A stretch of 56,969 nt of DNA from an uncultured bacterium (GTDB lineage: Bacteria; Patescibacteriota; Minisyncoccia; Moranbacterales; GWC2-37-73), in contig CAISKQ010000024.1 of NCBI GenBank assembly GCA_903885965.1, positions 1 to 56,969 of the forward strand, read 5' to 3'. The notes under the pieces are model-generated. The model had not been told where the DNA came from. It saw only the letters and a list, made by a program, of their open reading frames with translations, and did not search any database. Shown here one piece after another: positions 1-56,969 of the stretch (positions are counted from its first letter, which is position 1; each line of letters begins with the position of its first letter). A program made the translations under genes and the position numbers.

Positions 1-379
1 CAGCTCTAATATCAGTAATTTCATCGTCTATCCTGGAAAGATAGTCCATCGTTGTCGAAAAGTTATCCTTTGTTTCAGCCTTAAATTCAAATACTTTTTT
101 AAAATTAGCAGCCGTTTCGTCTCTAAATTCAAATAAGGTTTCAAAATTAGCTTTAGTCTCATCTCTAAACTCAAACAAAGTTTCAAAATTAGCTTTAGTC
201 TCATCTCTAAATCTAAACAACGTTTCGAAATTAGCTTCAGTTTCAGCCTTAAAATCATTCAAACTTTTTTGAACGCCATTAAGCCCCTCGCCAAAAACCT
301 TGAAGTCGCTTCGGATTTCTTCAAGCATAGCCCCGACATAATCTTCGGAATAAGTTTTCTTGGTTGCCTGTTTTTTCAT
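1..379 (-). CDS. Partial tandem-repeat coiled-coil protein (C-terminus beyond the window)
   Basis: The frame is open from an ATG at 377-379 to the left window edge (126 codons, no stop), so only the N-terminal part is present. Residues 44-113 are five tandem 14-residue units with consensus RDETKANFETLFEF. The regular hydrophobic spacing and high charge predict a long helix or coiled coil. No signal peptide, membrane segment or enzyme motif is visible. The start codon lies 6 nt after a TATACT box, so the mRNA may be leaderless. The gene at 40487-40927 has the same general build: a similar short N-terminal region, then in-frame tandem repeats. The function is unknown; a structural or scaffolding role is only a guess. 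Confidence 0.8.
   Translation of the reverse strand, partial: MKKQATKKTYSEDYVGAMLEEIRSDFKVFGEGLNGVQKSLNDFKAETEANFETLFRFRDETKANFETLFEFRDETKANFETLFEFRDETAANFKKVFEFKAETKDNFSTTMDYLSRIDDEITDIRA
41..250 (-). repeat. 42-bp in-frame tandem repeat, five units
   Basis: This block encodes five consecutive 14-residue units of the partial coiled-coil protein. The two central units are nearly identical at DNA level and the outer units have diverged. Because the unit length is a multiple of three, gain or loss of copies would keep the frame. Confidence 0.85.
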
Positions 380-385
380 AGTTGA

Positions 386-414
386 AGTATAAAACTATTT
401 CAAACTTTTGTAAA
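386..414 (-). promoter_or_regulatory. Promoter of the coiled-coil gene (leaderless layout)
   Basis: On the minus strand TTTACA is followed after 17 bp by TATACT. Only 6 nt separate TATACT from the ATG at 379, so transcription would start at or next to the start codon. The promoter overlaps the 3' end of the preceding glycosyltransferase gene. Confidence 0.55.
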
Positions 415-1558
415 TCTCTAGCGTCTGCTCGGCGGTTTTTTTCCAATCAAATTTTTTGGCTTGCTCCAAACCTTTGGCGCGAAGTTCATTGCAGAGAGCT
501 GGGTCATTAGCCAGGGTGCTCATCGCGTTGGTGATCTCTTCAATGCTCATCGGATCAACAAACAGTGCTGCATCGGCAGCAATTTCTGGTAGTGACGCCA
601 CACTGGAAACAATCGCCGGGGTCTGCGTGGCAAAAGCTTCCAATACTGTCATTCCAAAACCTTCATGAAAAGAAGGCATCACGAAAAACTCTGCCCCACG
701 GAAAAGTGGCACCAACTCATCTCCAATAATATAGCCCGTGAAAATAACATCTTTAATCAAGCCCAAATCTTTGATAATTTGAGGATAAGCTTTTGACATC
801 CAGCCTTTTTTACCAGCCAACACCAATTGAAAATCAAATTTACCACCGTTTTGTTTTTTCTGCAGATTTTTGAATTTGGCAAAAGCTTGCAACAATTGAT
901 TGATATTTTTGGAAGGTTCCAGGGTTCCCAAAAAGAGAATATACTTCTTGCTGATGTCATATTTGCTCAAAATTTTGGCGCCACTTGTTTCTGGCTCTTG
1001 GAAAAATCGTCCGTCCAAACCACTATAAACAACTTGCATTTTTTCCTCGACAATTTTCAAATGTTTTTTAAGTTCCGCTTTGACCGAATTTGAAACGGCA
1101 ATGATTTTAACTGCCTTGGCGGCCATGATATTGGAAATTGCTTTGTCCCTGGTTCTACTAATTGCTGGCAGATATTGCGGAATTTCAAAAGCAGCCATGT
1201 CATGAAAAGTCACAATGGTTTTCCCTTGATAGCCCATTGGAATCCGATTAAGCGCTGAAGTTGAATGCAACACATCCAAATTTTCTTTTTGCAAAGTTGC
1301 CGTTCCCAAAATTTCACTATAAGCCCCAGGGAGATATTTCTTATAATCAGAAAAGGGATAAAATTCAATTTTTACATTTGGCTTGGTAAATTTCTTGATA
1401 TCTTTTTCTCGCACGCGATAATCAAAAAAGATGACATATTCATTTTCACTATCAATTTCCAAAAGATGGCGAATAAGTTGATATGTGTAATGACCCACCC
1501 CAATTGCATCTCCCTTTTCAGGATTCAATATTGACCTTGCATCGATTCCTATACGCAT
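395..1558 (-). CDS. Glycosyltransferase family 4 (GT-B fold)
   Basis: This 387-residue protein has the two-Rossmann GT-B layout of GT4 enzymes. The N-terminus MRIGIDAR with a following glycine-rich segment (GVGHYTYQL) is typical of bacterial mannosyl- and glucosyl-transferases. The C-terminal half carries the nucleotide-sugar binding region, including FLGTLEPSKN, FTGYI and the EGFGMTVLEA signature with its two conserved acidic residues. The family moves a sugar from a nucleotide donor to a lipid-linked or glycan acceptor at the inner face of the membrane. Nearby manC makes GDP-mannose likely as a cellular donor, but donor and acceptor cannot be read from the sequence. Length is normal for the family. 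Confidence 0.88.
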   Translation of the reverse strand: MRIGIDARSILNPEKGDAIGVGHYTYQLIRHLLEIDSENEYVIFFDYRVREKDIKKFTKPNVKIEFYPFSDYKKYLPGAYSEILGTATLQKENLDVLHSTSALNRIPMGYQGKTIVTFHDMAAFEIPQYLPAISRTRDKAISNIMAAKAVKIIAVSNSVKAELKKHLKIVEEKMQVVYSGLDGRFFQEPETSGAKILSKYDISKKYILFLGTLEPSKNINQLLQAFAKFKNLQKKQNGGKFDFQLVLAGKKGWMSKAYPQIIKDLGLIKDVIFTGYIIGDELVPLFRGAEFFVMPSFHEGFGMTVLEAFATQTPAIVSSVASLPEIAADAALFVDPMSIEEITNAMSTLANDPALCNELRAKGLEQAKKFDWKKTAEQTLEIYKSLK

Positions 1559-1564
1559 AGATTT

Positions 1565-1656
1565 AGTTAAAAGTTTTTAAAGTTCCTAAAGTCCATAAAG
1601 TCACACAGTGTCGCGAAGCGACTCAGGAGAACTTTTAACTTTACAACTTTTAAACT
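1565..1656. repeat. Inverted-repeat spacer element, family B copy 1
   Basis: This is the spacer between argS and the GT4 gene. AGTTAAAAGTT at 1565-1575 faces AACTTTTAAACT at 1645-1656, with a second pairing of AAGTTC and GAACTT inside and a small GTCGC-GAA-GCGAC hairpin. The AGTxAAAAGTx ends and the internal GTCA motif resemble the elements at 29395-29484 and 34983-35076. Confidence 0.5.
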
Positions 1657-1671
1657 TTATAAACTTAATAC

Positions 1672-3399
1672 TTACATTTTCTCTGGAGCATCAACGCCGA
1701 TTAATGATAACGTTTCAGCTAACACTGTCCTAACAGCATTTATCAAAGAAAGTCTAGCATTTGAAAGCTCCTTATTGCTTTCATCAATCACTCGACAAGC
1801 ACCATAAAAAGAATGAAATTTATCAGCCAATTTTATCGCATAATGAGTAAGCCTGTGAATTTCATAATTTGTAGCAACCAATTCAATTAGTTGTGGAAAA
1901 GAATTAAGTTCCTTCATGAGACTCAATTCTTTTTCATGCACCAACAAGCCGCAGTCAGATGGCACAGACTGAAAACCAACTCCAAGGTCATCCTTTGCCT
2001 TACATAGAATACTACTTATTCTAGCATGCGCATATTGCACATATGGTCCAGTTGCTCCTTCTAGTTTTACAGATTCTTCAATATTGTATTCTATTTTAGA
2101 TTGGGATGAATATTTAAGCATATAAAATTTCAACGCACCTATTGCAATCCCTTCGGCAGCATCTGTCTGTGGAAATTTTTCCTTTACTTTCTTTATTGTT
2201 TCATCAATCAAATATGTAGCAGGTATGATATTGCCTTTTCTGGAAGACATCATTTCGCTTCCTTTTAAGGAAACGAATTCGTAACCGATATGCTGCATCT
2301 TCTCATGGAATCCCATGCACTCAAGAATTTTAAATATCTGCTTAAAATACAAACTTTGACGCAAATCAACGACAACCACACTACGGTTAATTGAAAATTC
2401 CCTGAATTTTTTTACAGCAAGCGGAATGTCTTTGAGCCCATAAAGAGCACTGCCATCCTTTCTGACCAAGACAAGGACTCCCAAATTATATTTTTCAAGA
2501 TCTGCAACTATTGCTTCCTGACTTTTCTTGATACAAGACACCTTCATCAATTCTTTTAACATTTTTTTACCCTCGAGTTCCTCCTCACTTTCCCAGAAAT
2601 AAACGTCGAAAGATACGCCGAGTTTCTCATATATTCTTTGGAATTCATCAAGTGACCACTGCTTTGTTTTATTCCACAACTCAACCAAATTCGGGTCACC
2701 ATTTTCAAGTTCTTTCTGGACATTTTTGAATTCATTTTCAAAGTCAGGATTATTCTCAATAGCCTGCACTGCCTGACTATAAACATTTCCCAAAAATTCA
2801 GCCTTATTCAAAATACTATCCATATCTTCTCCGCTGTGAAATTTAGCAATTCCCCATAAGCATTTTGCAATATGAGAACCAGTATCTCCAATGTAATTAG
2901 CACTAACCACATCACTACCAGATTTTCTTATCACACTAACAAGCGAGGCACCAATAAATACATTTCTCAAATGACCAATGTGAAATTCCTTGTGTGTATT
3001 CGGTTGCGAAAATTCAATCATCACTTTCTCATTTTTCTTTTCAGCAGTTCCGAAATTACTATTTTCAATATTAATTTTTTCTACCACCCCTTGCAAATAT
3101 TTTTTCGACAAATAAAAATTAATGTACCCTGGCGCCGCAACTTCAATTTTTTCAAAAGTATCCATCCCGGATGACTGATGACTAATGACTGACGACAATT
3201 GATTTGCTATTTCCATTGGGCTTTTCCCAAGCTTTTTTGCCAAAACCATCGCAATATTCGACGTATAATCCCCAAATTGCTCATTTTTCGGGTAATCTAT
3301 AACTATTTCAAGTTTATCTGCCAATAAGGCAGTCCAACCATGCGCCTCTTTTGCTTCAATCAAGGCATTTTTTATAATTTGTTGTATTTGACTTTTCAT
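1672..3399 (-). CDS. argS: Arginyl-tRNA synthetase
   Basis: Class I aminoacyl-tRNA synthetase of 575 residues, which charges tRNA-Arg with arginine in the cytoplasm. The HIGH signature is intact at about residues 140-143 (FHIGHLRN). The KMSKS-equivalent loop reads MMSSRKGN at about 383-390, as expected for ArgRS. The N-terminal ~110 residues fit the Arg-tRNA synthetase N domain, and the C-terminal ~120 residues fit the anticodon-binding DALR domain. Length is normal. The start codon sits 6 nt after a TATAAT box, suggesting a leaderless transcript. The gene is a housekeeping function lying between two glycan genes. Confidence 0.97.
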   Translation of the reverse strand: MKSQIQQIIKNALIEAKEAHGWTALLADKLEIVIDYPKNEQFGDYTSNIAMVLAKKLGKSPMEIANQLSSVISHQSSGMDTFEKIEVAAPGYINFYLSKKYLQGVVEKINIENSNFGTAEKKNEKVMIEFSQPNTHKEFHIGHLRNVFIGASLVSVIRKSGSDVVSANYIGDTGSHIAKCLWGIAKFHSGEDMDSILNKAEFLGNVYSQAVQAIENNPDFENEFKNVQKELENGDPNLVELWNKTKQWSLDEFQRIYEKLGVSFDVYFWESEEELEGKKMLKELMKVSCIKKSQEAIVADLEKYNLGVLVLVRKDGSALYGLKDIPLAVKKFREFSINRSVVVVDLRQSLYFKQIFKILECMGFHEKMQHIGYEFVSLKGSEMMSSRKGNIIPATYLIDETIKKVKEKFPQTDAAEGIAIGALKFYMLKYSSQSKIEYNIEESVKLEGATGPYVQYAHARISSILCKAKDDLGVGFQSVPSDCGLLVHEKELSLMKELNSFPQLIELVATNYEIHRLTHYAIKLADKFHSFYGACRVIDESNKELSNARLSLINAVRTVLAETLSLIGVDAPEKM

Positions 3400-3405
3400 A
3401 TGTTT

Positions 3406-3435
3406 ATTATACCCACATTTAAGCTATTTTATCAA
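3406..3435 (-). promoter_or_regulatory. argS promoter (leaderless layout)
   Basis: On the minus strand TTGATA, an 18-bp spacer and a perfect TATAAT are followed after 6 nt by the argS ATG at 3399. The expected transcription start falls on the start codon or the base before it. Confidence 0.65.
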
Positions 3436-3504
3436 TAGAAAACGTGCTAGATGTGAATTCTAGTGTCATGCGCAACACATGATTCCAATCAAGGACTATT
3501 TCTG

Positions 3505-3663
3505 AATTTTTACGAGCTTGTTTGCCTTGGGGGCCTTATGAGCGACAGCGAACTGCGAGCGAGTAGCTATAACTCCTAGCCAAGTATGCGCGCTCTAAAA
3601 AGTAAACAAGGGAAGTAAAAATTTCTAACTTAGCTTCCAAGAAACATAATTCGCGTATGGTCC
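3505..3663. repeat. Dispersed ~160-bp inverted-repeat element, copy 1
   Basis: Most of the 324-bp gap between manC and argS is this element. It shares ordered blocks with 25306-25460: TTTTTACGAGCTTGTTT, GAGCGACAGCGA, GCTCTAAAAAG, AAGTAAAAATTTCT and CATAATT..CGTATG. The first block and the fourth are roughly reverse complementary, so the whole folds into a long imperfect hairpin. It starts about 60 bp after the manC stop codon. It could be a MITE-like element or a structured 3' RNA. Confidence 0.6.
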
Positions 3664-3723
3664 GTTATTTATAAAAATAACTAGCCTTAATAAATTTCAA
3701 ACACATACTGTCAAAATCTACGC

Positions 3724-5100
3724 CTATCTCCCATAATCATCTTCATAGTGCACGATGTCATCTTCTTCCAAATAATCTCCAGTTTGCACTTCAATGATTT
3801 CCAAATTTATTTCACCTGGATTTGACAAACGGTGTTTGAAAGTTGCCGGGATGAAAGTACTTTCGCCTTCATGCAAAGTCAACGTATTTTCACCATTAAC
3901 CACTTGAGCGGTTCCCTTGACCACCACCCAATGCTCAGAACGACGAGCGTGCGACTGCAAACTCAAAGAAGAGTTGGGATAAACTGTGATTTTTTTCACT
4001 TTATGCCCAGGGTCCTCAATCAGCACTTCATATTTTCCCCAAGGTCGCTGCACTTCAACGTTATGCTGAATTTCTTTATAATTATTTTCCTTGAGATAAT
4101 TGACAACTTTTTTCACATCTTCACTGCGACCTCTTTTGTGAATCAAGATACAGTCATTGTTCTCCACCACCACCAAATCCTGCACGCCAATCGTGGTGAT
4201 CAACCGATTCGTCGAAGAATGCACAAAAACATTTTTACTATCAATCAAGATATGCCTCTCTTGCAAAGCATCTTTGGCAGTCAACACATCAGCCAAGGCA
4301 TCAAAAGATCCAATATCGCTCCAACCAAAATCACCTTCAAAAACAACAACGTCTTTGGATTTTTCTGAAATGGACGTATCAATTGATTCAATTTCAAGTT
4401 GTTTAAAATCTTCAACAAAATCAGCATAGTCTTTCTCGAAGGCGGCAAAAAGTTTTGGCGCATGTTTTTCAAGTTGCTGGGCAAACGTTTGCGCATTGAA
4501 AATGTACATGCCGGAATTCCAAACATATTGACCAGATTGCAGATACTGCTGCGCAATTTCTTTGTTGGGTTTTTCCACGAAAGCATCCACCAAAAAATAG
4601 CCATCTTCTTTTTTTCCTTTTTTGATGTAGCCAAAACCTGTTTCAGGTGCCAAGGGTGTGATCCCAATTGTCCCAATATGATCGCCAACTTTTTTCATTG
4701 CATCCTTCACAATTTGAACAAAAATTTCCGGCTTGGAAATATAGTGATCAGCTGGCAAAAAAATCACCGACTCATTATTGTCGATTTTAATTTTTTCCAC
4801 CAGATATTTCACTCCCAAAGCAATCGCTGGAGCAGTATTAAGTGAAGCAGGCTCAATAATAATCTGGCTTTCTTTGATTTTTGGATGAATATCCTTAATT
4901 TGATTAAAGACATTAAAATAATTTTCTTCATTGGTGACCAAGAAAATATTCTCGGTTGGCATGATTTTTTGCACCCGCAAAAAAGTCTCCTGTAAAAGAG
5001 AATACTCATTATAGAGCTTCAGAAATTGTTTTGGAAAGTTTTTGCGCGAAAGCGGCCAAAGACGAGTGCCAGAGCCACCGCAGAGGATAATTGAATACAT
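3724..5100 (-). CDS. manC: Mannose-1-phosphate guanylyltransferase / mannose-6-phosphate isomerase type II
   Basis: This 458-residue protein has an N-terminal nucleotidyltransferase domain with the GGSGTRLWPLSR signature at residues 8-19 and FPKQF just after it. A C-terminal cupin follows (residues ~345-455) with the phosphomannose-isomerase-like segments RPWGKYE, SLQSHARRSEHWVV and EGESTFIP. The enzyme makes GDP-mannose from mannose-1-phosphate and GTP; the cupin part may interconvert mannose-6-phosphate and fructose-6-phosphate. It would supply activated mannose to the glycosyltransferases on both sides. Length is that of bifunctional ManC/AlgA/XanB proteins. Confidence 0.95.
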   Translation of the reverse strand: MYSIILCGGSGTRLWPLSRKNFPKQFLKLYNEYSLLQETFLRVQKIMPTENIFLVTNEENYFNVFNQIKDIHPKIKESQIIIEPASLNTAPAIALGVKYLVEKIKIDNNESVIFLPADHYISKPEIFVQIVKDAMKKVGDHIGTIGITPLAPETGFGYIKKGKKEDGYFLVDAFVEKPNKEIAQQYLQSGQYVWNSGMYIFNAQTFAQQLEKHAPKLFAAFEKDYADFVEDFKQLEIESIDTSISEKSKDVVVFEGDFGWSDIGSFDALADVLTAKDALQERHILIDSKNVFVHSSTNRLITTIGVQDLVVVENNDCILIHKRGRSEDVKKVVNYLKENNYKEIQHNVEVQRPWGKYEVLIEDPGHKVKKITVYPNSSLSLQSHARRSEHWVVVKGTAQVVNGENTLTLHEGESTFIPATFKHRLSNPGEINLEIIEVQTGDYLEEDDIVHYEDDYGR

Positions 5101-5175
5101 AATTTAATGTTAATAAATTTATTATTGGAGATGTAAGTTAACTAATACAAAATCCTTTACCATTATGTTACCAAT

Positions 5176-8007
5176 TTAATTATTTGGCGCTGCTTGTTTA
5201 AAAATATCAATATATTTTTTTGTTTCATCGAGATAATAAGATCCAAACTGCCTTGTTGGTTCAATTGTGGATCCTTCAAAAAACTCATTCCAGGTTGCGA
5301 TTAATACATAATCAGCTTTATTTTTAAACACCTGCTGCCAAGTCCAATCATAAATGCTAGAATTGTTAACCATGGCAGGAATTTGAAAACCAAGTTTGCC
5401 GCGAATAACAGTATCTTGATACATTGGATTAACCGCTATGAACACTGGCTTATTCATGCTTCGATCTCTTTGCGCCTGATCCTGTAATTGTTGTTCCCAT
5501 ACATCCATAATTTTTGTTGGACTTACAACATTGCGCCAGTTTACCCACGTATTTGACAAACTATAAAAAAATTCATTATCGAAAACTCTCACATTAGTAA
5601 ATGTATCACTACGAATCACTTGGCTATCATTTTTTGGAATTGGTGAAGCATATGTACTTGCCAAATAGACAGGACCAACTTTATTTTCTACATCGTACCT
5701 AATTGAAGTCCAAAAATCAACATATTCATCAAGAAAAGCTTGCTTATAATCCCGTTCAGAAATAATACTTCCATTAAAATGAGCCAGGTCCTCAGGATAT
5801 TGAGCAATGAGATCTTCCAGTCCATTAATAGGAACACCCCAAGTTTCTGAAATTGCAACATAGGGATTCTCTGGATTTATATTCTCATACTGCTTAATTA
5901 TTCTTCCAGCTAATTGCTCCTTTGATTTCCGATCCCAACTTGGATCAAACCAATGTCCATCATATACAAAAACAACCGACTTTCCGTCAATTTTAAGTGT
6001 AGCGGGGCTTTTATAAGTTGCAGCTATAGCACCCAGAAGATATGTCTTTACAGCCTCTTGCGCTCCAGGGTTAATTGCAAAGCCAAGCATTCTATCACCC
6101 TTTTGATCAATTCCATGTAAGTTCTGATCGGAAAGAGCATCTCCCGTTTCTACGAGTGGACTGTAATATAATCCCAATTTTTCAGCATAACTAATAAAGG
6201 AAAGGTATCGCTCTCTATCATATATATGATACGAAAGTACCGCAAAATCTATTCCCGCTGCCTTCATCTGTTTAATATGCTGAACATAATATGAGTTTTT
6301 AGAAGTATAATAACCCTCTTGCGGGGTAAGTGTCGTTTTACTCCAAGCCGAATCTGCATTCTCCGAATAATGACTTGGATTATTCCACCAAAGATAATAA
6401 AATGTTCCGACCTTTGGATTGAGTGGGAATGCAGGCTTTGCTTTTACATCAACAAGGTCAACCAACTTAAGCGCATTTGTCGACTTAAGATAAGCATTCG
6501 CGAGTGGAATCTGGGTTGCGCAAAGAAGCAACATCGCAAAGATAACTACCACCTGAAGAAGGGTTAATTTTATTTTTGAGAAACCCTCCAATAGCGCATC
6601 TTTTATTTCCAAACTTGACTGAAAGGTTTTAATCAAACCAATACAGACAACAATCCCAGAGATTAAAATCAGTGGCAACAACATAATATATGTCAGAGTT
6701 ACTGGTGCATTATAATATGTCCATAAAGAATTTGGATATGCATACAATGGCAATTTTGGAATCAAGTGACTAAAATAGTAAACCAGGTAATTGGTTGAGG
6801 CGCCGAAAAATTTTGACGCAATTTCAAATGGCAAGAATGTCAAAAAATGAAATCCCAAAACAAAACCGGCAATTAGGACACTAACTGTTGCAATCTCTTC
6901 AAACAAAACAAGAAACCATCTTTTAAATAAAACGTGCTCTTTTTTAGGAAAATGTGTAAGCAAAACAAGAAGACCAATAAGTACAACGTAATATTGTTCA
7001 TTGACAACTTTATTGAAAAGCAAAATACTCGTGTAAATTAAAACAATTACCGTGAGAAGATTGCTTTCCTTTCCCTTAACATATGCAAATGAAAATAAAT
7101 TAAATAAGATTATGCAAACCATCATTAACAACCCCCCTATGCTGATGAGTGTTGAAAAATTTAAACTATAAATATAGCCAACATAATCAAGAATTCCTGA
7201 CATTGCAATTCCTTGCGGAGGGCGCGCAATATGCATAATCAAGTTTTGGCTTAAAAAGCCTTGCGGGCTGCTAATAAAAAAGGGAATATCGATAATTAAA
7301 GTAGTAACAAGAAAAGAAATTATAAATTGAATCCTCTTGTTTGTCTGAGGTACGTTTTCCCAGAAGAAAAGGAAAATTGCTGGAATGAAAAAAAGTGGAA
7401 AAAGCTTTACCTGCGGTGCCAAAGAAAGAAAAATTCCTGCCAAAATAGCACTCCTTGACCTAACACTTAAAAGAAAAAGTAATAAGAAATTTACAATCCA
7501 AATATCAAACATTCCCCATGCCGAACTTATCCAAATTAAAAGTGGATTAAAGAGAATAAGCAAGGCAGCCCGTGTGGCTAATTTTTTCCCATATTTATCC
7601 AAAAATATAATCATGAGGAAGGCACAAAGCAGATCGCCAAGTATAAAAGGCAGTTTTATAGAAACATTCGTCAAAAGAGGTAACAAATTTGCTGAAATGT
7701 GAGAAAAAGCCACCAACGCATACGAGGTCGTAAACATTAAAAGAGGCAAGGGTGGATATCCATACCATTGTTCAGTCATTGGTCTATCACTGTCAGGATA
7801 AATGCTGGGATCGTTATATTGAACTGTTTGATATGGAGTGACTCCATGAAGCATATTCTTTGCACTTTCAGCGAAAACAAAACCATCCCAATCATGAGAG
7901 AGAAAAAATGCAAATATTATACGAATGACAAACGCGACAATGAATAGTGCAATCCAGGTCTTCTTACTATACGCTTTGTGCTGTGTTAAATTGTTTTTTT
8001 TACTCAT
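5176..8007 (-). CDS. GT-C membrane glycosyltransferase fused to a GH99-like domain
   Basis: The protein has 943 residues. Residues ~17-510 are hydrophobic with about a dozen membrane segments and an early extracytoplasmic acidic motif (HDWDGF, 38-43), as in GT-C mannosyl- and glucosyl-transferases using polyprenyl-phosphate sugars. After the last membrane segment, residues ~530-940 form a soluble domain starting VGTFYYLWWNNP and containing GIDFAVLSYH, VFVYDGHW and TWNEFFEGSTIEP. These resemble glycoside hydrolase family 99 and related WbsX-like domains. GH99 enzymes are endo-alpha-mannosidases or mannanases, which fits the nearby manC. The frame is continuous. The start overlaps the preceding gene by 8 bp, so translation is probably coupled. 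The family assignments are from sequence impression only. Confidence 0.75.
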   Translation of the reverse strand: MSKKNNLTQHKAYSKKTWIALFIVAFVIRIIFAFFLSHDWDGFVFAESAKNMLHGVTPYQTVQYNDPSIYPDSDRPMTEQWYGYPPLPLLMFTTSYALVAFSHISANLLPLLTNVSIKLPFILGDLLCAFLMIIFLDKYGKKLATRAALLILFNPLLIWISSAWGMFDIWIVNFLLLFLLSVRSRSAILAGIFLSLAPQVKLFPLFFIPAIFLFFWENVPQTNKRIQFIISFLVTTLIIDIPFFISSPQGFLSQNLIMHIARPPQGIAMSGILDYVGYIYSLNFSTLISIGGLLMMVCIILFNLFSFAYVKGKESNLLTVIVLIYTSILLFNKVVNEQYYVVLIGLLVLLTHFPKKEHVLFKRWFLVLFEEIATVSVLIAGFVLGFHFLTFLPFEIASKFFGASTNYLVYYFSHLIPKLPLYAYPNSLWTYYNAPVTLTYIMLLPLILISGIVVCIGLIKTFQSSLEIKDALLEGFSKIKLTLLQVVVIFAMLLLCATQIPLANAYLKSTNALKLVDLVDVKAKPAFPLNPKVGTFYYLWWNNPSHYSENADSAWSKTTLTPQEGYYTSKNSYYVQHIKQMKAAGIDFAVLSYHIYDRERYLSFISYAEKLGLYYSPLVETGDALSDQNLHGIDQKGDRMLGFAINPGAQEAVKTYLLGAIAATYKSPATLKIDGKSVVFVYDGHWFDPSWDRKSKEQLAGRIIKQYENINPENPYVAISETWGVPINGLEDLIAQYPEDLAHFNGSIISERDYKQAFLDEYVDFWTSIRYDVENKVGPVYLASTYASPIPKNDSQVIRSDTFTNVRVFDNEFFYSLSNTWVNWRNVVSPTKIMDVWEQQLQDQAQRDRSMNKPVFIAVNPMYQDTVIRGKLGFQIPAMVNNSSIYDWTWQQVFKNKADYVLIATWNEFFEGSTIEPTRQFGSYYLDETKKYIDIFKQAAPNN

Positions 8008-8581
8008 GAGAAATGATGGACTTTATTAATTTATAACTAATAGTAAGAATTAAAATAACTGCCAATATAATCATCGGTCCCGTTAAATAGTTGAATTTCC
8101 TCAATGATACCGTCGGAATATTAACAATTGATTGGATTGATTGTTTTGCAGGTAAAGTTTCTGGGACTTGAAAGGTGGCAATAAGTTCCGAATCTGTTAT
8201 TACTCCAGAATTATCAGTTAGCGACTGTGATAAAGTATAATCGCCAGCAGGAATTGATGTCTCAAAAGGATGAATCCAATATCCACTAGCATCCGTGCTT
8301 TCCTCCATTGATTGTTTAACTTCACCTTGCGATAAAATAAGATTAATTTTAACATTATTAACAGTATAGCCAAAAATAATTGGCTTATTTGTTCTTATGG
8401 TAACTTTCTCTTGAGGATTTTCAATTTGTGTTCCGTCAATATATATTTGTGCATTTTGTTTTATCACAGAAGAACCAGATTCATAAAGTCCGAAAGCTTT
8501 CACGTATTGCGTTTCGCAAGAAATAAAACCAAAAATAAAAATCGATACCTTCAGTAAAACTAGGATTTTTTGTTTATTCAT
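8000..8581 (-). CDS. Small exported, membrane-anchored protein of unknown function
   Basis: I place the start at the ATG at 8581 (MNKQKILVLL), which begins a signal-peptide-like stretch; an in-frame ATG at 8608 would add nine polar residues and overlap the upstream gene. From the 8581 start the protein has 193 residues. The middle (~40-145) looks like a beta-sandwich (YIDGTQIENP, IRTNKPIIFGYT, AGDYTLSQS), and a C-terminal membrane helix ends in a basic tail (TISYKLIKSII). The likely topology is an outside-facing domain anchored at the C-terminus. It is tightly linked to the GT2-GtrA gene before it and the GT-C/GH99 gene after it, so a role in the same glycan pathway is inferred. I do not recognise the family. 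Confidence 0.65.
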   Translation of the reverse strand: MNKQKILVLLKVSIFIFGFISCETQYVKAFGLYESGSSVIKQNAQIYIDGTQIENPQEKVTIRTNKPIIFGYTVNNVKINLILSQGEVKQSMEESTDASGYWIHPFETSIPAGDYTLSQSLTDNSGVITDSELIATFQVPETLPAKQSIQSIVNIPTVSLRKFNYLTGPMIILAVILILTISYKLIKSIISHE

Positions 8582-8594
8582 AAAATAAAAATAT

Positions 8595-9317
8595 TTATTG
8601 CAGTTCATTATCGATTGAAAAAAAATTCTCTTGCGACAAAACCTCTCTTTTATTTGCAGCTAATGACCACACTAAAGATGATGAAATAATGTAATTTAAT
8701 AATGTCGCTAAGAGAATTCCAAACATCGCTGCAAACAAATAATACAAACCAAACATCAAAGCGGCACGATATATAACAAAGTTAAATACAATTACAACCA
8801 TTGATAACAAACAATACTTAAGAAGTTGCTTAATGCGCTCAATGTGACCATCTGTTATCCTGTCGCTGTAAGTTATTGAACTATTAAGCACAAAGTTACT
8901 CAAAATTGAGAGTAAAATTGCAATCAGCCAGGCAGTAAATTGTCCGAATCCATAAAATTCAACAAGTGCATAGAGCGTTCCTATATTTATTATAACACCA
9001 GTCAAGCCAACGAAGCAAAATTTTATAAAACGACCAGCATGCGGTAATGTGCAAAATAAAAACCACAAGTGTTTCAAGAACTCAATACCTTGTCGCAGAG
9101 ATGCCTTACTGACATCATTTTCCCTTTTCAAAAATTTATACGGGACATCTCTCACGCTTTCATACTTCGCACGCATCAATATTTCGACAAGAATTTTAAA
9201 GCCCCTGGGTTCAAAATCAACAGCTTGGATAATTTCTTTTTTAAATAGAAAAAATCCACCGAGAGGATCGGTCGTTTTTCTTGTTTGAGAAAAAATAATT
9301 TGAGTAAAATATTTCAT
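8595..9317 (-). CDS. GT2-GtrA glycosyltransferase, C-terminal part (out of frame with its N-terminal part)
   Basis: The 240 residues continue a dolichol-phosphate-mannose-synthase-like GT2 domain (TTDPLGGFFLFKK, PRGFKILVEIL, DVPYKF), followed from about residue 95 by a four-helix GtrA-type membrane domain (FCFVGLTGVIINIGTLYALVEF). The true N-terminus lies at 9359-9769. The two parts are in different frames because of the 11-base G tract at 9385-9395. Changing the tract by one base (to 12) restores one reading frame of about 390 residues. The normal family role is transfer of a sugar from a nucleotide donor to polyprenyl phosphate, with GtrA helping movement across the membrane. The ATG at 9317 is an internal methionine rather than a natural start. 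Confidence 0.82.
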   Translation of the reverse strand: MKYFTQIIFSQTRKTTDPLGGFFLFKKEIIQAVDFEPRGFKILVEILMRAKYESVRDVPYKFLKRENDVSKASLRQGIEFLKHLWFLFCTLPHAGRFIKFCFVGLTGVIINIGTLYALVEFYGFGQFTAWLIAILLSILSNFVLNSSITYSDRITDGHIERIKQLLKYCLLSMVVIVFNFVIYRAALMFGLYYLFAAMFGILLATLLNYIISSSLVWSLAANKREVLSQENFFSIDNELQ

Positions 9318-9358
9318 CCCGAGTGAAACACATCTTCGATAAACACCGTAAAATGTCT

Positions 9359-9769
9359 TTAGACTTCCAAGACCTTCAGCACTGCCCCCCCCCCCATATA
9401 TCGAGTCGCTACAACAATATCTGCATTATGGCCAATTGCGCTTTCTAATAAATCTGGAATTTTCTGCGGAGGATGTTGCAAATCGGAATCCATGCAACAT
9501 ATGTATTTTCCTCTTGCATCATTAAATCCTGCGATAAAAGCAGTCGCAAGACCAGTTCTATCTTTAGGCTGTCTATGCATTAAACGAATTTTGTTGTTTT
9601 TAGACATCTGCATTTTAATAATATCGGGAGTTTCATCATTACTATCGTCCACGAACAAAATCTCATACTCAATGTTAGAATCAAATGCATCATTAATAGA
9701 TGCCAGCAAGGGAAGAACATTTCCTGCTTCGTTGTAAGTCGGCAGAATGATTGTTAGGATAGGTTCCAT
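9359..9769 (-). CDS. GT2 glycosyltransferase, N-terminal part (frameshifted at a G tract)
   Basis: Starting at the ATG at 9769 (MEPILTIILPTYNEAGN), this is the nucleotide-sugar half of a DPM1-like GT2 enzyme. It shows the family start PTYNEAGN, the acidic EILFVDDSND, the segment RTGLATAFIAGF and the catalytic DxD in CCMDSDLQHPP. The frame ends after RYMGGG with an out-of-frame tail, because the G tract brings an early stop at 9359. With one more G the frame would read on into SAEGLGSLK and the domain at 8595-9317. An upstream in-frame ATG at 9862 is possible but would add an unlikely hydrophobic leader. As sequenced the product would lack the membrane part. Confidence 0.82.
   Translation of the reverse strand: MEPILTIILPTYNEAGNVLPLLASINDAFDSNIEYEILFVDDSNDETPDIIKMQMSKNNKIRLMHRQPKDRTGLATAFIAGFNDARGKYICCMDSDLQHPPQKIPDLLESAIGHNADIVVATRYMGGGAVLKVLEV
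9385..9395 (-). repeat. Run of 11 G on the coding strand inside the GT2-GtrA gene (slippage site)
   Basis: Eleven consecutive C on the plus strand lie within the GT2 coding region right after the RYM codons. With 11 G the downstream frame is lost; 9, 12 or 15 would keep it. This is the classic layout of a slipped-strand phase-variation tract, although a homopolymer miscount in the assembly gives the same picture. Confidence 0.75.
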
Positions 9770-9896
9770 TTTAAATTCAAATTTATACAAACGCACTAAA
9801 GGCGCAAGAAAAATATAAATATTATAATTATCAAAAAAATTTACTAATACCAAAATTATCACAATGCCTATATAAATCTATATATATTGATATATG

Positions 9897-9925
9897 AATT
9901 TAACATATATAAAATGCCTTGTCAA
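9897..9925 (-). promoter_or_regulatory. Promoter of the GT2-GtrA / GT-C operon
   Basis: On the minus strand a perfect TTGACA, a 17-bp spacer and TAAATT with an extended -10 (TGT before it) lie about 120 bp upstream of the ATG at 9769. The genes from 9769 down to 5176 are so tightly packed that they are probably one transcript from here. Confidence 0.65.
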
Positions 9926-10041
9926 GGTTTTACCCTAAAGGAATTCGGATTTAAACCATTTTCTCCGTTCTTTACAATCATCAAAACTTAAACAAAAACT
10001 GCCACCATGGGGTGCATTCTCTCTTTTTTTAATTTTGTAAC

Positions 10042-11646
10042 TTACTTTTTCCCATTTTTGTTCAGATTTTTAAGCAAATCCGCAATTTGCGACTGCGTGA
10101 GTGCAAGCCAAGGGGAACTATCCGAATTAGCCTCAGATGCAGCTGGACTCGCTCCTTGATTCCACCATTTCGCCTGAAAAGGCACGCCCTCAAACAAAAC
10201 TCGATCGCCACCATTATAAACCACTGCTCCAGCCCAGTCGGGATAGGTTCCTCTTGGTAAGGTTGGCTGCTCAATGGGTTTTTCTCCAGGCAAAACAGGT
10301 CCGACTAATTTCCAGGGCGTTTCATATGATTGCAAAACTGGATTGTCAGGCAAATCATTTTTTGTCCACCATTTTGCTTCGTACACATTGCCATGCCAAA
10401 CGACTTTCACTTCTTTTGGGTATGCTCCCGTGACTTGCCAGATCTGATATGGACTTTGCTTTGGATCATCAATGATTGAAATATTGCTCTTAGCATCAGC
10501 TATTGTTAAAATACCCGCGCTCTGCTCAAGACCTCCGTCAAAACCATTATGTAAGGCTTGGGCAAAACCAGATTTAGTTGTCTTGACCCCACTACACGAA
10601 TCAGAAACAACTTTCACATCAACGTAGTTTTCGCCACAAGGAATATCTCGATTGGCTGACCACATTGACATCCGACCAATTCCTTGACTAAGAGCAAATG
10701 AATTCAGACCCTGAGCATCTTCTAATGTGAAAATTTCATCAGCCAAATCATTTTGCCCAATCATGGGGGTTGCTCCAATTTTTCGCCATAATGTTTCACT
10801 GCTCAAATTTATCTTGGCTTTTTGATAGAGAATCCCCAATTGACGATGGGTTTCAATCAAAGCTTGCTTTGAGGCTTCGAGCATTGATTGATTTTGATCA
10901 CGACTAGCACCATAGTCCATGGTCATTCCATTTACGCCCGCTAAATCAACTCCGCTAGAAAGCATGCTAGTAACCGCATCGGTACCTTGAATTGTCATAC
11001 CTTGCGGACTCACTGGCAGCGTCAACCAAACAGCTAGATTTTTTCCATTATTGCGATAATCTTTTTGAAGTTGTGCGATTGCATTTGCACGACGCGTTGC
11101 TGCCTCAGCATTTAAACTCTGATTCTCAAGATCCAAATCGATAGTATCAATATTATAACGTTCAATGACCGTTTTATATGCATTTAAAAGTTTATTAGGA
11201 TCACTACAACCGAGTGCTAATTCGGAATTCAACGCTCCGCCAAAAGACACGGCTATTTTTCCGCCTTGTTGTTGCAAACGAGCAATTCGACGATCAAGAT
11301 CAAGCCCCACTGATGCCTCGTCAAAAGTGTAATAAGTTCCCCAAGTTGGGATGCAAGAATCGGAAGCAGAGGAAACAATAAAAGAAAGTACCGCATCTGG
11401 CGTTGCGGTCGCTCCTTGTTGTTCAAAAGTGTAGATAGGCATCGAGGTGACATCGACATAAGCCGCAAACCAAGGTTGATATTTAGGAGTAACAGCCTCT
11501 ACTGCCTTTTGCTTTAATTCTTTTCGATAAAAAGCCACGCCAAACATAATCCCTTCTAACATTAAAACAACTAGAAGAATCCGCCAAGGGGATAGTTTCC
11601 TTTTTGGCTCATTATTATCAACTTTTAGGCTAGTTTTCTTTAACAT
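10042..11646 (-). CDS. Membrane-anchored GH18 chitinase-like protein with two CBM5/12-type modules
   Basis: This 534-residue protein has a single membrane anchor (residues ~22-39), then a GH18 barrel with the catalytic signature DTIDLDLE at 167-174, matching DxxDxDxE with the acid/base Glu174 present. Two short aromatic-rich modules follow at ~401-448 and ~468-516 (YEAKWWTKN, FQAKWWNQG), typical of CBM5/12 chitin-binding modules. GH18 enzymes cut beta-1,4-linked GlcNAc polymers. The layout predicts an enzyme tethered outside the cytoplasmic membrane. The start overlaps the end of the processive GT2 gene by 17 bp, so the two are probably co-translated and act on the same glycan. The substrate is inferred from the family. 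Confidence 0.88.
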   Translation of the reverse strand: MLKKTSLKVDNNEPKRKLSPWRILLVVLMLEGIMFGVAFYRKELKQKAVEAVTPKYQPWFAAYVDVTSMPIYTFEQQGATATPDAVLSFIVSSASDSCIPTWGTYYTFDEASVGLDLDRRIARLQQQGGKIAVSFGGALNSELALGCSDPNKLLNAYKTVIERYNIDTIDLDLENQSLNAEAATRRANAIAQLQKDYRNNGKNLAVWLTLPVSPQGMTIQGTDAVTSMLSSGVDLAGVNGMTMDYGASRDQNQSMLEASKQALIETHRQLGILYQKAKINLSSETLWRKIGATPMIGQNDLADEIFTLEDAQGLNSFALSQGIGRMSMWSANRDIPCGENYVDVKVVSDSCSGVKTTKSGFAQALHNGFDGGLEQSAGILTIADAKSNISIIDDPKQSPYQIWQVTGAYPKEVKVVWHGNVYEAKWWTKNDLPDNPVLQSYETPWKLVGPVLPGEKPIEQPTLPRGTYPDWAGAVVYNGGDRVLFEGVPFQAKWWNQGASPAASEANSDSSPWLALTQSQIADLLKNLNKNGKK

Positions 11647-13963
11647 ATGTATTATTTTCTTTTAACATTATTTCACTTACAAACTCATGCGGTGCGATTT
11701 TATCAATTTCTCCATGATACAGCACACTTCTCCAATTAAATCCTAAACCAATTTTAACTGGTTTTTGAGCTACTTTTGGATGGACATCAACATAAAATAT
11801 AGTTATAAAACCTAGCCAAATGTCAGCAAGCATGTTTTTGATTCCAATATAGGAAAAAATAGCCCAAGTCGCAGCAATGGAATTGAAACCAGCAAATGCC
11901 GCATTTCCCCAATTTTCCCCTCTAATATTACGCCACATGGTGAAAAGTGAAAAACCCACAATAAAAATCGGTGCAAGCAAATACGTCACGGATACCGCTG
12001 TTCGATTTTTAACTTTAGGTGTTCGAGCAAATGGTGTTTTTTTGGCTGTCAAGGCTTGCTCGAGCGACTTAAGAGTTCCCGCAATATTCACTGGAAGCAA
12101 TATTAAATTGAAACCATAAATTCGAATAATATCACTGTAATTATAGCGGCAATATTTTAAATCAATAGCCATGGAAATAAAGTAAGGAACTGCAGCCAAT
12201 AATATCAGCGGACTTAATAATCGCCCATCATAAGGATATGCAAGAAGAAATATCAGCCCAAGATTTGACCAAGCGATAGAGGCCATATAGTTCAGTCTGA
12301 TTATAAATTCAATCTTTGATATAGGCTTGCCTTGATTTTTGCGCTCACGAATCATTTTCAAGAGCCTCGGAAGAATCAGCAATCCACCATTTGCCCAACG
12401 TCGACGTTGAATAATCAAAGAACCAAAGTCTGGAGGCGTTGCGCTATAGCTCAAGCGCTCAGGGTAGTTCACTAATCTCCAACCATGAAGTGCCAAATCG
12501 ATACTCGACTCAGTGTCTTCAATAACTGTATGATCTTGAATAAATCTTTTTATTTCAAATCCACCAACCCATTCTTTTTCAACGATGTCTTCGAGCGCAC
12601 ATTTTCGAATTACAGCATTAGCTCCAACCCAAAAAGTTGCATTATAGTGACTCATTCCTTGGTGAATAATATGCTGAATATCAGTCGTAGCTCCAGACAA
12701 ACGCTCAAGACGTGTAGCAGAACCACGGAATGAGGAATAGGGTGTTTGCGTAACCGCAACATCTACGTTGTCAGGTTGTTGCAAAAAATAAACCAACCGC
12801 AAGCAATATTCACGCAACAAAATAGAATCAGCATCCAACGTAAGCACGAACTCACTGTCTGGAATAATCATATTCATACTCTTTTGTTCTTTTGTTGGTA
12901 CCAATAAAATCCCATCTGATGTTTGTTCTTGACGATACGAATCTCCCATAAGCCCAAGATAAGAATTTAGATTCATTGCCTTATTTGCTTCATGCGATAA
13001 TGAAGCATACTTTTTTCTTTCAAAAAAACTCAACTCTGCGCTAAATATCCAAACAAGCCGACGATAGAGTTGCGCCATCCGATCAGATGAAAGCTGCGCA
13101 CCTTCTTTATTTGAAGCAATTAATGCTTCCGCAACTAAAAGTAAGTCCCTGGCAAGTTCTCGAAACACCTGATCTGCAAAAAATACATCAACATGATCTT
13201 CAATCACCTCTTTTGCTGCTAAATTATTCAGCCACTCTGCTGCCCAAGTATAGTTTGAAATTATTTCCAAAATAGCTTCTTTGAATTTTTCATCTTTATT
13301 ATCCTGTTGTTCAAACCTTATCAATGCTTGACTGAAACGTTCGTACGGCTGAGATAAAAGTGCTTCTATTTCCTGACTAAGTGCCCTGGTCTTTTCAAGT
13401 CGAGCCATGCTTTCAGAATCAGCACTCATTTTTGAAGCATCATCATCCAGCAAGAGCGCTATTTTAACATTAGGATATTCCTGTAATGCTGCGGATAAGA
13501 TTGTTTTGCGAATTACCTGTGTTTCTTCATCATAGGAAGGAATCAAGACAGTAATCGACGGTTGATGAGTGGAAAAATGTTTATCAAGCAGGGCTCGAGG
13601 AGTGCGAACATGTTTGCTAAAACGTTGCAGTGCCCCTTGCCTAGCAATCAAATAAACCAATGCCGAGAATGTTAAGAACGTATTGATAATCAAATATCCA
13701 AAACTTTCCATAATAAACTGATAGCTTTGGGGGCCATCAAAAAGCTGGCGAATGAAAACCGAAATAACATACATGGCCCAGAATAAAACCGTTAGTACAA
13801 TTGAAAAACGACTGAAAGCGACTATACGGCTTGAAGGCTTCTCATGCATGTTAGACAGTGGCAATGTCTGACTCTCAGTTCCCCACTGTCTTTTTTGGGA
13901 CAGTCTTTTTCGAGGTATTTGCGAACCGGGGTATTTTTTTTCTAGAGAAAATTTATTTGTCAT
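11630..13963 (-). CDS. Processive family 2 glycosyltransferase (cellulose/chitin/hyaluronan-synthase type)
   Basis: This 777-residue membrane protein has two N-terminal helices (~52-108), a cytoplasmic GT2 domain and several C-terminal helices. Catalytic elements are all present: ITVLIPSYDEE (137-147), LLDDDAS (171-177), the DAD of LTLDADS (377-379), IEDTES (481-486, the TED-like base) and QRRRW (519-523). About 180 mostly helical residues (~185-360) are inserted between the first acidic motif and the DAD, which is unusual for plain cellulose synthases. The family builds and exports a polymer from a UDP- or GDP-sugar. Overlap with the GH18 gene downstream suggests a beta-linked amino-sugar polymer, but the product is not provable here. 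A run of eight G lies ~40 bp upstream of the start. Confidence 0.87.
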   Translation of the reverse strand: MTNKFSLEKKYPGSQIPRKRLSQKRQWGTESQTLPLSNMHEKPSSRIVAFSRFSIVLTVLFWAMYVISVFIRQLFDGPQSYQFIMESFGYLIINTFLTFSALVYLIARQGALQRFSKHVRTPRALLDKHFSTHQPSITVLIPSYDEETQVIRKTILSAALQEYPNVKIALLLDDDASKMSADSESMARLEKTRALSQEIEALLSQPYERFSQALIRFEQQDNKDEKFKEAILEIISNYTWAAEWLNNLAAKEVIEDHVDVFFADQVFRELARDLLLVAEALIASNKEGAQLSSDRMAQLYRRLVWIFSAELSFFERKKYASLSHEANKAMNLNSYLGLMGDSYRQEQTSDGILLVPTKEQKSMNMIIPDSEFVLTLDADSILLREYCLRLVYFLQQPDNVDVAVTQTPYSSFRGSATRLERLSGATTDIQHIIHQGMSHYNATFWVGANAVIRKCALEDIVEKEWVGGFEIKRFIQDHTVIEDTESSIDLALHGWRLVNYPERLSYSATPPDFGSLIIQRRRWANGGLLILPRLLKMIRERKNQGKPISKIEFIIRLNYMASIAWSNLGLIFLLAYPYDGRLLSPLILLAAVPYFISMAIDLKYCRYNYSDIIRIYGFNLILLPVNIAGTLKSLEQALTAKKTPFARTPKVKNRTAVSVTYLLAPIFIVGFSLFTMWRNIRGENWGNAAFAGFNSIAATWAIFSYIGIKNMLADIWLGFITIFYVDVHPKVAQKPVKIGLGFNWRSVLYHGEIDKIAPHEFVSEIMLKENNTYVKEN

Positions 13964-14002
13964 AAATACTTTTTATCCATTAACTTCCTTAAATAGAGGA
14001 AT

Positions 14003-14010
14003 CCCCCCCC
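14003..14010 (-). repeat. Run of eight G upstream of the processive GT2 gene
   Basis: Eight consecutive C on the plus strand lie 40 bp before the GT2 start codon, between it and the transposase insertion. I see no clear promoter around it. A G run in this position could change promoter or leader spacing by slippage, but it may equally be incidental. Confidence 0.4.
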
Positions 14011-14057
14011 TAAAACAACTTTACACAATAACATATACAAAAAAAATGTCAAGTCAA

Positions 14058-15466
14058 GGGGAACTACATGCAATAGAAGATACAATACATATTGGGATTT
14101 TATCTAAGATGATTGTGAGACGGTTTTTGAGATTTTTTAGATTAAAGTATCTAAAAATGAAGAAATTTCAAAAAGCCTACCAGCTAGAGAAAGATTTTAT
14201 CCTTAATAAAAGACATGGGTTAGAATAGAGTTACTAATCAACTAATCTAACAACCATGTCTTCTACATTAATTCTAATGCCGTATAGAGAAAATTGCAAA
14301 ATGGAGGGAGAAATCCTGACTAAACTTAAAATCGCTAGAATGCATCTAGCTTCTCATGTAAAACAAAAGGAAATTGCCAGGCTGTGGAAGTGCAGTAAAA
14401 ACACTGTAGGGGCCATTATGAAATCTTGCAGGAGCGCCCCTGATGAAGCATTAGCGTATCTAAAAAACACAACGCACATTCCTATTGATGACTTGCCATT
14501 GTTTAATTTTTTGAAGCATGGCAGCAGAAAGCCCAAATCCAATAAAAGATGTTTGCCCAAGACCGCGGAAAAGTTACTCTTGGAAAAACATGACGATTTA
14601 CACTATGGCTTCAAACGAATGTGCAAACATTTGAAAAGAGCAGGCTTTGATGTCGAGGTATATACACCAAGTAAAATCAAAGGGGTTTACAAGCGGAACA
14701 AGCTGGGTATTAAAAAAGTGCGGACAGCTAACGGGGAAAGAAGGGCTCTTTATGATTACGATAAAATTGCAGCCTTTGAATTTTTAAACTACGACACTAA
14801 GAAGGTCACAGATATGCACGCCTTGCCAATGGACATATATCTGAAGTTTAAATTTCAAAAAGATTTACCAATTTATCAATGGACAATTGTGGATGTAAAA
14901 ACTAAAATCAGATTCTTGGCATGGTCTCATTCCTTGAATAGTTTCTTCGGACTTAAGTTTTTAGAATTCGTGATTGTTTGGCTCAGGGCGCACCAGGTGC
15001 AAACTAAAATCAATGTACAATTTGATGGAGGATCAGAATTTTGCAGTGCATCTAAAAAGAAAACAGTAAGCTGGAATCAGCATTTCGAGAAATATGATGT
15101 CTTTGTCTATGATACTGGCGGAGCCAAATGGAAACAAAATATTATTGAACGTACCCATCGCATTGATGATGAAGAATTCTATTGTCCACGCGGAGAATTT
15201 ATTAATTCAAAACAAGATTTCTTAATAGAAGCTCAGGGTTGGATTATCTATTACAATAATCGCATAAGTGATAGCATCGGACTTGAAGGCATTTCACCAA
15301 AAGAAAAGCTACAGGAATTGGGATATACTAATGCTGACGCAATCTGTAATTTTCCTTGTTTTATCCTTGAAGATTACTGGCGACCAATATCTGATTTTTT
15401 TGAGATTGAAAAATCCCAAAATGTATTGACCTATTACCAGGGGAACTACATGCGGGAACTACATGC
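14058..15466 (+). mobile_element. Insertion element with DDE transposase, flanked by a 14-bp direct repeat
   Basis: The transposase gene is bracketed by GGGGAACTACATGC at 14058-14071 and 15440-15453, with a further GGGAACTACATGC directly after at 15454-15466. I find no matching terminal inverted repeat, so the real ends are uncertain; the repeat may be part of the element ends or a duplicated target. The element sits between two genes without breaking either. The 14072-14255 stretch to its left contains no convincing gene. Confidence 0.6.
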
Positions 15467-15476
15467 AGGCAAGTAA
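14256..15476 (+). CDS. DDE (rve-type) transposase
   Basis: The 406-residue protein has an N-terminal helix-turn-helix (residues ~22-57, KEIARLWKCSKNTVGAIM) and a retroviral-integrase-like core. Candidate catalytic residues are Asp180 (LNYDTKKV), Asp257 (QFDGGSEF) and Glu298 (NIIERTHR). The last Asp-Glu spacing is somewhat longer than the usual 35. The C-terminal segment YYNNRISDSIGLEGISPKEKL is typical of IS481/IS3-like enzymes. An alternative start is the methionine at 14301. The frame looks intact, so the element may be active. The last dozen residues are encoded by the flanking direct repeats, which suggests the original C-terminus has been altered. Confidence 0.88.
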   Translation: MSSTLILMPYRENCKMEGEILTKLKIARMHLASHVKQKEIARLWKCSKNTVGAIMKSCRSAPDEALAYLKNTTHIPIDDLPLFNFLKHGSRKPKSNKRCLPKTAEKLLLEKHDDLHYGFKRMCKHLKRAGFDVEVYTPSKIKGVYKRNKLGIKKVRTANGERRALYDYDKIAAFEFLNYDTKKVTDMHALPMDIYLKFKFQKDLPIYQWTIVDVKTKIRFLAWSHSLNSFFGLKFLEFVIVWLRAHQVQTKINVQFDGGSEFCSASKKKTVSWNQHFEKYDVFVYDTGGAKWKQNIIERTHRIDDEEFYCPRGEFINSKQDFLIEAQGWIIYYNNRISDSIGLEGISPKEKLQELGYTNADAICNFPCFILEDYWRPISDFFEIEKSQNVLTYYQGNYMRELHAGK

Positions 15477-15505
15477 GACTTCTTAGGGTTTTTCAAGTGT
15501 CTTTT

Positions 15506-15542
15506 AAAAAATCAGACTCCCTATTAGGCAAGTCTGATTTTT
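15506..15542. terminator. Bidirectional intrinsic terminator
   Basis: AAAAATCAGACT and AGTCTGATTTTT form a 12-bp stem around a 12-base loop, with A and T runs on both sides. It lies between the transposase (plus strand) and the cupin isomerase (minus strand) and could end both transcripts. Confidence 0.75.
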
Positions 15543-15577
15543 GAAAATTTCTTATTGAAAAATAAACCATTACATGA

Positions 15578-16189
15578 TTATCCAATAACTTGCAAGCCCC
15601 CAAGGTCCTCTTTTCCAACGGACTTGTAAAGCGGGTTTTTTTTGAGCGCAGGATTGCCATTTTCATCTTCCACTACATAATAAGCAAAGCCTCGCATCCG
15701 TTTAACTAATTCATAATCAGCGTGCCCTGGAAAACTGGATGGGTCACGATCATCAAAATCAACCGGACTATCATCGATTGTTACCAGATAAGTTTTCCCT
15801 GTATTAACAACCAAATGACCAAACTTAAGAGGCATAAAAACATTATCCCCAGCATTAACGACAACTGCTTTAAATTCAGCCACCTCATCAGCGATTAATT
15901 GCCCTTTCTCGTCTTCAGCTAACTTTTGAAGCAAGGCCACACCGCTACCATAAGCAATCAAATAATTCTCACTCAAATCCCCCACATGATAATGTCCATA
16001 GGTTTTGATGTATTCGCCAGAGATTGTTCCGGGCTCCCACACGGTTGTATTCTTTTGATCAACTCCGCCTCGTATCATGTAATAGTGAACGACTGGTCCC
16101 ACGCCAGCTGGATCCATTAAGACTTCTTGCATTTTCTCGTGAGTTCGAGAAGCTAAATGTTTTGGCACATTTGAAAAGTCAGTTTTCAT
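15578..16189 (-). CDS. Glucose-6-phosphate isomerase, cupin type
   Basis: This 203-residue protein matches the small cupin-fold glucose-6-phosphate isomerases best known from archaea and scattered in CPR bacteria. The metal-binding stretch TYGHYHVGDLSENYLIAYG (His, His, Glu) is visible at residues ~63-81, with a second beta-barrel segment MPLKFGHLVVNTG carrying the last His. The enzyme interconverts glucose-6-phosphate and fructose-6-phosphate in the cytoplasm, using a metal at the cupin site, and is unrelated to the usual large PGI. It follows the solute-binding protein gene by 28 bp and is probably co-transcribed with secG. Confidence 0.87.
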   Translation of the reverse strand: MKTDFSNVPKHLASRTHEKMQEVLMDPAGVGPVVHYYMIRGGVDQKNTTVWEPGTISGEYIKTYGHYHVGDLSENYLIAYGSGVALLQKLAEDEKGQLIADEVAEFKAVVVNAGDNVFMPLKFGHLVVNTGKTYLVTIDDSPVDFDDRDPSSFPGHADYELVKRMRGFAYYVVEDENGNPALKKNPLYKSVGKEDLGGLQVIG

Positions 16190-16217
16190 AATTTTTTATT
16201 TTTAATTATTGAAAAAA

Positions 16218-17864
16218 CTATTTTAGCACTCTTTTTATTTTGATATACCATTTATTAACCCCGATGAAACGGCTAGATGGTGTGTTTATGTTTTGAATCG
16301 TTATTCCCTGAACAGAAGTATTAACTGGATACAAATAATAAGGTCCGTACAAAAATACCGCCGGAACTTCTTTAGCTAACAACTCTTGAAATGTCCTATA
16401 AGAATCTATTCGTTTATTCTCATCAGACTCCTGACGCACACTTTCCAAAATTCCATCCACTTGACTGTTGTCAAGCAAAGAAAGATTGAGTCCAGGATCT
16501 CGCTTTTGACTCGAATGCCAAAATGAATAAAGATCAGGATTAAAGGTAATCGCTTGCCCAAACAAAAGACTGTCATATTCACGCGTTCTAATATAATTTT
16601 GTTGCAAATCAGAAACAGCAAGAATTTTCACGTTCAGCTTTACGCCAATTTTCTGCCACTGCCCAGCAAGCAAATCAGCAGTTTGCGAAAGTTCCGGCCA
16701 ATCAGTGGTTACCAATTCAAATTCAAGAGATGCACCATTTTTCTTTCTAATTCCGCTTCCAGTATCCATTTTCCAACCGGCATCATCAAGCAATTTATTT
16801 GCTTGATCAATGTTCTTGTCCACTTTTACTTGATTATCATAACTCTTCATCTGCGGGAAAAAAGGCGATGAAAGTGGCGTTCCTCTGCCGCGCAATACTT
16901 TCTCTATTATCTCACTGCGATCAACACTCAAATTTAGCGCCGCCCTCACGCTGTCATCCGCCAGCACGACACTTTTAGTTTGATTGAAAAAAACTGAAAA
17001 ATATCTTGGGATAGTCAACTCGTGAATATTTGTGCTTTTTACATTCTTAATTGAACTAATTTTTTCAGGAGCAACGCTGTTCATTCCCATTACCTCCTTT
17101 TTGTTATAAGCGGCAATAAGTGCATCGTCATCAGAATAAAAATTGAAAGTAAAGCTTGAAATATAAGGACCACCATCGTAATAATCTTTAAAAGCTTTCA
17201 AGTGATAAGTCAAAATACTGCCCTGCGAATCTTTCTGGAAATCAGAAAACATAAATGGTCCCGAGCCGATTGGGTGAAGATTATAATCTGCAAGTGCAAA
17301 CTTTTCAGGCGCAATATTTTCCCAAATGTGCTTTGGCAAAATTCCAACCGTAAGATTTTCCAAAAAGCCAACATAAGGATTTTTCAATATGAAGACCACG
17401 GTGTGACTATCTACAACTTTAACCTCAACGCCTTGCCAACTTTGCCTAAGCGGACTTTTATAAGCAGGATCCTGCAAAATATTAAACGTAAAGAAAATAT
17501 CATCAGCCGTAATCTCTTTTCCGTCCTGCCAATGGGCATTTTTTCTTATATTAACAATGTACTCACGCCGATCGTCGGAAACAGTATAGCTTTCAGCCAA
17601 ATCCGGTACAGCACCACCGTTACCATCAAATCTAAAGAGTCCACTATAAACCAACTGGGTTAAATCGCTGTCAGCATCACTCGTTTGAGACAAAAGCGGA
17701 TTAATATAAAAAGGTTGCCCTACCACGCCTTCAATATATTCGCCACCATTCTTTGCGATAGGCTTAGTCAGATTAAGATAAAAAGTTCCGCACCATATCA
17801 CAGCAGAAGCAATAATAACCAAAATCAAAGCAGACACAATAAATTTGTCCTTAAAAGAAAGCAA
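16218..17864 (-). CDS. Peptide/nickel-type ABC solute-binding protein (SBP family 5)
   Basis: This extracytoplasmic substrate-binding protein of the OppA/DppA family has at least 548 residues. One N-terminal membrane helix (KFIVSALILVIIASAVIW) anchors it. The family segments VGQPFYINPLLSQTSDADSD, VPDLAESY, WQDGKEITADDIFFTFNIL and GSGPFMF are in the expected order, and full length is normal. No permease or ATPase gene is nearby, so the transporter partner is elsewhere or absent. The start is unusual: upstream the frame stays open for 31 codons to the secG stop with no ATG or GTG, so the TTG at 17864 or a rarer start codon upstream must be used. Confidence 0.87.
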   Translation of the reverse strand: MLSFKDKFIVSALILVIIASAVIWCGTFYLNLTKPIAKNGGEYIEGVVGQPFYINPLLSQTSDADSDLTQLVYSGLFRFDGNGGAVPDLAESYTVSDDRREYIVNIRKNAHWQDGKEITADDIFFTFNILQDPAYKSPLRQSWQGVEVKVVDSHTVVFILKNPYVGFLENLTVGILPKHIWENIAPEKFALADYNLHPIGSGPFMFSDFQKDSQGSILTYHLKAFKDYYDGGPYISSFTFNFYSDDDALIAAYNKKEVMGMNSVAPEKISSIKNVKSTNIHELTIPRYFSVFFNQTKSVVLADDSVRAALNLSVDRSEIIEKVLRGRGTPLSSPFFPQMKSYDNQVKVDKNIDQANKLLDDAGWKMDTGSGIRKKNGASLEFELVTTDWPELSQTADLLAGQWQKIGVKLNVKILAVSDLQQNYIRTREYDSLLFGQAITFNPDLYSFWHSSQKRDPGLNLSLLDNSQVDGILESVRQESDENKRIDSYRTFQELLAKEVPAVFLYGPYYLYPVNTSVQGITIQNINTPSSRFIGVNKWYIKIKRVLK

Positions 17865-17957
17865 GCGCCCAATGTTGCGCCAATTTCTTGGTAAAAGATA
17901 TTCGATTTTCTTTTCTTTATTTATACTAATAATGATTGTATTAAAAAAATTATCAGA

Positions 17958-18179
17958 CTATTGATTTTGGAAGACAACCATTGCAATAGCAAGTCCAATA
18001 AAGCAAACACCCAAGAAAATAGATGAAAAAAATAAAAATTTTTCAACACCTCGTTTAGTGTAATATCCGCCAAAATCTCCGCCAAAAGCTGCACTAAGAC
18101 CACTTCCACGGTTTTGAAGCAAAATAGAAACAACCAACAAAAGTGACACGACAATTTGCGCAATAGTGATAAATTTCAT
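17958..18179 (-). CDS. secG: Protein translocase subunit SecG
   Basis: Starting from the ATG at 18179, this 73-residue protein has the two-helix SecG layout: a first helix (IAQIVVSLLLVVSILLQ), the conserved loop GSGLSAAFGG, then KRGVEKFLFFSSIF leading into a second helix. SecG assists SecYEG during protein export across the cytoplasmic membrane. An in-frame ATG at 18236 overlaps the promoter region and is unlikely. The solute-binding protein gene follows in the same frame after the TAG stop, with no overlap. Confidence 0.92.
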   Translation of the reverse strand: MKFITIAQIVVSLLLVVSILLQNRGSGLSAAFGGDFGGYYTKRGVEKFLFFSSIFLGVCFIGLAIAMVVFQNQ

Positions 18180-18226
18180 AAAAGTATATTTTAATGCATT
18201 TAATATTTGCAGTCTGTTCAGGTTTA

Positions 18227-18255
18227 AATTTATCAAAAAATGTCGCCTGCGTCAA
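18227..18255 (-). promoter_or_regulatory. Promoter of the secG - SBP - isomerase operon
   Basis: On the minus strand TTGACG, a 17-bp spacer and TAAATT with an extended -10 (TGA before it) lie ~50 bp upstream of the secG start. Confidence 0.6.
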
Positions 18256-18332
18256 GGAACATTCAAGTTTTACGGCTTTAAATAGGCATTTTTTGTTTTT
18301 TGCAAAACCACACGGCGCATTAATATAGAAAA

Positions 18333-19283
18333 TTAGCTATTAATTCCCAGCTGCTCTATTCTTTCTTTAAATTTCTCAAAAATAACCGGTCCATGCGGCA
18401 CTGGCAGAAAAACCAGCGCATCATCTTCTGCATATACTAAACTTCCCTCCTGGTGCGTTTTTGGATTTTCAAAAATCCGCTTCTTTTCCACTTTTCTCAA
18501 GCATCTTTCCAGCCAAGCACTCCCAAGCAAAAATTCTCCAACAGCTCGAATATTTCTTGAAAATAAATCATCCGCCATAACATCCATCTGAGGAATTTCC
18601 TGCAAATCATAAGTTGGTTTCATTTTCCTAATCCATTGATTTTTAATCTGAAAGCGACGATAAACCTCTTCGCCAAAAAGTGGAATCAGAAACATATATT
18701 CATTAGCTGAAAACAAGTCCTTAGTCATCACTTCCAATGATGCCTCAGTCAAAAAATAATTCAGGCAAACTCGATTGATGATCTTTTTGCCATATCTTCG
18801 CTTCCCAATCAACTGCGTGAGAATTGTTACCAATGTCCTGCCAGTCCAAACATGCCCAGCTGCCGTGACTATCAGCAAGTCCCAATCACTTTTCTGATGG
18901 GCGTTTTTCATCGCCAAGCCGCCAGTAACCCCAATCATCCTAACAAAAGGAACATATTTAAACCAATAAACAACCCTAATAAGGCGCTTCAACTTATTAG
19001 CTGAAATTTTTTGATTCTTGATTCTGGTATCAATTAGCTCACTTCTGCCCTTGAGAAAGTAGAAACCCTTGGAACTTTCCAAATACTTCGAAAAAACATC
19101 CCCTTGAAGCTGCTTTATGATGTCACTTAGCTTAATGATTACCAATTTGTCAGGACTAGCAGAGTAATCGGTTCTTGTCAAATATTTCCAAACTTCAAAA
19201 GCCGTCAAAGGATAAAAAAATCCATCATAATAGGCAACCGTAGCTAATATGTATTTCTGCAGTTTTGTGAGATTCCTTTCCAT
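18333..19283 (-). CDS. Nucleotidyltransferase-fold protein of unknown role
   Basis: The product is 316 residues from the ATG at 19283. A helical N-terminal region (~1-95) resembles a winged-helix segment (LTKLQKYILATVAYYDGF). It is followed by the minimal polymerase-beta-like motif GVTGGLAMKNAHQKSDWDLL, where GG and DWD stand for the GS...DxD metal-binding signature. The rest is helical and ends in an acidic/hydrophobic tail. Similar proteins occur in CPR genomes, but substrate and partners are unknown to me. An ATG at 19292 overlaps the predicted -10 box, so I prefer the later one, which would then be leaderless. Confidence 0.65.
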   Translation of the reverse strand: MERNLTKLQKYILATVAYYDGFFYPLTAFEVWKYLTRTDYSASPDKLVIIKLSDIIKQLQGDVFSKYLESSKGFYFLKGRSELIDTRIKNQKISANKLKRLIRVVYWFKYVPFVRMIGVTGGLAMKNAHQKSDWDLLIVTAAGHVWTGRTLVTILTQLIGKRRYGKKIINRVCLNYFLTEASLEVMTKDLFSANEYMFLIPLFGEEVYRRFQIKNQWIRKMKPTYDLQEIPQMDVMADDLFSRNIRAVGEFLLGSAWLERCLRKVEKKRIFENPKTHQEGSLVYAEDDALVFLPVPHGPVIFEKFKERIEQLGINS

Positions 19284-19290
19284 ATTCAGC

Positions 19291-19319
19291 ATTGTATCAA
19301 CGTCGGGCTAGCCTGTCAC
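19291..19319 (-). promoter_or_regulatory. Promoter of the NTase-fold gene (leaderless layout)
   Basis: On the minus strand GTGACA, a 17-bp spacer and TACAAT with an extended -10 (TGA) are followed after 7 nt by the ATG at 19283. This placement argues against the upstream ATG at 19292. Confidence 0.5.
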
Positions 19320-19369
19320 CTTACGTAAGTGCTTTTTCCATGGCATGGTAAAGATTCAATCGGAAACTA

Positions 19370-20410
19370 CTAGATGGTTTCTTTTTCATTTTCACTCTTA
19401 CTCTCAATAATATCCCCCACAAAAACACTGAGCGAAGTTGCAATCGGAATTGCAAGAATTGCCCCAAAAGAACCGCCAAGTTTAGCTCCGATTAGCAAGG
19501 CCAGAATGACTACGATCGGATTAAGACCCACTACTTTTTTCATGACTTGCGGCACAATAACATGACTTTCCAGCTGTTGAATAACAGTCAGCACACAAAG
19601 CACCACCACCCCAGTCATCGGCGAAATCAAAAAACCAATAGCTGAAGCCAACGCCGTTGAGATAATCGGCCCGAGATATGGCACGATTTCCAGGATGCCT
19701 GCCAGCATCGCCAAGATGAGCGCATATGGAACTTTGAAAACTGAAAGGACTGCAAAATCGAGCAGAAAAATGATCAACATCAGCAGCACTTGTCCGCCCA
19801 ACCATTTACCAATTTTACTCTTAATTCGAGTGGTCAGCGAAACAACATAATCATGTTGCGCTGCCGGCGTAATGGAAACTAAAAATTTATTCATCACATC
19901 TTCCCGCACTGACATATAGAAAGTCAGCGCCAACACAACCAAAATTGAAATAAAGAAAGTCATCACACTAACAGTGGTCGAAAAAATACTCCCGGAAGAC
20001 TGAGAGAGTCCGCCAAGGGTGTTGCGCAAAAATTCATGACTATCAAAAGCAAATCCGTACGATTGAGCATATTGCTCAAAACCACTAAAAGTTGCCGTAA
20101 GCTTTTCCGCATAAACAGGAATATTGATTGTAAACTCTTTGAACTGTCCCACTAGTGGAGGAACGATAATTGAAAACAGCAGACCAATTAAGGAAAAAAG
20201 CAACACATAAATAATGGAAATAGCAAAAGATCTTGGAATTTTCTTTCGACCCATCCAATCAATGACCGGATCAAACGTGGCTGCCAAAATTATTGACAAA
20301 AAGAAAAGCGCCATCACGTCCCTGACTAAATACAAAAACCAAAGTCCCAGCAAAATTGCGACTGTTTTGACTATAACACTAGTAGAAATATCAATTTGTC
20401 TTTTGTTCAT
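19370..20410 (-). CDS. AI-2E family (PerM/YdiK-like) membrane protein
   Basis: From the ATG at 20410 (MNKRQIDIS) the protein has 346 residues with about eight membrane helices. It shows the family layout: an N-terminal pair of helices (VKTVAILLGLWFLYLV, DVMALFFLSIILAATFDPVIDWM), a middle amphipathic domain, then the glycine-rich C-terminal helices (ILEIVPYLGPIISTA, GLNPIVVILALLIGAKLGGSFGAILAIP). Members are linked to export of small molecules or ion exchange, and the specific substrate is unknown. The ATG at 20464 would add 18 residues and is less likely. The gene stands alone. Confidence 0.87.
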   Translation of the reverse strand: MNKRQIDISTSVIVKTVAILLGLWFLYLVRDVMALFFLSIILAATFDPVIDWMGRKKIPRSFAISIIYVLLFSLIGLLFSIIVPPLVGQFKEFTINIPVYAEKLTATFSGFEQYAQSYGFAFDSHEFLRNTLGGLSQSSGSIFSTTVSVMTFFISILVVLALTFYMSVREDVMNKFLVSITPAAQHDYVVSLTTRIKSKIGKWLGGQVLLMLIIFLLDFAVLSVFKVPYALILAMLAGILEIVPYLGPIISTALASAIGFLISPMTGVVVLCVLTVIQQLESHVIVPQVMKKVVGLNPIVVILALLIGAKLGGSFGAILAIPIATSLSVFVGDIIESKSENEKETI

Positions 20411-20470
20411 AGAAATCAAATAGTTTTCAATAATCAATTTTCCATAAGCATATGGATTCACCAAAATTGA

Positions 20471-20544
20471 GCGAGCATACTTTTTATTTTTTCACTTAAA
20501 ATCAGCAGATTTTACTGGGATAAAAATAAAAAGGTATGCGAGCG
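20471..20544. repeat. Imperfect palindrome between the AI-2E and M16 genes
   Basis: GCATACTTTTTATTTTT faces AAAAATAAAAAGGTATGC with a single bulged base, and AAAATC-AGC-AGATTTT sits in the centre. The stem is long but AT-rich and has no clear T run at its end, so it is not a standard terminator. Confidence 0.5.
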
Positions 20545-20566
20545 ATTTAGCAGCAGACAAGAAAGA

Positions 20567-21841
20567 TTAAAACTTCATCAAGTCAGAAATCTTTTTAATA
20601 TTTTTATGAGGCCCCACAATTGCTAGATTTAATTTTTCTTTTTGGAAGATATCTTTAGCAACTCGCAAGATATCAGCTGCTGTCACCGCGTCAATTTTAG
20701 CAAAAACTTCTTCAGGTAACATAATTTTTTCATTGTGCATTTCTTGATCAATGAAAAACATTGCCACGTCATCCGAAGCCTCAAAACCCATCACCGAACG
20801 TCCGCGAATATAATCTTTAGCTTTTTGCAATTCCTTTTCAGAAACTTTCTGGGTGGCAATTTTTTTGTATTCATTCAAAATAACTTCGATAGCTTGTCCG
20901 AGATTCTTGTGCTCAATGCCAGCTTGCGTTCCAATGTAGCCACAGTCCTGATAAGTGTCCACACTGGTGTGCACAAAATATGCCAAACCTCTGCGCTCAC
21001 GAACCTCAATAAAAAGCCGACTACTCATGTTGCCACCCAGAATCACCGACAGCAAAGAAAGTGCCCAACGGTCTTTGTGATTTTGCTGATAAGCGCGGGA
21101 CCCCAAAATGAAATGCGTTTGATCAGTTTTCTTGAATTTAATATGGACGCCAGGAAAAAGCTGTTTATCAGAAACTTTTTTAAATTTAGCCTCGGAGCCT
21201 TCTTCAAATGAATCAAATTGCTTTTGAATTTGTTTGATAATTTCTTTTTCCACAAATTTACCAGAAACACAAATGACTGTTTCGTTGGCAACATAATATT
21301 TTTTCATGTAAGCGGCAAAATCCTTACGAGAAACACTCTTGATTATTTCCTTGTATCCGACAATATTCCTACCCATTTGGTGCTCGCCATAAAGAAGTTT
21401 TTCAAATTCCTCTCCAACGCTACGCCGAGGATCATCTTCATACATGCTAAGCTCTTGCAAAATCGGACCGCGCTCACGATCAATTTCCACTTGCTCTAAT
21501 TTTGAATTAAGAAAAATATCCGCAATCACATCAAAAGCCCTATCCACATGCCTGCCATCAACTTTCGCATAATAAGCAGTTTTATCCTTGGCCGTGAAAG
21601 CATTAAATTCTCCCCCAATGCCATCGAGCTCTTCTGAAATAGATTGAGCTGTTGGACGCTTACTTGTGCCTTTAAAAAGCATATGTTCAACGAAATGTGA
21701 AAGCCCTGCTTGCTTTTCGGTTTCGTAGCGCGAACCAACGCCAACCATTACCATTACTGTAGCTGTCTGAGTTCCCTCCATGGGCACAGTCAAAATTCGC
21801 AGTCCGTTTTTGAGAGTTGTTTTTTTATAGTTCATAGACAT
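20567..21841 (-). CDS. M16 family zinc metallopeptidase
   Basis: This 424-residue protein has the inverted zinc motif HFVEH at 49-53 (HxxEH) and the third ligand in the downstream ERGPILQELSMYEDD segment. The overall two-domain architecture of processing-peptidase-like M16B enzymes is present (GLSHFVEHMLFKGT, GGEFNAFTAKDKTAYYAKV, GGNMSSRLFIEVRERRGLAY). No signal peptide is seen, so it probably works in the cytoplasm on peptides or leader sequences. It lies 29 bp after the NIF3-like gene and is likely co-transcribed with it. All key residues are present. Confidence 0.92.
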   Translation of the reverse strand: MSMNYKKTTLKNGLRILTVPMEGTQTATVMVMVGVGSRYETEKQAGLSHFVEHMLFKGTSKRPTAQSISEELDGIGGEFNAFTAKDKTAYYAKVDGRHVDRAFDVIADIFLNSKLEQVEIDRERGPILQELSMYEDDPRRSVGEEFEKLLYGEHQMGRNIVGYKEIIKSVSRKDFAAYMKKYYVANETVICVSGKFVEKEIIKQIQKQFDSFEEGSEAKFKKVSDKQLFPGVHIKFKKTDQTHFILGSRAYQQNHKDRWALSLLSVILGGNMSSRLFIEVRERRGLAYFVHTSVDTYQDCGYIGTQAGIEHKNLGQAIEVILNEYKKIATQKVSEKELQKAKDYIRGRSVMGFEASDDVAMFFIDQEMHNEKIMLPEEVFAKIDAVTAADILRVAKDIFQKEKLNLAIVGPHKNIKKISDLMKF

Positions 21842-21870
21842 AAATTTTTAATTTTATAATTTTTAATCTT

Positions 21871-22851
21871 TTACGAGCTTTTTTCTTTTTTAACCCTGCT
21901 AACCCTTATCAATCCCGAGCATGGCACAATTTCGATTCCCTTCCTTTCCAACTCATCCAGAAAAAGATTCATACCGATAGAATCAGAAGAAATGTGTCCT
22001 GCGATTACTACGTTAATGTGCGCTTCCTCTGCCTGTTTGCGAAATTCTTCACTCTGATGCATTGAAATGATTGTGCCAACTCCAGCGTGCTCCAATTTCT
22101 TATACATCTCAGAACTGCCAGAAGTGCCACCAGTAATCTCAACAATGGCTATTTTACCACAACGATTTTCCTCGCTACCCGTGAACAATCTTGGTCCCGC
22201 ACCACGAAGTTCACCTTCTCTGTATTCAGGAATTTTTAATAGAGATTTCAAGATGTCACCTACATATTCAGGCTTATCATCCATGATTTTTTTCTCAATA
22301 AATTTCGCCACCAAGTTATCAGCTGGCGTATGAACATTCATAAAATTCAAACCCAAAAGTCTAGCCGCATCAACTTCCTTAAAATGATTTGAAGCGCTCA
22401 CGCCGCGACTAACTTCGCCAACTCGCACTTTCATTAAGCTTTCTGCAACATTAATCGGTACGCCATATTGGGCATACACATCAGCCTGAAGATGCATCAC
22501 ATCTGAAAGGTCAGCCAAGGCTTTTCCTTCCGGATGATGTCCAATAACCAAATCAATTGGCGTTTTTGGATTGTGATTTGAAAGATACCTAGCCATCATT
22601 AATTCTGAAGTGTCAATATCAATCCCAGCCATGACTCGCTTGATGATTTTGCTGCCCCCGGCAAAATGAATCCGACTATCCAAATATGGATTTGTCATTT
22701 TTTCTGTGTCAAAAAGCACCTTCTCATCCTTGGAAAGTTTTTCATATTTATCTTTTCGTCTTTTTAGCATTTTTTCAATTCTATCCTTCGGACGAAAATC
22801 ATTTTTGATACCGATTTCGATTGCTAATTTATAGATTTCTTGAATATTCAT
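21871..22851 (-). CDS. NIF3-like (DUF34) protein
   Basis: This 326-residue protein shows the NIF3/DUF34 metal-site segments VIGHHPEG (residues ~101-108) and, near the C-terminus, INVVIAGHISSDSIGMNLFLDEL. These supply the histidines and acidic residues of the family's dinuclear metal centre. The family is widespread, has been annotated as GTP cyclohydrolase I type 2, and its real reaction is unsettled. The first ~65 residues form a lysine-rich helical extension (IEKMLKRRKDKYEKLSKDEK) not present in short members. It sits between the U32 peptidase and M16 genes. Confidence 0.8.
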   Translation of the reverse strand: MNIQEIYKLAIEIGIKNDFRPKDRIEKMLKRRKDKYEKLSKDEKVLFDTEKMTNPYLDSRIHFAGGSKIIKRVMAGIDIDTSELMMARYLSNHNPKTPIDLVIGHHPEGKALADLSDVMHLQADVYAQYGVPINVAESLMKVRVGEVSRGVSASNHFKEVDAARLLGLNFMNVHTPADNLVAKFIEKKIMDDKPEYVGDILKSLLKIPEYREGELRGAGPRLFTGSEENRCGKIAIVEITGGTSGSSEMYKKLEHAGVGTIISMHQSEEFRKQAEEAHINVVIAGHISSDSIGMNLFLDELERKGIEIVPCSGLIRVSRVKKEKSS

Positions 22852-22911
22852 AATATTTTCTCTAAAAAAGATTATTGATAAAAAAATTTAATTCTGTATT
22901 TTATATTAATT

Positions 22912-24252
22912 TTAAGCCACCTTTCTTATCAACGAATATGCTTCAATATCTTTCTTATTAATTGTGATGAAATACAAATTTCCATGTCCACCATGCGCTG
23001 AAGCCACTTCTTCATTTTGCTCATTTTTAATGCTCAAAATTTTAATCGGGATATTTTTATCTTTCGCCATAACCTCCACGCTATCTTTTGCGTAAAGTGC
23101 GTTATGCACCTTTACCTTCAAGATTTTGCCATCTACACTGATAATTTCACCTACTGATTGAGAATTCTTACCAGCCATCCCACCTTCAAAATTATGCTCG
23201 GGTTCATCCCCAAGTAAAAATCCTTTGGTATAGCCACGATTGACTGTTTTGTTGAGCTCATCATTGGCCCATTTTTGAATTTTTCTCAGCTGCGGAGCTG
23301 TTTTTTGAGCTTCGATCGCATCCAGAACCTGCCGATAGGCCCGCACCACCCCGGAGACATAAAAAGCGCTCTTATTGCGACCCTCAATTTTAAAGGAGGT
23401 CACGCCTGCGTTTTTGAGCTCTTGCAAATGTGAAAGCAAATTTAAATCTTTGCTATTAAAAAAATATGTTCCGTGTGAGTCCTCCTCTAAAATCATCGGT
23501 CGCCCACTTTGCACTTCCGTAATTTCCATGGTTTTATATTCCCCACAATCACACCCAGCAGAATCCAGCTTTTTGATTTCGGATTTTAGATTTTTTTTGG
23601 AAATTGAGTCATTGGGATTTAATTGGAAATTAGTTTTATATCCCCATCTGCAAGGCTGCGTGCAATCACCTAAGTTAGCACTCTTGTTATTCATCCATTT
23701 ACTCAAAATGCAGCGTCCTGAATAACTCATACACATTGCGCCATGCACAAAATATTCCAATTCTAATTTTGGAACTCTTTTCTTGATTTCAGCAATGTCT
23801 TCAAGTGTAACTTCACGTGCCAGCACAACTCGCTCAACGCCTTGTTGATACCAGAATTTAGCTGCCTGCCAGTTGGTTGTATTTGCTTGAGTACTCAAAT
23901 GAATTGGCATTTTCGGCAAATGTTTTCGCACCAACATTATAATTCCCGGATCAGAAACAATCAATGCGTCCACTGAAATTGTTTTCAAAAATTTCAAATG
24001 CTTTTCAATTATTGGCAAATGATAAGTATGGGCATAGATGTTCAGCGTTACATAAATCTTTTTTCCCCTGGCGTGCGCAAACTCGCAGGCATCCTTTAAA
24101 TCATTTTCAGAAAAAGCATTAATGCGGGCTCGCATTGAAACACTTGGCAGCCCGCAATAAACCGCATCCGCTCCATAGGCAATGGCGTATTTAAGCTTTT
24201 CTAGGCTGCCCGCAGGTGCCAAAAGTTCAATTTTTTGATTTTTCTTAGTCAT
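22912..24252 (-). CDS. U32 family peptidase / tRNA hydroxylation protein TrhP-like
   Basis: This 446-residue protein begins with the family hallmark LLAPAGSLEKLKYAIAYGAD and carries the U32 core, including FVHGAMCMSYSGRC. A cysteine set is visible at Cys173, Cys180 and in GDCTQPCRWGYK, with an additional CDCG, consistent with the iron-sulfur or metal site of the family. U32 proteins of this type (YegQ/TrhP, RlhA) act in hydroxylation of tRNA or rRNA bases; older annotations call them collagenase-like. The start is supported by an AAAGGA ribosome-binding site 5-6 nt upstream, one of the few clear Shine-Dalgarno sites in the window. Confidence 0.88.
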   Translation of the reverse strand: MTKKNQKIELLAPAGSLEKLKYAIAYGADAVYCGLPSVSMRARINAFSENDLKDACEFAHARGKKIYVTLNIYAHTYHLPIIEKHLKFLKTISVDALIVSDPGIIMLVRKHLPKMPIHLSTQANTTNWQAAKFWYQQGVERVVLAREVTLEDIAEIKKRVPKLELEYFVHGAMCMSYSGRCILSKWMNNKSANLGDCTQPCRWGYKTNFQLNPNDSISKKNLKSEIKKLDSAGCDCGEYKTMEITEVQSGRPMILEEDSHGTYFFNSKDLNLLSHLQELKNAGVTSFKIEGRNKSAFYVSGVVRAYRQVLDAIEAQKTAPQLRKIQKWANDELNKTVNRGYTKGFLLGDEPEHNFEGGMAGKNSQSVGEIISVDGKILKVKVHNALYAKDSVEVMAKDKNIPIKILSIKNEQNEEVASAHGGHGNLYFITINKKDIEAYSLIRKVA

Positions 24253-24322
24253 ATATTCCTTTCCTTATGCATAGTGTACCCTACGCCTTTTTGGAGATTT
24301 GGTCAATTAACAATGTAACAAT

Positions 24323-24760
24323 TTAACAATTTTGCATTTTATCAAGCCAACCCTGAAGAATGATCCTTGCTGCTTCTTGGTCATCAAACTCGGCTATGTT
24401 TTTGCCGCCTCGCATTTTAATATTTGCATGCGCCATTTTAGTTGAAAACATTTCATCAAAAAATTCAACCGAAATTCCTAATTTTTTTTCAATTTCTTTT
24501 CCAAAATTTATTTTTTCTTCTCCGCCCTTCACATCTTTATCATGCCGAGTGATACCAATAATAATCTTTGAAATATTTTCCCGCTTAATAATTTCTTTTA
24601 ATTTTGCCTGAAATTCTTGGTCATTTTTCAGCACCCCGAAAGCAAAGGCAATTCTTGTCTCGCCGTCTGCAATCGCCACTCCAATCTTTGATTTGCCAAA
24701 ATCTAAGCCCAAAAAAGAGCCAGGATTAGCCATATTCTCCCTATCATTTGACTTAACCAT
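24323..24760 (-). CDS. ruvX: RuvX/YqgF family RNase H-fold protein
   Basis: Of 145 residues, the core begins FLGLDFGKSKIGVAIADG, with the first catalytic aspartate in the LDFG motif of the RNase H fold. The final acidic motif appears in EFDDQEAARIILQGWL. The family acts in pre-16S rRNA 5' processing and was earlier described as a Holliday junction resolvase. The start may be the ATG at 24760 or that at 24733 (MANPGSF), which begins closer to the conserved core. It is divergent from the plus-strand small membrane gene, and a TATACT box on the minus strand at about 24796-24801 is a candidate promoter. Confidence 0.9.
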   Translation of the reverse strand: MVKSNDRENMANPGSFLGLDFGKSKIGVAIADGETRIAFAFGVLKNDQEFQAKLKEIIKRENISKIIIGITRHDKDVKGGEEKINFGKEIEKKLGISVEFFDEMFSTKMAHANIKMRGGKNIAEFDDQEAARIILQGWLDKMQNC

Positions 24761-24850
24761 AATTTTGTATTATCATTGTAAATTGTTATACAAAGTATAG
24801 CATATTTTTCCAAAATATTTCCAACAATGTTGTTTTAAAAAAAAGAAAAA

Positions 24851-25084
24851 ATGAAAAAAATAAGGATGCTTCCTTTAGCATTGACAGCGCTACTACTTCT
24901 ACTGTCAACTACCTATACCATATTTAGTGGTTATCTACCGACAGTGCATTTAACTCGATCAATTAGCACTATTGGGCCATTTTTATGGACAATCTCAATC
25001 TTTTCTTTCTTTTGCTCTATGAGAGTACTTACTGATAGCGATAAACTAAAAGTACAACTCTCAAAAACGGAAGAAATCTACTGA
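24851..25084 (+). CDS. Small two-helix membrane protein, unknown
   Basis: This 77-residue plus-strand gene is one of the few against the main direction. It has a basic start (MKKIRM), a first hydrophobic helix (LPLALTALLLLLSTTYTIF), a short loop, a second helix (IGPFLWTISIFSFFCSM) and a charged C-terminus. It is followed by its own hairpin and a strong terminator, which supports real expression. The A/G-rich AAAAAAGAAAAA before the ATG may serve as a weak ribosome-binding region. I do not recognise a family. Confidence 0.55.
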   Translation: MKKIRMLPLALTALLLLLSTTYTIFSGYLPTVHLTRSISTIGPFLWTISIFSFFCSMRVLTDSDKLKVQLSKTEEIY

Positions 25085-25096
25085 AATTTGAATCTA

Positions 25097-25136
25097 AGTC
25101 ACGAAGTAGGTGATACGAATCACATGTTTCGTGACT
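25097..25136 (+). other. 3' UTR hairpin after the small membrane gene
   Basis: AGTCACGAA (25097-25105) and TTCGTGACT (25128-25136) pair perfectly around a 22-base loop, between the stop codon and the terminator of the same transcript. Confidence 0.5.
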
Positions 25137-25152
25137 CTTGGATTTTAAAAAT

Positions 25153-25191
25153 GCCCCCTTTCCAAAAATGGAAATTGTGGGGCCTTTTTTT
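25153..25191 (+). terminator. Intrinsic terminator of the small membrane gene
   Basis: GCCCC pairs with GGGGC, an inner TTCC pairs with GGAA, and a run of seven T follows. This is the expected end of the plus-strand transcript from 24851. Confidence 0.75.
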
Positions 25192-25305
25192 ATTTATAAT
25201 AGCTGTACTAACTATTATAAAAATTGATTGAAAATTTTAGCAACTATCTAAAAATCGCAAACCCAAGCAGAAATAAAAACCGGATCAAGCGTAATCTGTG
25301 ACTCT

Positions 25306-25460
25306 AATTTTTACGAGCTTGTTTTCTTTTTAGGCTGTACGAGCGACAGCGAGTCTAAGCATTTGGCCATAGTTTCGGGCTAAATACGAGCTCTAAAAAG
25401 AAAATAAGTAAAGTAAAAATTTCTCACTTAATTCGCGAAAGTCATAATTTACGTATGACC
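25306..25460. repeat. Dispersed ~160-bp inverted-repeat element, copy 2
   Basis: This element shares ordered blocks with 3505-3663. Here the arms match better: 25309-25333 (TTTTTACGAGCTTGTTTTC...) faces 25392-25418 (...GAAAATAAGTAAAGTAAAAA), leaving a ~60-base centre with the shared GAGCGACAGCGA. It begins 9 bp after the map stop codon. The remaining bases between the terminator at 25191 and this element hold only a short ATAATAG/CTATTAT hairpin. Confidence 0.6.
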
Positions 25461-25468
25461 ACAAAAAC

Positions 25469-26233
25469 TTAAGCAGTGAGGATTTCAACCCCGTTTTTTG
25501 TAATTAAAATTGTATTTTCATAGTGTGCACTAAGCAATCCGTCTGCAGTTTCAAAAACCCAACCATCCTTGCCAAGGACAGTCTTAAATGTTCCAGTGTT
25601 CACCATGGGTTCTAGTGCCAGCGTCATGCCAGCCTTAAGCTTAAAATCGCGAAAACCTTTTTCAAAATAATTCGGAACTTGCGGCTCCTCATGAAGATTT
25701 TTTCCAATGCCATGTCCAACCAAATTTTTCACCACAGAAAAACCAGCATTTATGGCAGTTTTCTCAGCAGCCTTGGAGTAGTCGCTAAGCATAGCGCCAT
25801 CCTTTAATTCTTTAATTCCCTTCCAGAAAGCTTGCTGCGTAACCTCGATCAATTTTTTTGCCTGCGGTGAAACCTCCCCGACCGCAAAGGTTCGAGCCAT
25901 ATCAGAAAAAAATCCATCTATCTCTAAGCCCATATCAACTTTAAAAATATCACCCTCCTTAAGAATGCGTTTAAAATTTGGAATTCCATGCACAATTTCA
26001 TTATTTATCGAAGCACAAATAGTCGCTGGAAATGGATTCTTTCCCCCGCCATAACCCTTAAAAGCTGGTCTTCCACCACGCTCCAAAATAAGTTTTTCTG
26101 CCAATTCATCTAATTGCAAAGTTGTCGCGCCAGGTCTGACCTCTTTTTCAAGGCACCTCATAACTTGAGCCAACTTCTTTCCAGCCAGTCGCATGATACT
26201 TACTTCTGATTCAGTTTTAATATGAATAGACAT
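25469..26233 (-). CDS. map: Methionine aminopeptidase type I
   Basis: The enzyme (254 residues) removes the N-terminal methionine from new proteins. The metal ligands are all recognisable: the two Asp in VDMGLEIDGFFSDMART, His in GHGIGKNLHEEP, Glu in LALEPMVNTG, and the last Glu in HYENTILIT. The active-site histidine region ICASINNEIVHGIPN is present. It is the last gene of the secY-adk-map tail. The genes that often follow (infA, rpmJ, rpsM, rpsK, rpsD, rpoA, rplQ) are not here; a dispersed repeat element follows instead. Confidence 0.96.
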   Translation of the reverse strand: MSIHIKTESEVSIMRLAGKKLAQVMRCLEKEVRPGATTLQLDELAEKLILERGGRPAFKGYGGGKNPFPATICASINNEIVHGIPNFKRILKEGDIFKVDMGLEIDGFFSDMARTFAVGEVSPQAKKLIEVTQQAFWKGIKELKDGAMLSDYSKAAEKTAINAGFSVVKNLVGHGIGKNLHEEPQVPNYFEKGFRDFKLKAGMTLALEPMVNTGTFKTVLGKDGWVFETADGLLSAHYENTILITKNGVEILTA

Positions 26234-26260
26234 AACGTATAACTGCTAATTTTACTCAAA

Positions 26261-26899
26261 TTATATCTGATTTATAATATCAGCAAAAACTTCCTCCACA
26301 CCTTGATTTCCATCAACCTCAATCAAGATACCCTTCTCTCGATATTTTTCAATAACAGGCACAGTAACCTCATAGAAAGTCTTCAGTCTCTTGGCAATTC
26401 CATCCGGTGTATCGTCACCTCTCTGCATTATCGGCCCACCACAGGTCGGACAATCTTCACTGGCAAGCTGTATATGTTTTCCAATTACAAAGTGCCTGAA
26501 GCACAGCATGCACATATATCGCTTGGTTATTCTAGCGACGGATTCTTCATATGGAAGCCTAATATAAATAGCTTTATCGATAGCTCTTCCTTCAAGGCTC
26601 ATCAGCTCTTCAACTGGCTCAATTTGGCCAACTGTACGCGGAGCACTATCCAAAATAACTCCTTTGTCCTTCGAAACTAACTCCAGATAATGCCTTAGCA
26701 CCTCAATCGTAATTTGATCCGGAATCATCTCCTTATGTTCATTTAAGTCTTTTATTTTAGCTCCCAAAAGAGAATCCTCTCTGGCAATATCACGAAAAAT
26801 CTGTCCAGTTTCAATATGGGACAGATTAAACTTCTCAGATAATTTGTCAGCCTGTGTCCCCTTTCCACTACCCTGCGGACCAAATATAACAATATTCAT
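26261..26899 (-). CDS. adk: Adenylate kinase
   Basis: The enzyme has 212 residues and interconverts ATP + AMP and two ADP. The P-loop is GPQGSGKGT (residues 7-15). The AMP-binding segment is ETGQIFRD and the DSAPRT motif stands where most enzymes have D-G-(F/Y)-P-R. The LID domain carries a zinc site with two CxxC pairs (CMLC and CPTC), as in Gram-positive type enzymes. It lies between secY and map, the classic spc-operon position. Confidence 0.96.
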   Translation of the reverse strand: MNIVIFGPQGSGKGTQADKLSEKFNLSHIETGQIFRDIAREDSLLGAKIKDLNEHKEMIPDQITIEVLRHYLELVSKDKGVILDSAPRTVGQIEPVEELMSLEGRAIDKAIYIRLPYEESVARITKRYMCMLCFRHFVIGKHIQLASEDCPTCGGPIMQRGDDTPDGIAKRLKTFYEVTVPVIEKYREKGILIEVDGNQGVEEVFADIINQI

Positions 26900-27011
26900 T
26901 AATTTTAAATTTTTAATTTGAAATTAGAAATCAAACCAAAATGAACAAATATTTAGAAATTAAAACATTTGAAATTCATTTGAAATTAGAAACTCGAGCG
27001 TAGTGCGATAT

Positions 27012-28283
27012 TCAGAATCCCTCGTAATCACGCATCACTAGCTGACCTTCAATTTGTTTGATTGTTTCGATCACAACGGAAACAACAATAAGAACACTAG
27101 TTCCACCAATACGCAATGTCTGAATATTTGTCAGCCCTTGAATAATAAATGGAAGAACTGCTATTGCACCAAGAAATAGGGCGCCGGCCAAGGTTATCCT
27201 ATTCATTATTTTATACAAATAATCTGCTGTGGTCTTTCCTGGACGAATGCCTGGGATGTACCCTCCTTGCTTTTGAAGATTTTCTGAAATCTTTACAGGA
27301 TCAAAAACAACTGCAGTATAAAAATAAGTAAATAATACGATTAAAACAAAGTACATGCTTCCATAAAAGAATTGATTCTGGAACAAATTATTAACATTCG
27401 TTGCCATATGAACAACGGTCTGATTACTAACTCTCATTAAAAATGTTGCGATCATACCAGGGAAGAGCATAATCGACATAGCGAAAATGATTGGGATAAC
27501 GCCTGCTTGGTTTACTCGCAATGGGAGATGAGATGATGCTCCACCATAAGTATTATCGCCATGAACACGTTTTGCATATGAAACAGCAATATTACGCTGC
27601 CCTTCCGTCACTAAAACCACGCCAGCAATTGTCACCAACATAACAGCAAAAATGATCGCATAAGTGAAAAATTGAGATGAATCAAAGGTTAAAAAAAGCT
27701 TTGAGATTGAGGAAGGCAAGCCACTAACGATACCAGCAAAGATAATCAATGAAACCCCATTACCAATCCCCTTTTCTGTAATAAGTTCACCGAGCCACAT
27801 AAGAAAAATAGTTCCAGTTGTCGCAATCAGCACAAGGACTGCTAAATTAAACGGCGACAACACTCCAAGAACATTTTGCGATCTTAGCAATGTTACTAAG
27901 CCAAAAGTTTGCATAATCGCAAGAGGAACAGTGAGCCATCTTGTCCACATATTGAATTTTTGTCTACCAGCCTCACCTTCTTCCTTGTAAATTTGTTCAA
28001 TACTTGGAACTATCATAGTCAAAAGTTGCATTATGATAGAAGCAGTAATATATGGTCCAACGCCCAACATCACAATTGAGATATTGGTTAGTCCTCCGCC
28101 TGAGAAAACATTAAGCATTCCCAGCAACTGATTACCTTCAAAAAGTCTTCTGAGTTGTTCACTGTCAACGCCAGGAAGTGGAATGTTGGCAGCAATACGA
28201 AAAACAATAAGAACTCCGAGGATAAAAAATATCTTATTGCGGAGTTCTCTTATTTTGAAAATTTGTGTTATCTTGTCTAGCAT
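27012..28283 (-). CDS. secY: Protein translocase subunit SecY
   Basis: The 423-residue, ten-helix channel protein forms the core of the Sec export machinery. The start LDKITQIFKIRELRNKIFF, the plug-region segment with NVFSGGGLTNISIVMLGVGPYI and the C-terminal RPGKTTADYL are all as expected. It follows rplO and precedes adk. Length is normal. Confidence 0.97.
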   Translation of the reverse strand: MLDKITQIFKIRELRNKIFFILGVLIVFRIAANIPLPGVDSEQLRRLFEGNQLLGMLNVFSGGGLTNISIVMLGVGPYITASIIMQLLTMIVPSIEQIYKEEGEAGRQKFNMWTRWLTVPLAIMQTFGLVTLLRSQNVLGVLSPFNLAVLVLIATTGTIFLMWLGELITEKGIGNGVSLIIFAGIVSGLPSSISKLFLTFDSSQFFTYAIIFAVMLVTIAGVVLVTEGQRNIAVSYAKRVHGDNTYGGASSHLPLRVNQAGVIPIIFAMSIMLFPGMIATFLMRVSNQTVVHMATNVNNLFQNQFFYGSMYFVLIVLFTYFYTAVVFDPVKISENLQKQGGYIPGIRPGKTTADYLYKIMNRITLAGALFLGAIAVLPFIIQGLTNIQTLRIGGTSVLIVVSVVIETIKQIEGQLVMRDYEGF

Positions 28284-28350
28284 AAAGTTTAGCTTATTAA
28301 CCTTAAGGATTTATCTGCCCCTATCTCATGAGAAGCTAACAAGCTAATGC

Positions 28351-28797
28351 CTAAGCAGCTAACTCTAAAATAGTTCCACCCGCCTTTAAAATTGCATCTT
28401 TAGCGGTCTGTGAAAGTAAAAGTTCGTTACTAATTGTAAGTTTTTTGGTAAGTTCTCCAGTTGTCAAAATCTTCACACCATCCTTAGAGTCCTTCTTTGA
28501 AATTATTTTTGCAGCTATAAGAGATTCGATTGAAACAACATCGCCATTTTTGAAATTCTTTTCAAGGTCAAAAATCTTCACTACAGTCTTTTTTGGAGTT
28601 CGAGATTTAAATCCTCTTACTTTCTTGAGGCGTTCAGTCAATGATGATCTTCCTCCTTCAAACAAAGGATCAATCGCTGCTCCTGACCTTGCTTTTTGAC
28701 CTTTATTTCCACGTCCAGAATATGTACCGCGTTTTCCTCCGCGACCAACAGTCTTCTTTGGTTTTCTTTTTTTGAGAGTAAGTTGATGAATTTGCAT
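28351..28797 (-). CDS. rplO: 50S ribosomal protein L15
   Basis: This 148-residue protein has the basic glycine-rich N-terminus characteristic of L15 (GRGGKRGTYSGRGNKGQKAR) and the segment FEGGRSSLTERL. It binds 23S rRNA in the large subunit. Only 24 bp separate it from rpsE, so rpmD (L30), which normally sits here, is absent. Confidence 0.97.
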   Translation of the reverse strand: MQIHQLTLKKRKPKKTVGRGGKRGTYSGRGNKGQKARSGAAIDPLFEGGRSSLTERLKKVRGFKSRTPKKTVVKIFDLEKNFKNGDVVSIESLIAAKIISKKDSKDGVKILTTGELTKKLTISNELLLSQTAKDAILKAGGTILELAA

Positions 28798-28821
28798 ATA
28801 TTTATCCTACATTGACAAAAA

Positions 28822-29385
28822 TTAAACTTCTTTAACTTTTTTAGTTACCTTAGCTACTTCTTCTTTAACAATAGCCTCTTTGACAACAACTTCCTTGGCA
28901 GCTTCGACTTTAACTCTTGGTGCCTTAAGTGTTTTCAATGCTTCAATCGTTGCTCTGGCAACATTTAATTTGTTTGAAGTTCCAAGCGATTTTGAGACGA
29001 TATCTCGAATACCAACCAAATCAACCACAGCTCTCACAGCACCTCCAGCAATAACTCCTCGTCCTTGCGGAGCTGGCTTTAAAAGAATTTTAGCACTACC
29101 AAGTTTCATTTTAACATCATGAGGAATAGTATTTTCAGACAACTTTACAGTTATCATGCATTTCTTAGCATCATTATATGCTTTTTGAATTGCATCAGAA
29201 ACGTCGGATCCCTTAGCAACACCGACACCAACTTGTCCTTTACGATTTCCAATTACAAGTGTTGCGCGAAAGCGAAATCTTCTCCCTCCTTTTACTACAC
29301 GAGTAACTCTAGCCAAATCCAAAAGCTTCTGCTCAAATTCTGGCTTTTCTCTTCTCACTGGTTTTTTACCTGGTCTCTTGTTCAT
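28822..29385 (-). CDS. rpsE: 30S ribosomal protein S5
   Basis: From the ATG at 29385 (MNKRPGKKPV) the product is 187 residues; a TTG at 29400 lies inside the spacer repeat and is unlikely. The S5 core (ARVTRVVKGGRRFRFRATLVIGNRKGQVGVGVAKG, described here only in part) and the SLGTSN segment are present. A lysine/valine-rich tail of ~25 residues (EVVVKEAIVKEEVAKVTKK) extends beyond the usual end. It has roles in translational fidelity and 30S assembly. Confidence 0.96.
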   Translation of the reverse strand: MNKRPGKKPVRREKPEFEQKLLDLARVTRVVKGGRRFRFRATLVIGNRKGQVGVGVAKGSDVSDAIQKAYNDAKKCMITVKLSENTIPHDVKMKLGSAKILLKPAPQGRGVIAGGAVRAVVDLVGIRDIVSKSLGTSNKLNVARATIEALKTLKAPRVKVEAAKEVVVKEAIVKEEVAKVTKKVKEV

Positions 29386-29394
29386 ATTATATTT

Positions 29395-29484
29395 AGTCAA
29401 AAGTCTTTCAAGTCTTTCAAGCCTTTCGAGTCATGGCTTTCGCCTTGTGACTTTATGGACTTTTGACTTTATGGACTACTATTA
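29395..29484. repeat. Inverted-repeat spacer element, family B copy 2
   Basis: This fills the rplR-rpsE spacer. AGTCAAAAGTC (29395-29405) and GACTTTTGACT (29458-29468) are perfectly complementary, with an inner GTCA/TGAC pair, repeated AAGTCTTTC units in the left arm, and a tail GGACTACTATTATT shared with the rpsS-rplV spacer. Confidence 0.65.
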
Positions 29485-29835
29485 TTAAAATTTCAATCCA
29501 CCTTCTCGAGCTGCTTGCGCTAAAGCCTCTATTTTTCCGTGATATTGATATCCTGATCTATCAAAGATGACATTTTCAATCTTCAAAGCAAGACATTTTT
29601 CTGCAATTAATTTACCAACCGCGCTGGCACCATCAATCGTATTCAAAGCTTTCTTAATTTCGGAAAGTTTTGCGCTAGCAAGCGTTTTTCCAGTAGTATC
29701 ATCAATTACCTGAGCATAAATACTTTTCAAGCTCTTGAAAACTGCCAAACGTGGACGATCGTTGCTGCCTGAAATTTTTGCGCGAACACGACGTTTTCGC
29801 TGCAAACGGTTACTATTGTTGCTTATTTTTTTCAT
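29485..29835 (-). CDS. rplR: 50S ribosomal protein L18
   Basis: The 116-residue protein binds 5S rRNA together with L5. The basic N-terminus (RLQRKRRVRAKISG), RPRLAVFKSLKSIYAQVIDD and the C-terminal FDRSGYQYHGKIEALAQAAREGGLKF are hallmarks of the family. Length is normal. Confidence 0.96.
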   Translation of the reverse strand: MKKISNNSNRLQRKRRVRAKISGSNDRPRLAVFKSLKSIYAQVIDDTTGKTLASAKLSEIKKALNTIDGASAVGKLIAEKCLALKIENVIFDRSGYQYHGKIEALAQAAREGGLKF

Positions 29836-29875
29836 ACTAATTATATAAGTTTTGATATATTACCTGTCTAATTGA

Positions 29876-30412
29876 CTATTTGGATGACTTCTTACCCTCT
29901 TTTCTTCTCACGTGCTCTCCAACATACTTGAATCCTTTTCCCTTGTACGGTTCAACTGGCTTCAGAGCTCTAATGTTAGCTGAAAATTGTCCAACCTTGT
30001 GCTTATCAATTCCTGAAACAGTCATCGTATTTCCTTCAATAATAACGTCAAGATCAACCGGAACTTCCACCACAACCGGATGTGAAAACCCAAGAGCGAG
30101 TGTAATCGTTTTTCCTGCTAATGCCATACGGAAACCAACACCATTAAGTTCAAGCTGTTTTTTAAATCCAACTGTCACACCTTCAAACATATTTCCAATT
30201 ATTCTTGCAGTAGTTCCCCAGATTGCAGGCGCATTCTTTCCTTTGCCTATTTTTTCAACAAGAATGCTATCTGAAGAAACTTCAATAGCTACATCTACAT
30301 GATGTTGAAATTGCAAAGAGCCCTTTGGCCCAGCAACGGAAACAATATTCTTATCTACATTAATAGTCACTCCTTGAGGAATAGCTACAGGTTTTTTTCC
30401 AATTCTACTCAT
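29876..30412 (-). CDS. rplF: 50S ribosomal protein L6
   Basis: This 178-residue two-domain protein starts MSRIGKKPVAIPQGV and ends with the conserved EPYKGKGFKYVGEHVRRKEGKK region that contacts 23S rRNA near the factor-binding site. Length is normal. The start codon is preceded by AATTAGGAT, the shared family A context. Confidence 0.97.
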   Translation of the reverse strand: MSRIGKKPVAIPQGVTINVDKNIVSVAGPKGSLQFQHHVDVAIEVSSDSILVEKIGKGKNAPAIWGTTARIIGNMFEGVTVGFKKQLELNGVGFRMALAGKTITLALGFSHPVVVEVPVDLDVIIEGNTMTVSGIDKHKVGQFSANIRALKPVEPYKGKGFKYVGEHVRRKEGKKSSK

Positions 30413-30417
30413 ATCCT

Positions 30418-30511
30418 AATTTATTATTCAAATTATATCCAAACTATATTCGAATTGTCCGTAAATTATATTCGTATATAATTCGGATGTAATTCGTATC
30501 AACATTCGTAT
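30418..30511. repeat. Spacer element family A, rpsH-rplF copy
   Basis: Nearly the whole spacer matches the family. The stem AATTATAT (30464-30471), loop TCGT and ATATAATT (30476-30483) is perfect. Flanking CGAAT/GGATAT units repeat on both sides. The downstream end forms the AATTAGGATATG start of rplF. Confidence 0.7.
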
Positions 30512-30916
30512 CTACCAGACTTCACAAATTATTTCACCACCAAGACTAAGTTTCTTTGCATTGTCTCCAGTCATCATACCTTTTGAAGTAGAGATAATTG
30601 AGATTCCATATCCATTCTTAACTCTCTTAATATCAGTCTTCTTTACATAAATCCGCTGACCTTGTCTACTTACTCGCTTGATTTCTCTGATAGCTGGATT
30701 TTTTTCAGTATTAGAAACAACATCGTATTTTAGTGCGATATTCAATACTGGAAACTTCTCCCCTTCTTCTTTTTTTACAGATTTGATGAAATTTCGTTGC
30801 TGCAAAATTTGAGCAATTGAATATTTCAACTTCGAAAAAGGAACAGATACCTCACTGTGTTTGGCTCTCTGTGCATTTCGAATTCTTGTAAGCATGTCTG
30901 CTATTGGATCTAACAT
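30512..30916 (-). CDS. rpsH: 30S ribosomal protein S8
   Basis: The 134-residue protein begins MLDPIADMLTRIRNAQRA and ends with the conserved ISIISTSKGMMTGDNAKKLSLGGEIICEVW, both diagnostic of S8. It binds helix 21 of 16S rRNA and, in E. coli, represses the spc operon; whether it does so here is unknown. Confidence 0.97.
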   Translation of the reverse strand: MLDPIADMLTRIRNAQRAKHSEVSVPFSKLKYSIAQILQQRNFIKSVKKEEGEKFPVLNIALKYDVVSNTEKNPAIREIKRVSRQGQRIYVKKTDIKRVKNGYGISIISTSKGMMTGDNAKKLSLGGEIICEVW

Positions 30917-31016
30917 ATTCTAATTCTTTATCCTAATTATAATTATCTTAACTTTTACCCGGATTATTCACGAATCATATCTTCATATAATTCGATGTAA
31001 TTCGGATAAATATTTT
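30917..31016. repeat. Spacer element family A, rpsZ-rpsH copy (diverged)
   Basis: GAATCATAT (30972-30980), loop CTTC and ATATAATTC (30985-30993) form the family stem with one mismatch. The right half keeps the GATGTAATTCGGAT unit, and the left end gives the AATTAGAATATG start of rpsH. Confidence 0.5.
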
Positions 31017-31020
31017 GCAT

Positions 31021-31206
31021 TTACCAACTACTCTTCTTCACTCCTGGCAGTTCACCTTTGCTTGCCAACTCACGGAAGCAAATTCTGCAAATATCAAATG
31101 CGCGAAGATAACCGTGTTTTCGACCACAACGCCAACATCTTCGGACGATACGTGTCGAAAATTTTGGTTTCTTCTCTGCTCTAGCTTGGGTAGATGTTTT
31201 TGCCAT
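31021..31206 (-). CDS. rpsZ: 30S ribosomal protein S14 type Z (zinc-binding)
   Basis: This is the short, 61-residue zinc form of S14, with CWRC and CRIC making the four-cysteine site, and the typical [18 protein letters not shown] stretch. It sits between rplE and rpsH as in most bacteria. The next gene, rpsH, is about 100 bp downstream. Confidence 0.96.
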
Positions 31207-31224
31207 ATTTCTTTAATCAATTAC

Positions 31225-31773
31225 TTATTCACTTTTTAGTGGAAATCCTAATAATTTAAATAATTCTAATCCTTCTTGTTGTGTAACAGCTGTAGTTGAG
31301 ATTGTTACTTGCAGACCGAAAGTGTGTTTAACGCGTTCAGGGGAAATCTCAGGAAAAATCAAATGTTCTCTAATTCCAATATTGATATTTCCACACGAAT
31401 CAACTGACTTTCTGCCAATACCCTGGAAATCTCGAGTTCTTGGAAGCGTTGCTACAATTAATCTATCAATAAACTGCCACATTCTCACTCCTCGCAACGT
31501 CACCTTTATTCCTACTTCCATTCCCTCTCTGGTCTTAAACCCTGCGATAGCCTTTTTAGCTTTTGTCTTAACAGGTTTTTGTCCGGTAATTGCAGTTAGG
31601 GAATTTAAAATTTCTTCAATTTTATCATTCTCTTTCACAATTTTTCCGATACCAACGTTTACCACGAGTTTTTTGATTCGAGGAACCGCCATGACACTTT
31701 TATATCCAAATTTCTCTTGCATTTGAATTGCAACAGTTTTCGCATATTTCTCTTTTGCTGGAGTTATTTTCAT
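31225..31773 (-). CDS. rplE: 50S ribosomal protein L5
   Basis: The 182-residue 5S rRNA-binding protein carries VPRIKKLVVNVGIG near the start, the TGQKPVKTKAKKAIAGFKTREG segment and GLQVTISTTA near the end. Length is normal. It lies between rplX and rpsZ. Confidence 0.97.
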   Translation of the reverse strand: MKITPAKEKYAKTVAIQMQEKFGYKSVMAVPRIKKLVVNVGIGKIVKENDKIEEILNSLTAITGQKPVKTKAKKAIAGFKTREGMEVGIKVTLRGVRMWQFIDRLIVATLPRTRDFQGIGRKSVDSCGNINIGIREHLIFPEISPERVKHTFGLQVTISTTAVTQQEGLELFKLLGFPLKSE

Positions 31774-31840
31774 ACAATTCTATTAAAACAAATAAATGGT
31801 ATTAAACTTGCTATATCTATTACTAAACCTAATATCAAAA

Positions 31841-32146
31841 TTAAATTTCCTTACCGCACTTCTTGCATACACGCACTTTCTTTTCCTTTACGAAAAAATA
31901 AGATGTTCGTGTTGCTTTTCCGCAAGATGGACAAACTAACATTGCATTTGAAGCATCAAACGGAGCAGCTATCTCGACTCTCTGTCCCTTCTCTCCTTCT
32001 CTTCTGGCCTTCTTATGCTTTTTCACAATATTCATTTTTTCAACCACAACTTTTCCCTCGCTTGGAATGGTTCGCAAAACTTTTCCTTGTTTACCCTTAT
32101 CTTTTCCTGCAATTTTTTTCACGAGGTCTCCTTTTTTTATTCTCAT
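31841..32146 (-). CDS. rplX: 50S ribosomal protein L24 with a zinc-ribbon-like C-terminus
   Basis: The 101-residue protein begins with the L24 KOW motif (KKGDLVKKIAGKDKGKQGKVL) and is an early assembly protein of the large subunit. The C-terminal third has two CxxC pairs (LVCPSCGKAT and RVCKKCGKEI) where many L24 proteins have no cysteines, so a bound zinc is likely. The start is in the AATTAGGATATG context. Confidence 0.95.
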   Translation of the reverse strand: MRIKKGDLVKKIAGKDKGKQGKVLRTIPSEGKVVVEKMNIVKKHKKARREGEKGQRVEIAAPFDASNAMLVCPSCGKATRTSYFFVKEKKVRVCKKCGKEI

Positions 32147-32246
32147 ATCCTAATTTATTATTCGAATTATATCCTAATTATATCCGAATTGTCCGTAAAT
32201 TATATTCGCAATATAATTCGGATGTAATTCGTATCATCATTCGTAT
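32147..32246. repeat. Spacer element family A, rplN-rplX copy (best preserved)
   Basis: AATTATATT (32198-32206), loop CGC and AATATAATT (32210-32218) form a perfect 9-bp stem. The right end, GGATGTAATTCGTATCATCATTCGTATCTA, is almost identical to the rpsH-rplF spacer (cited here as one stretch, 32219-32247). Confidence 0.7.
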
Positions 32247-32612
32247 CTATAATACTTCTGGCGCCAATGAAACTATTTTGGCAAATCCTTTTTCACGAAG
32301 CTCTCTAGCGATTGGTCCGAAAATACGAGTTCCCTTAGGTTCCTTGTCATTAACAATCACTGCAGCATTTTCATCAAAACGAATATATGAACCATCTTTC
32401 CTTCTGTAAGCTTTTCTTTGTCTAACAACAACAGCTCTGATTTTATCTCCTTTTTTTACTAACCCTCTCGGTTCAGCTGACTTAACACTGCAAACAATGA
32501 TATCACCAACGCAGGCGTATCGTCTGCGTGTACCGCCGAGAATCTTGAAGCATTCAATTACTTTTGCTCCAGAATTGTCTGCTGCTCTTAATCTTGTTTC
32601 TGCCTGAATCAT
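32247..32612 (-). CDS. rplN: 50S ribosomal protein L14
   Basis: The 121-residue protein starts [20 protein letters not shown] and shows the L14 signature [15 protein letters not shown] and the C-terminal [15 protein letters not shown]. It forms part of the inter-subunit bridge region. Length is normal. Confidence 0.97.
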
Positions 32613-32625
32613 ATGTTTACTGCAA

Positions 32626-32868
32626 TTATGCGATTAATGTATGGTTTTTATCTTTACTTAATGGTCTGCATTGAACAAACTCTACTACTTCTCCAACCTT
32701 GTGCTTATTCTCACCGTCGTGAACTTTATATTTCTTCGTTGAACGATATTTTTTCAAATATTTAGGATGGGTCTTAAGAGACTGCACAGCAACAACTATT
32801 GTTTTGTCCATTGAGTCGCTCACAATTTTGCCCTTCTTCGTTGCTAATTTTTTAGTAGTGTTTGTCAT
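32626..32868 (-). CDS. rpsQ: 30S ribosomal protein S17
   Basis: The 80-residue OB-fold protein carries [18 protein letters not shown] and [18 protein letters not shown], diagnostic of S17, and binds the 5' domain of 16S rRNA. It lies 13 bp before rplN. The start is in the AATTAGGATATG context. Confidence 0.96.
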
Positions 32869-32915
32869 ATCCTAATTTTTATCCAAATTACATTCTAATT
32901 ATATCTAAATTTATA
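32869..32915. repeat. Spacer element family A, rpmC-rpsQ half copy
   Basis: Only the start-codon-proximal half is present: units of AATTAGAATGTAATTTGGAT leading to AATTAGGATATG. The hairpin half is missing. Confidence 0.5.
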
Positions 32916-32919
32916 TACT

Positions 32920-33108
32920 TTATGCTTCCAATTCTTTTAAAACAGTCAGCGCTCGAGCGATGTCCTTCTTAACCACCCGATACTCTCGATGATTTTTAAG
33001 CCGGCGAGCTGCAATATCAAATCTGAGCTTAACTGCGTGAGTTTGTTTCTCAGCAATCAGCTTTTTGATTTGCTCAATATTCAAGTCTCTAATTTCCAAA
33101 ATTTTCAT
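32920..33108 (-). CDS. rpmC: 50S ribosomal protein L29
   Basis: This 62-residue two-helix protein starts MKILEIRDLNIEQIKKLIAEK and ends with the conserved RVVKKDIARALTVL. It lies near the peptide exit tunnel. Position between rplP and rpsQ is standard. Confidence 0.94.
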   Translation of the reverse strand: MKILEIRDLNIEQIKKLIAEKQTHAVKLRFDIAARRLKNHREYRVVKKDIARALTVLKELEA

Positions 33109-33114
33109 ATAATT

Positions 33115-33190
33115 ATAACCGATACGAAACTACGAATTTAATGCGAATCTACGAAATTTCAAATGTGCGCTTTCGTAGTGCGCTTTCGGA
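33115..33190. repeat. Imperfect palindrome in the rplP-rpmC spacer
   Basis: GATACGAAACTACGAA on the left faces TTCGTAGTGCGCTTTCGGATAC on the right, and GTGCGCTTTCG is directly repeated. The layout resembles the other spacer elements, but the sequence is its own. Confidence 0.45.
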
Positions 33191-33192
33191 TA

Positions 33193-33600
33193 CTATTTTT
33201 CCTTAACAATAAATTTCGTCTTCACACACAGTTTGTGGGATGCAAGTCTCATAGCCTCCCTGGCAACTGAAATATCAATACCATCCATTTCAAACAATAC
33301 TCTTCCCTCTTTAATCTTAGCTACGAAATGATCTACGCTACCCTTTCCCTTACCCATAGGCGTTTCATCACCTTTTTTGGTCATCGGTTTGTCAGGGAAA
33401 ATACGAATCCAAATCTTACCTCCTCTTTTTACGTATCTGGTCATAGCTCTTCGAGACGCTTCAATTTGACGAGCTGAAATTAATCCTGAGGTTGCTGCTT
33501 TGAGTCCAAAGCTACCGAAACTTACGGTATTACCCTTGGTTGCAACTCCCCGAATTTCTCCTCCTCGGTGAATCTTTCTGTGTTTTACTTTTTTTGGCAT
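33193..33600 (-). CDS. rplP: 50S ribosomal protein L16
   Basis: From the ATG at 33600 ([13 protein letters not shown]) the product is 135 residues; the ATG at 33606 is equally possible. The family core is visible in [27 protein letters not shown] and in [12 protein letters not shown]. It contacts the A-site region of 23S rRNA. It lies 40-45 bp after rpsC. Confidence 0.96.
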
Positions 33601-33647
33601 CAACATATGCGTAGACTAAATTCAAAATGTAAATATATAAACTCTAA

Positions 33648-34301
33648 TTACTCGTGATCTTTATCAAAAACTTCTCCCTTATAAATCCAAGTCTTAATTC
33701 CAATTGCTCCGTAGGTTGTAAATGCAGTAGCTTTAGCAAAATCAATATCAGCTCTGAGGGTATGAAGCGGAACGGTTCCTCTTGAAAGCCATTCTCTTCT
33801 TGCCATTTCAGCACCGCCCAATCGGCCACAAATCTCAATCTTTACACCCTTAACGATTCTGTTTTTTTCAACCGTATCAAGAGTAGATTTCAATATTCTT
33901 CTAAAAGGTACACGTTTTTCCAACTGTTCAGCAACACTCTGCGCAACCAATGAAGCATTTTCCTCAAATTGACGAACTTCTTGAGCTTCAATTTTCAAAT
34001 CAATCTTCTTGCCTGCAAAAAATTTATCCTTGATAATCTTACTAATATCACTAATTCCTGTTCCACCTCGACCAATCAAAACTCCCGGCCTTGATGTTTT
34101 CAGAATCAATTTTAAAGTGTTTGCGCTGCGTTCAATTTCAACTTCCGCAATCGCTGCACTTTTATATTTCTTCTTAATAAATTCTCTAATCTGAATGTCT
34201 TCTTTGAGTTTTCTAGTATAATCCTTGTCTGAAAACCATCTTGATTTCCAAGTGTTGGTAATACCTATTCTCAATCCAGTTGGGTTTACTTTATGTCCCA
34301 T
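33648..34301 (-). CDS. rpsC: 30S ribosomal protein S3
   Basis: The 217-residue protein starts MGHKVNPTGLRIGI and contains the KH domain with GRGGTGISDI and the C-terminal segment GRLGGAEMARREW. It lines the mRNA entry tunnel. Length is normal for the bacterial core form. Confidence 0.97.
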   Translation of the reverse strand: MGHKVNPTGLRIGITNTWKSRWFSDKDYTRKLKEDIQIREFIKKKYKSAAIAEVEIERSANTLKLILKTSRPGVLIGRGGTGISDISKIIKDKFFAGKKIDLKIEAQEVRQFEENASLVAQSVAEQLEKRVPFRRILKSTLDTVEKNRIVKGVKIEICGRLGGAEMARREWLSRGTVPLHTLRADIDFAKATAFTTYGAIGIKTWIYKGEVFDKDHE

Positions 34302-34410
34302 ATATTCTAATTTAATACCCCAATTATATGCTAATTAAATCCGAATTACTACATCTAATCTTATTTTGATTCATATTATATTCGGATATAATTTGAATCA
34401 CAATTCACAA
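34302..34410. repeat. Spacer element family A, rplV-rpsC copy
   Basis: GATTCATATTATAT (34368-34381), loop TCGG and ATATAATTTGAATC (34386-34399) give a 14-bp stem with one mismatch, the longest of the family. The left end forms the AATTAGAATATATG start of rpsC. Confidence 0.65.
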
Positions 34411-34414
34411 TTGC

Positions 34415-34975
34415 TTATACGCCTGATTTTCGTTGGAAAACTTTATTCAAAAAATTACCATCTTGCTGCTGTCCTTTCTTTGGAACTTCTTTTTTCACAG
34501 CAGTTTTCTTCGTAGGAACCTTACCATCACTCACAACTTCCGCATCTTTAACCTCATCAATCTTTGCTGCCTTCTTGCTTGCTTTTTCTCTATCAGCTCT
34601 TTCTTTTTCCAATTGATCTTTTGATTTACGATTTTTTCCCTCAACTCTTTCTTCTAATTCCACATCAATCTGAGATGTTCGCTTTAGAATCAAAGTTGCT
34701 CTTCCTTGAGCTCTTGGAAGCCATCGTTTCAAACTTGGCCCTCCGCCAACTTGGATATTGCTGACAAATAAGTTATCTTTGTCTAATCCAAAATTGTTCT
34801 CAGCATTTGCCATGGCACTTCTCAGAAGCTTTTCCAATGGATCGCTAGTCTTTTTTACAAGATTTTGCAATTGAATTAGAGCTTGAGAGCAGTTCATTCC
34901 CACGACAGAGCGTGTAACCAATCTGACCTTTCGGGGAGACATTCTTAAATTTTTGAGTGATGCTTTAACTTTCAT
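34415..34975 (-). CDS. rplV: 50S ribosomal protein L22 with long charged tail
   Basis: Of 186 residues, the first ~112 are the L22 core (MKVKASLKNLRMSPRKVRLV, GPSLKRWLPRAQGRA), which lines the exit tunnel. The remaining ~70 residues are a lysine/glutamate-rich low-complexity tail (DQLEKERADREKASKKAA, VPTKKTAVKKEV) absent from the ~110-residue E. coli protein. The frame is continuous, so the tail looks genuine. Confidence 0.95.
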   Translation of the reverse strand: MKVKASLKNLRMSPRKVRLVTRSVVGMNCSQALIQLQNLVKKTSDPLEKLLRSAMANAENNFGLDKDNLFVSNIQVGGGPSLKRWLPRAQGRATLILKRTSQIDVELEERVEGKNRKSKDQLEKERADREKASKKAAKIDEVKDAEVVSDGKVPTKKTAVKKEVPKKGQQQDGNFLNKVFQRKSGV

Positions 34976-34982
34976 ATATTTT

Positions 34983-35076
34983 AATCAAAAGTCTTTCAAG
35001 TCTTTCGAGTTTTTCTAGTCAGATTGCTAGGCATTATGACATTGAAACTTTTAACTTTAGGGACTGCTATTATTCT
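34983..35076. repeat. Inverted-repeat spacer element, family B copy 3
   Basis: This fills the rpsS-rplV spacer. AATCAAAAGTC (34983-34993) faces AACTTTTAACT (35046-35056), with an inner GTCA/TGAC pair and AAGTCTTTC units. The tail GGACTGCTATTATT matches the rplR-rpsE spacer tail. Confidence 0.6.
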
Positions 35077-35421
35077 TTATTTCTTCTTTCCTCCTGCTGG
35101 TTCAGCTTTTGCTGCTTTTGCTGCATCTTGAGCTTTCTGCTTTGCTGCTGTCTCTATTTCCTTCTGCATCTTACCTCCATGTCTGATAAATTTACGTGTT
35201 GGTGAGAATTCTCCAAGTCTATGTCCAACAGTTTCTTCAGTAACATAAACTGGTATAAATTCTTTTCCATTGTGGACTCCGAAAGTAAAGCCAATCATTT
35301 CAGGGGTAATGGTAGATGCCCTAGCCCATGTCTTGATTGTACCTTGACCTGGAGTTGCGTTTAGAATTTTCTTTGTAACGCGCTCATCAACGTATGGTCC
35401 TTTCTTTAAACTTCTTGACAT
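35077..35421 (-). CDS. rpsS: 30S ribosomal protein S19
   Basis: The 114-residue protein starts [15 protein letters not shown] and has the core [21 protein letters not shown]-like segment (here [16 protein letters not shown]) in the 30S head. After the usual end, an alanine/lysine-rich tail follows ([21 protein letters not shown] in part), about 20 residues longer than in E. coli. Confidence 0.97.
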
Positions 35422-35472
35422 AATTTTAGTTTGGTAGTTGATTAGTTCCTAATTATTCAGAAACCATTTTAA

Positions 35473-36303
35473 CTATTTCTTAACTCTTCGTTTAACAATA
35501 AATTTATCACTATATCTCTTCTTCTTTCTGGTTTTCTTTCCGAGAGCAGGCTTGCCCCATGGTGTCTTCGGATGCTTCAGACCAATTCCTTGTCTTCCTT
35601 CTCCTCCTCCATGTGGATGATCAACTGGATTCATTGCTGATCCGCGAACTTCAGGTCTCTTTCCCTTCCATCTGTTTCTTCCAGCCTTTCCAAGTTTCTC
35701 AGCACTATGTTCAAAGTTGCTTACTTTTCCAATGGTTGCGTAGCAATCTTTACTTACAAGTCTAATTTCGTTAGATGACATTTTAAGCTGAGCCATCTTT
35801 CCGTCAATAGCCATCAAAGTTGCTCCTGTACCTGCACTTCGTGACAACTGTCCACCTTTCCCAACCACCATCTCAATATTTGAAATAATAGTTCCAGAAG
35901 GTATATTTCTAAGTACAGTTCGATTTCCTTTCTTAATTGGAGCATTTTCTCCAGAAACAATTTCAACATCCTGCTTCATACCTTCTGATGCAAGCACGTA
36001 TCGCTTGTCTCCATCTCTGTATGAAACTAAAGCAATCAAGGAACTTCGGTTAGGATCTCGTTCAATTGCAATAATCTTTCCAGGAATATCGAATTTCTGC
36101 TGCTTAAAGTCCACCAATCGATAACGTCTCTTGTGTCCACCACCCTGATGTCGGGTTGAAATCTTTCCATGAGATCGTCCAGCCTTCTGAGTCATCGGAG
36201 CAAGCAGAGATTTCTCAGGTTTTTTGTCGGTAAGATCGTCCGGTTTTACAATCGACATATTTCGCCTTCCAGCTGTATTTTTTTTGTATACTTTAATTGC
36301 CAT
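35473..36303 (-). CDS. rplB: 50S ribosomal protein L2
   Basis: The 276-residue primary 23S-binding protein, part of the peptidyl-transferase neighbourhood. It shows GGGHKRRYRLVDF, LRNIPSGTIISNIE and the C-terminal signature RGSAMNPVDHPHGGGEGR with the conserved histidine. Length is normal. The start is in the AATTAGGATATG context. Confidence 0.98.
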   Translation of the reverse strand: MAIKVYKKNTAGRRNMSIVKPDDLTDKKPEKSLLAPMTQKAGRSHGKISTRHQGGGHKRRYRLVDFKQQKFDIPGKIIAIERDPNRSSLIALVSYRDGDKRYVLASEGMKQDVEIVSGENAPIKKGNRTVLRNIPSGTIISNIEMVVGKGGQLSRSAGTGATLMAIDGKMAQLKMSSNEIRLVSKDCYATIGKVSNFEHSAEKLGKAGRNRWKGKRPEVRGSAMNPVDHPHGGGEGRQGIGLKHPKTPWGKPALGKKTRKKKRYSDKFIVKRRVKK

Positions 36304-36408
36304 ATCCTAATTTTTATTCAAATTACATCCTAATTATTTCCGAATTTTTATAAAAAGCTTTACTGCTGATTCGGATTATATTCGGATATAATTCGCATCA
36401 TAATTCGT
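36304..36408. repeat. Spacer element family A, rplW-rplB copy
   Basis: GATTCGGATTATAT (36368-36381), loop TCGG and ATATAATTCGCATC (36386-36399) form a 14-bp stem with two mismatched positions. The position of stem and start context match the other copies. Confidence 0.65.
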
Positions 36409-36410
36409 AT

Positions 36411-36794
36411 CTATGCTCCTTGAAATAATTCAATCTTATCTCCCTCTTTTAGGGTAACAACTGCTTTCTTAATCGCTGATTTGCTGCCTTCAAATCTTCC
36501 GTAAACTCTTTTCTTTGGAATAAAATTCAAAACTGCAACTTTTTCAACACTCACCTTATAAAAACCTTCAATAGCTTTCTTTACTTGAGCCTTGGTAGCA
36601 TCTTTGGTGATTCTGAAAACATATTTGTTTTCAGCTAGTCCAGCATGCGTTTTTTCCGTAATCCAAGGTTCAACAAGAACTCTATAGGCAATATCAGCAT
36701 TTTCAGCGGCCTGAGGAGCAGTTTTCTTAGCCACTTTCTTGGCTACTACTTCCTTTTTTGAAACATTTTCTTTTTTCTCTTCTATTGCTGCCAT
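36411..36794 (-). CDS. rplW: 50S ribosomal protein L23 with N-terminal extension
   Basis: Of 127 residues, the L23 core starts around residue 38 (YRVLVEPWITEKTHAGLAENKYVF). The first ~35 residues are a lysine/alanine/glutamate-rich extension (ENVSKKEVVAKKVAKKTA) not found in the ~95-residue standard protein. L23 docks the signal recognition particle and trigger factor at the tunnel exit. Confidence 0.95.
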   Translation of the reverse strand: MAAIEEKKENVSKKEVVAKKVAKKTAPQAAENADIAYRVLVEPWITEKTHAGLAENKYVFRITKDATKAQVKKAIEGFYKVSVEKVAVLNFIPKKRVYGRFEGSKSAIKKAVVTLKEGDKIELFQGA

Positions 36795-36813
36795 ATATTT
36801 ATAAATCTCTAAA

Positions 36814-37443
36814 TTATTTTACAAATTTTTCTTCCAAAAATGCGATTGAAGCTTTACTCAAAAGCACATATTTATTATTTAGCAAATCATACACATTCAA
36901 ATCCTTTGTTTCAATATTTGCTACCTTTGGAATGTTTCGACTAGCAACTGATAAGGCTTTTTCCCCTTCGGTAAATGAAACGAGTGTTTTTCCAGTAAGT
37001 TTCAAATTCTTGATAACTTGAGCGAAAGCTTTTGTCTTTGCATCTTTCAATTCAAGTGCATCAACAGCTATCAATGTTCCGCTTCTAAGTTTTTCACTAA
37101 GTGCAATCCGTACAGCCTTTTGCTTCATTTTCTTGTTAACATCTCTTTTGAAATTTCTATCGCTCGTAGGACCAAAGGCAATTCCTCCACCTTTCATTAC
37201 AGGATTTCTTTTTTGTCCTTGTCTAGCACTTCCAGTTCCCTTTTGTTTGAAAGGTTTCTTTCCTGTTCCAGAAACTTCACTCTTGTCTTTCGTGTTTGCA
37301 ATTGAAAATCGTTGATTACCCGCAATCACCATAAAAACCTGGTGGAGCAATTCATCATTTGATTTCACAGCAAAAACCTCATCCGAAATAATCAAATCTT
37401 CTATTTTCTTTCCTTCTAAATTGTGTAGGGCGATTGTAGCCAT
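36814..37443 (-). CDS. rplD: 50S ribosomal protein L4
   Basis: The 209-residue protein shows the L4 loop region KPFKQKGTGSARQGQKRNPVMKGG (cited in part) and FGPTSDRNFKRDVNKKMKQKAVRIAL. In E. coli L4 also represses its own operon through the S10 leader. Here a different leader lies before rplC. The start is in an AATTAGGATATATG context. Confidence 0.96.
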   Translation of the reverse strand: MATIALHNLEGKKIEDLIISDEVFAVKSNDELLHQVFMVIAGNQRFSIANTKDKSEVSGTGKKPFKQKGTGSARQGQKRNPVMKGGGIAFGPTSDRNFKRDVNKKMKQKAVRIALSEKLRSGTLIAVDALELKDAKTKAFAQVIKNLKLTGKTLVSFTEGEKALSVASRNIPKVANIETKDLNVYDLLNNKYVLLSKASIAFLEEKFVK

Positions 37444-37542
37444 ATATCCTAATTTTAATCCAAATTATATCCTAATTACATCCGAACTACCCCAGAACTA
37501 TATTCGTATATAATTCGAGCATAATTCGCATCATCATTCATA
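37444..37542. repeat. Spacer element family A, rplC-rplD copy
   Basis: AACTATAT (37496-37503), loop TCGT and ATATAATT (37508-37515) form the family stem with one mismatch. Repeated AATTCGNAT-type units follow and the rplD start context is shared. Confidence 0.6.
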
Positions 37543-38103
37543 TCATCCTTTAACTTCAACAATTCTTCCAACAACTCCGGGCACTGAGCCAAGAACGCCG
37601 ATAAGATTTTTTTCAATATTCAAATATACAACTTTCACATTTTTAACTGATCTTCTTTTTCCTCCCATGCGTCCAGCCATTCGCTTTCCCTTGATAACAT
37701 GTTGCGGTTGCTGAGCACCAATTGAACCAGGAGCTCTCAAATCATGCTTGTGTCCATGAGATGCCGGGGAACCTGCAAAGCCATGACGTTTCACGCCTCC
37801 CTGAAATCCTTTAGCCTTGGCAATTCCACTAACTTTAACCAAATCTCCGATAGTAAAGTTTTCAACTGTAATTTTGTCACCAACAGCCAATGTCACGGCC
37901 TGCTCGCTTCGAAATTCTTTTTTATGGGTAACTTTTTTTGTCTTTTCCGTAGCAAGTTGAATCGCGCTATAGCCATCTTTTTCTGATGTTCTCACAATAG
38001 AAACAGTGTTTGGCTCACATTCAATCAAGGTTACATTGAGAGCGCCTTGCTTTTGATCATATAGGGTCGTCATTCCCATTTTTTTTCCTAAAATATTTTT
38101 CAT
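37543..38103 (-). CDS. rplC: 50S ribosomal protein L3 (short form)
   Basis: The 186-residue protein starts LGKKMGMTTLYD and contains VKRHGFAGSPASHGHKHDLRAPGSIGAQQ (cited in part), the L3 loop reaching the peptidyl-transferase centre. It is about 20 residues shorter than E. coli L3, a common condition in CPR. A separate promoter and a terminator-containing leader precede it. Confidence 0.96.
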   Translation of the reverse strand: MKNILGKKMGMTTLYDQKQGALNVTLIECEPNTVSIVRTSEKDGYSAIQLATEKTKKVTHKKEFRSEQAVTLAVGDKITVENFTIGDLVKVSGIAKAKGFQGGVKRHGFAGSPASHGHKHDLRAPGSIGAQQPQHVIKGKRMAGRMGGKRRSVKNVKVVYLNIEKNLIGVLGSVPGVVGRIVEVKG

Positions 38104-38160
38104 ATCGGTGATTTTTCTTTATTATTCGTACATTCGTACAAATTCGTAATTCGTAGTTAT

Positions 38161-38183
38161 AAAAAAACTGGCTTCTCAGCCAG
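38161..38183 (-). terminator. Intrinsic terminator with GAGA tetraloop before rplC
   Basis: The 6-bp GC-rich stem CTGGCT/AGCCAG has a GNRA loop and a run of seven T. It could end the tuf-rpsJ transcript or act as the off state of an attenuator. Confidence 0.75.
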
Positions 38184-38252
38184 CATAGTCCAAGGAAAAT
38201 CCTTTGACTTAGCTAATTGAGTATCCAACTTTTTGAATTGGACTTTAACTAG
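38161..38252 (-). promoter_or_regulatory. rplC leader: three hairpins ending in an intrinsic terminator (candidate attenuator)
   Basis: In transcript order: CTAGTT...AATTAG enclosing TCCAA...TTGGA (38252-38213), then AGTC-AAGGA...TCCTT-GACT (38209-38187), then CTGGCT-GAGA-AGCCAG followed by seven T (38183-38161). An alternative pairing AGTCCAA with TTGGACT would join the first two hairpins. The last hairpin lies 58 bp before the rplC start, so readthrough would be needed to express the S10 cluster. Confidence 0.6.
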
Positions 38253-38278
38253 TTTTTTTCTTTTTTTCTAACTTATCT

Positions 38279-38307
38279 ATGATAAACCAATTCTCAAATT
38301 AATGCAA
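38279..38307 (-). promoter_or_regulatory. Candidate promoter upstream of the rplC leader
   Basis: On the minus strand TTGCAT, a 17-bp spacer and TATCAT place the start of transcription near 38272, just before the three-hairpin leader and directly after the rpsJ stop codon. Confidence 0.5.
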
Positions 38308-38314
38308 GCCCTAT

Positions 38315-38647
38315 TTACATCTTTATTTCAACATCTACCCCAGCTGGCAAATCAAGTCCGGTCAGACTTTCAATTGTCTTTGCTGTTGGATCCCAAATAT
38401 CAACTAAGCGCTTGTGAATTCTCATTTCGTATTGCTCACGAGCATCCTTATGAACAAAAGTTGATTTGTTCACAGTCACTTTGTGAATTTCTGTTGGAAG
38501 AGGTACAGGGCCAGTTATTCTAGCTCCGGTTCTTTCAGCAGTTTCAACAATTTTTCGTGCTGACTGATCGATCACCTTATTGTCATAAGCTTTGATCTTA
38601 ATTCTAATTCTTGTGGATTGTCCTGTTTCTATTTTTTTCGAAGCCAT
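38315..38647 (-). CDS. rpsJ: 30S ribosomal protein S10
   Basis: The 110-residue protein has [25 protein letters not shown]-type sequence and [15 protein letters not shown], both diagnostic. It is part of the 30S head and of the transcription-antitermination complex with NusB. It follows tuf and precedes the rplC leader. Confidence 0.97.
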
Positions 38648-38700
38648 CTGGGTGGATTGAGATAAAAATTACTATTTAAACATTGTTCTAGGCAACACAG

Positions 38701-38724
38701 GTAGACATAATTCCTTATGTCTAC
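38701..38724. other. Perfect hairpin between tuf and rpsJ
   Basis: GTAGACATAA and TTATGTCTAC form a 10-bp stem with a TTCC loop. No T run follows on either strand, so it is more likely a processing or stability element than a terminator. Confidence 0.5.
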
Positions 38725-38739
38725 ATAGTAAACTAGAAA

Positions 38740-39933
38740 CTATTTGATGATTTTTGTTGCAACACCAGCTCCAACAGTGCGTCCGCCTTCGCGAATAGCA
38801 AATCTCATTCCTTCTTCCATAGCTACTGGTGAGATCAACTTAACTGTAAGACTGATTGTGTCTCCAGGCATAACCATTTCAGTTCCTTCTGGAAGGATAA
38901 CTTCTCCGGTTACATCAGTTGTTCGAATGTAAAATTGTGGTTTGTATCCCTTGAAGAATGGAGTGTGTCGTCCGCCTTCTTCTTTGGTCAAAATGTAGAT
39001 CTCTCCTTCAAATTCAGTGTGAGGGGTAATTGAACCGGTCTTTGCAAGAACTTGTCCGCGTTCAACATCTTCTTTCTTAATACCTCGCAAGAGTAGTCCT
39101 GCGTTGTCTCCAGCTTGTCCTCGATCAAGAGATTTGTTGAACATTTCGATTCCGGTTACAACAGTTTTCACTGTTGGGCGAAGACCAACGATTTCAACTT
39201 CTTCATTGATGTTGATTGTTCCTCTTTCGATTCTTCCAGTTACGACAGTTCCACGACCTTCAATTGAGAAAATATCTTCAATTGGCATCAAAAGTGGTTT
39301 GTCAGTGTCTCGAACTGGATCAGGAATTTTTGCATCAAGAGCATCCATCAGATCATAGATTGGCTTTGCAGCTGGATCTTCAATTGAAGTTGCAGCTAAA
39401 GCCTTGGTTGCTGAACCTCGGACAACAGTAGCGTTATCACCATCGAATTCATATTTTGTCAAAAGTTCACGAATTTCAGCTTCAACCAAGTCAATCAATT
39501 CAGCGTCATCAACCATGTCAACTTTATTGATGAAAACCACAATTGCTGGCACTCCAACTTGTTTTGCAAGCAAGATGTGTTCGCGAGTTTGAGGCATAGG
39601 ACCATCAGTCGCGCTAACCACAATAATTGATCCGTCCATTTGAGCAGCACCAGTAATCATGTTTTTGATGTAGTCAGCATGACCTGGACAATCAACATGA
39701 GCATAATGACGAGCCTGGGTTTCATATTCACAATGTGAAGTTGCGATAGTGATTCCACGTTCTCTTTCTTCTGGAGCATTGTCAATTTCGTTTACACCTC
39801 TTTCTTTGGCAAAACCTTTTAGAGATTGGCAATGAAGAATAGCCGCGGTCAAAGTTGTCTTGCCGTGGTCAACGTGTCCGATTGTTCCAACGTTTACATG
39901 TGGTTTTGTGCGCTCAAATTTTGCTACTGCCAT
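38740..39933 (-). CDS. tuf: Elongation factor Tu
   Basis: The 397-residue GTPase delivers aminoacyl-tRNA to the ribosome. G1 GHVDHGKT (about 18-25), [13 protein letters not shown] and NKVD are intact, and the C-terminal barrels end [20 protein letters not shown]. It is separated from fusA by five small genes, while in many bacteria the two are adjacent. Two promoters and a leader of up to ~300 nt precede it. Confidence 0.98.
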
Positions 39934-40010
39934 ATTAATTTTTTCGCCTCTGCTTGGGGCTATTTTTGTCCCAAAACTGGCTGATACTTAAAGATTGTTT
40001 ATTAATAAAA

Positions 40011-40039
40011 ATTTTAACACGATATTCCAAAAAAAGCAA
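40011..40039 (-). promoter_or_regulatory. tuf proximal promoter
   Basis: On the minus strand TTGCTT, a 17-bp spacer and TAAAAT with an extended -10 (TGT) lie ~80 bp upstream of tuf. Confidence 0.5.
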
Positions 40040-40236
40040 TTAAAAAATTCCTTCTAAGGAAAATCAGGCTCTGTAGCAAAATAAATTGTGCAGTTCGTGC
40101 TCAGATTTGCGTCAGATTTGTTTTAAAAAAATTGGAAAGCTATCAAGATAACTTGAAGATTTTTTTAAACAAAGATGATGTGAAGATGAGTGCGAGATGC
40201 ATGAGTTATTTTGTTGCAGAGACTCAATACTTGTTT

Positions 40237-40264
40237 ATTCTACACGATAAATAAATACTGTCAA
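40237..40264 (-). promoter_or_regulatory. tuf distal promoter
   Basis: On the minus strand a perfect TTGACA, a 16-bp spacer and TAGAAT, preceded by GTG as in the str promoter at 45636-45664. It would give a ~300-nt leader to tuf that contains no gene. Confidence 0.7.
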
Positions 40265-40347
40265 GAGCTCGCGTCAAATCATCTAAAATGACACCAAGAG
40301 CACGCACTCAACCCTTCCATCCCAGCCTCCCGCCCAAATCAAAATTT

Positions 40348-40391
40348 AACCCACTACCATACTACTTCATGAAGTAGTATGGTAGTGGGTT
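40348..40391. repeat. Perfect 44-bp palindrome, related to 51214-51242
   Basis: The two 22-bp arms are exact reverse complements with no loop, centred on TTCATGAA. One arm (GAAGTAGTATGGTAGTGG) recurs at 51228-51245. It lies between the tuf promoter region and the terminator of the coiled-coil gene. Confidence 0.7.
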
Positions 40392-40422
40392 ACGAAATAA
40401 AGATTGCAATAAGATAAAACAC

Positions 40423-40459
40423 AAAAAAATACCACCAAACGAAAAGTTGGAGGTATTTT
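40423..40459 (-). terminator. Terminator of the coiled-coil repeat gene
   Basis: On the minus strand AATACC-T-CCAA pairs with TTGG-T-GGTATT, followed by seven T. It lies 28 bp after the stop codon. Confidence 0.7.
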
Positions 40460-40486
40460 GACTGAAGATTTTTTTACTAAAGGTTA

Positions 40487-40927
40487 CTAGTGCGAATAAG
40501 AAAGTTTTTCGAGTTTGACAACTCGTTTTTCCAATTTTTCAAAATCATCCACGGCAACTTTCTTTTTCAGTTCAAATTTCACTTCCACCATATCGTCTTG
40601 CAATCTGTCGATTTTGGTTTCAACTTTTTCAAGCTGTTGCTCAACGCCATCCAATCTGCCTTCGACACCACCGAGTCTGCCTTCGACACTACTAAGTCTG
40701 CCTTCGACACTACTAAGTCCACCTTCGACACCACCGAGTCTAATTTCAACTCGTTCAAGCTGATTTTTCATATCATACTGAACCGCAAGAATTTCATCTT
40801 GAGTTTTCACAAGGCCAGTATAATTTTCTGACATCATCTTCATGGTGCCATCCATACTTTCCAACAAAGAGCCTACTTCTCCTATGGTGTAAACCTTTTC
40901 TTCAATTTTTTTGGTTTGATTTTTCAT
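40487..40927 (-). CDS. Tandem-repeat coiled-coil protein
   Basis: This 146-residue, charged protein has no membrane segment. Residues ~65-105 are a run of 7-residue units of the type GGVEGRL/SSVEGRL (a perfect heptad), encoded by a 21-bp DNA repeat. They are flanked by further heptads (LEKVETKIDRLQDDM), so nearly the whole protein should be one coiled coil. It resembles the partial gene at 1-379 in layout and in promoter type: the ATG is 6 nt after a TATTAT box. The function is unknown. Its own promoter and terminator isolate it from neighbours. Confidence 0.8.
   Translation of the reverse strand: MKNQTKKIEEKVYTIGEVGSLLESMDGTMKMMSENYTGLVKTQDEILAVQYDMKNQLERVEIRLGGVEGGLSSVEGRLSSVEGRLGGVEGRLDGVEQQLEKVETKIDRLQDDMVEVKFELKKKVAVDDFEKLEKRVVKLEKLSYSH
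40653..40742 (-). repeat. 21-bp in-frame tandem repeat
   Basis: About four units of the type AGTCTGCCTTCGACACTACTA (plus strand) encode the 7-residue repeats of the coiled-coil protein. The two central units are identical, which suggests recent copy-number change. Confidence 0.8.
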
Positions 40928-40933
40928 ATTAAT

Positions 40934-40962
40934 ATAATATAGCTGTCAATTAAGGCTGTCAA
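40934..40962 (-). promoter_or_regulatory. Promoter of the coiled-coil gene (leaderless layout)
   Basis: TTGACA, a 17-bp spacer and TATTAT on the minus strand are followed after 6 nt by the ATG. A second TTGACA sits inside the spacer at 40944-40949. Confidence 0.65.
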
Positions 40963-40965
40963 TTT

Positions 40966-41220
40966 TCATTTCAAAAAGTTGCTAGCTTCCTGCAAAGAAG
41001 CGAAGAAATCTTGAAAATGATCTTTGAAAAGCATTACGCGGTTGGTAACTGGCTGGCCTTGCTGATTTTTGTAGGATTCGGCAACTGTCAGATAGTTGCT
41101 GCCATTGCTGGCTTTTTTAACATCAAAGAAATAATTTTTGCTTCCAGCGCGAAGCATTTTGGAAAAAACTTTTTCAGGAACATTGTTTCCGCCTTGAGCG
41201 GAGTTTTGGTAGGTGCTCAT
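40966..41220 (-). CDS. PUR-domain (DUF3276-like) nucleic-acid-binding protein
   Basis: The 84-residue protein has the single PUR repeat pattern: SKMLRAGSKNYFFDVKKASNGSNYLTVAESYK (cited in part) forming beta strands, then RVMLFKDHFQDFFASLQEASNFL as the terminal helix. Small bacterial PUR proteins bind single-stranded DNA or RNA. It has its own promoter with extended -10. Its place next to translation genes might mean a role in RNA binding, but this is inference. Confidence 0.72.
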   Translation of the reverse strand: MSTYQNSAQGGNNVPEKVFSKMLRAGSKNYFFDVKKASNGSNYLTVAESYKNQQGQPVTNRVMLFKDHFQDFFASLQEASNFLK

Positions 41221-41314
41221 TTTTTTGCCCAGTTAAACTGCTCAATAAAAATGCAATTTAACTTGGATGTTTATTTTTATTAGCTTGAGCTTGCGGCCGC
41301 GTGCTCATGATGAT

Positions 41315-41344
41315 AGTTTAACACTTACTTAGTATCACTGTCAA
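41315..41344 (-). promoter_or_regulatory. Promoter of the PUR-like gene
   Basis: TTGACA, an 18-bp spacer and TAAACT with an extended -10 (TGT) on the minus strand. The ~80-nt leader contains a GC-rich near-palindrome (GAGCTTGCGGCCGCGTGCTC, 41286-41305) that stands out in this AT-rich region. Confidence 0.6.
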
Positions 41345-41383
41345 AACACGTCTGTGGATAAGTCCAAAAAGTGGCTTTCTTCG

Positions 41384-41411
41384 AACAAAAAACAGCCTAT
41401 CTTAAGGCTGT
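41384..41411 (-). terminator. Terminator of the mntA-hepT pair
   Basis: On the minus strand ACAGCC, an 8-base loop and GGCTGT are followed by six T, 40 bp after the hepT stop. Confidence 0.7.
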
Positions 41412-41450
41412 CATTTTTTGAAAAATATTCCTATTCTTTATACCAAACAA

Positions 41451-41783
41451 TTATTCCAAAAGCGATTTTACAATAGCTTTCAACTCTTTCAAATTATGAT
41501 TGCATGTTTCCCAAACAACTCTTTTGTTCACGCCGAAATATTCATGAATAAGCGTATTCCTTATGCCAACAATCTTTCGCCAAGGAATATCAGAGTGCTC
41601 CTTTTGAAATTCATCGCTTATATTGTTAGATGCTTCACCAATGATTTCCAGCTGTCGCACTATGGCATCAAAAACAAGTTCGTTTCTTGAAAAATCATCA
41701 AAATCAGCGACAAGTTTTGCGTACTTTTCTATCTTGCCGATAGCTTCCATTATGTGTTCCAAATAATTCCTGTCATTTTTCAT
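41451..41783 (-). CDS. hepT: HEPN-domain toxin-like RNase, HepT family (DUF86)
   Basis: From the ATG at 41783 the product is 110 residues and overlaps the mntA end by 11 bp. The HEPN catalytic motif RxxxxH is present as RNTLIHEYFG, with upstream helices (LEIIGEASNNI) typical of DUF86. HepT toxins cut RNA and are silenced by the partner MntA, which modifies a tyrosine next to the active site (the Tyr in HEYF fits). The pair forms a type VII-style toxin-antitoxin system by family knowledge. Confidence 0.88.
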   Translation of the reverse strand: MKNDRNYLEHIMEAIGKIEKYAKLVADFDDFSRNELVFDAIVRQLEIIGEASNNISDEFQKEHSDIPWRKIVGIRNTLIHEYFGVNKRVVWETCNHNLKELKAIVKSLLE

Positions 41784-42078
41784 AAATGAGTTCGGCTTCA
41801 TTAATTACTTCGTCGCGAAAAAATTTGCTCAAGCCCTCAGGAGTAAGCAAATCAACTTTTTTTTGAATCCGATCTCCAATTGCATTTTGAATTTCAACAT
41901 ATTCAAAAAGGCCAATGTGGGACTCTGGCGTGAATTCAACCAACACATCAACGTCGCTGTCATCTTTGGCTGTGCCATGAAGATACGAGCCGAAAAGTGA
42001 CACTTTCTGGATGTCATTTTTGAATGAGGCATTTTCAATCGCCTGGCGAACTTTTTCTTTTATTTCTTGTTTACTCAT
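41773..42078 (-). CDS. mntA: MNT-domain nucleotidyltransferase, MntA-type antitoxin
   Basis: The 101-residue protein has the minimal nucleotidyltransferase signature LFGSYLHGTAKDDSDVDVLVEF, with GS at 30-31 and the metal-binding DVD at 42-44. MntA-type enzymes AMPylate the HEPN toxin to silence it. It is first in the pair, as expected for an antitoxin, with its own promoter and an upstream palindrome. A single stop TGA is shared with the hepT start region. Confidence 0.9.
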   Translation of the reverse strand: MSKQEIKEKVRQAIENASFKNDIQKVSLFGSYLHGTAKDDSDVDVLVEFTPESHIGLFEYVEIQNAIGDRIQKKVDLLTPEGLSKFFRDEVINEAELIYEK

Positions 42079-42095
42079 ATGTTTTTTCTAATTTC

Positions 42096-42123
42096 AGTAT
42101 AGCAGTTTGGCCTAAAAAATCAA
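42096..42123 (-). promoter_or_regulatory. mntA-hepT promoter
   Basis: TTGATT, a 16-bp spacer and TATACT with an extended -10 (TGC) on the minus strand, ~20 bp before the mntA start. Confidence 0.6.
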
Positions 42124-42135
42124 CTCAACCAAACC

Positions 42136-42175
42136 AAATATGCTAAATCCAGCATATGCGGGATTTAGCATATTT
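42136..42175. promoter_or_regulatory. Perfect palindrome upstream of the mntA promoter (candidate operator)
   Basis: AAATATGCTAAATCC and GGATTTAGCATATTT are exact reverse complements around a 10-base loop that itself contains the palindrome GCATATGC. It begins 12 bp upstream of the -35 box. It is separate from the fusA terminator and has no T run on the minus strand side facing mntA. Confidence 0.55.
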
Positions 42176-42189
42176 TATTTTCCCCCACC

Positions 42190-42215
42190 AAAAAACAGCC
42201 CGCAGGCTGTTTTTT
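42190..42215. terminator. Terminator of the str operon (after fusA)
   Basis: AAAAAACAGCC and GGCTGTTTTTT form an 11-bp stem with a CGCA loop, symmetrical in both directions, 44 bp after the fusA stop codon. Confidence 0.8.
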
Positions 42216-42258
42216 AATTTCGTAGATTCGTATTTCATTCTTAGTTTCGCATCGGAAA

Positions 42259-44343
42259 CTATTTCTTCGCAATAATCGCATCAGCAACGTTCTTTGGAAC
42301 TTCATTATAGTGACCAAATTCCATCACAGAACTGGCGCGTCCCTGAGTCATGCTTCGAAGCTGAGTAACATAACCAAACATACTAGCCAAAGGCACATCA
42401 GCTTCAATTTCTTTCACGCGTGCATTTCCCTCTCCACGATCATTAATTTCTTTGATCATTCCACGACGAGAATTGATATCACCCACAACGTCTCCCATGA
42501 ATTGTTCCGGGCAAGTCACAACAACTTTCATAATAGGTTCAAGGATAACTGGGTCAGCTCGTTTAACTGCTTCTTGCACAGCCATTGATCCGGCAATTTT
42601 GAAAGCAGATTCATTGGAGTCAACTTCATGATATGATCCGTCGTACAAAGTTACCATTACATCAACCATTGGATATCCAGCAAGCACACCATTCTCCAAA
42701 GCCTCCTTAGCTCCCATGTTGATTGGTTTGATATATTCTTGAGGAATAACACCACCTTTAATTTCATCAAAAAATTCATAGCCCTTGCCTTTCTCTTCTT
42801 GTGGTTTAACTCTGAGCCAACAATGTCCGTATTGTCCACGTCCTCCAGATTGTTTGATATATTTTCCTTCAGCTTGAGCTTCGCCTTTAATTGTTTCGCG
42901 ATAAGCAACTTGCGGCTGACCGATGTTAGCTTCAACTCCGAATTCTCTTTTCATACGATCAATAATAATATCAAGATGAAGTTCACCCATTCCGGAAATA
43001 ATTGTTTGTCCACTTTCTTCATCAGTTCGAAGTCGGAGCGTTGGATCTTCTCCGGCAAGTTTACGAAGTGCAAGTCCCATTTTTTCTTGATCAGCCTTTG
43101 TTTTTGGTTCTACTGCAATGTCAATAACTGGTTCGGGGAAAACAATGTTCTCCAATTGAATTTGATTAGTTTCATCGCAAAGTGTATCTCCTGTTGTAGT
43201 GTTTTTAAGTCCCACTAAAGCTCCGATTCCACCAGCTCTAATTTCGTCAATTTCTTCTCGGTGATTTGCATGCATCTGAAGAATTCGTCCGATTCTTTCT
43301 TTCTGACCATTAGTTGCATTGATAACATATGAACCAGCTTTCAATGTTCCAGAATAAACGCGGAAGAAAGTCAGTTGTCCCACAAACGGGTCAGTTGCAA
43401 CTTTAAAAGCCAAGGCTGAAAATGGTTCGTTGTCATCAGCGGCGCGAGCAATTTCTTCTCCATTTTTTGGATTGATTCCAGTTACTGGAGGAATGTCCAA
43501 TGGAGATGGAAGATAGTCAACAACAGCGTCCAAAACTAATTGAACTCCTTTGTTGCGAAGCGCTGTTCCAGTGAAAACCGGCACGAGCTTAGCAGCAATT
43601 ACACCTGCGCGAAGAGCAGCTTTAAGTTCATCAACTGAAATTTCTTCACCATTTAAATATTTTTCAGTGAGGCAGTCATCTGTTTCAGAAATTTTCTCAA
43701 TCATTTTTTCTCTCCAAGCTTGAGCTTTTTCAACAAGTTCTGCTGGAATTTCACTTTCCACAACCTTAATTCCCATTTCACCTTCAAAAGTGTAAGCTTT
43801 CATTTTCATCAAATCAACTACTCCGGAAAATTCATTGCGTTCTCCGATTGGCATTTGAAGGGCCAATGCATTTGGAGTCAAGCGATTCCAAATTGAATTA
43901 AGTACGTAATCAAAATCAGCGCCTTCTTTGTCAATTTTATTAACAAAACAAATACGAGGCACATGATATTTATCAGCTTGTCGCCAAACTGTTTCTGATT
44001 GTGGCTCAACACCTTCTTTTCCATCGAAAATAACTACAGCGCCATCAAGCACACGTAGCGAACGCTCAACCTCTACCGTAAAGTCAACATGTCCAGGGGT
44101 GTCAATGATATTAATCGGATGACCTTTCCAGGAACATTTGGTTGCAGCTGAAGTGATTGTGATTCCACGCTCTTGTTCTTGTTCCATCCAGTCCATAGTG
44201 GCGGCACCTTCATGAACTTCTCCGATTTTATGAGTAATTCCAGTATAAAACAAAATACGCTCAGTAGTTGTAGTTTTTCCACCGTCAATGTGCGCTATAA
44301 TACCAATGTTTCTTAATTTGGAAATTTCTGATTCTTCTGACAT
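42259..44343 (-). CDS. fusA: Elongation factor G
   Basis: The 694-residue translocase GTPase. The P-loop region reads [24 protein letters not shown] and NKID follow, and all five domains through [23 protein letters not shown] are present. It moves tRNA-mRNA through the ribosome. It is third in the rpsL-rpsG-fusA operon and is followed by a terminator, so tuf is transcribed separately. Confidence 0.98.
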
Positions 44344-44403
44344 ACAAATTTTTTATTTAATTTAATTACTTTAAAACAATTGTACTACCCACGAATTTAC
44401 AAA

Positions 44404-44475
44404 TAAACTACAAATCTACAAATACACTTTTTAATTTTGTATATTTGTAGATTTGTAAAAATTTGTACATTTGTA
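44404..44475. repeat. Inverted repeat in the rpsG-fusA spacer
   Basis: TACAAATCTACAAATA faces TATTTGTAGATTTGTA as exact 16-bp arms around a short A/T-rich loop; extra ACAAAT units flank both arms. No T run follows, so it does not look like a terminator. Confidence 0.6.
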
Positions 44476-44478
44476 GGG

Positions 44479-44946
44479 TTAGGCGAAATGTGCGAAAGCC
44501 TTGTTAGCTTCAGCCATGCGGTGAGTATCATCGCGTTTTTTCATAGCGCTTCCAACTTTATTTGAAGCATCAATGAATTCATCCGCCATTTTTTCAGCCA
44601 TTTTCTTGCCCTTCTTCGCTCGACATGCTGTCAAAATCCAACGAACTGCCAATGTTTGGCGACGTTCACCTGAAACTTGAATCGGAACTTGATAGTTTGC
44701 ACCACCAACTCTTTTTGATTTAAGTTCCAAAAGAGGAGAAACATTTTTGATAGCTTGTTCGAAAACATTAAGTCCACCTTTTTTAGTTCTCTCATGAATA
44801 ATATCAAAGGATTCATAGATAACCTTTTCAGCGATACTTCTTTTGCCATCTTGCAAAATTTTTCCAATGAAACGACCAACCAGAACATTTCCATAACGTG
44901 AATCAGCCTTCCATTGTTTTTTATATACTCTTTTTCTTCGTGCCAT
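44479..44946 (-). CDS. rpsG: 30S ribosomal protein S7
   Basis: The 155-residue 30S-head assembly protein starts MARRKRVYKKQWKADSRYGN and contains VKRGGxNYQVP-type sequence (KSKRVGGANYQVPIQV) and AVRWILTACRAKKGKKMAEKMADE in part. Length is normal. It is second in the str operon. Confidence 0.97.
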   Translation of the reverse strand: MARRKRVYKKQWKADSRYGNVLVGRFIGKILQDGKRSIAEKVIYESFDIIHERTKKGGLNVFEQAIKNVSPLLELKSKRVGGANYQVPIQVSGERRQTLAVRWILTACRAKKGKKMAEKMADEFIDASNKVGSAMKKRDDTHRMAEANKAFAHFA

Positions 44947-44954
44947 ATTTTTTT

Positions 44955-45046
44955 ATACTGATTTTAACAGATCCTTGACGGATTTTTACGGAGCACGGAT
45001 ATCCGTGATCAGTGTTTATCAGTTTTATATCAGTGTTAATCTGTTA
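44955..45046. repeat. Inverted repeat in the rpsL-rpsG spacer
   Basis: TTTAACAGAT and ATCTGTTAAA pair exactly at the two ends. The 14-bp palindrome CACGGATATCCGTG sits in the middle, and ATCAGTGTTTATCAG units repeat on the right. The spacer is almost entirely this element. Confidence 0.6.
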
Positions 45047-45053
45047 AATATAA

Positions 45054-45476
45054 TTATTCTGTCTTTGCCTTTGGTCGTTTTGCACCATATTTACTGCGTC
45101 CTTGGTTTCGCTTGTCAACACCGGCGCTATCCAAAACTCCACGCACAATGTGATAGCGCACACCTGGAAGATCTTTCACTCTTCCTCCGCGAATCATCAC
45201 GATTGAATGTTCTTGCAAGTTGTGTCCAACTCCTGGGATGTAGGCTGTTACTTCCATTCCGTTTGTCAAACGAACACGAGCGATTTTTCGAAGCGCTGAG
45301 TTCGGTTTCTTTGGAGTGGTTGTGCTTACTTTAATACAAACTCCACGCTTAAAAGGACTAGCTGTTTGCTTTGGTCTATTTTGAAGTGTGTTAAAAATTG
45401 TCATCATTGCTGGTGACTTTGATTTCTTGGTTGACGATGTGCGTCCTCTCTTCACTAGCTGATTTATTGTTGGCAT
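45054..45476 (-). CDS. rpsL: 30S ribosomal protein S12
   Basis: The 140-residue decoding-centre protein starts [12 protein letters not shown] and has the conserved [19 protein letters not shown] and [33 protein letters not shown] (cited in part). It leads the str operon. A GAAAGAG stretch 3 nt before the ATG may serve as the ribosome-binding site. Confidence 0.97.
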
Positions 45477-45510
45477 ACTCTTTCGGATTTATTTATACAA
45501 TGGTTAATTT

Positions 45511-45629
45511 CCGCCCAAGGCGGATCAGCCTATGGCTGAAAAACACAAGAGCCATTTTGAAATCTCATCCAGAACGAAATGAGCCTCAAATGACGTTCTT
45601 GTTAAACAAAAAACGGCTAGTAAACTAGC
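45511..45629 (-). promoter_or_regulatory. str operon leader with three small hairpins
   Basis: The leader starts near 45629 with GCTAGT-TT-ACTAGC followed by six T (45629-45607), and ends before the rpsL start with CAGCC-ATA-GGCTG (45538-45526) and CCGCC-TTG-GGCGG (45523-45511). The first could form right at the 5' end of the mRNA. A regulatory role for S7 or S12 binding is only a possibility. Confidence 0.45.
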
Positions 45630-45635
45630 AAAAGT

Positions 45636-45664
45636 ATTCTACACAAGATTTGGAAAAGTGTCAA
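45636..45664 (-). promoter_or_regulatory. str operon promoter
   Basis: A perfect TTGACA, a 17-bp spacer and TAGAAT on the minus strand, ~155 bp upstream of rpsL. The GTGTAGAAT core is shared with the tuf distal promoter. Confidence 0.75.
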
Positions 45665-45837
45665 ACAGGGCAATAAGGAAACTAAGGCGTAGGAGTTGAC
45701 TTATTTTCCAAAATATGCCAAACTATTAATTCTTTTTACTATATATTAGTAAAGCAAGGAAAACTTGGATCCTTAAAAATTGATTTTTTCATTTTATATT
45801 TCCTTAAAGAATTCCAACAATCATAAATCTCTGAAAA

Positions 45838-46104
45838 ATGGTAGTGAACCTCCTTCAAGAAGAACCCATGGCAGCAACAATGGAAGATTTATTCGAGGCT
45901 TACAGTGAAGGCTTTCCCATAAGGAATGATTTCAATGGCGATATTCATTCTCGCAAAGAAGAAACCGCTGGGAGCGTATTTCACCAAAAGCAAGATTTCA
46001 AGACTAGTAGTTTCACATTAAGCTCTGAACCTCCAAATTTCGCCATTGAAATTGATTGGACAATTCTCGAACAAGAAAAACGAGAACCATTGATTAAAGA
46101 ATAA
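45838..46104 (+). CDS. Small acidic protein, unknown
   Basis: This 88-residue plus-strand frame may really begin at the methionine at 45868 (MAATMEDLFEAYSEG). It is rich in Glu/Asp, has no membrane segment or known motif, and is followed directly by a good terminator on its own strand, which supports its being a gene. Upstream DNA holds a TTTACTA-TATAT-TAGTAAA palindrome (45739-45757) that could be a control site. No family is recognised. Confidence 0.5.
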   Translation: MVVNLLQEEPMAATMEDLFEAYSEGFPIRNDFNGDIHSRKEETAGSVFHQKQDFKTSSFTLSSEPPNFAIEIDWTILEQEKREPLIKE

Positions 46105-46116
46105 CACCAGGAAACA

Positions 46117-46152
46117 AGAGGGGTATCAGTCAAGCTGAAACCTCTTTTTTTT
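46117..46152 (+). terminator. Terminator of the small acidic gene
   Basis: AGAGG..GT.TCAG pairs with CTGA.AC.CTCT, followed by eight T, 12 bp after the stop codon. Confidence 0.7.
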
Positions 46153-46203
46153 ATTCACAAGAATTTCAAGGCAGGTTTTTGCACTTTTAATCCACGCAAC
46201 TGC

Positions 46204-46908
46204 CTAAATCGTGATACTAAAAAACAAATTTAGCATAGTATTCAAGAAAACTCCTAGCGGGGTCGAAAAAATGAAGACAAAAAGCAAAAGAAGCATAAAA
46301 CCGTATTGTTCAAGCATTATCATTGTTTCCATTTTAACTGGAAAAAAGGTAAACAGAATTTTTGAGCCATCTAAAGGCGGGAAAGGAATTAAATTGAAAA
46401 ACGCCAACAGCACATTCCAAAAAATCACAATAACCATCAAAGTAAAAAAGATAGCACTAATTGAACCAGCCACGAAGGTTGAAAGTTGAGTCCAATTGCC
46501 GCCCGCAACGCTAAAAATGATGTCAACCTTGATTGCTGCTGGCAAAGCTATCATTTTTCCAATAATTGCAGCTACAAGAGCCAAAGCGATATTTGAGCCA
46601 GGACCACCAAGCGCTACTAGCATCGGACCCCATTTTTGGTCTTTCAAATTAAACGGATTATATGGAACTGGCTTTGCCCAACCGAAAGCATAATGAAAAC
46701 CAGAAGTTGCAAGCATAATTAAAGGAACCATAATCGAACCTACCGGGTCAATGTGATTTAGCGGATTAAAATTAAGTCTATCGGCATATTTTGCTGTTGA
46801 ATCGCCCAACCAAAGAGCCACATATCCGTGCATGACTTCATGGATAATGATTGAGTAAATCAGGATGATAATATAGAAAGCGATTAAAACAATTGAATTT
46901 ATGTCCAT
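46204..46908 (-). CDS. Site-2-protease-like M50 metalloprotease (compact form)
   Basis: The 234-residue membrane protein has the zinc motif HEVMH at 23-27 in the first helix and the second-site segment FNLIPFPPLDGSKI with the conserved Asp near residue 180. It has no PDZ domain. The family cuts proteins inside the membrane in stress or envelope signalling; this compact type is common in Gram-positives and CPR. A basis for the substrate is not visible. Confidence 0.9.
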   Translation of the reverse strand: MDINSIVLIAFYIIILIYSIIIHEVMHGYVALWLGDSTAKYADRLNFNPLNHIDPVGSIMVPLIMLATSGFHYAFGWAKPVPYNPFNLKDQKWGPMLVALGGPGSNIALALVAAIIGKMIALPAAIKVDIIFSVAGGNWTQLSTFVAGSISAIFFTLMVIVIFWNVLLAFFNLIPFPPLDGSKILFTFFPVKMETMIMLEQYGFMLLLLFVFIFSTPLGVFLNTMLNLFFSITI

Positions 46909-46978
46909 AATATATATATTTTATGTGTTTTCTACGGATTACAAGTCATAGTACCCACAAATCTACGAATAAACTGTC

Positions 46979-47010
46979 TGCCCGAAATGCAATATCGTTG
47001 CAGGCGGGCA
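46979..47010. other. GC-rich hairpin between the M50 and rpmB genes
   Basis: TGCCCG/CGGGCA with an inner TGCAA/TTGCA form a two-part stem upstream of both divergent genes. The rest of 46909-47066 shows no other gene or clear signal. Confidence 0.4.
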
Positions 47011-47047
47011 AAGCTACAAGTAAAAACGTAAACTGACTGATAATTCA

Positions 47048-47102
47048 ACAATTCCCCTTTCAGGGGTTGTCAAAACTCAATAGCCATGATACAATAAATC
47101 CT
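47048..47102 (+). promoter_or_regulatory. rpmB promoter with overlapping inverted repeat
   Basis: TTGTCA (47067-47072), a 17-bp spacer and TACAAT with an extended -10 (TGA, 47090-47095). The inverted repeat ACAA..CCCC / GGGGTTGT at 47048-47070 runs into the -35 box and may be an operator or the remnant of an upstream terminator. Confidence 0.6.
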
Positions 47103-47138
47103 GTAATAAATCAAATCCCATATAGCATAAAACATATA

Positions 47139-47190
47139 ACATATTGCAAGAAATTTGCATGTTACATGTTGCATGTTATGTGTTACATGA
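47139..47190 (+). promoter_or_regulatory. rpmB leader with repeated CATGTTA motifs
   Basis: The ~90-nt 5' leader contains TTGCATGTTACATG and TTGCATGTTATGTG in direct repetition and can pair with upstream ATAACATATTGCAA. It reaches the start codon and could mask it. Confidence 0.4.
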
Positions 47191-47192
47191 AT

Positions 47193-47360
47193 ATGAGTAG
47201 AGTATGTAGCGTTTGCGGTCGCGGAACAACAGCTGGAAATTCCCGAAGCCATTCAAACATCGCCTCAAAAAGAAAGTTTTCAATCAATATTCAATCAAAG
47301 AAAATTGACGGAAAAAAAGCAAAGATTTGCACCAAGTGCATGAAGACTGAAAGCAAATAA
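47193..47360 (+). CDS. rpmB: 50S ribosomal protein L28 (zinc-binding form)
   Basis: Starting at the ATG at 47193 (MSRVCSVCGRG; the ATG at 47187 is also possible) the product is 55 residues. The L28 core is seen in TAGNSRSHSNIASKRKF. Two CxxC pairs (CSVC and CTKC) make a zinc site as in the C+ form of the protein. It is shorter than the ~78-residue E. coli protein because the C-terminal extension is missing. It stands alone, with its own promoter and terminator. Confidence 0.92.
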   Translation: MSRVCSVCGRGTTAGNSRSHSNIASKRKFSINIQSKKIDGKKAKICTKCMKTESK

Positions 47361-47386
47361 CAACCTTTTCTTTTTCAAGCAATTTT

Positions 47387-47418
47387 AAAAATCCCCTGCC
47401 GTAAGGCTGGGGATTTTT
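47387..47418. terminator. Bidirectional terminator between rpmB and the SNF2 gene
   Basis: AAAAATCCCC-T-GCC pairs with GGC-T-GGGGATTTTT around a GTAA loop. It has T runs in both directions and would end both converging transcripts. Confidence 0.8.
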
Positions 47419-47447
47419 AGTTTGAACAATGTTTTAAGAAGATTAAT

Positions 47448-50400
47448 TTATTGAAACAATTCTTTCACGTCTGACCAAGTTAATTTTTTAAAAAGGTCAT
47501 TGCTTTCGCCAATCATGTTGTCAAAAAGCGATTTTTTCTTGTTTTGAAGGGCCACAATTTTTTCTTCAATAGTGCCCTTAACAATCAAACGATAAACATT
47601 GACTGATTTTTTTTGACCGATACGATGAGCTCGGTCGATAGCTTGATTTTCAACGCTAGGATTCCACCAAGGATCAAAAATAATCACATTATCCGCCGAA
47701 GTCAAATTCAGCCCTGTGCCACCAGCTTTTAAACTAATTAAAAAAACAGGAATCTTTTCATTACTATTAAAATCATTGACCAATTCTTTGCGATTATTGG
47801 TTTTGCCAGATAAATAATGATATTTTATAGCCTGGGTCTCAAGTTCTTTAGCTAAAATATCCAGCATCTGCGTAAACTGACTAAACACTAAAACTTTTTT
47901 ACCAGCTGAAACAATCCCACCAACCAATTCCAAAAATAATTCCAACTTTGCCGAAGCATATTTTTCATGATTCTTATCTTTCAAAAGCAACACTGGATGA
48001 TTGCAAACTTGACGCAATTTCGTCAATCCTGCCAAAATATGAATTTGCGATTTAGCAAAACCTTTTTCCGCCACCACTTCGGCCAAATTATTTTTCACAT
48101 TTTTTAAGATTTCTTGATACAAAATATTTTGCTCACTGCCTAGTTGACAATGCGAAACTTGTTGAACTTTCGCTGGCAATTCTTTCAACACTTTCTCCTT
48201 CGTGCGACGCAAAATAAAGCAAGCTGTTTTTTTGCGCAGGGCTTCCAGGGCAGCGCTATCTGCCTCTTTCATAATTGGTCTTTCAAATTTTTCCGCAAAA
48301 GCGTGCTGGGTTCCTAAAAAGCCTGGCATGAGATATTCAAACAGCGACCAAATTTCCGACACCGAATTTTCCAGAGGCGTTCCCGTCAGGGCCAAACGAT
48401 AATCAGCGTTGATTTTTCTGACCGCTTTAGCATTTTGGGTTTTATGATTTTTAATATATTGGGCTTCATCCAAAAAACAGTAATTGAATTTCAGTTTGTC
48501 ATATTCCAGTTGGTCTTTTTTGACTGAAGGATAAGAAGTAATTACTAAATCAAATTTTTTCACAGTTTTAAGTTGCCCTTGTCTTTCTGCTGGATTACCA
48601 CTAATGACCAGGGCTTTCATCGCTGGAAAAAATTTCAAAGCTTCTTCTTCCCAATTAAACAACAAGGTTTTTGGGCAAATCACGATGGAAGGTTTGTTTT
48701 TAACCTTGTTCATTTCAATCAAACTCAAAGCTTGCAGTGTTTTTCCTAGCCCCATATCATCAGCCAAAATCCCACCAAAGCGATATTTCCGTAAAAAGTA
48801 AAACCAATCAAGCCCTTCTTTTTGATAATCACGCAGGGGTTTTCTAATTTTAGCAGGAATGTTAATTTTCTCCACTGGTTTGCCAGCCTGTGCTTCGTTC
48901 ATGAAACTTTTAAAGCTTTTCGAAATTTTTCCGCTATAATAAGCTGACCCAGTTAAAACGTCCTCCAATTCCGGAGCATGAAAAAGTTTACCTTCAAATT
49001 TTTGACCTTCTCGTTGATAAAAACTTTCCAGCATCCGCACAAATTTTTCCAACTCAGCACGATTAGTAATCTTTAAAATTCGTCCGTCAGCCAGTTTTAA
49101 AAATTGCTGTTTATTTTTAATATATTTTTGCAAATCTTCGAGCGTGATATTATTTTCCCCGCAATAGCAGGCCACATCGAATTCAAACCAGTCATTGGCT
49201 TTATCAAAAGAAACATCATAATCAACCTTGAAATTTTCTTCCACAAAATCAAAATCATCCCGAAGATATCCCAAGGGATAACCAAGAGCTTTCACATTTG
49301 CCCAATTTTCACTTTGAAATTTTTCGATTTGCTTGATTCCTTTTTTTACACAATGAACAGTTCTTGAAAAACCCAAACTCTCAACTTGCGCAAATTTTCG
49401 AAATAAAGCCACCTCAGCTTTCGGAACTATTTCCGCATAGTTGATTTTGTTGCCCACAATTTCCAAATGATATTTTTCGCGTCCTGGAAAATATTTTTTT
49501 CGAAAACTAAGCTTGCCACCTCGCATTGATTTATAAACTATTTGCGCGACATCAAACTTAGCAAAACCATAGTCCATAGTGGCTCGCAATTGCAAATGGG
49601 CTTCCGTATTATCATAGTCAACCACAATTGCCGGTCCAATTTTTTTAAACTGTTTAATTTCAAATTGTGTAGGCAAATCCATTTTCAGTTTAAAAATTTC
49701 TTTTATATTTTTAATAATTTCATTAAGTTTAATTATTTCCGTATCTATTAAGCTAGTTTCTTCTGTTTTTAGTCCATAATCTGCTTCAGTAATTTGATAA
49801 TAACTCTTTTTTTTCACAATGCGAGCAACCAAATCCATTACCGCCACTGGTATTACAATAATTTGCAATTGAAAATTATCCAGCAACACTAAGGAATTTT
49901 TTTGCAAAAATATTTTTAAATTTTTATTTGAAAATATTTTGCTGTCCAGACTAAAAATGACTGCTAACTGCTCATTGTTTTCCGTACCTTGCCAAAAATC
50001 ACGCTTTTTTAAAAATAAATTCGCCTTAAGTTTTTGATCACTCATTTTAAAACTCAAACGGTTTTGGGGAATCTTTTTGTCCAGAAAAAAACTAATCTCC
50101 GCCTCTTTCGCCAAAGTCAGTAACTTTGCCCAATCAATATTATCTTGCTCATACCAAGACGAAATTTCTTTCAACGCCAGCAAAAGTTCTGCTTGTTTTG
50201 GCGTGAGTCGATTTTTTTCACGATGAAGAATGTCTCTAGCACTGACTGCCCAATAGTTTTCACTTGGTTTGTTTTTTTCATGCAACTCCATACAAGGATA
50301 GTATCCCATTTTTAAGATTAAACAATATTTTTTCAAAAAACGTTCGCCAAGATTTTCAACCACCATTGATTTTTCCACTGGCTTTGCCTGCGCGCCAAGC

Positions 50401-51047
50401 TGCAAACTCCCAACGGAGACTTTTTTCTCCAGCTCTTTCAGCACAAAATCTGGAATATTTTCTGCGTCAATTCCAATGGACTTGAGCCGAGCTTTCAAAT
50501 CTGCAATTTCATTGTTTTCTTGTTTTTTTGAGGTCACAATTTCCGCATCTTTGATTTTGATTTTACCCTTGCTTCTTGGCGCATATTCTTCAGCTATCTC
50601 CTCATCCTCATCCGCATAATATTCTACATCTTCCCAGTTTTGTGTTTTGTTTTGCGCATTTTTTTTCAGCCACAAAACTAAACTGCCTCCAAAATCTTCG
50701 CCTTCATTTTCAACAATATTTTCTTCCTCCAGAAATTGTGCATAAAAATCCAAAAATTTGAGCGCCAACGCCACGGCGTGCTTGCAATCCCCCCAATCAT
50801 AGGGACAACTGCAAATGAATTTTTGGAAACTATTTTCTTTAAAATCAAAAACTGCAGTCGTTTCATATTCATCAGAGCCCATCACAAAAGCCGAGAGCTT
50901 TATTGTTCCTCCCTGCAAAAGTTGCGGCGAAAGTCGCCCAACTAAATTGTTTCGATAATAACCCACTCCTCGGGAATATACCGCGACCCCGACCAATTGC
51001 TTGAGCCGAGCTTTACTTTGTTGTCTATTAAAATCTTTTTGTGCCAT
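47448..51047 (-). CDS. SWIM zinc finger SNF2-family helicase
   Basis: The 1199-residue protein has an N-terminal SWIM zinc finger (CSCPYDWGDCKH, Cys79, Cys81, Cys88, His90). After a long middle region of unclear fold it has the two RecA-like lobes of SNF2 ATPases: GGILADDMGLGKT (Walker A), ICPKTLLFNW, FLDEAQYIKN (DEAQ box), LTGTPLENSV, and in the second lobe VFSQFTQML, SLKAGGTGLNL and DRAHRIGQKK. These enzymes move along double-stranded DNA and remodel bound proteins. It is the usual size for the SWIM-containing group. Upstream is a 423-bp gap with palindromes. Confidence 0.93.
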   Translation of the reverse strand: MAQKDFNRQQSKARLKQLVGVAVYSRGVGYYRNNLVGRLSPQLLQGGTIKLSAFVMGSDEYETTAVFDFKENSFQKFICSCPYDWGDCKHAVALALKFLDFYAQFLEEENIVENEGEDFGGSLVLWLKKNAQNKTQNWEDVEYYADEDEEIAEEYAPRSKGKIKIKDAEIVTSKKQENNEIADLKARLKSIGIDAENIPDFVLKELEKKVSVGSLQLGAQAKPVEKSMVVENLGERFLKKYCLILKMGYYPCMELHEKNKPSENYWAVSARDILHREKNRLTPKQAELLLALKEISSWYEQDNIDWAKLLTLAKEAEISFFLDKKIPQNRLSFKMSDQKLKANLFLKKRDFWQGTENNEQLAVIFSLDSKIFSNKNLKIFLQKNSLVLLDNFQLQIIVIPVAVMDLVARIVKKKSYYQITEADYGLKTEETSLIDTEIIKLNEIIKNIKEIFKLKMDLPTQFEIKQFKKIGPAIVVDYDNTEAHLQLRATMDYGFAKFDVAQIVYKSMRGGKLSFRKKYFPGREKYHLEIVGNKINYAEIVPKAEVALFRKFAQVESLGFSRTVHCVKKGIKQIEKFQSENWANVKALGYPLGYLRDDFDFVEENFKVDYDVSFDKANDWFEFDVACYCGENNITLEDLQKYIKNKQQFLKLADGRILKITNRAELEKFVRMLESFYQREGQKFEGKLFHAPELEDVLTGSAYYSGKISKSFKSFMNEAQAGKPVEKINIPAKIRKPLRDYQKEGLDWFYFLRKYRFGGILADDMGLGKTLQALSLIEMNKVKNKPSIVICPKTLLFNWEEEALKFFPAMKALVISGNPAERQGQLKTVKKFDLVITSYPSVKKDQLEYDKLKFNYCFLDEAQYIKNHKTQNAKAVRKINADYRLALTGTPLENSVSEIWSLFEYLMPGFLGTQHAFAEKFERPIMKEADSAALEALRKKTACFILRRTKEKVLKELPAKVQQVSHCQLGSEQNILYQEILKNVKNNLAEVVAEKGFAKSQIHILAGLTKLRQVCNHPVLLLKDKNHEKYASAKLELFLELVGGIVSAGKKVLVFSQFTQMLDILAKELETQAIKYHYLSGKTNNRKELVNDFNSNEKIPVFLISLKAGGTGLNLTSADNVIIFDPWWNPSVENQAIDRAHRIGQKKSVNVYRLIVKGTIEEKIVALQNKKKSLFDNMIGESNDLFKKLTWSDVKELFQ

Positions 51048-51136
51048 AAAAAATATCTCAACGCCCTGCTACCACTGGACAACATCAAATTAATTCCACA
51101 TAAATCTACCTCAACTAACAAAATATTTCATAGTTC

Positions 51137-51165
51137 AGTATCACCCATTTTCCCTCAAAATGCAA
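51137..51165 (-). promoter_or_regulatory. Candidate promoter of the SNF2 gene
   Basis: TTGCAT, a 17-bp spacer and GATACT on the minus strand, ~90 bp before the start codon. The match is moderate. Confidence 0.4.
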
Positions 51166-51213
51166 GCAATGCAGGTCATTCTGTTGCAATTAAACTATTT
51201 TAACCTAAAAAAA

Positions 51214-51245
51214 CATACTACTATATGAAGTAGTATGGTAGTGGT
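51214..51245. repeat. Palindrome related to the one at 40348-40391
   Basis: CATACTACT (51214-51222) pairs with AGTAGTATG (51229-51237). The right side continues GTAGTGG as at 40382-40388, while the matching left extension is lost. Confidence 0.55.
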
Positions 51246-51276
51246 GAAAAAGCAAAACAAAAAAAACAAACCCAGA

Positions 51277-51328
51277 AATACTGACAAATACTTTGATACT
51301 TTCGAGTATCAAAGTATTTGTCAGTATT
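51277..51328. repeat. Perfect inverted repeat with 24-bp arms
   Basis: The arms 51277-51300 and 51305-51328 are exact reverse complements around a TTCG loop. There is no T run on either side, so it is not a normal terminator. It would form a very stable hairpin in RNA or cruciform in DNA. Confidence 0.75.
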
Positions 51329-51350
51329 AAAAAGAGTCAAAATCGAAATA

Positions 51351-51454
51351 ATACCAACTTAACTTAATTAGTTGTAGTTTACTATCCCGGAGCTAAGCTC
51401 CGAATCGGAGCTTAGCTCCGTCCCAATATAACACTGATTTAGTTAATTCGGTAT
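51351..51454. repeat. MITE-like palindromic element
   Basis: Outer ends ATACCAACTTAACTTAATTAG and (on the other strand) ATACCGAATTAACTAAATCAG match as imperfect terminal repeats. The core is a perfect pair of 15-bp arms (51388-51402, CGGAGCTAAGCTCCG; 51406-51420) around AAT. It ends 17 bp after the ABC gene stop codon. Confidence 0.55.
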
Positions 51455-51470
51455 AACTTGCCAAATTTTA

Positions 51471-52295
51471 CTAAAACTTCTGCATCTCCCAAAGCTCATA
51501 AAGTCTGCCCTTGGAGGCATAGAGCTCATTGAAACTGCCAGACTCAATGATGCGGCCTTTTTCAATCACAAGAATTTTGTCCATTTCGCGAATAGTAGTC
51601 AAGCGGTGCGCAATAACCACAGCTGTGACTTTTTTGAGAAATTTGTGAAGCGAATCTTTGATTTTTTCTTCTGATTCCAAGTCCAAATGCGAAGTAGCTT
51701 CATCTAAAAATAAGATTTCCGGTTGCTTGAAAACCGCCCTGGCAATGCCAAGTCTTTGACGCTCGCCGCCGGAAAGCTTAATGCCCTTTTCACCAATGAA
51801 TGTTTCCAAACCCAAAGGAAGTTTGCTGACAAAATCAGTCACGTGCGCAATGTTGAGCGCTTTTTCTAATTCTTTTTCATCATGCTTTCTCCAATTAGCA
51901 ATGGTAATGTTTTCGCGTAGCGTAAAATTGAAAACTTCCGTATCTTGCAAAACCACACCAACCTGTTTGAAATATGATCGCTTTTTTATTTTCCGCAAAG
52001 GGATATCATCAAAAAGAATTTCCCCTTCATAACTTTCATTTTCTTTGAGTAGCAATTTCATCAAAGTCGATTTGCCAGCCCCAGAAAGACCCACAACCCC
52101 AACTCGCTCGCCGCGCTTGATTTCAAAAGAAACATTATTAAGTATTTGTTTTTCTCCATAAGCAAAAGACAAATTATCGATGGTTATTTTTTTCCAATCT
52201 TTTGGCAAATCTATCTTTCCCTTGTCATCTTCAATTAAAATTGGCTCGTTTAGGGTTCGCTGCATGCGAGCGATGCCATATTTACAAACAATCAA
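51471..52295 (-). pseudogene. ABC exporter, ATPase half of a broken gene
   Basis: The ATPase domain is complete: Walker A GLSGAGKST, Q-loop VVLQDTEVF, signature LSGGERQR, Walker B EILFLDEAT and H-loop VIAHRLTTI. Upstream in the same frame the sequence continues GLLVLFNGYFNALATSVEELSEA, the last membrane helix of an exporter, without a start codon. The N-terminal membrane half is in another frame at 52364-52924. Compared with the ~580 residues of a normal half-transporter, about 100 residues of the membrane domain are missing, so this is a deletion plus frameshift, not a simple sequencing slip. Confidence 0.8.
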
Positions 52296-52363
52296 ATCCT
52301 GCGTGGCTTCAGAAAGTTCTTCAACTGAGGTTGCCAGCGCATTAAAATAGCCATTAAAGAGAA

Positions 52364-52924
52364 CTAGCAGTCCAAATAAACAACCATCACAAAACCAATG
52401 AGTCTATCAATATGGCTCAAAATGAAAATCATTCCAATGAAGTTAACACCAATTTGAATAAAGCTATTAATCCACATTTGTAAAATCCGACTCAAGCCAT
52501 CTCCGCCTTTCTGAATTCTCTTCATCTTATTACCAACATTTCCTTTTTCATGCCAAGCAACATCAAGCAAGGAAAGATGTTTGACCATCTCAAACTGACT
52601 GTCGAGCGAAACTTTTTCCGCAATCCGATAACCAATATATTTTGCAGAAAATCTCAAGGAATGATTCACGAAGTACGCAATAACCATCAGAAGAATAATC
52701 CTCCAGAAGTATTCCAACGATTGCCCTGCACTATATTTGCTGAAAAAAGTTATAATCAAGGCAAAGCCATAAGCAATATATAGATTTGAAATATCACTAA
52801 CAAGCCGAAGCAACGACGCAACCAAAAAACGCCATCTATATGGCTTTAAAAATTTTCCAATATCTTTTATAAGTGACCAGCTTGAATAGTCAATCAAGTC
52901 AGTTTCTATCTTTTCTGCTGGCAT
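52364..52924 (-). pseudogene. ABC exporter, N-terminal membrane half of the broken gene
   Basis: The 186 residues carry about four membrane helices and the exporter coupling segment (QFEMVKHLSLLDVAWHEKGNVGNKMKRIQKG, cited in part). They end LIGFVMVVYLDC where the frame is lost. The remainder of the membrane domain is deleted, and the ATPase resumes in the +1 frame. The gene follows DUF5654 by 9 bp and was probably co-transcribed. Confidence 0.8.
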
Positions 52925-52933
52925 AATCTTTGT

Positions 52934-53260
52934 TTATTTCTTTTTTTTGGTAACTTCTTTTTCTTCTTTTTTCACAATCTCCTTCTCCTTCTTTTCAACT
53001 TTGAAAATTCTGGACAAGTACAATGACATTATCACTACCACGACCGTCACAGCGATAGCGTAGAGGAATTTTGCTTGCAAACCATTTCGAGGATCGGAAA
53101 AAAATCTTTCAATAAAAGCTTTGATTGCCTCGTTCCAAGCCAAACCAGCAACGAGTCCAAAACTTGTGAGAATATATCCTAAAGTTTTTTCGCGAATTTC
53201 TCGTTCGAGTTCAATTCCCCTGTCCTTAATTGTTACCATCTTCTCCTTGATTTGTTTCAT
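52934..53260 (-). CDS. DUF5654 family membrane protein
   Basis: The 108-residue protein carries the family stretch REIREKTLGYILTSFGLVAGLAWNEAIKAFI (cited in part), with two membrane helices (the second LYAIAVTVVVVIMSLYLS) and a lysine/glutamate-rich tail. The family is of unknown function and frequent in CPR and archaeal genomes. It sits just before the broken ABC gene. Confidence 0.75.
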   Translation of the reverse strand: MKQIKEKMVTIKDRGIELEREIREKTLGYILTSFGLVAGLAWNEAIKAFIERFFSDPRNGLQAKFLYAIAVTVVVVIMSLYLSRIFKVEKKEKEIVKKEEKEVTKKKK

Positions 53261-53330
53261 ATACGTAGTTTAGGTTTACGCAACCAATGTTAATTTTCTT
53301 TCAATAACATCAATCCTAAAACCTAAATTG

Positions 53331-54014
53331 TTAAAAAAGTTTATTTTCTATTTTTTCAAAAGTCATCTTGCGATACACCGCTCTGGTCGTCTCAACATCT
53401 CGCTTACAATATTCCAAAATGTCATTGACTTTTCCATCGGCAAAAAACTGCGCCACTTGGCTGCCATCAATTCCTTCATCTTTTGGTGATGGAATGTCCA
53501 GCGCCAAGGCAAGTTTTTCAAGGCCAATTGAGCTATTGCTCCATTTTGCCCACTCGCGCATCGTGTCAAAAATAGGATAATTTCGATAACGCGCAAAATT
53601 GAGTTCATAGGCAGGTTTAACATCCAGCACAATCGAGCGTTGATAAATGAAGCGCAAATCAAAATCCATCACGTTGTGACCAACAAATTGCACACCATAA
53701 TCTGGCCCGCCATAACCACCCCGCGAAGGTGAACTAATGGAATCGACAATTTCCCAAAAACGTTTCAGCGTTTGGCGTTCATCATTTTCGTGATAAAGCG
53801 TTTCCGGCGCGCCATCATCAATCGCAAAACCAATGCACAAAATTCGCCCGAAAGCGCCGTCAAAATTGGTCGCCCCGACAAAAGCTTCGAAAGTTTCGCA
53901 TTCACCTTTTTCACCGCCCTGTTTGGCAACTTTCTTGTCGTAGAGTTTTTGCAAAATTTCCAACTTGTCCTCGCCTGCCGGCAAAGTTTCGATGTCTAAA
54001 AATATTTTTCGCAT
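53331..54014 (-). CDS. Predicted 3'-5' exonuclease, PolB-like DEDDy type
   Basis: The 227-residue protein has the three exonuclease motifs: FLDIETLP (Exo I, DxE), FVGHNVMDFDLRF (Exo II) and YCKRDVETTRAVY (Exo III with the Tyr/Asp pair). This matches the standalone PolB-like exonucleases. A role in DNA repair or RNA trimming is inferred only. A TATAAT box with extended -10 lies ~35 bp upstream. Confidence 0.85.
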   Translation of the reverse strand: MRKIFLDIETLPAGEDKLEILQKLYDKKVAKQGGEKGECETFEAFVGATNFDGAFGRILCIGFAIDDGAPETLYHENDERQTLKRFWEIVDSISSPSRGGYGGPDYGVQFVGHNVMDFDLRFIYQRSIVLDVKPAYELNFARYRNYPIFDTMREWAKWSNSSIGLEKLALALDIPSPKDEGIDGSQVAQFFADGKVNDILEYCKRDVETTRAVYRKMTFEKIENKLF

Positions 54015-54150
54015 AATGTTTAATTTTTCAATTATTATCTTTTAATTATACCATATAAAACAGAAAAACCCACCAACAGATGCGTTTTCTGAGACTATTT
54101 TATTTTTAGAAAAATCAAAAAAATATTTCCTACAACCTACCACCTAATTC

Positions 54151-54744
54151 CTACAAAACTCTGAGCTGTTCCACAATCTTCTCGTATTCTGGGATTGTTT
54201 GAGCCACGAGATTCCAAAAGCGCTTGGAATGATTGAATTCTTTCAGGTGGCAGAGCTCATGGACGATAATATAGTCAGCGTGACGTTGAGGCAAAAGCAG
54301 AATTTTGTAGTTGAAATTAAGGTTACCTTTGGATGAGCAACTTCCCCAGCGGGTTTTTTGATTGCGGATTGCTACACCCTTATAATCAAAACCATAAACC
54401 GCATTGAATTTTTCCAAGCGTTTAGCAACCATTTCGCGAGCATGTTCCTTAAGTTTAAGATACTCCACATGGTCATGACGGGCAAAGAGGCTGTTTCGGC
54501 CAATTTTCTTCATAGCCTTCATTTTTTCCAGAACCCACTCGCCATTTTTGCGGATAAATTCATCCGCGCTCAAAAAGCCCATGCGCCAAGGCAAAGTCAC
54601 CACGCAATTTCCGTCGCAATAAATGGCCAATTTAAGCCTTTTTGCGGTGCGGTGTTTGCGGACGGTATATTCAATTTTCTCGCTGTTAAGCGTTATTTTC
54701 TTGACAATACCCATATCTTCAATTTCGTGGCTTAATATAAACAT
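54151..54744 (-). CDS. YgjP-like zinc metallopeptidase
   Basis: The 197-residue protein has the YgjP/SprT-like core: TRWGSCSSKGNLNFNYKILLLP (cited in part), then the zinc site VHELCHLKEFNHSKRFW with HExxH and the third His downstream. The start at 54744 lies one base after the upstream stop codon, so translation is coupled; an internal ATG at 54714 (MGIVKKITL) is possible. The substrate is unknown. Confidence 0.88.
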   Translation of the reverse strand: MFILSHEIEDMGIVKKITLNSEKIEYTVRKHRTAKRLKLAIYCDGNCVVTLPWRMGFLSADEFIRKNGEWVLEKMKAMKKIGRNSLFARHDHVEYLKLKEHAREMVAKRLEKFNAVYGFDYKGVAIRNQKTRWGSCSSKGNLNFNYKILLLPQRHADYIIVHELCHLKEFNHSKRFWNLVAQTIPEYEKIVEQLRVL

Positions 54745-54745
54745 A

Positions 54746-55933
54746 TCACTGCTTGATTAATGAGTTATACCTTGCCACCGCTTGATTGTAAAGCGTGATA
54801 ACATTATTGTATGATTTCAAATCTTGTTTATATTTTTCAATTGAATTGTTATATTTTTCTACGCCTACGTTAAACTTCTCAAAATTCTGATCATTTTTGA
54901 GCTGGTCCAGGTTATCTTTTTGTTTTTTAAGGTCAGACAGTTCTTGCGTAACATCTATTTTCTGTTTTCCAAGTTGAGTAATATATGTTTTCATTTTTGC
55001 TTTCAATTGAACAACCTCGTTTTCAACTTTTTTTGTTTCCACAACACCATCATACTCTTTTCCAATAGTGCTTTGATATATTTTTACTTGTCCGAGGTCT
55101 CGAAGATTATTTTCCTGCTGTTGATTTTGATCAAAATTTGCAAGTTCCTTGATATCCACGGTTTTGTTGCTCTGAGCATCAAACTGAGGAATGATACCAA
55201 TCTTATTCCCAACACTTGTAGTTTCCCCATAACAGTAACCACTACCATATGTTGAGTAGCTCTTCGGACACTGCACACCAATGGCCATGTGATTGTCTTG
55301 TTCATAAGTGAAAATAGCAACACCATAACCAAGCTTTCTCAGAATTGAAACCGCCAATAAACTCTTGTCGCTGCAGACACCTTGTTGCTCAAAAAGAGTT
55401 TCATATGGATAAAGCATTGTTTCGCTGCCTATTCCAGTTAGAATATTACTGGCTTTTGCATCATCATAGGCAATTGCTTGCACGAAAGCCAGAGTAAGTT
55501 CCACAATTTGGTCACTGCTTAATTTATGCTTTTCTCCAAGCGATTGCAAATTTGCTGCAAGCTGCGAAATTGTTAAATCATTTTCATTAGCCTTCAGAAA
55601 CATTCCATAGTAACCATCTTCCCAATCTGGCGGAATTGTTCCGCTATATGCATAAGATTTTGGCTGCTTTTGATAATAGGTATAGACTGATTGATACAAA
55701 GTTAGCGGTAGTTCATATTTAACACCCTTATAGTTCCAGGAAAATGTCTTAACCACCGACTGCTCTAATTTAGGAAATGGCTGCGCGACAACTTGCTGCA
55801 TTTTTTCTTCAAGCGCCGGAGCAATTTTTGCAAGACTGTGAATGCCTCTTTTTTCAGCAATAAACCAAAGAACACCCGCGATAATCACGAGCTCAAAAAT
55901 GACAACTAGAATCTTTCTTAGCCAGTTTTTCAT
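54746..55933 (-). CDS. Membrane-anchored transglutaminase-like protein with C-terminal coiled coil
   Basis: From the ATG at 55933 (MKNWLRKIL) the product is 395 residues. One N-terminal membrane helix is followed by an extracytoplasmic domain with a papain-like transglutaminase core: the catalytic Cys in EQQGVCSDKSLLAV, the His in QDNHMAIGVQC, and a later polar residue. The last ~120 residues are a coiled coil (LKKQKDNLDQLKNDQ). Such proteins may act as proteases or cross-linkers of surface proteins. It is coupled to the YgjP-like gene. Confidence 0.72.
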   Translation of the reverse strand: MKNWLRKILVVIFELVIIAGVLWFIAEKRGIHSLAKIAPALEEKMQQVVAQPFPKLEQSVVKTFSWNYKGVKYELPLTLYQSVYTYYQKQPKSYAYSGTIPPDWEDGYYGMFLKANENDLTISQLAANLQSLGEKHKLSSDQIVELTLAFVQAIAYDDAKASNILTGIGSETMLYPYETLFEQQGVCSDKSLLAVSILRKLGYGVAIFTYEQDNHMAIGVQCPKSYSTYGSGYCYGETTSVGNKIGIIPQFDAQSNKTVDIKELANFDQNQQQENNLRDLGQVKIYQSTIGKEYDGVVETKKVENEVVQLKAKMKTYITQLGKQKIDVTQELSDLKKQKDNLDQLKNDQNFEKFNVGVEKYNNSIEKYKQDLKSYNNVITLYNQAVARYNSLIKQ

Positions 55934-56083
55934 ATAATCTCTTCTTCGACTCAAACATTAAACGAACCAAACTGAACTCCATGTTCATTACCTTATACAT
56001 ACGAAATCGGAACAAATTTTATTTTAAAAAAGAATATTCAATTTAAACTAAGGATACCAACCTTCCTGGAAAATAGCAAAACA

Positions 56084-56114
56084 AAAAAACCGACCATTCT
56101 CCAGTCGGTTTTTT
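56084..56114. terminator. Terminator after ndk
   Basis: AAAAAACCGAC pairs with GTCGGTTTTTT around a 9-base loop, giving T runs in both directions, 32 bp after the ndk stop codon. Confidence 0.8.
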
Positions 56115-56145
56115 GCGTTTTATTAATCTAGAAACACTAGAAAAA

Positions 56146-56748
56146 TTATTCCAGTATCCCATCAAGATTAATGTCATAAAGCATCTGTTCAGAAATCGAG
56201 CGATAATTAATAATCTCATCCTCGGCAAACCAAATCTTGATTTCTCTTTCAGCTTCCTCGGGTTTATCTGAGCAATGAATCAAATTCCTAACTGCGCGAC
56301 CATCAATTCCGGCAAGGTCATAGGAATCCAAAGTTAAATCTCCACGAATTGTTCCAATGTCTGATGTCAAAGGTTCAGTTCCACCGACAAGTTTAGTTAC
56401 GATTCCAACAGCTTGATTTCCCTCAATAACCATAGCGAGCACAGGGCCACAGGTCATGAAAGTTACTAATTGACCAATGATATCACGACCATATTCAATT
56501 GCTTCTTTTTCCACGGGCATGTTGTTTTCTTGGCGACCCTTTACGATTCTCTCACCTTTTGAAGCAAACCATGCTTCATCCTTGTTATAGTGAGTCCAGC
56601 ACTGCTCAGGCTTCGGCACAAGCAATTTCATCGCGGTAATTTTCAGCCCAGTTCTTTCAAAACGTGAGATAATTTCTCCAATAAAATTTCTTTGAATTGC
56701 ATCCGGCTTGAGGATAACAAATGTTCTTTCTTTTTTTGGGTGCTGCAT
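56146..56748 (-). CDS. ndk: Nucleoside-diphosphate kinase (long form)
   Basis: The 200-residue enzyme moves phosphate between nucleoside triphosphates and diphosphates. The active histidine is His158 in RNLIHCSD, with TFVILKPDAIQR at the start and IRGDL in the middle. It is ~50 residues longer than the usual ~145. One insertion around residues 60-90 (FASKGERIVKGRQENNMPVE) lies between the early helices, and a smaller one precedes the active site. Confidence 0.93.
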   Translation of the reverse strand: MQHPKKERTFVILKPDAIQRNFIGEIISRFERTGLKITAMKLLVPKPEQCWTHYNKDEAWFASKGERIVKGRQENNMPVEKEAIEYGRDIIGQLVTFMTCGPVLAMVIEGNQAVGIVTKLVGGTEPLTSDIGTIRGDLTLDSYDLAGIDGRAVRNLIHCSDKPEEAEREIKIWFAEDEIINYRSISEQMLYDINLDGILE

Positions 56749-56796
56749 GTTTTTTGTAATTAAAATTAAAAAGCGATTAATTCGCTACATGTTCTT

Positions 56797-56824
56797 AGTT
56801 TAGCAAAAAATCAAAATTAATCAA
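56797..56824 (-). promoter_or_regulatory. ndk promoter
   Basis: TTGATT, a 16-bp spacer and TAAACT on the minus strand, ~45 bp before the ATG. The short leader can form AGCGA/TCGCT. Confidence 0.45.
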
Positions 56825-56842
56825 GGACTAGTCTTGTCCAAT

Positions 56843-56910
56843 ACAGAATGACCCCTCAAATGGGTTTCGGTTTCTAACGCAGAATGACCCCCGAAAGAGG
56901 GTCACTCGCT
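56843..56910. repeat. Repeated CAGAATGACCCC motif with hairpin
   Basis: CAGAATGACCCC occurs at 56843-56854 and again at 56880-56891. The second copy continues into a GACCC/GGGTC hairpin. The function is not evident. Confidence 0.5.
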
Positions 56911-56969
56911 TAGATTGCGGATAATGTCTACAATAGTGGTGTATGAAAATCACTATGGAGACCGACCGC

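Follow-up and report, generated by a model that had tools for sequence, protein, structure and literature searches.

A long G tract in a dolichylphosphate mannose synthase-type gene of a Patescibacteria genome: a probable slipped-strand contingency locus

Phase-variable glycosyltransferase genes with poly-G/C tracts are known from Neisseria meningitidis and Campylobacter jejuni, lgtA/lgtC/lgtD, pglA, and wlaN being examples. In Neisseria, a survey of SSRs covers frame switching within genes as well as effects on promoters, and finds homopolymers of at least 8 to be predominantly variable (PMC5084427). For the CPR, the closest case comes from a Gracilibacterium, where slipped-strand mispairing has been discussed for a hypervariable repeat gene (PMC6851277). 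Text searches on phase variation in CPR, Patescibacteria, and Saccharibacteria in the open library, a limited collection in which absence is not proof, brought up no account of tract-based on/off switching. A preliminary description of the present locus had called such variation little described in CPR.

In the window, that is, the whole stretch of 56,969 nucleotides analyzed here, a single GT2-GtrA protein is split over two frames of the minus strand, interrupted solely by 11 consecutive G, which appear as 11 C on the plus strand (Table 1). The upstream part carries the Pfam domain Glycos_transf_2 (PF00535, positions 9392-9769, E 1.6e-28), and the downstream part, whose 266 codons are free of stops, carries GtrA_DPMS_TM (PF04138, positions 8595-9395, E 2e-19). 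The gene, the tract, and the coordinates given in the preliminary description, which had two parts of one GT2-GtrA protein in different frames with the 11-G run as the only break, are thereby confirmed, and its frame arithmetic is reproduced by simulation of the tract length: 9 and 12 G yield one continuous protein of ~390 aa, while 10 and 11 G leave it broken. Other lesions are absent over the ~390 codons of the gene. In the homologues that have no tract, R-Y is followed by a single residue and by GGS or a similar sequence; the consensus length is therefore 9 G, and the 11-G copy is +2. According to the kinship labels, the window genome belongs to the same class as CSMAG_2029 (Ca. Moraniibacteriota), i.e., to the Patescibacteria/CPR.

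Table 1. Positions of the GT2-GtrA gene, its G tract, and neighboring features in the window (L126 is the corresponding locus of CSMAG_2029)
Feature	Position	Strand	Remarks
ManC-type mannose-1-phosphate guanylyltransferase/isomerase gene	3724..5100	minus	GDP-mannose supply
Gene of 943-aa protein, PIG-M-type mannosyltransferase domain and weak GH99/WbsX-like C-terminal match	5176..8007	minus	53% identical to syntenic partner in L126 (944 aa)
Gene of 202-aa membrane protein, downstream of the GT gene	8000..8608	minus	overlaps stop of GT gene; 31% identical to 207-aa protein in same place in L126
GT2-GtrA gene, polyprenyl/dolichyl-phosphate mannose synthase type	8595..9769	minus	ATG 9769, stop 8595-8597; frame broken at G tract
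3' part, other frame	8595..9384	minus	remaining GT2 with Arg144 and Ser148 (Arg131/Ser135 equivalents), acceptor loop, GtrA/DPMS membrane domain
Frame as read with 11 G	9359..9769	minus	truncated 136-aa product; stop 9359-9361
11-G run, putative slippage tract	9385..9395	minus	codes residues directly after Arg123-Tyr124-Met125
5' part	9396..9769	minus	GT2 catalytic domain, DSDLQH motif, Arg123 (Arg117 equivalent)
Putative sigma70-type promoter of GT2-GtrA gene	9897..9925	minus	TTGACA, 17-bp spacer, TAAATT; no G tract
Second, shorter G tract (8 G)	14003..14010	minus	5' leader of CelA-like GT2 gene 11630-13963

The read-through protein aligns with the dolichylphosphate mannose synthase (DPMS) of Pyrococcus furiosus (PDB 5mlz) over residues 5-368 with an E value of 5.5e-63. 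In the 5mlz structure, the lipid phosphate is bound by Ser135 and Arg117 with the assistance of Arg131, and the DADLQH motif binds the metal and the donor (PMC5526996). The alignment gives Ser148, Arg123, and Arg144, respectively, as the equivalents in the window protein, together with the DXD-type motif D94-S-D-L-Q-H99. The tract starts directly past Arg123-Tyr124, with its first G within the Met125 codon, and lies between Arg123 and Arg144, the equivalents of the phosphate-binding arginines. Because of this position, the 136-aa out-of-frame product, which would be devoid of Arg144, Ser148, the acceptor loop, and the membrane domain, should be inactive. The homology and the neighboring ManC gene point to an enzyme of the DPMS type, with putative use of GDP-mannose and polyprenyl phosphate. 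Of the surface glycosyltransferase that had been proposed at first, the glycosyltransferase thus stands, while the homology to 5mlz refines it to a DPMS-type enzyme, an upstream supplier of lipid-linked mannose. Switching of such a supplier would affect every lipid-mannose-dependent step rather than the addition of one sugar.

The neighboring genes suggest a likely pathway from GDP-mannose through polyprenyl-phosphate mannose to a mannosylated surface product, and, with the ManC gene and the PIG-M-type transferase in the same operon, the GT2-GtrA gene may have an effect at the cell surface. The operon of CSMAG_2029 is of the same kind, with the order PMM, GT2-GtrA, 207-aa protein, 944-aa protein, and ManC-like; its 207-aa protein has a weak Ig-like match below the cut-off.

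The preliminary description had proposed a comparison with other genomes of the lineage. Ten full-length GT2-GtrA homologues, including the window copy, are found in the order and class, and eight of them are intact, with a single frame and at most 6 G at the site of the tract (5-6 G in the loop of the intact L158 and L162). The tenth, that of CSMAG_2029 (L126, contig DAOWHY010000025.1), is ~50% identical at the protein level, and its frame is interrupted in the same loop by 8 G. The tract is therefore 11 G long in the window and 8 G long in L126, both 2 mod 3, and absent in the eight others. The relatives are either intact or broken at the tract only; a fixed 11-G tract accompanied by other inactivating changes in all relatives, which would have spoken against phase variation, is not what is seen. 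The CSMAG_2029 sequence searched contains only 3 G tracts of at least 8, and the chance that random placement would bring one within about 60 bp of the site is ~3e-4 (3 x 60 / 600,000), a value that overstates the surprise, as the glycine loop is prone to such runs. The GT2 parts flanking the tract in the window protein are 54-62% and 65-75% identical to the five closest homologues, i.e., approximately as conserved as in the intact homologues, while the GtrA half is 41-48% identical to these five, compared to 55-78% among them. No GT2-GtrA orthologue was found in the other members of the genus. An apparent third tract-bearing case from the class-wide search, G365:C25, was rejected, being the same contig and sequence as L126.

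Expected numbers of homopolymer runs were derived from the base statistics of the window itself. For G/C runs of at least 11, these give ~0.0013 per window and 0.03 per genome, and 3 are observed in the genome; for runs of at least 9, the genome has 11 compared to 0.7 expected, three of them being 11 long. The genome-wide number of G6 words, 126 observed versus 117 from the model, fits the model, which confines the excess to long G runs. The A/T runs of the window reach a maximum of only 8, despite an A+T content of 63%. Genome G041 of the same order is unusually rich in G tracts of at least 8, with 39 overlapping matches in 1.3 Mb, compared to 33 in the window genome. Immediately upstream of the glycan cluster of the window lies a weak IS481-type transposase gene (14256-15476), close to the 8-G tract that begins at 14003. 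The window gave no matches in Rfam or tRNA scans, and an exact-flank search for a second copy in viral contigs found none.

A search for mismatch repair that covered the MutS_V domain gave matches in none of the 6 genomes of the genus, compared to 11 of 14 control genomes. This is the case although a review of the CPR reports that they possess mismatch repair genes (PMC10221324). Long tracts recur elsewhere in the genus, and two sets of orthologous sites differ by one base. The first is a promoter-like element, TTGACA-N9-11-G9-11-TAAAAT, with total spacers of 19-20 (the commonest promoter spacer in these sequences being 17), mostly ahead of proteins that start with MG-x-EDG or similar; one orthologous spacer tract is 11 G long in G000 and 10 G long in G003. 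Such loci are L096:145-176, L100, L093, L107, L112, and L120, and one also occurs in another family of the order (G029). In the paralogue L134, the tract is interrupted and the spacer is 18 long, and a control with the reversed pattern found no tract promoters. The MG-x-EDG proteins have no Pfam match; they have the promoter and the N-terminus in common, and their sequences diverge further on.

The second set consists of Avd-like orthologues in which the conserved start MPENLFSQQ is followed by a poly-C tract. The tract is 9 C long in G000 (L092:3016-3471, C2) and G004 (L110, C27) and 10 C long in G005 (L119:2608-3021, C112); the flanks are conserved, and the 10-C copy puts the conserved start out of frame. 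Altogether, the genus has 22 Avd-like matches, of which 6 carry a tract of C9-C11 (or G9) close to the 5' end, and several of these 6 lie next to a divergent reverse transcriptase; the Avd-like gene of G000 (L092) adjoins an RVT_1 reverse transcriptase. G/C tracts are also found in the 5' region common to a reverse transcriptase and a divergent Avd-like gene, with lengths of 11 at L097:3086-3096 (G000 C22), 11 at L104:1175-1185 (G001 C57), and 9 at L119:5387-5395 (G005 C112). In G001 (L104), the ATG before the tract is now ACG. The L097 tract was considered as gene-breaking and rejected, as it is in frame in both the reverse transcriptase and the Avd-like ORF. Further, a GNAT acetyltransferase gene (L091:2808-3280, G000 C1) is broken by a 9-G run, where 8 would match the intact homologues (G003, G013, and others). 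Two other sites in G000 are possibly foreign or repetitive, namely L101:3094-3642 (C66), with an in-frame 9-G tract in a stretch apparently richer in G+C than the remainder, and L095 (C16), a short contig with GGCCCC/C-run repeats.

On the basis of these sequence comparisons, the GT2-GtrA gene is probably a slipped-strand contingency locus for a DPMS-type enzyme, captured here in what would be its OFF state, and we infer from it length switching within the population, as well as activity of the enzyme, an effect at the cell surface, and a benefit. As G are gained or lost in the tract, the second half of the protein would move into or out of the reading frame. With the frame open (9, 12 ... G), polyprenyl-phosphate mannose would be made and lipid-linked mannose fed to the adjacent PIG-M-type mannosyltransferase. 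With the frame broken (10, 11 ... G), translation would meet a stop a dozen residues past the R-Y motif, and the assembled genome, with 11 G, would represent this state. A slippage switch is the best explanation because two lineages show a parallel break, the gene is otherwise intact, no MutS was detected, and sister tracts differ in length by one base. The phase variation put forward in the preliminary description is accordingly upheld in part: it is the best-supported reading, in view of the G-tract break in CSMAG_2029, the excess of G tracts, the lack of a detectable MutS, and the one-base differences between orthologues. Against it speak the position of the tract in the middle of the gene and its location in a loop whose xGGS sequence predisposes to G runs.

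The main rival is a recent, non-adaptive breakage, in which the G run of the glycine loop grew and slipped by chance in a lineage without mismatch repair and the gene is now being lost. We consider this unlikely. The lack of a MutS match in the genus and the GGS loop, which favors runs of 5-6 G even in the intact L158 and L162, are what such a scenario would call for, and it also draws on the slightly lower conservation of the GtrA half, on the restriction of the gene to one member of the genus, and on the GNAT gene, which is likewise broken at a G tract and has no obvious surface role. It sits poorly, however, with ~390 codons that have no further lesion and with the equivalent break of this gene in a second, distant lineage. 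In addition, the A/T tracts are not similarly lengthened, and long G tracts recur in promoter spacers and Avd 5' ends.

Another rival invokes programmed frameshifting, or slippage during transcription, at the G run, which would set a low level of full-length enzyme from an out-of-frame gene. G runs are slippery, a modest fold of -13 kcal/mol over 64 nt is predicted downstream of the tract in the window, and the 11 and 8 G, both being 2 mod 3, would need the same shift, although two sequences are weak evidence. The corresponding fold in L126 amounts to only -9 kcal/mol, so a strong stimulatory structure is not shared, and the eight full-length homologues that have no tract manage with a single frame. 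The GNAT tract would require the opposite shift, and the Avd tract varies as 9/9/10, which makes this explanation improbable. Least probable of all is an assembly or sequencing error hiding a true tract of 9 or 12 G and a gene that is always on: the locus is known from a single assembly and long G homopolymers are hard for many sequencing platforms, which counts in favor of an error, but the 52 A/T runs of 7-8 inside intact ORFs of the window show that homopolymers do not break the assembly in general, the independent CSMAG_2029 genome (contig name k141_..., in the style of the short-read assembler MEGAHIT) is broken with only 8 G, and an 11-G tract with near-identical flanks has equal length in two species (L097, L104).

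Returning to the slippage switch, a wider version of it may be entertained, toward which we lean slightly less than away: Moranbacteria-like Patescibacteria without mismatch repair might carry poly-G switches genome-wide, acting on lipid-mannose synthesis, on the spacers of the MG-x-EDG promoters, and on the 5' ends of Avd genes beside reverse transcriptases of the type found in diversity-generating retroelements. If true, slippage would switch even the diversifying machinery on and off. Phase variation by tracts is characteristic of bacteria that are forced to vary their surface under attack by hosts or predators, and a life on other microbes is assumed for CPR cells. A switch in the supply of lipid-linked mannose, if true, would offer a concrete and testable handle on how they vary attachment or evade phages and hosts. 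Genes of CPR metagenome-assembled genomes that appear broken at G tracts should not be dismissed as pseudogenes or errors.

Compared to the DPMS of P. furiosus (5mlz), the window protein has the same fusion of GT2 to a GtrA-type membrane domain and conserves the DXD-type motif and the equivalents of Arg117, Arg131, and Ser135; the archaeal gene, however, has no G tract and a single frame, and its enzyme acts with dolichol, while the window protein presumably uses a bacterial polyprenol. The likeness to the poly-G/C genes of Neisseria and Campylobacter lies in a G/C tract of at least 8 in a glycan-synthesis gene, where length shifts the frame, and in the presence of other tracts in promoters. 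Those genes belong to cultured pathogens and add terminal sugars, whereas the present one belongs to the Patescibacteria, would supply lipid-linked mannose, and is known from one assembled length. The Gracilibacterium gene is likewise a CPR case for which slipped-strand mispairing is discussed (PMC6851277), but there a 9-mer coding repeat alters the repeat region, whereas here a mononucleotide tract would turn the gene on or off. The proposed mechanism is thus that of a classic mononucleotide contingency locus, and what would be new is its occurrence in this bacterial group.
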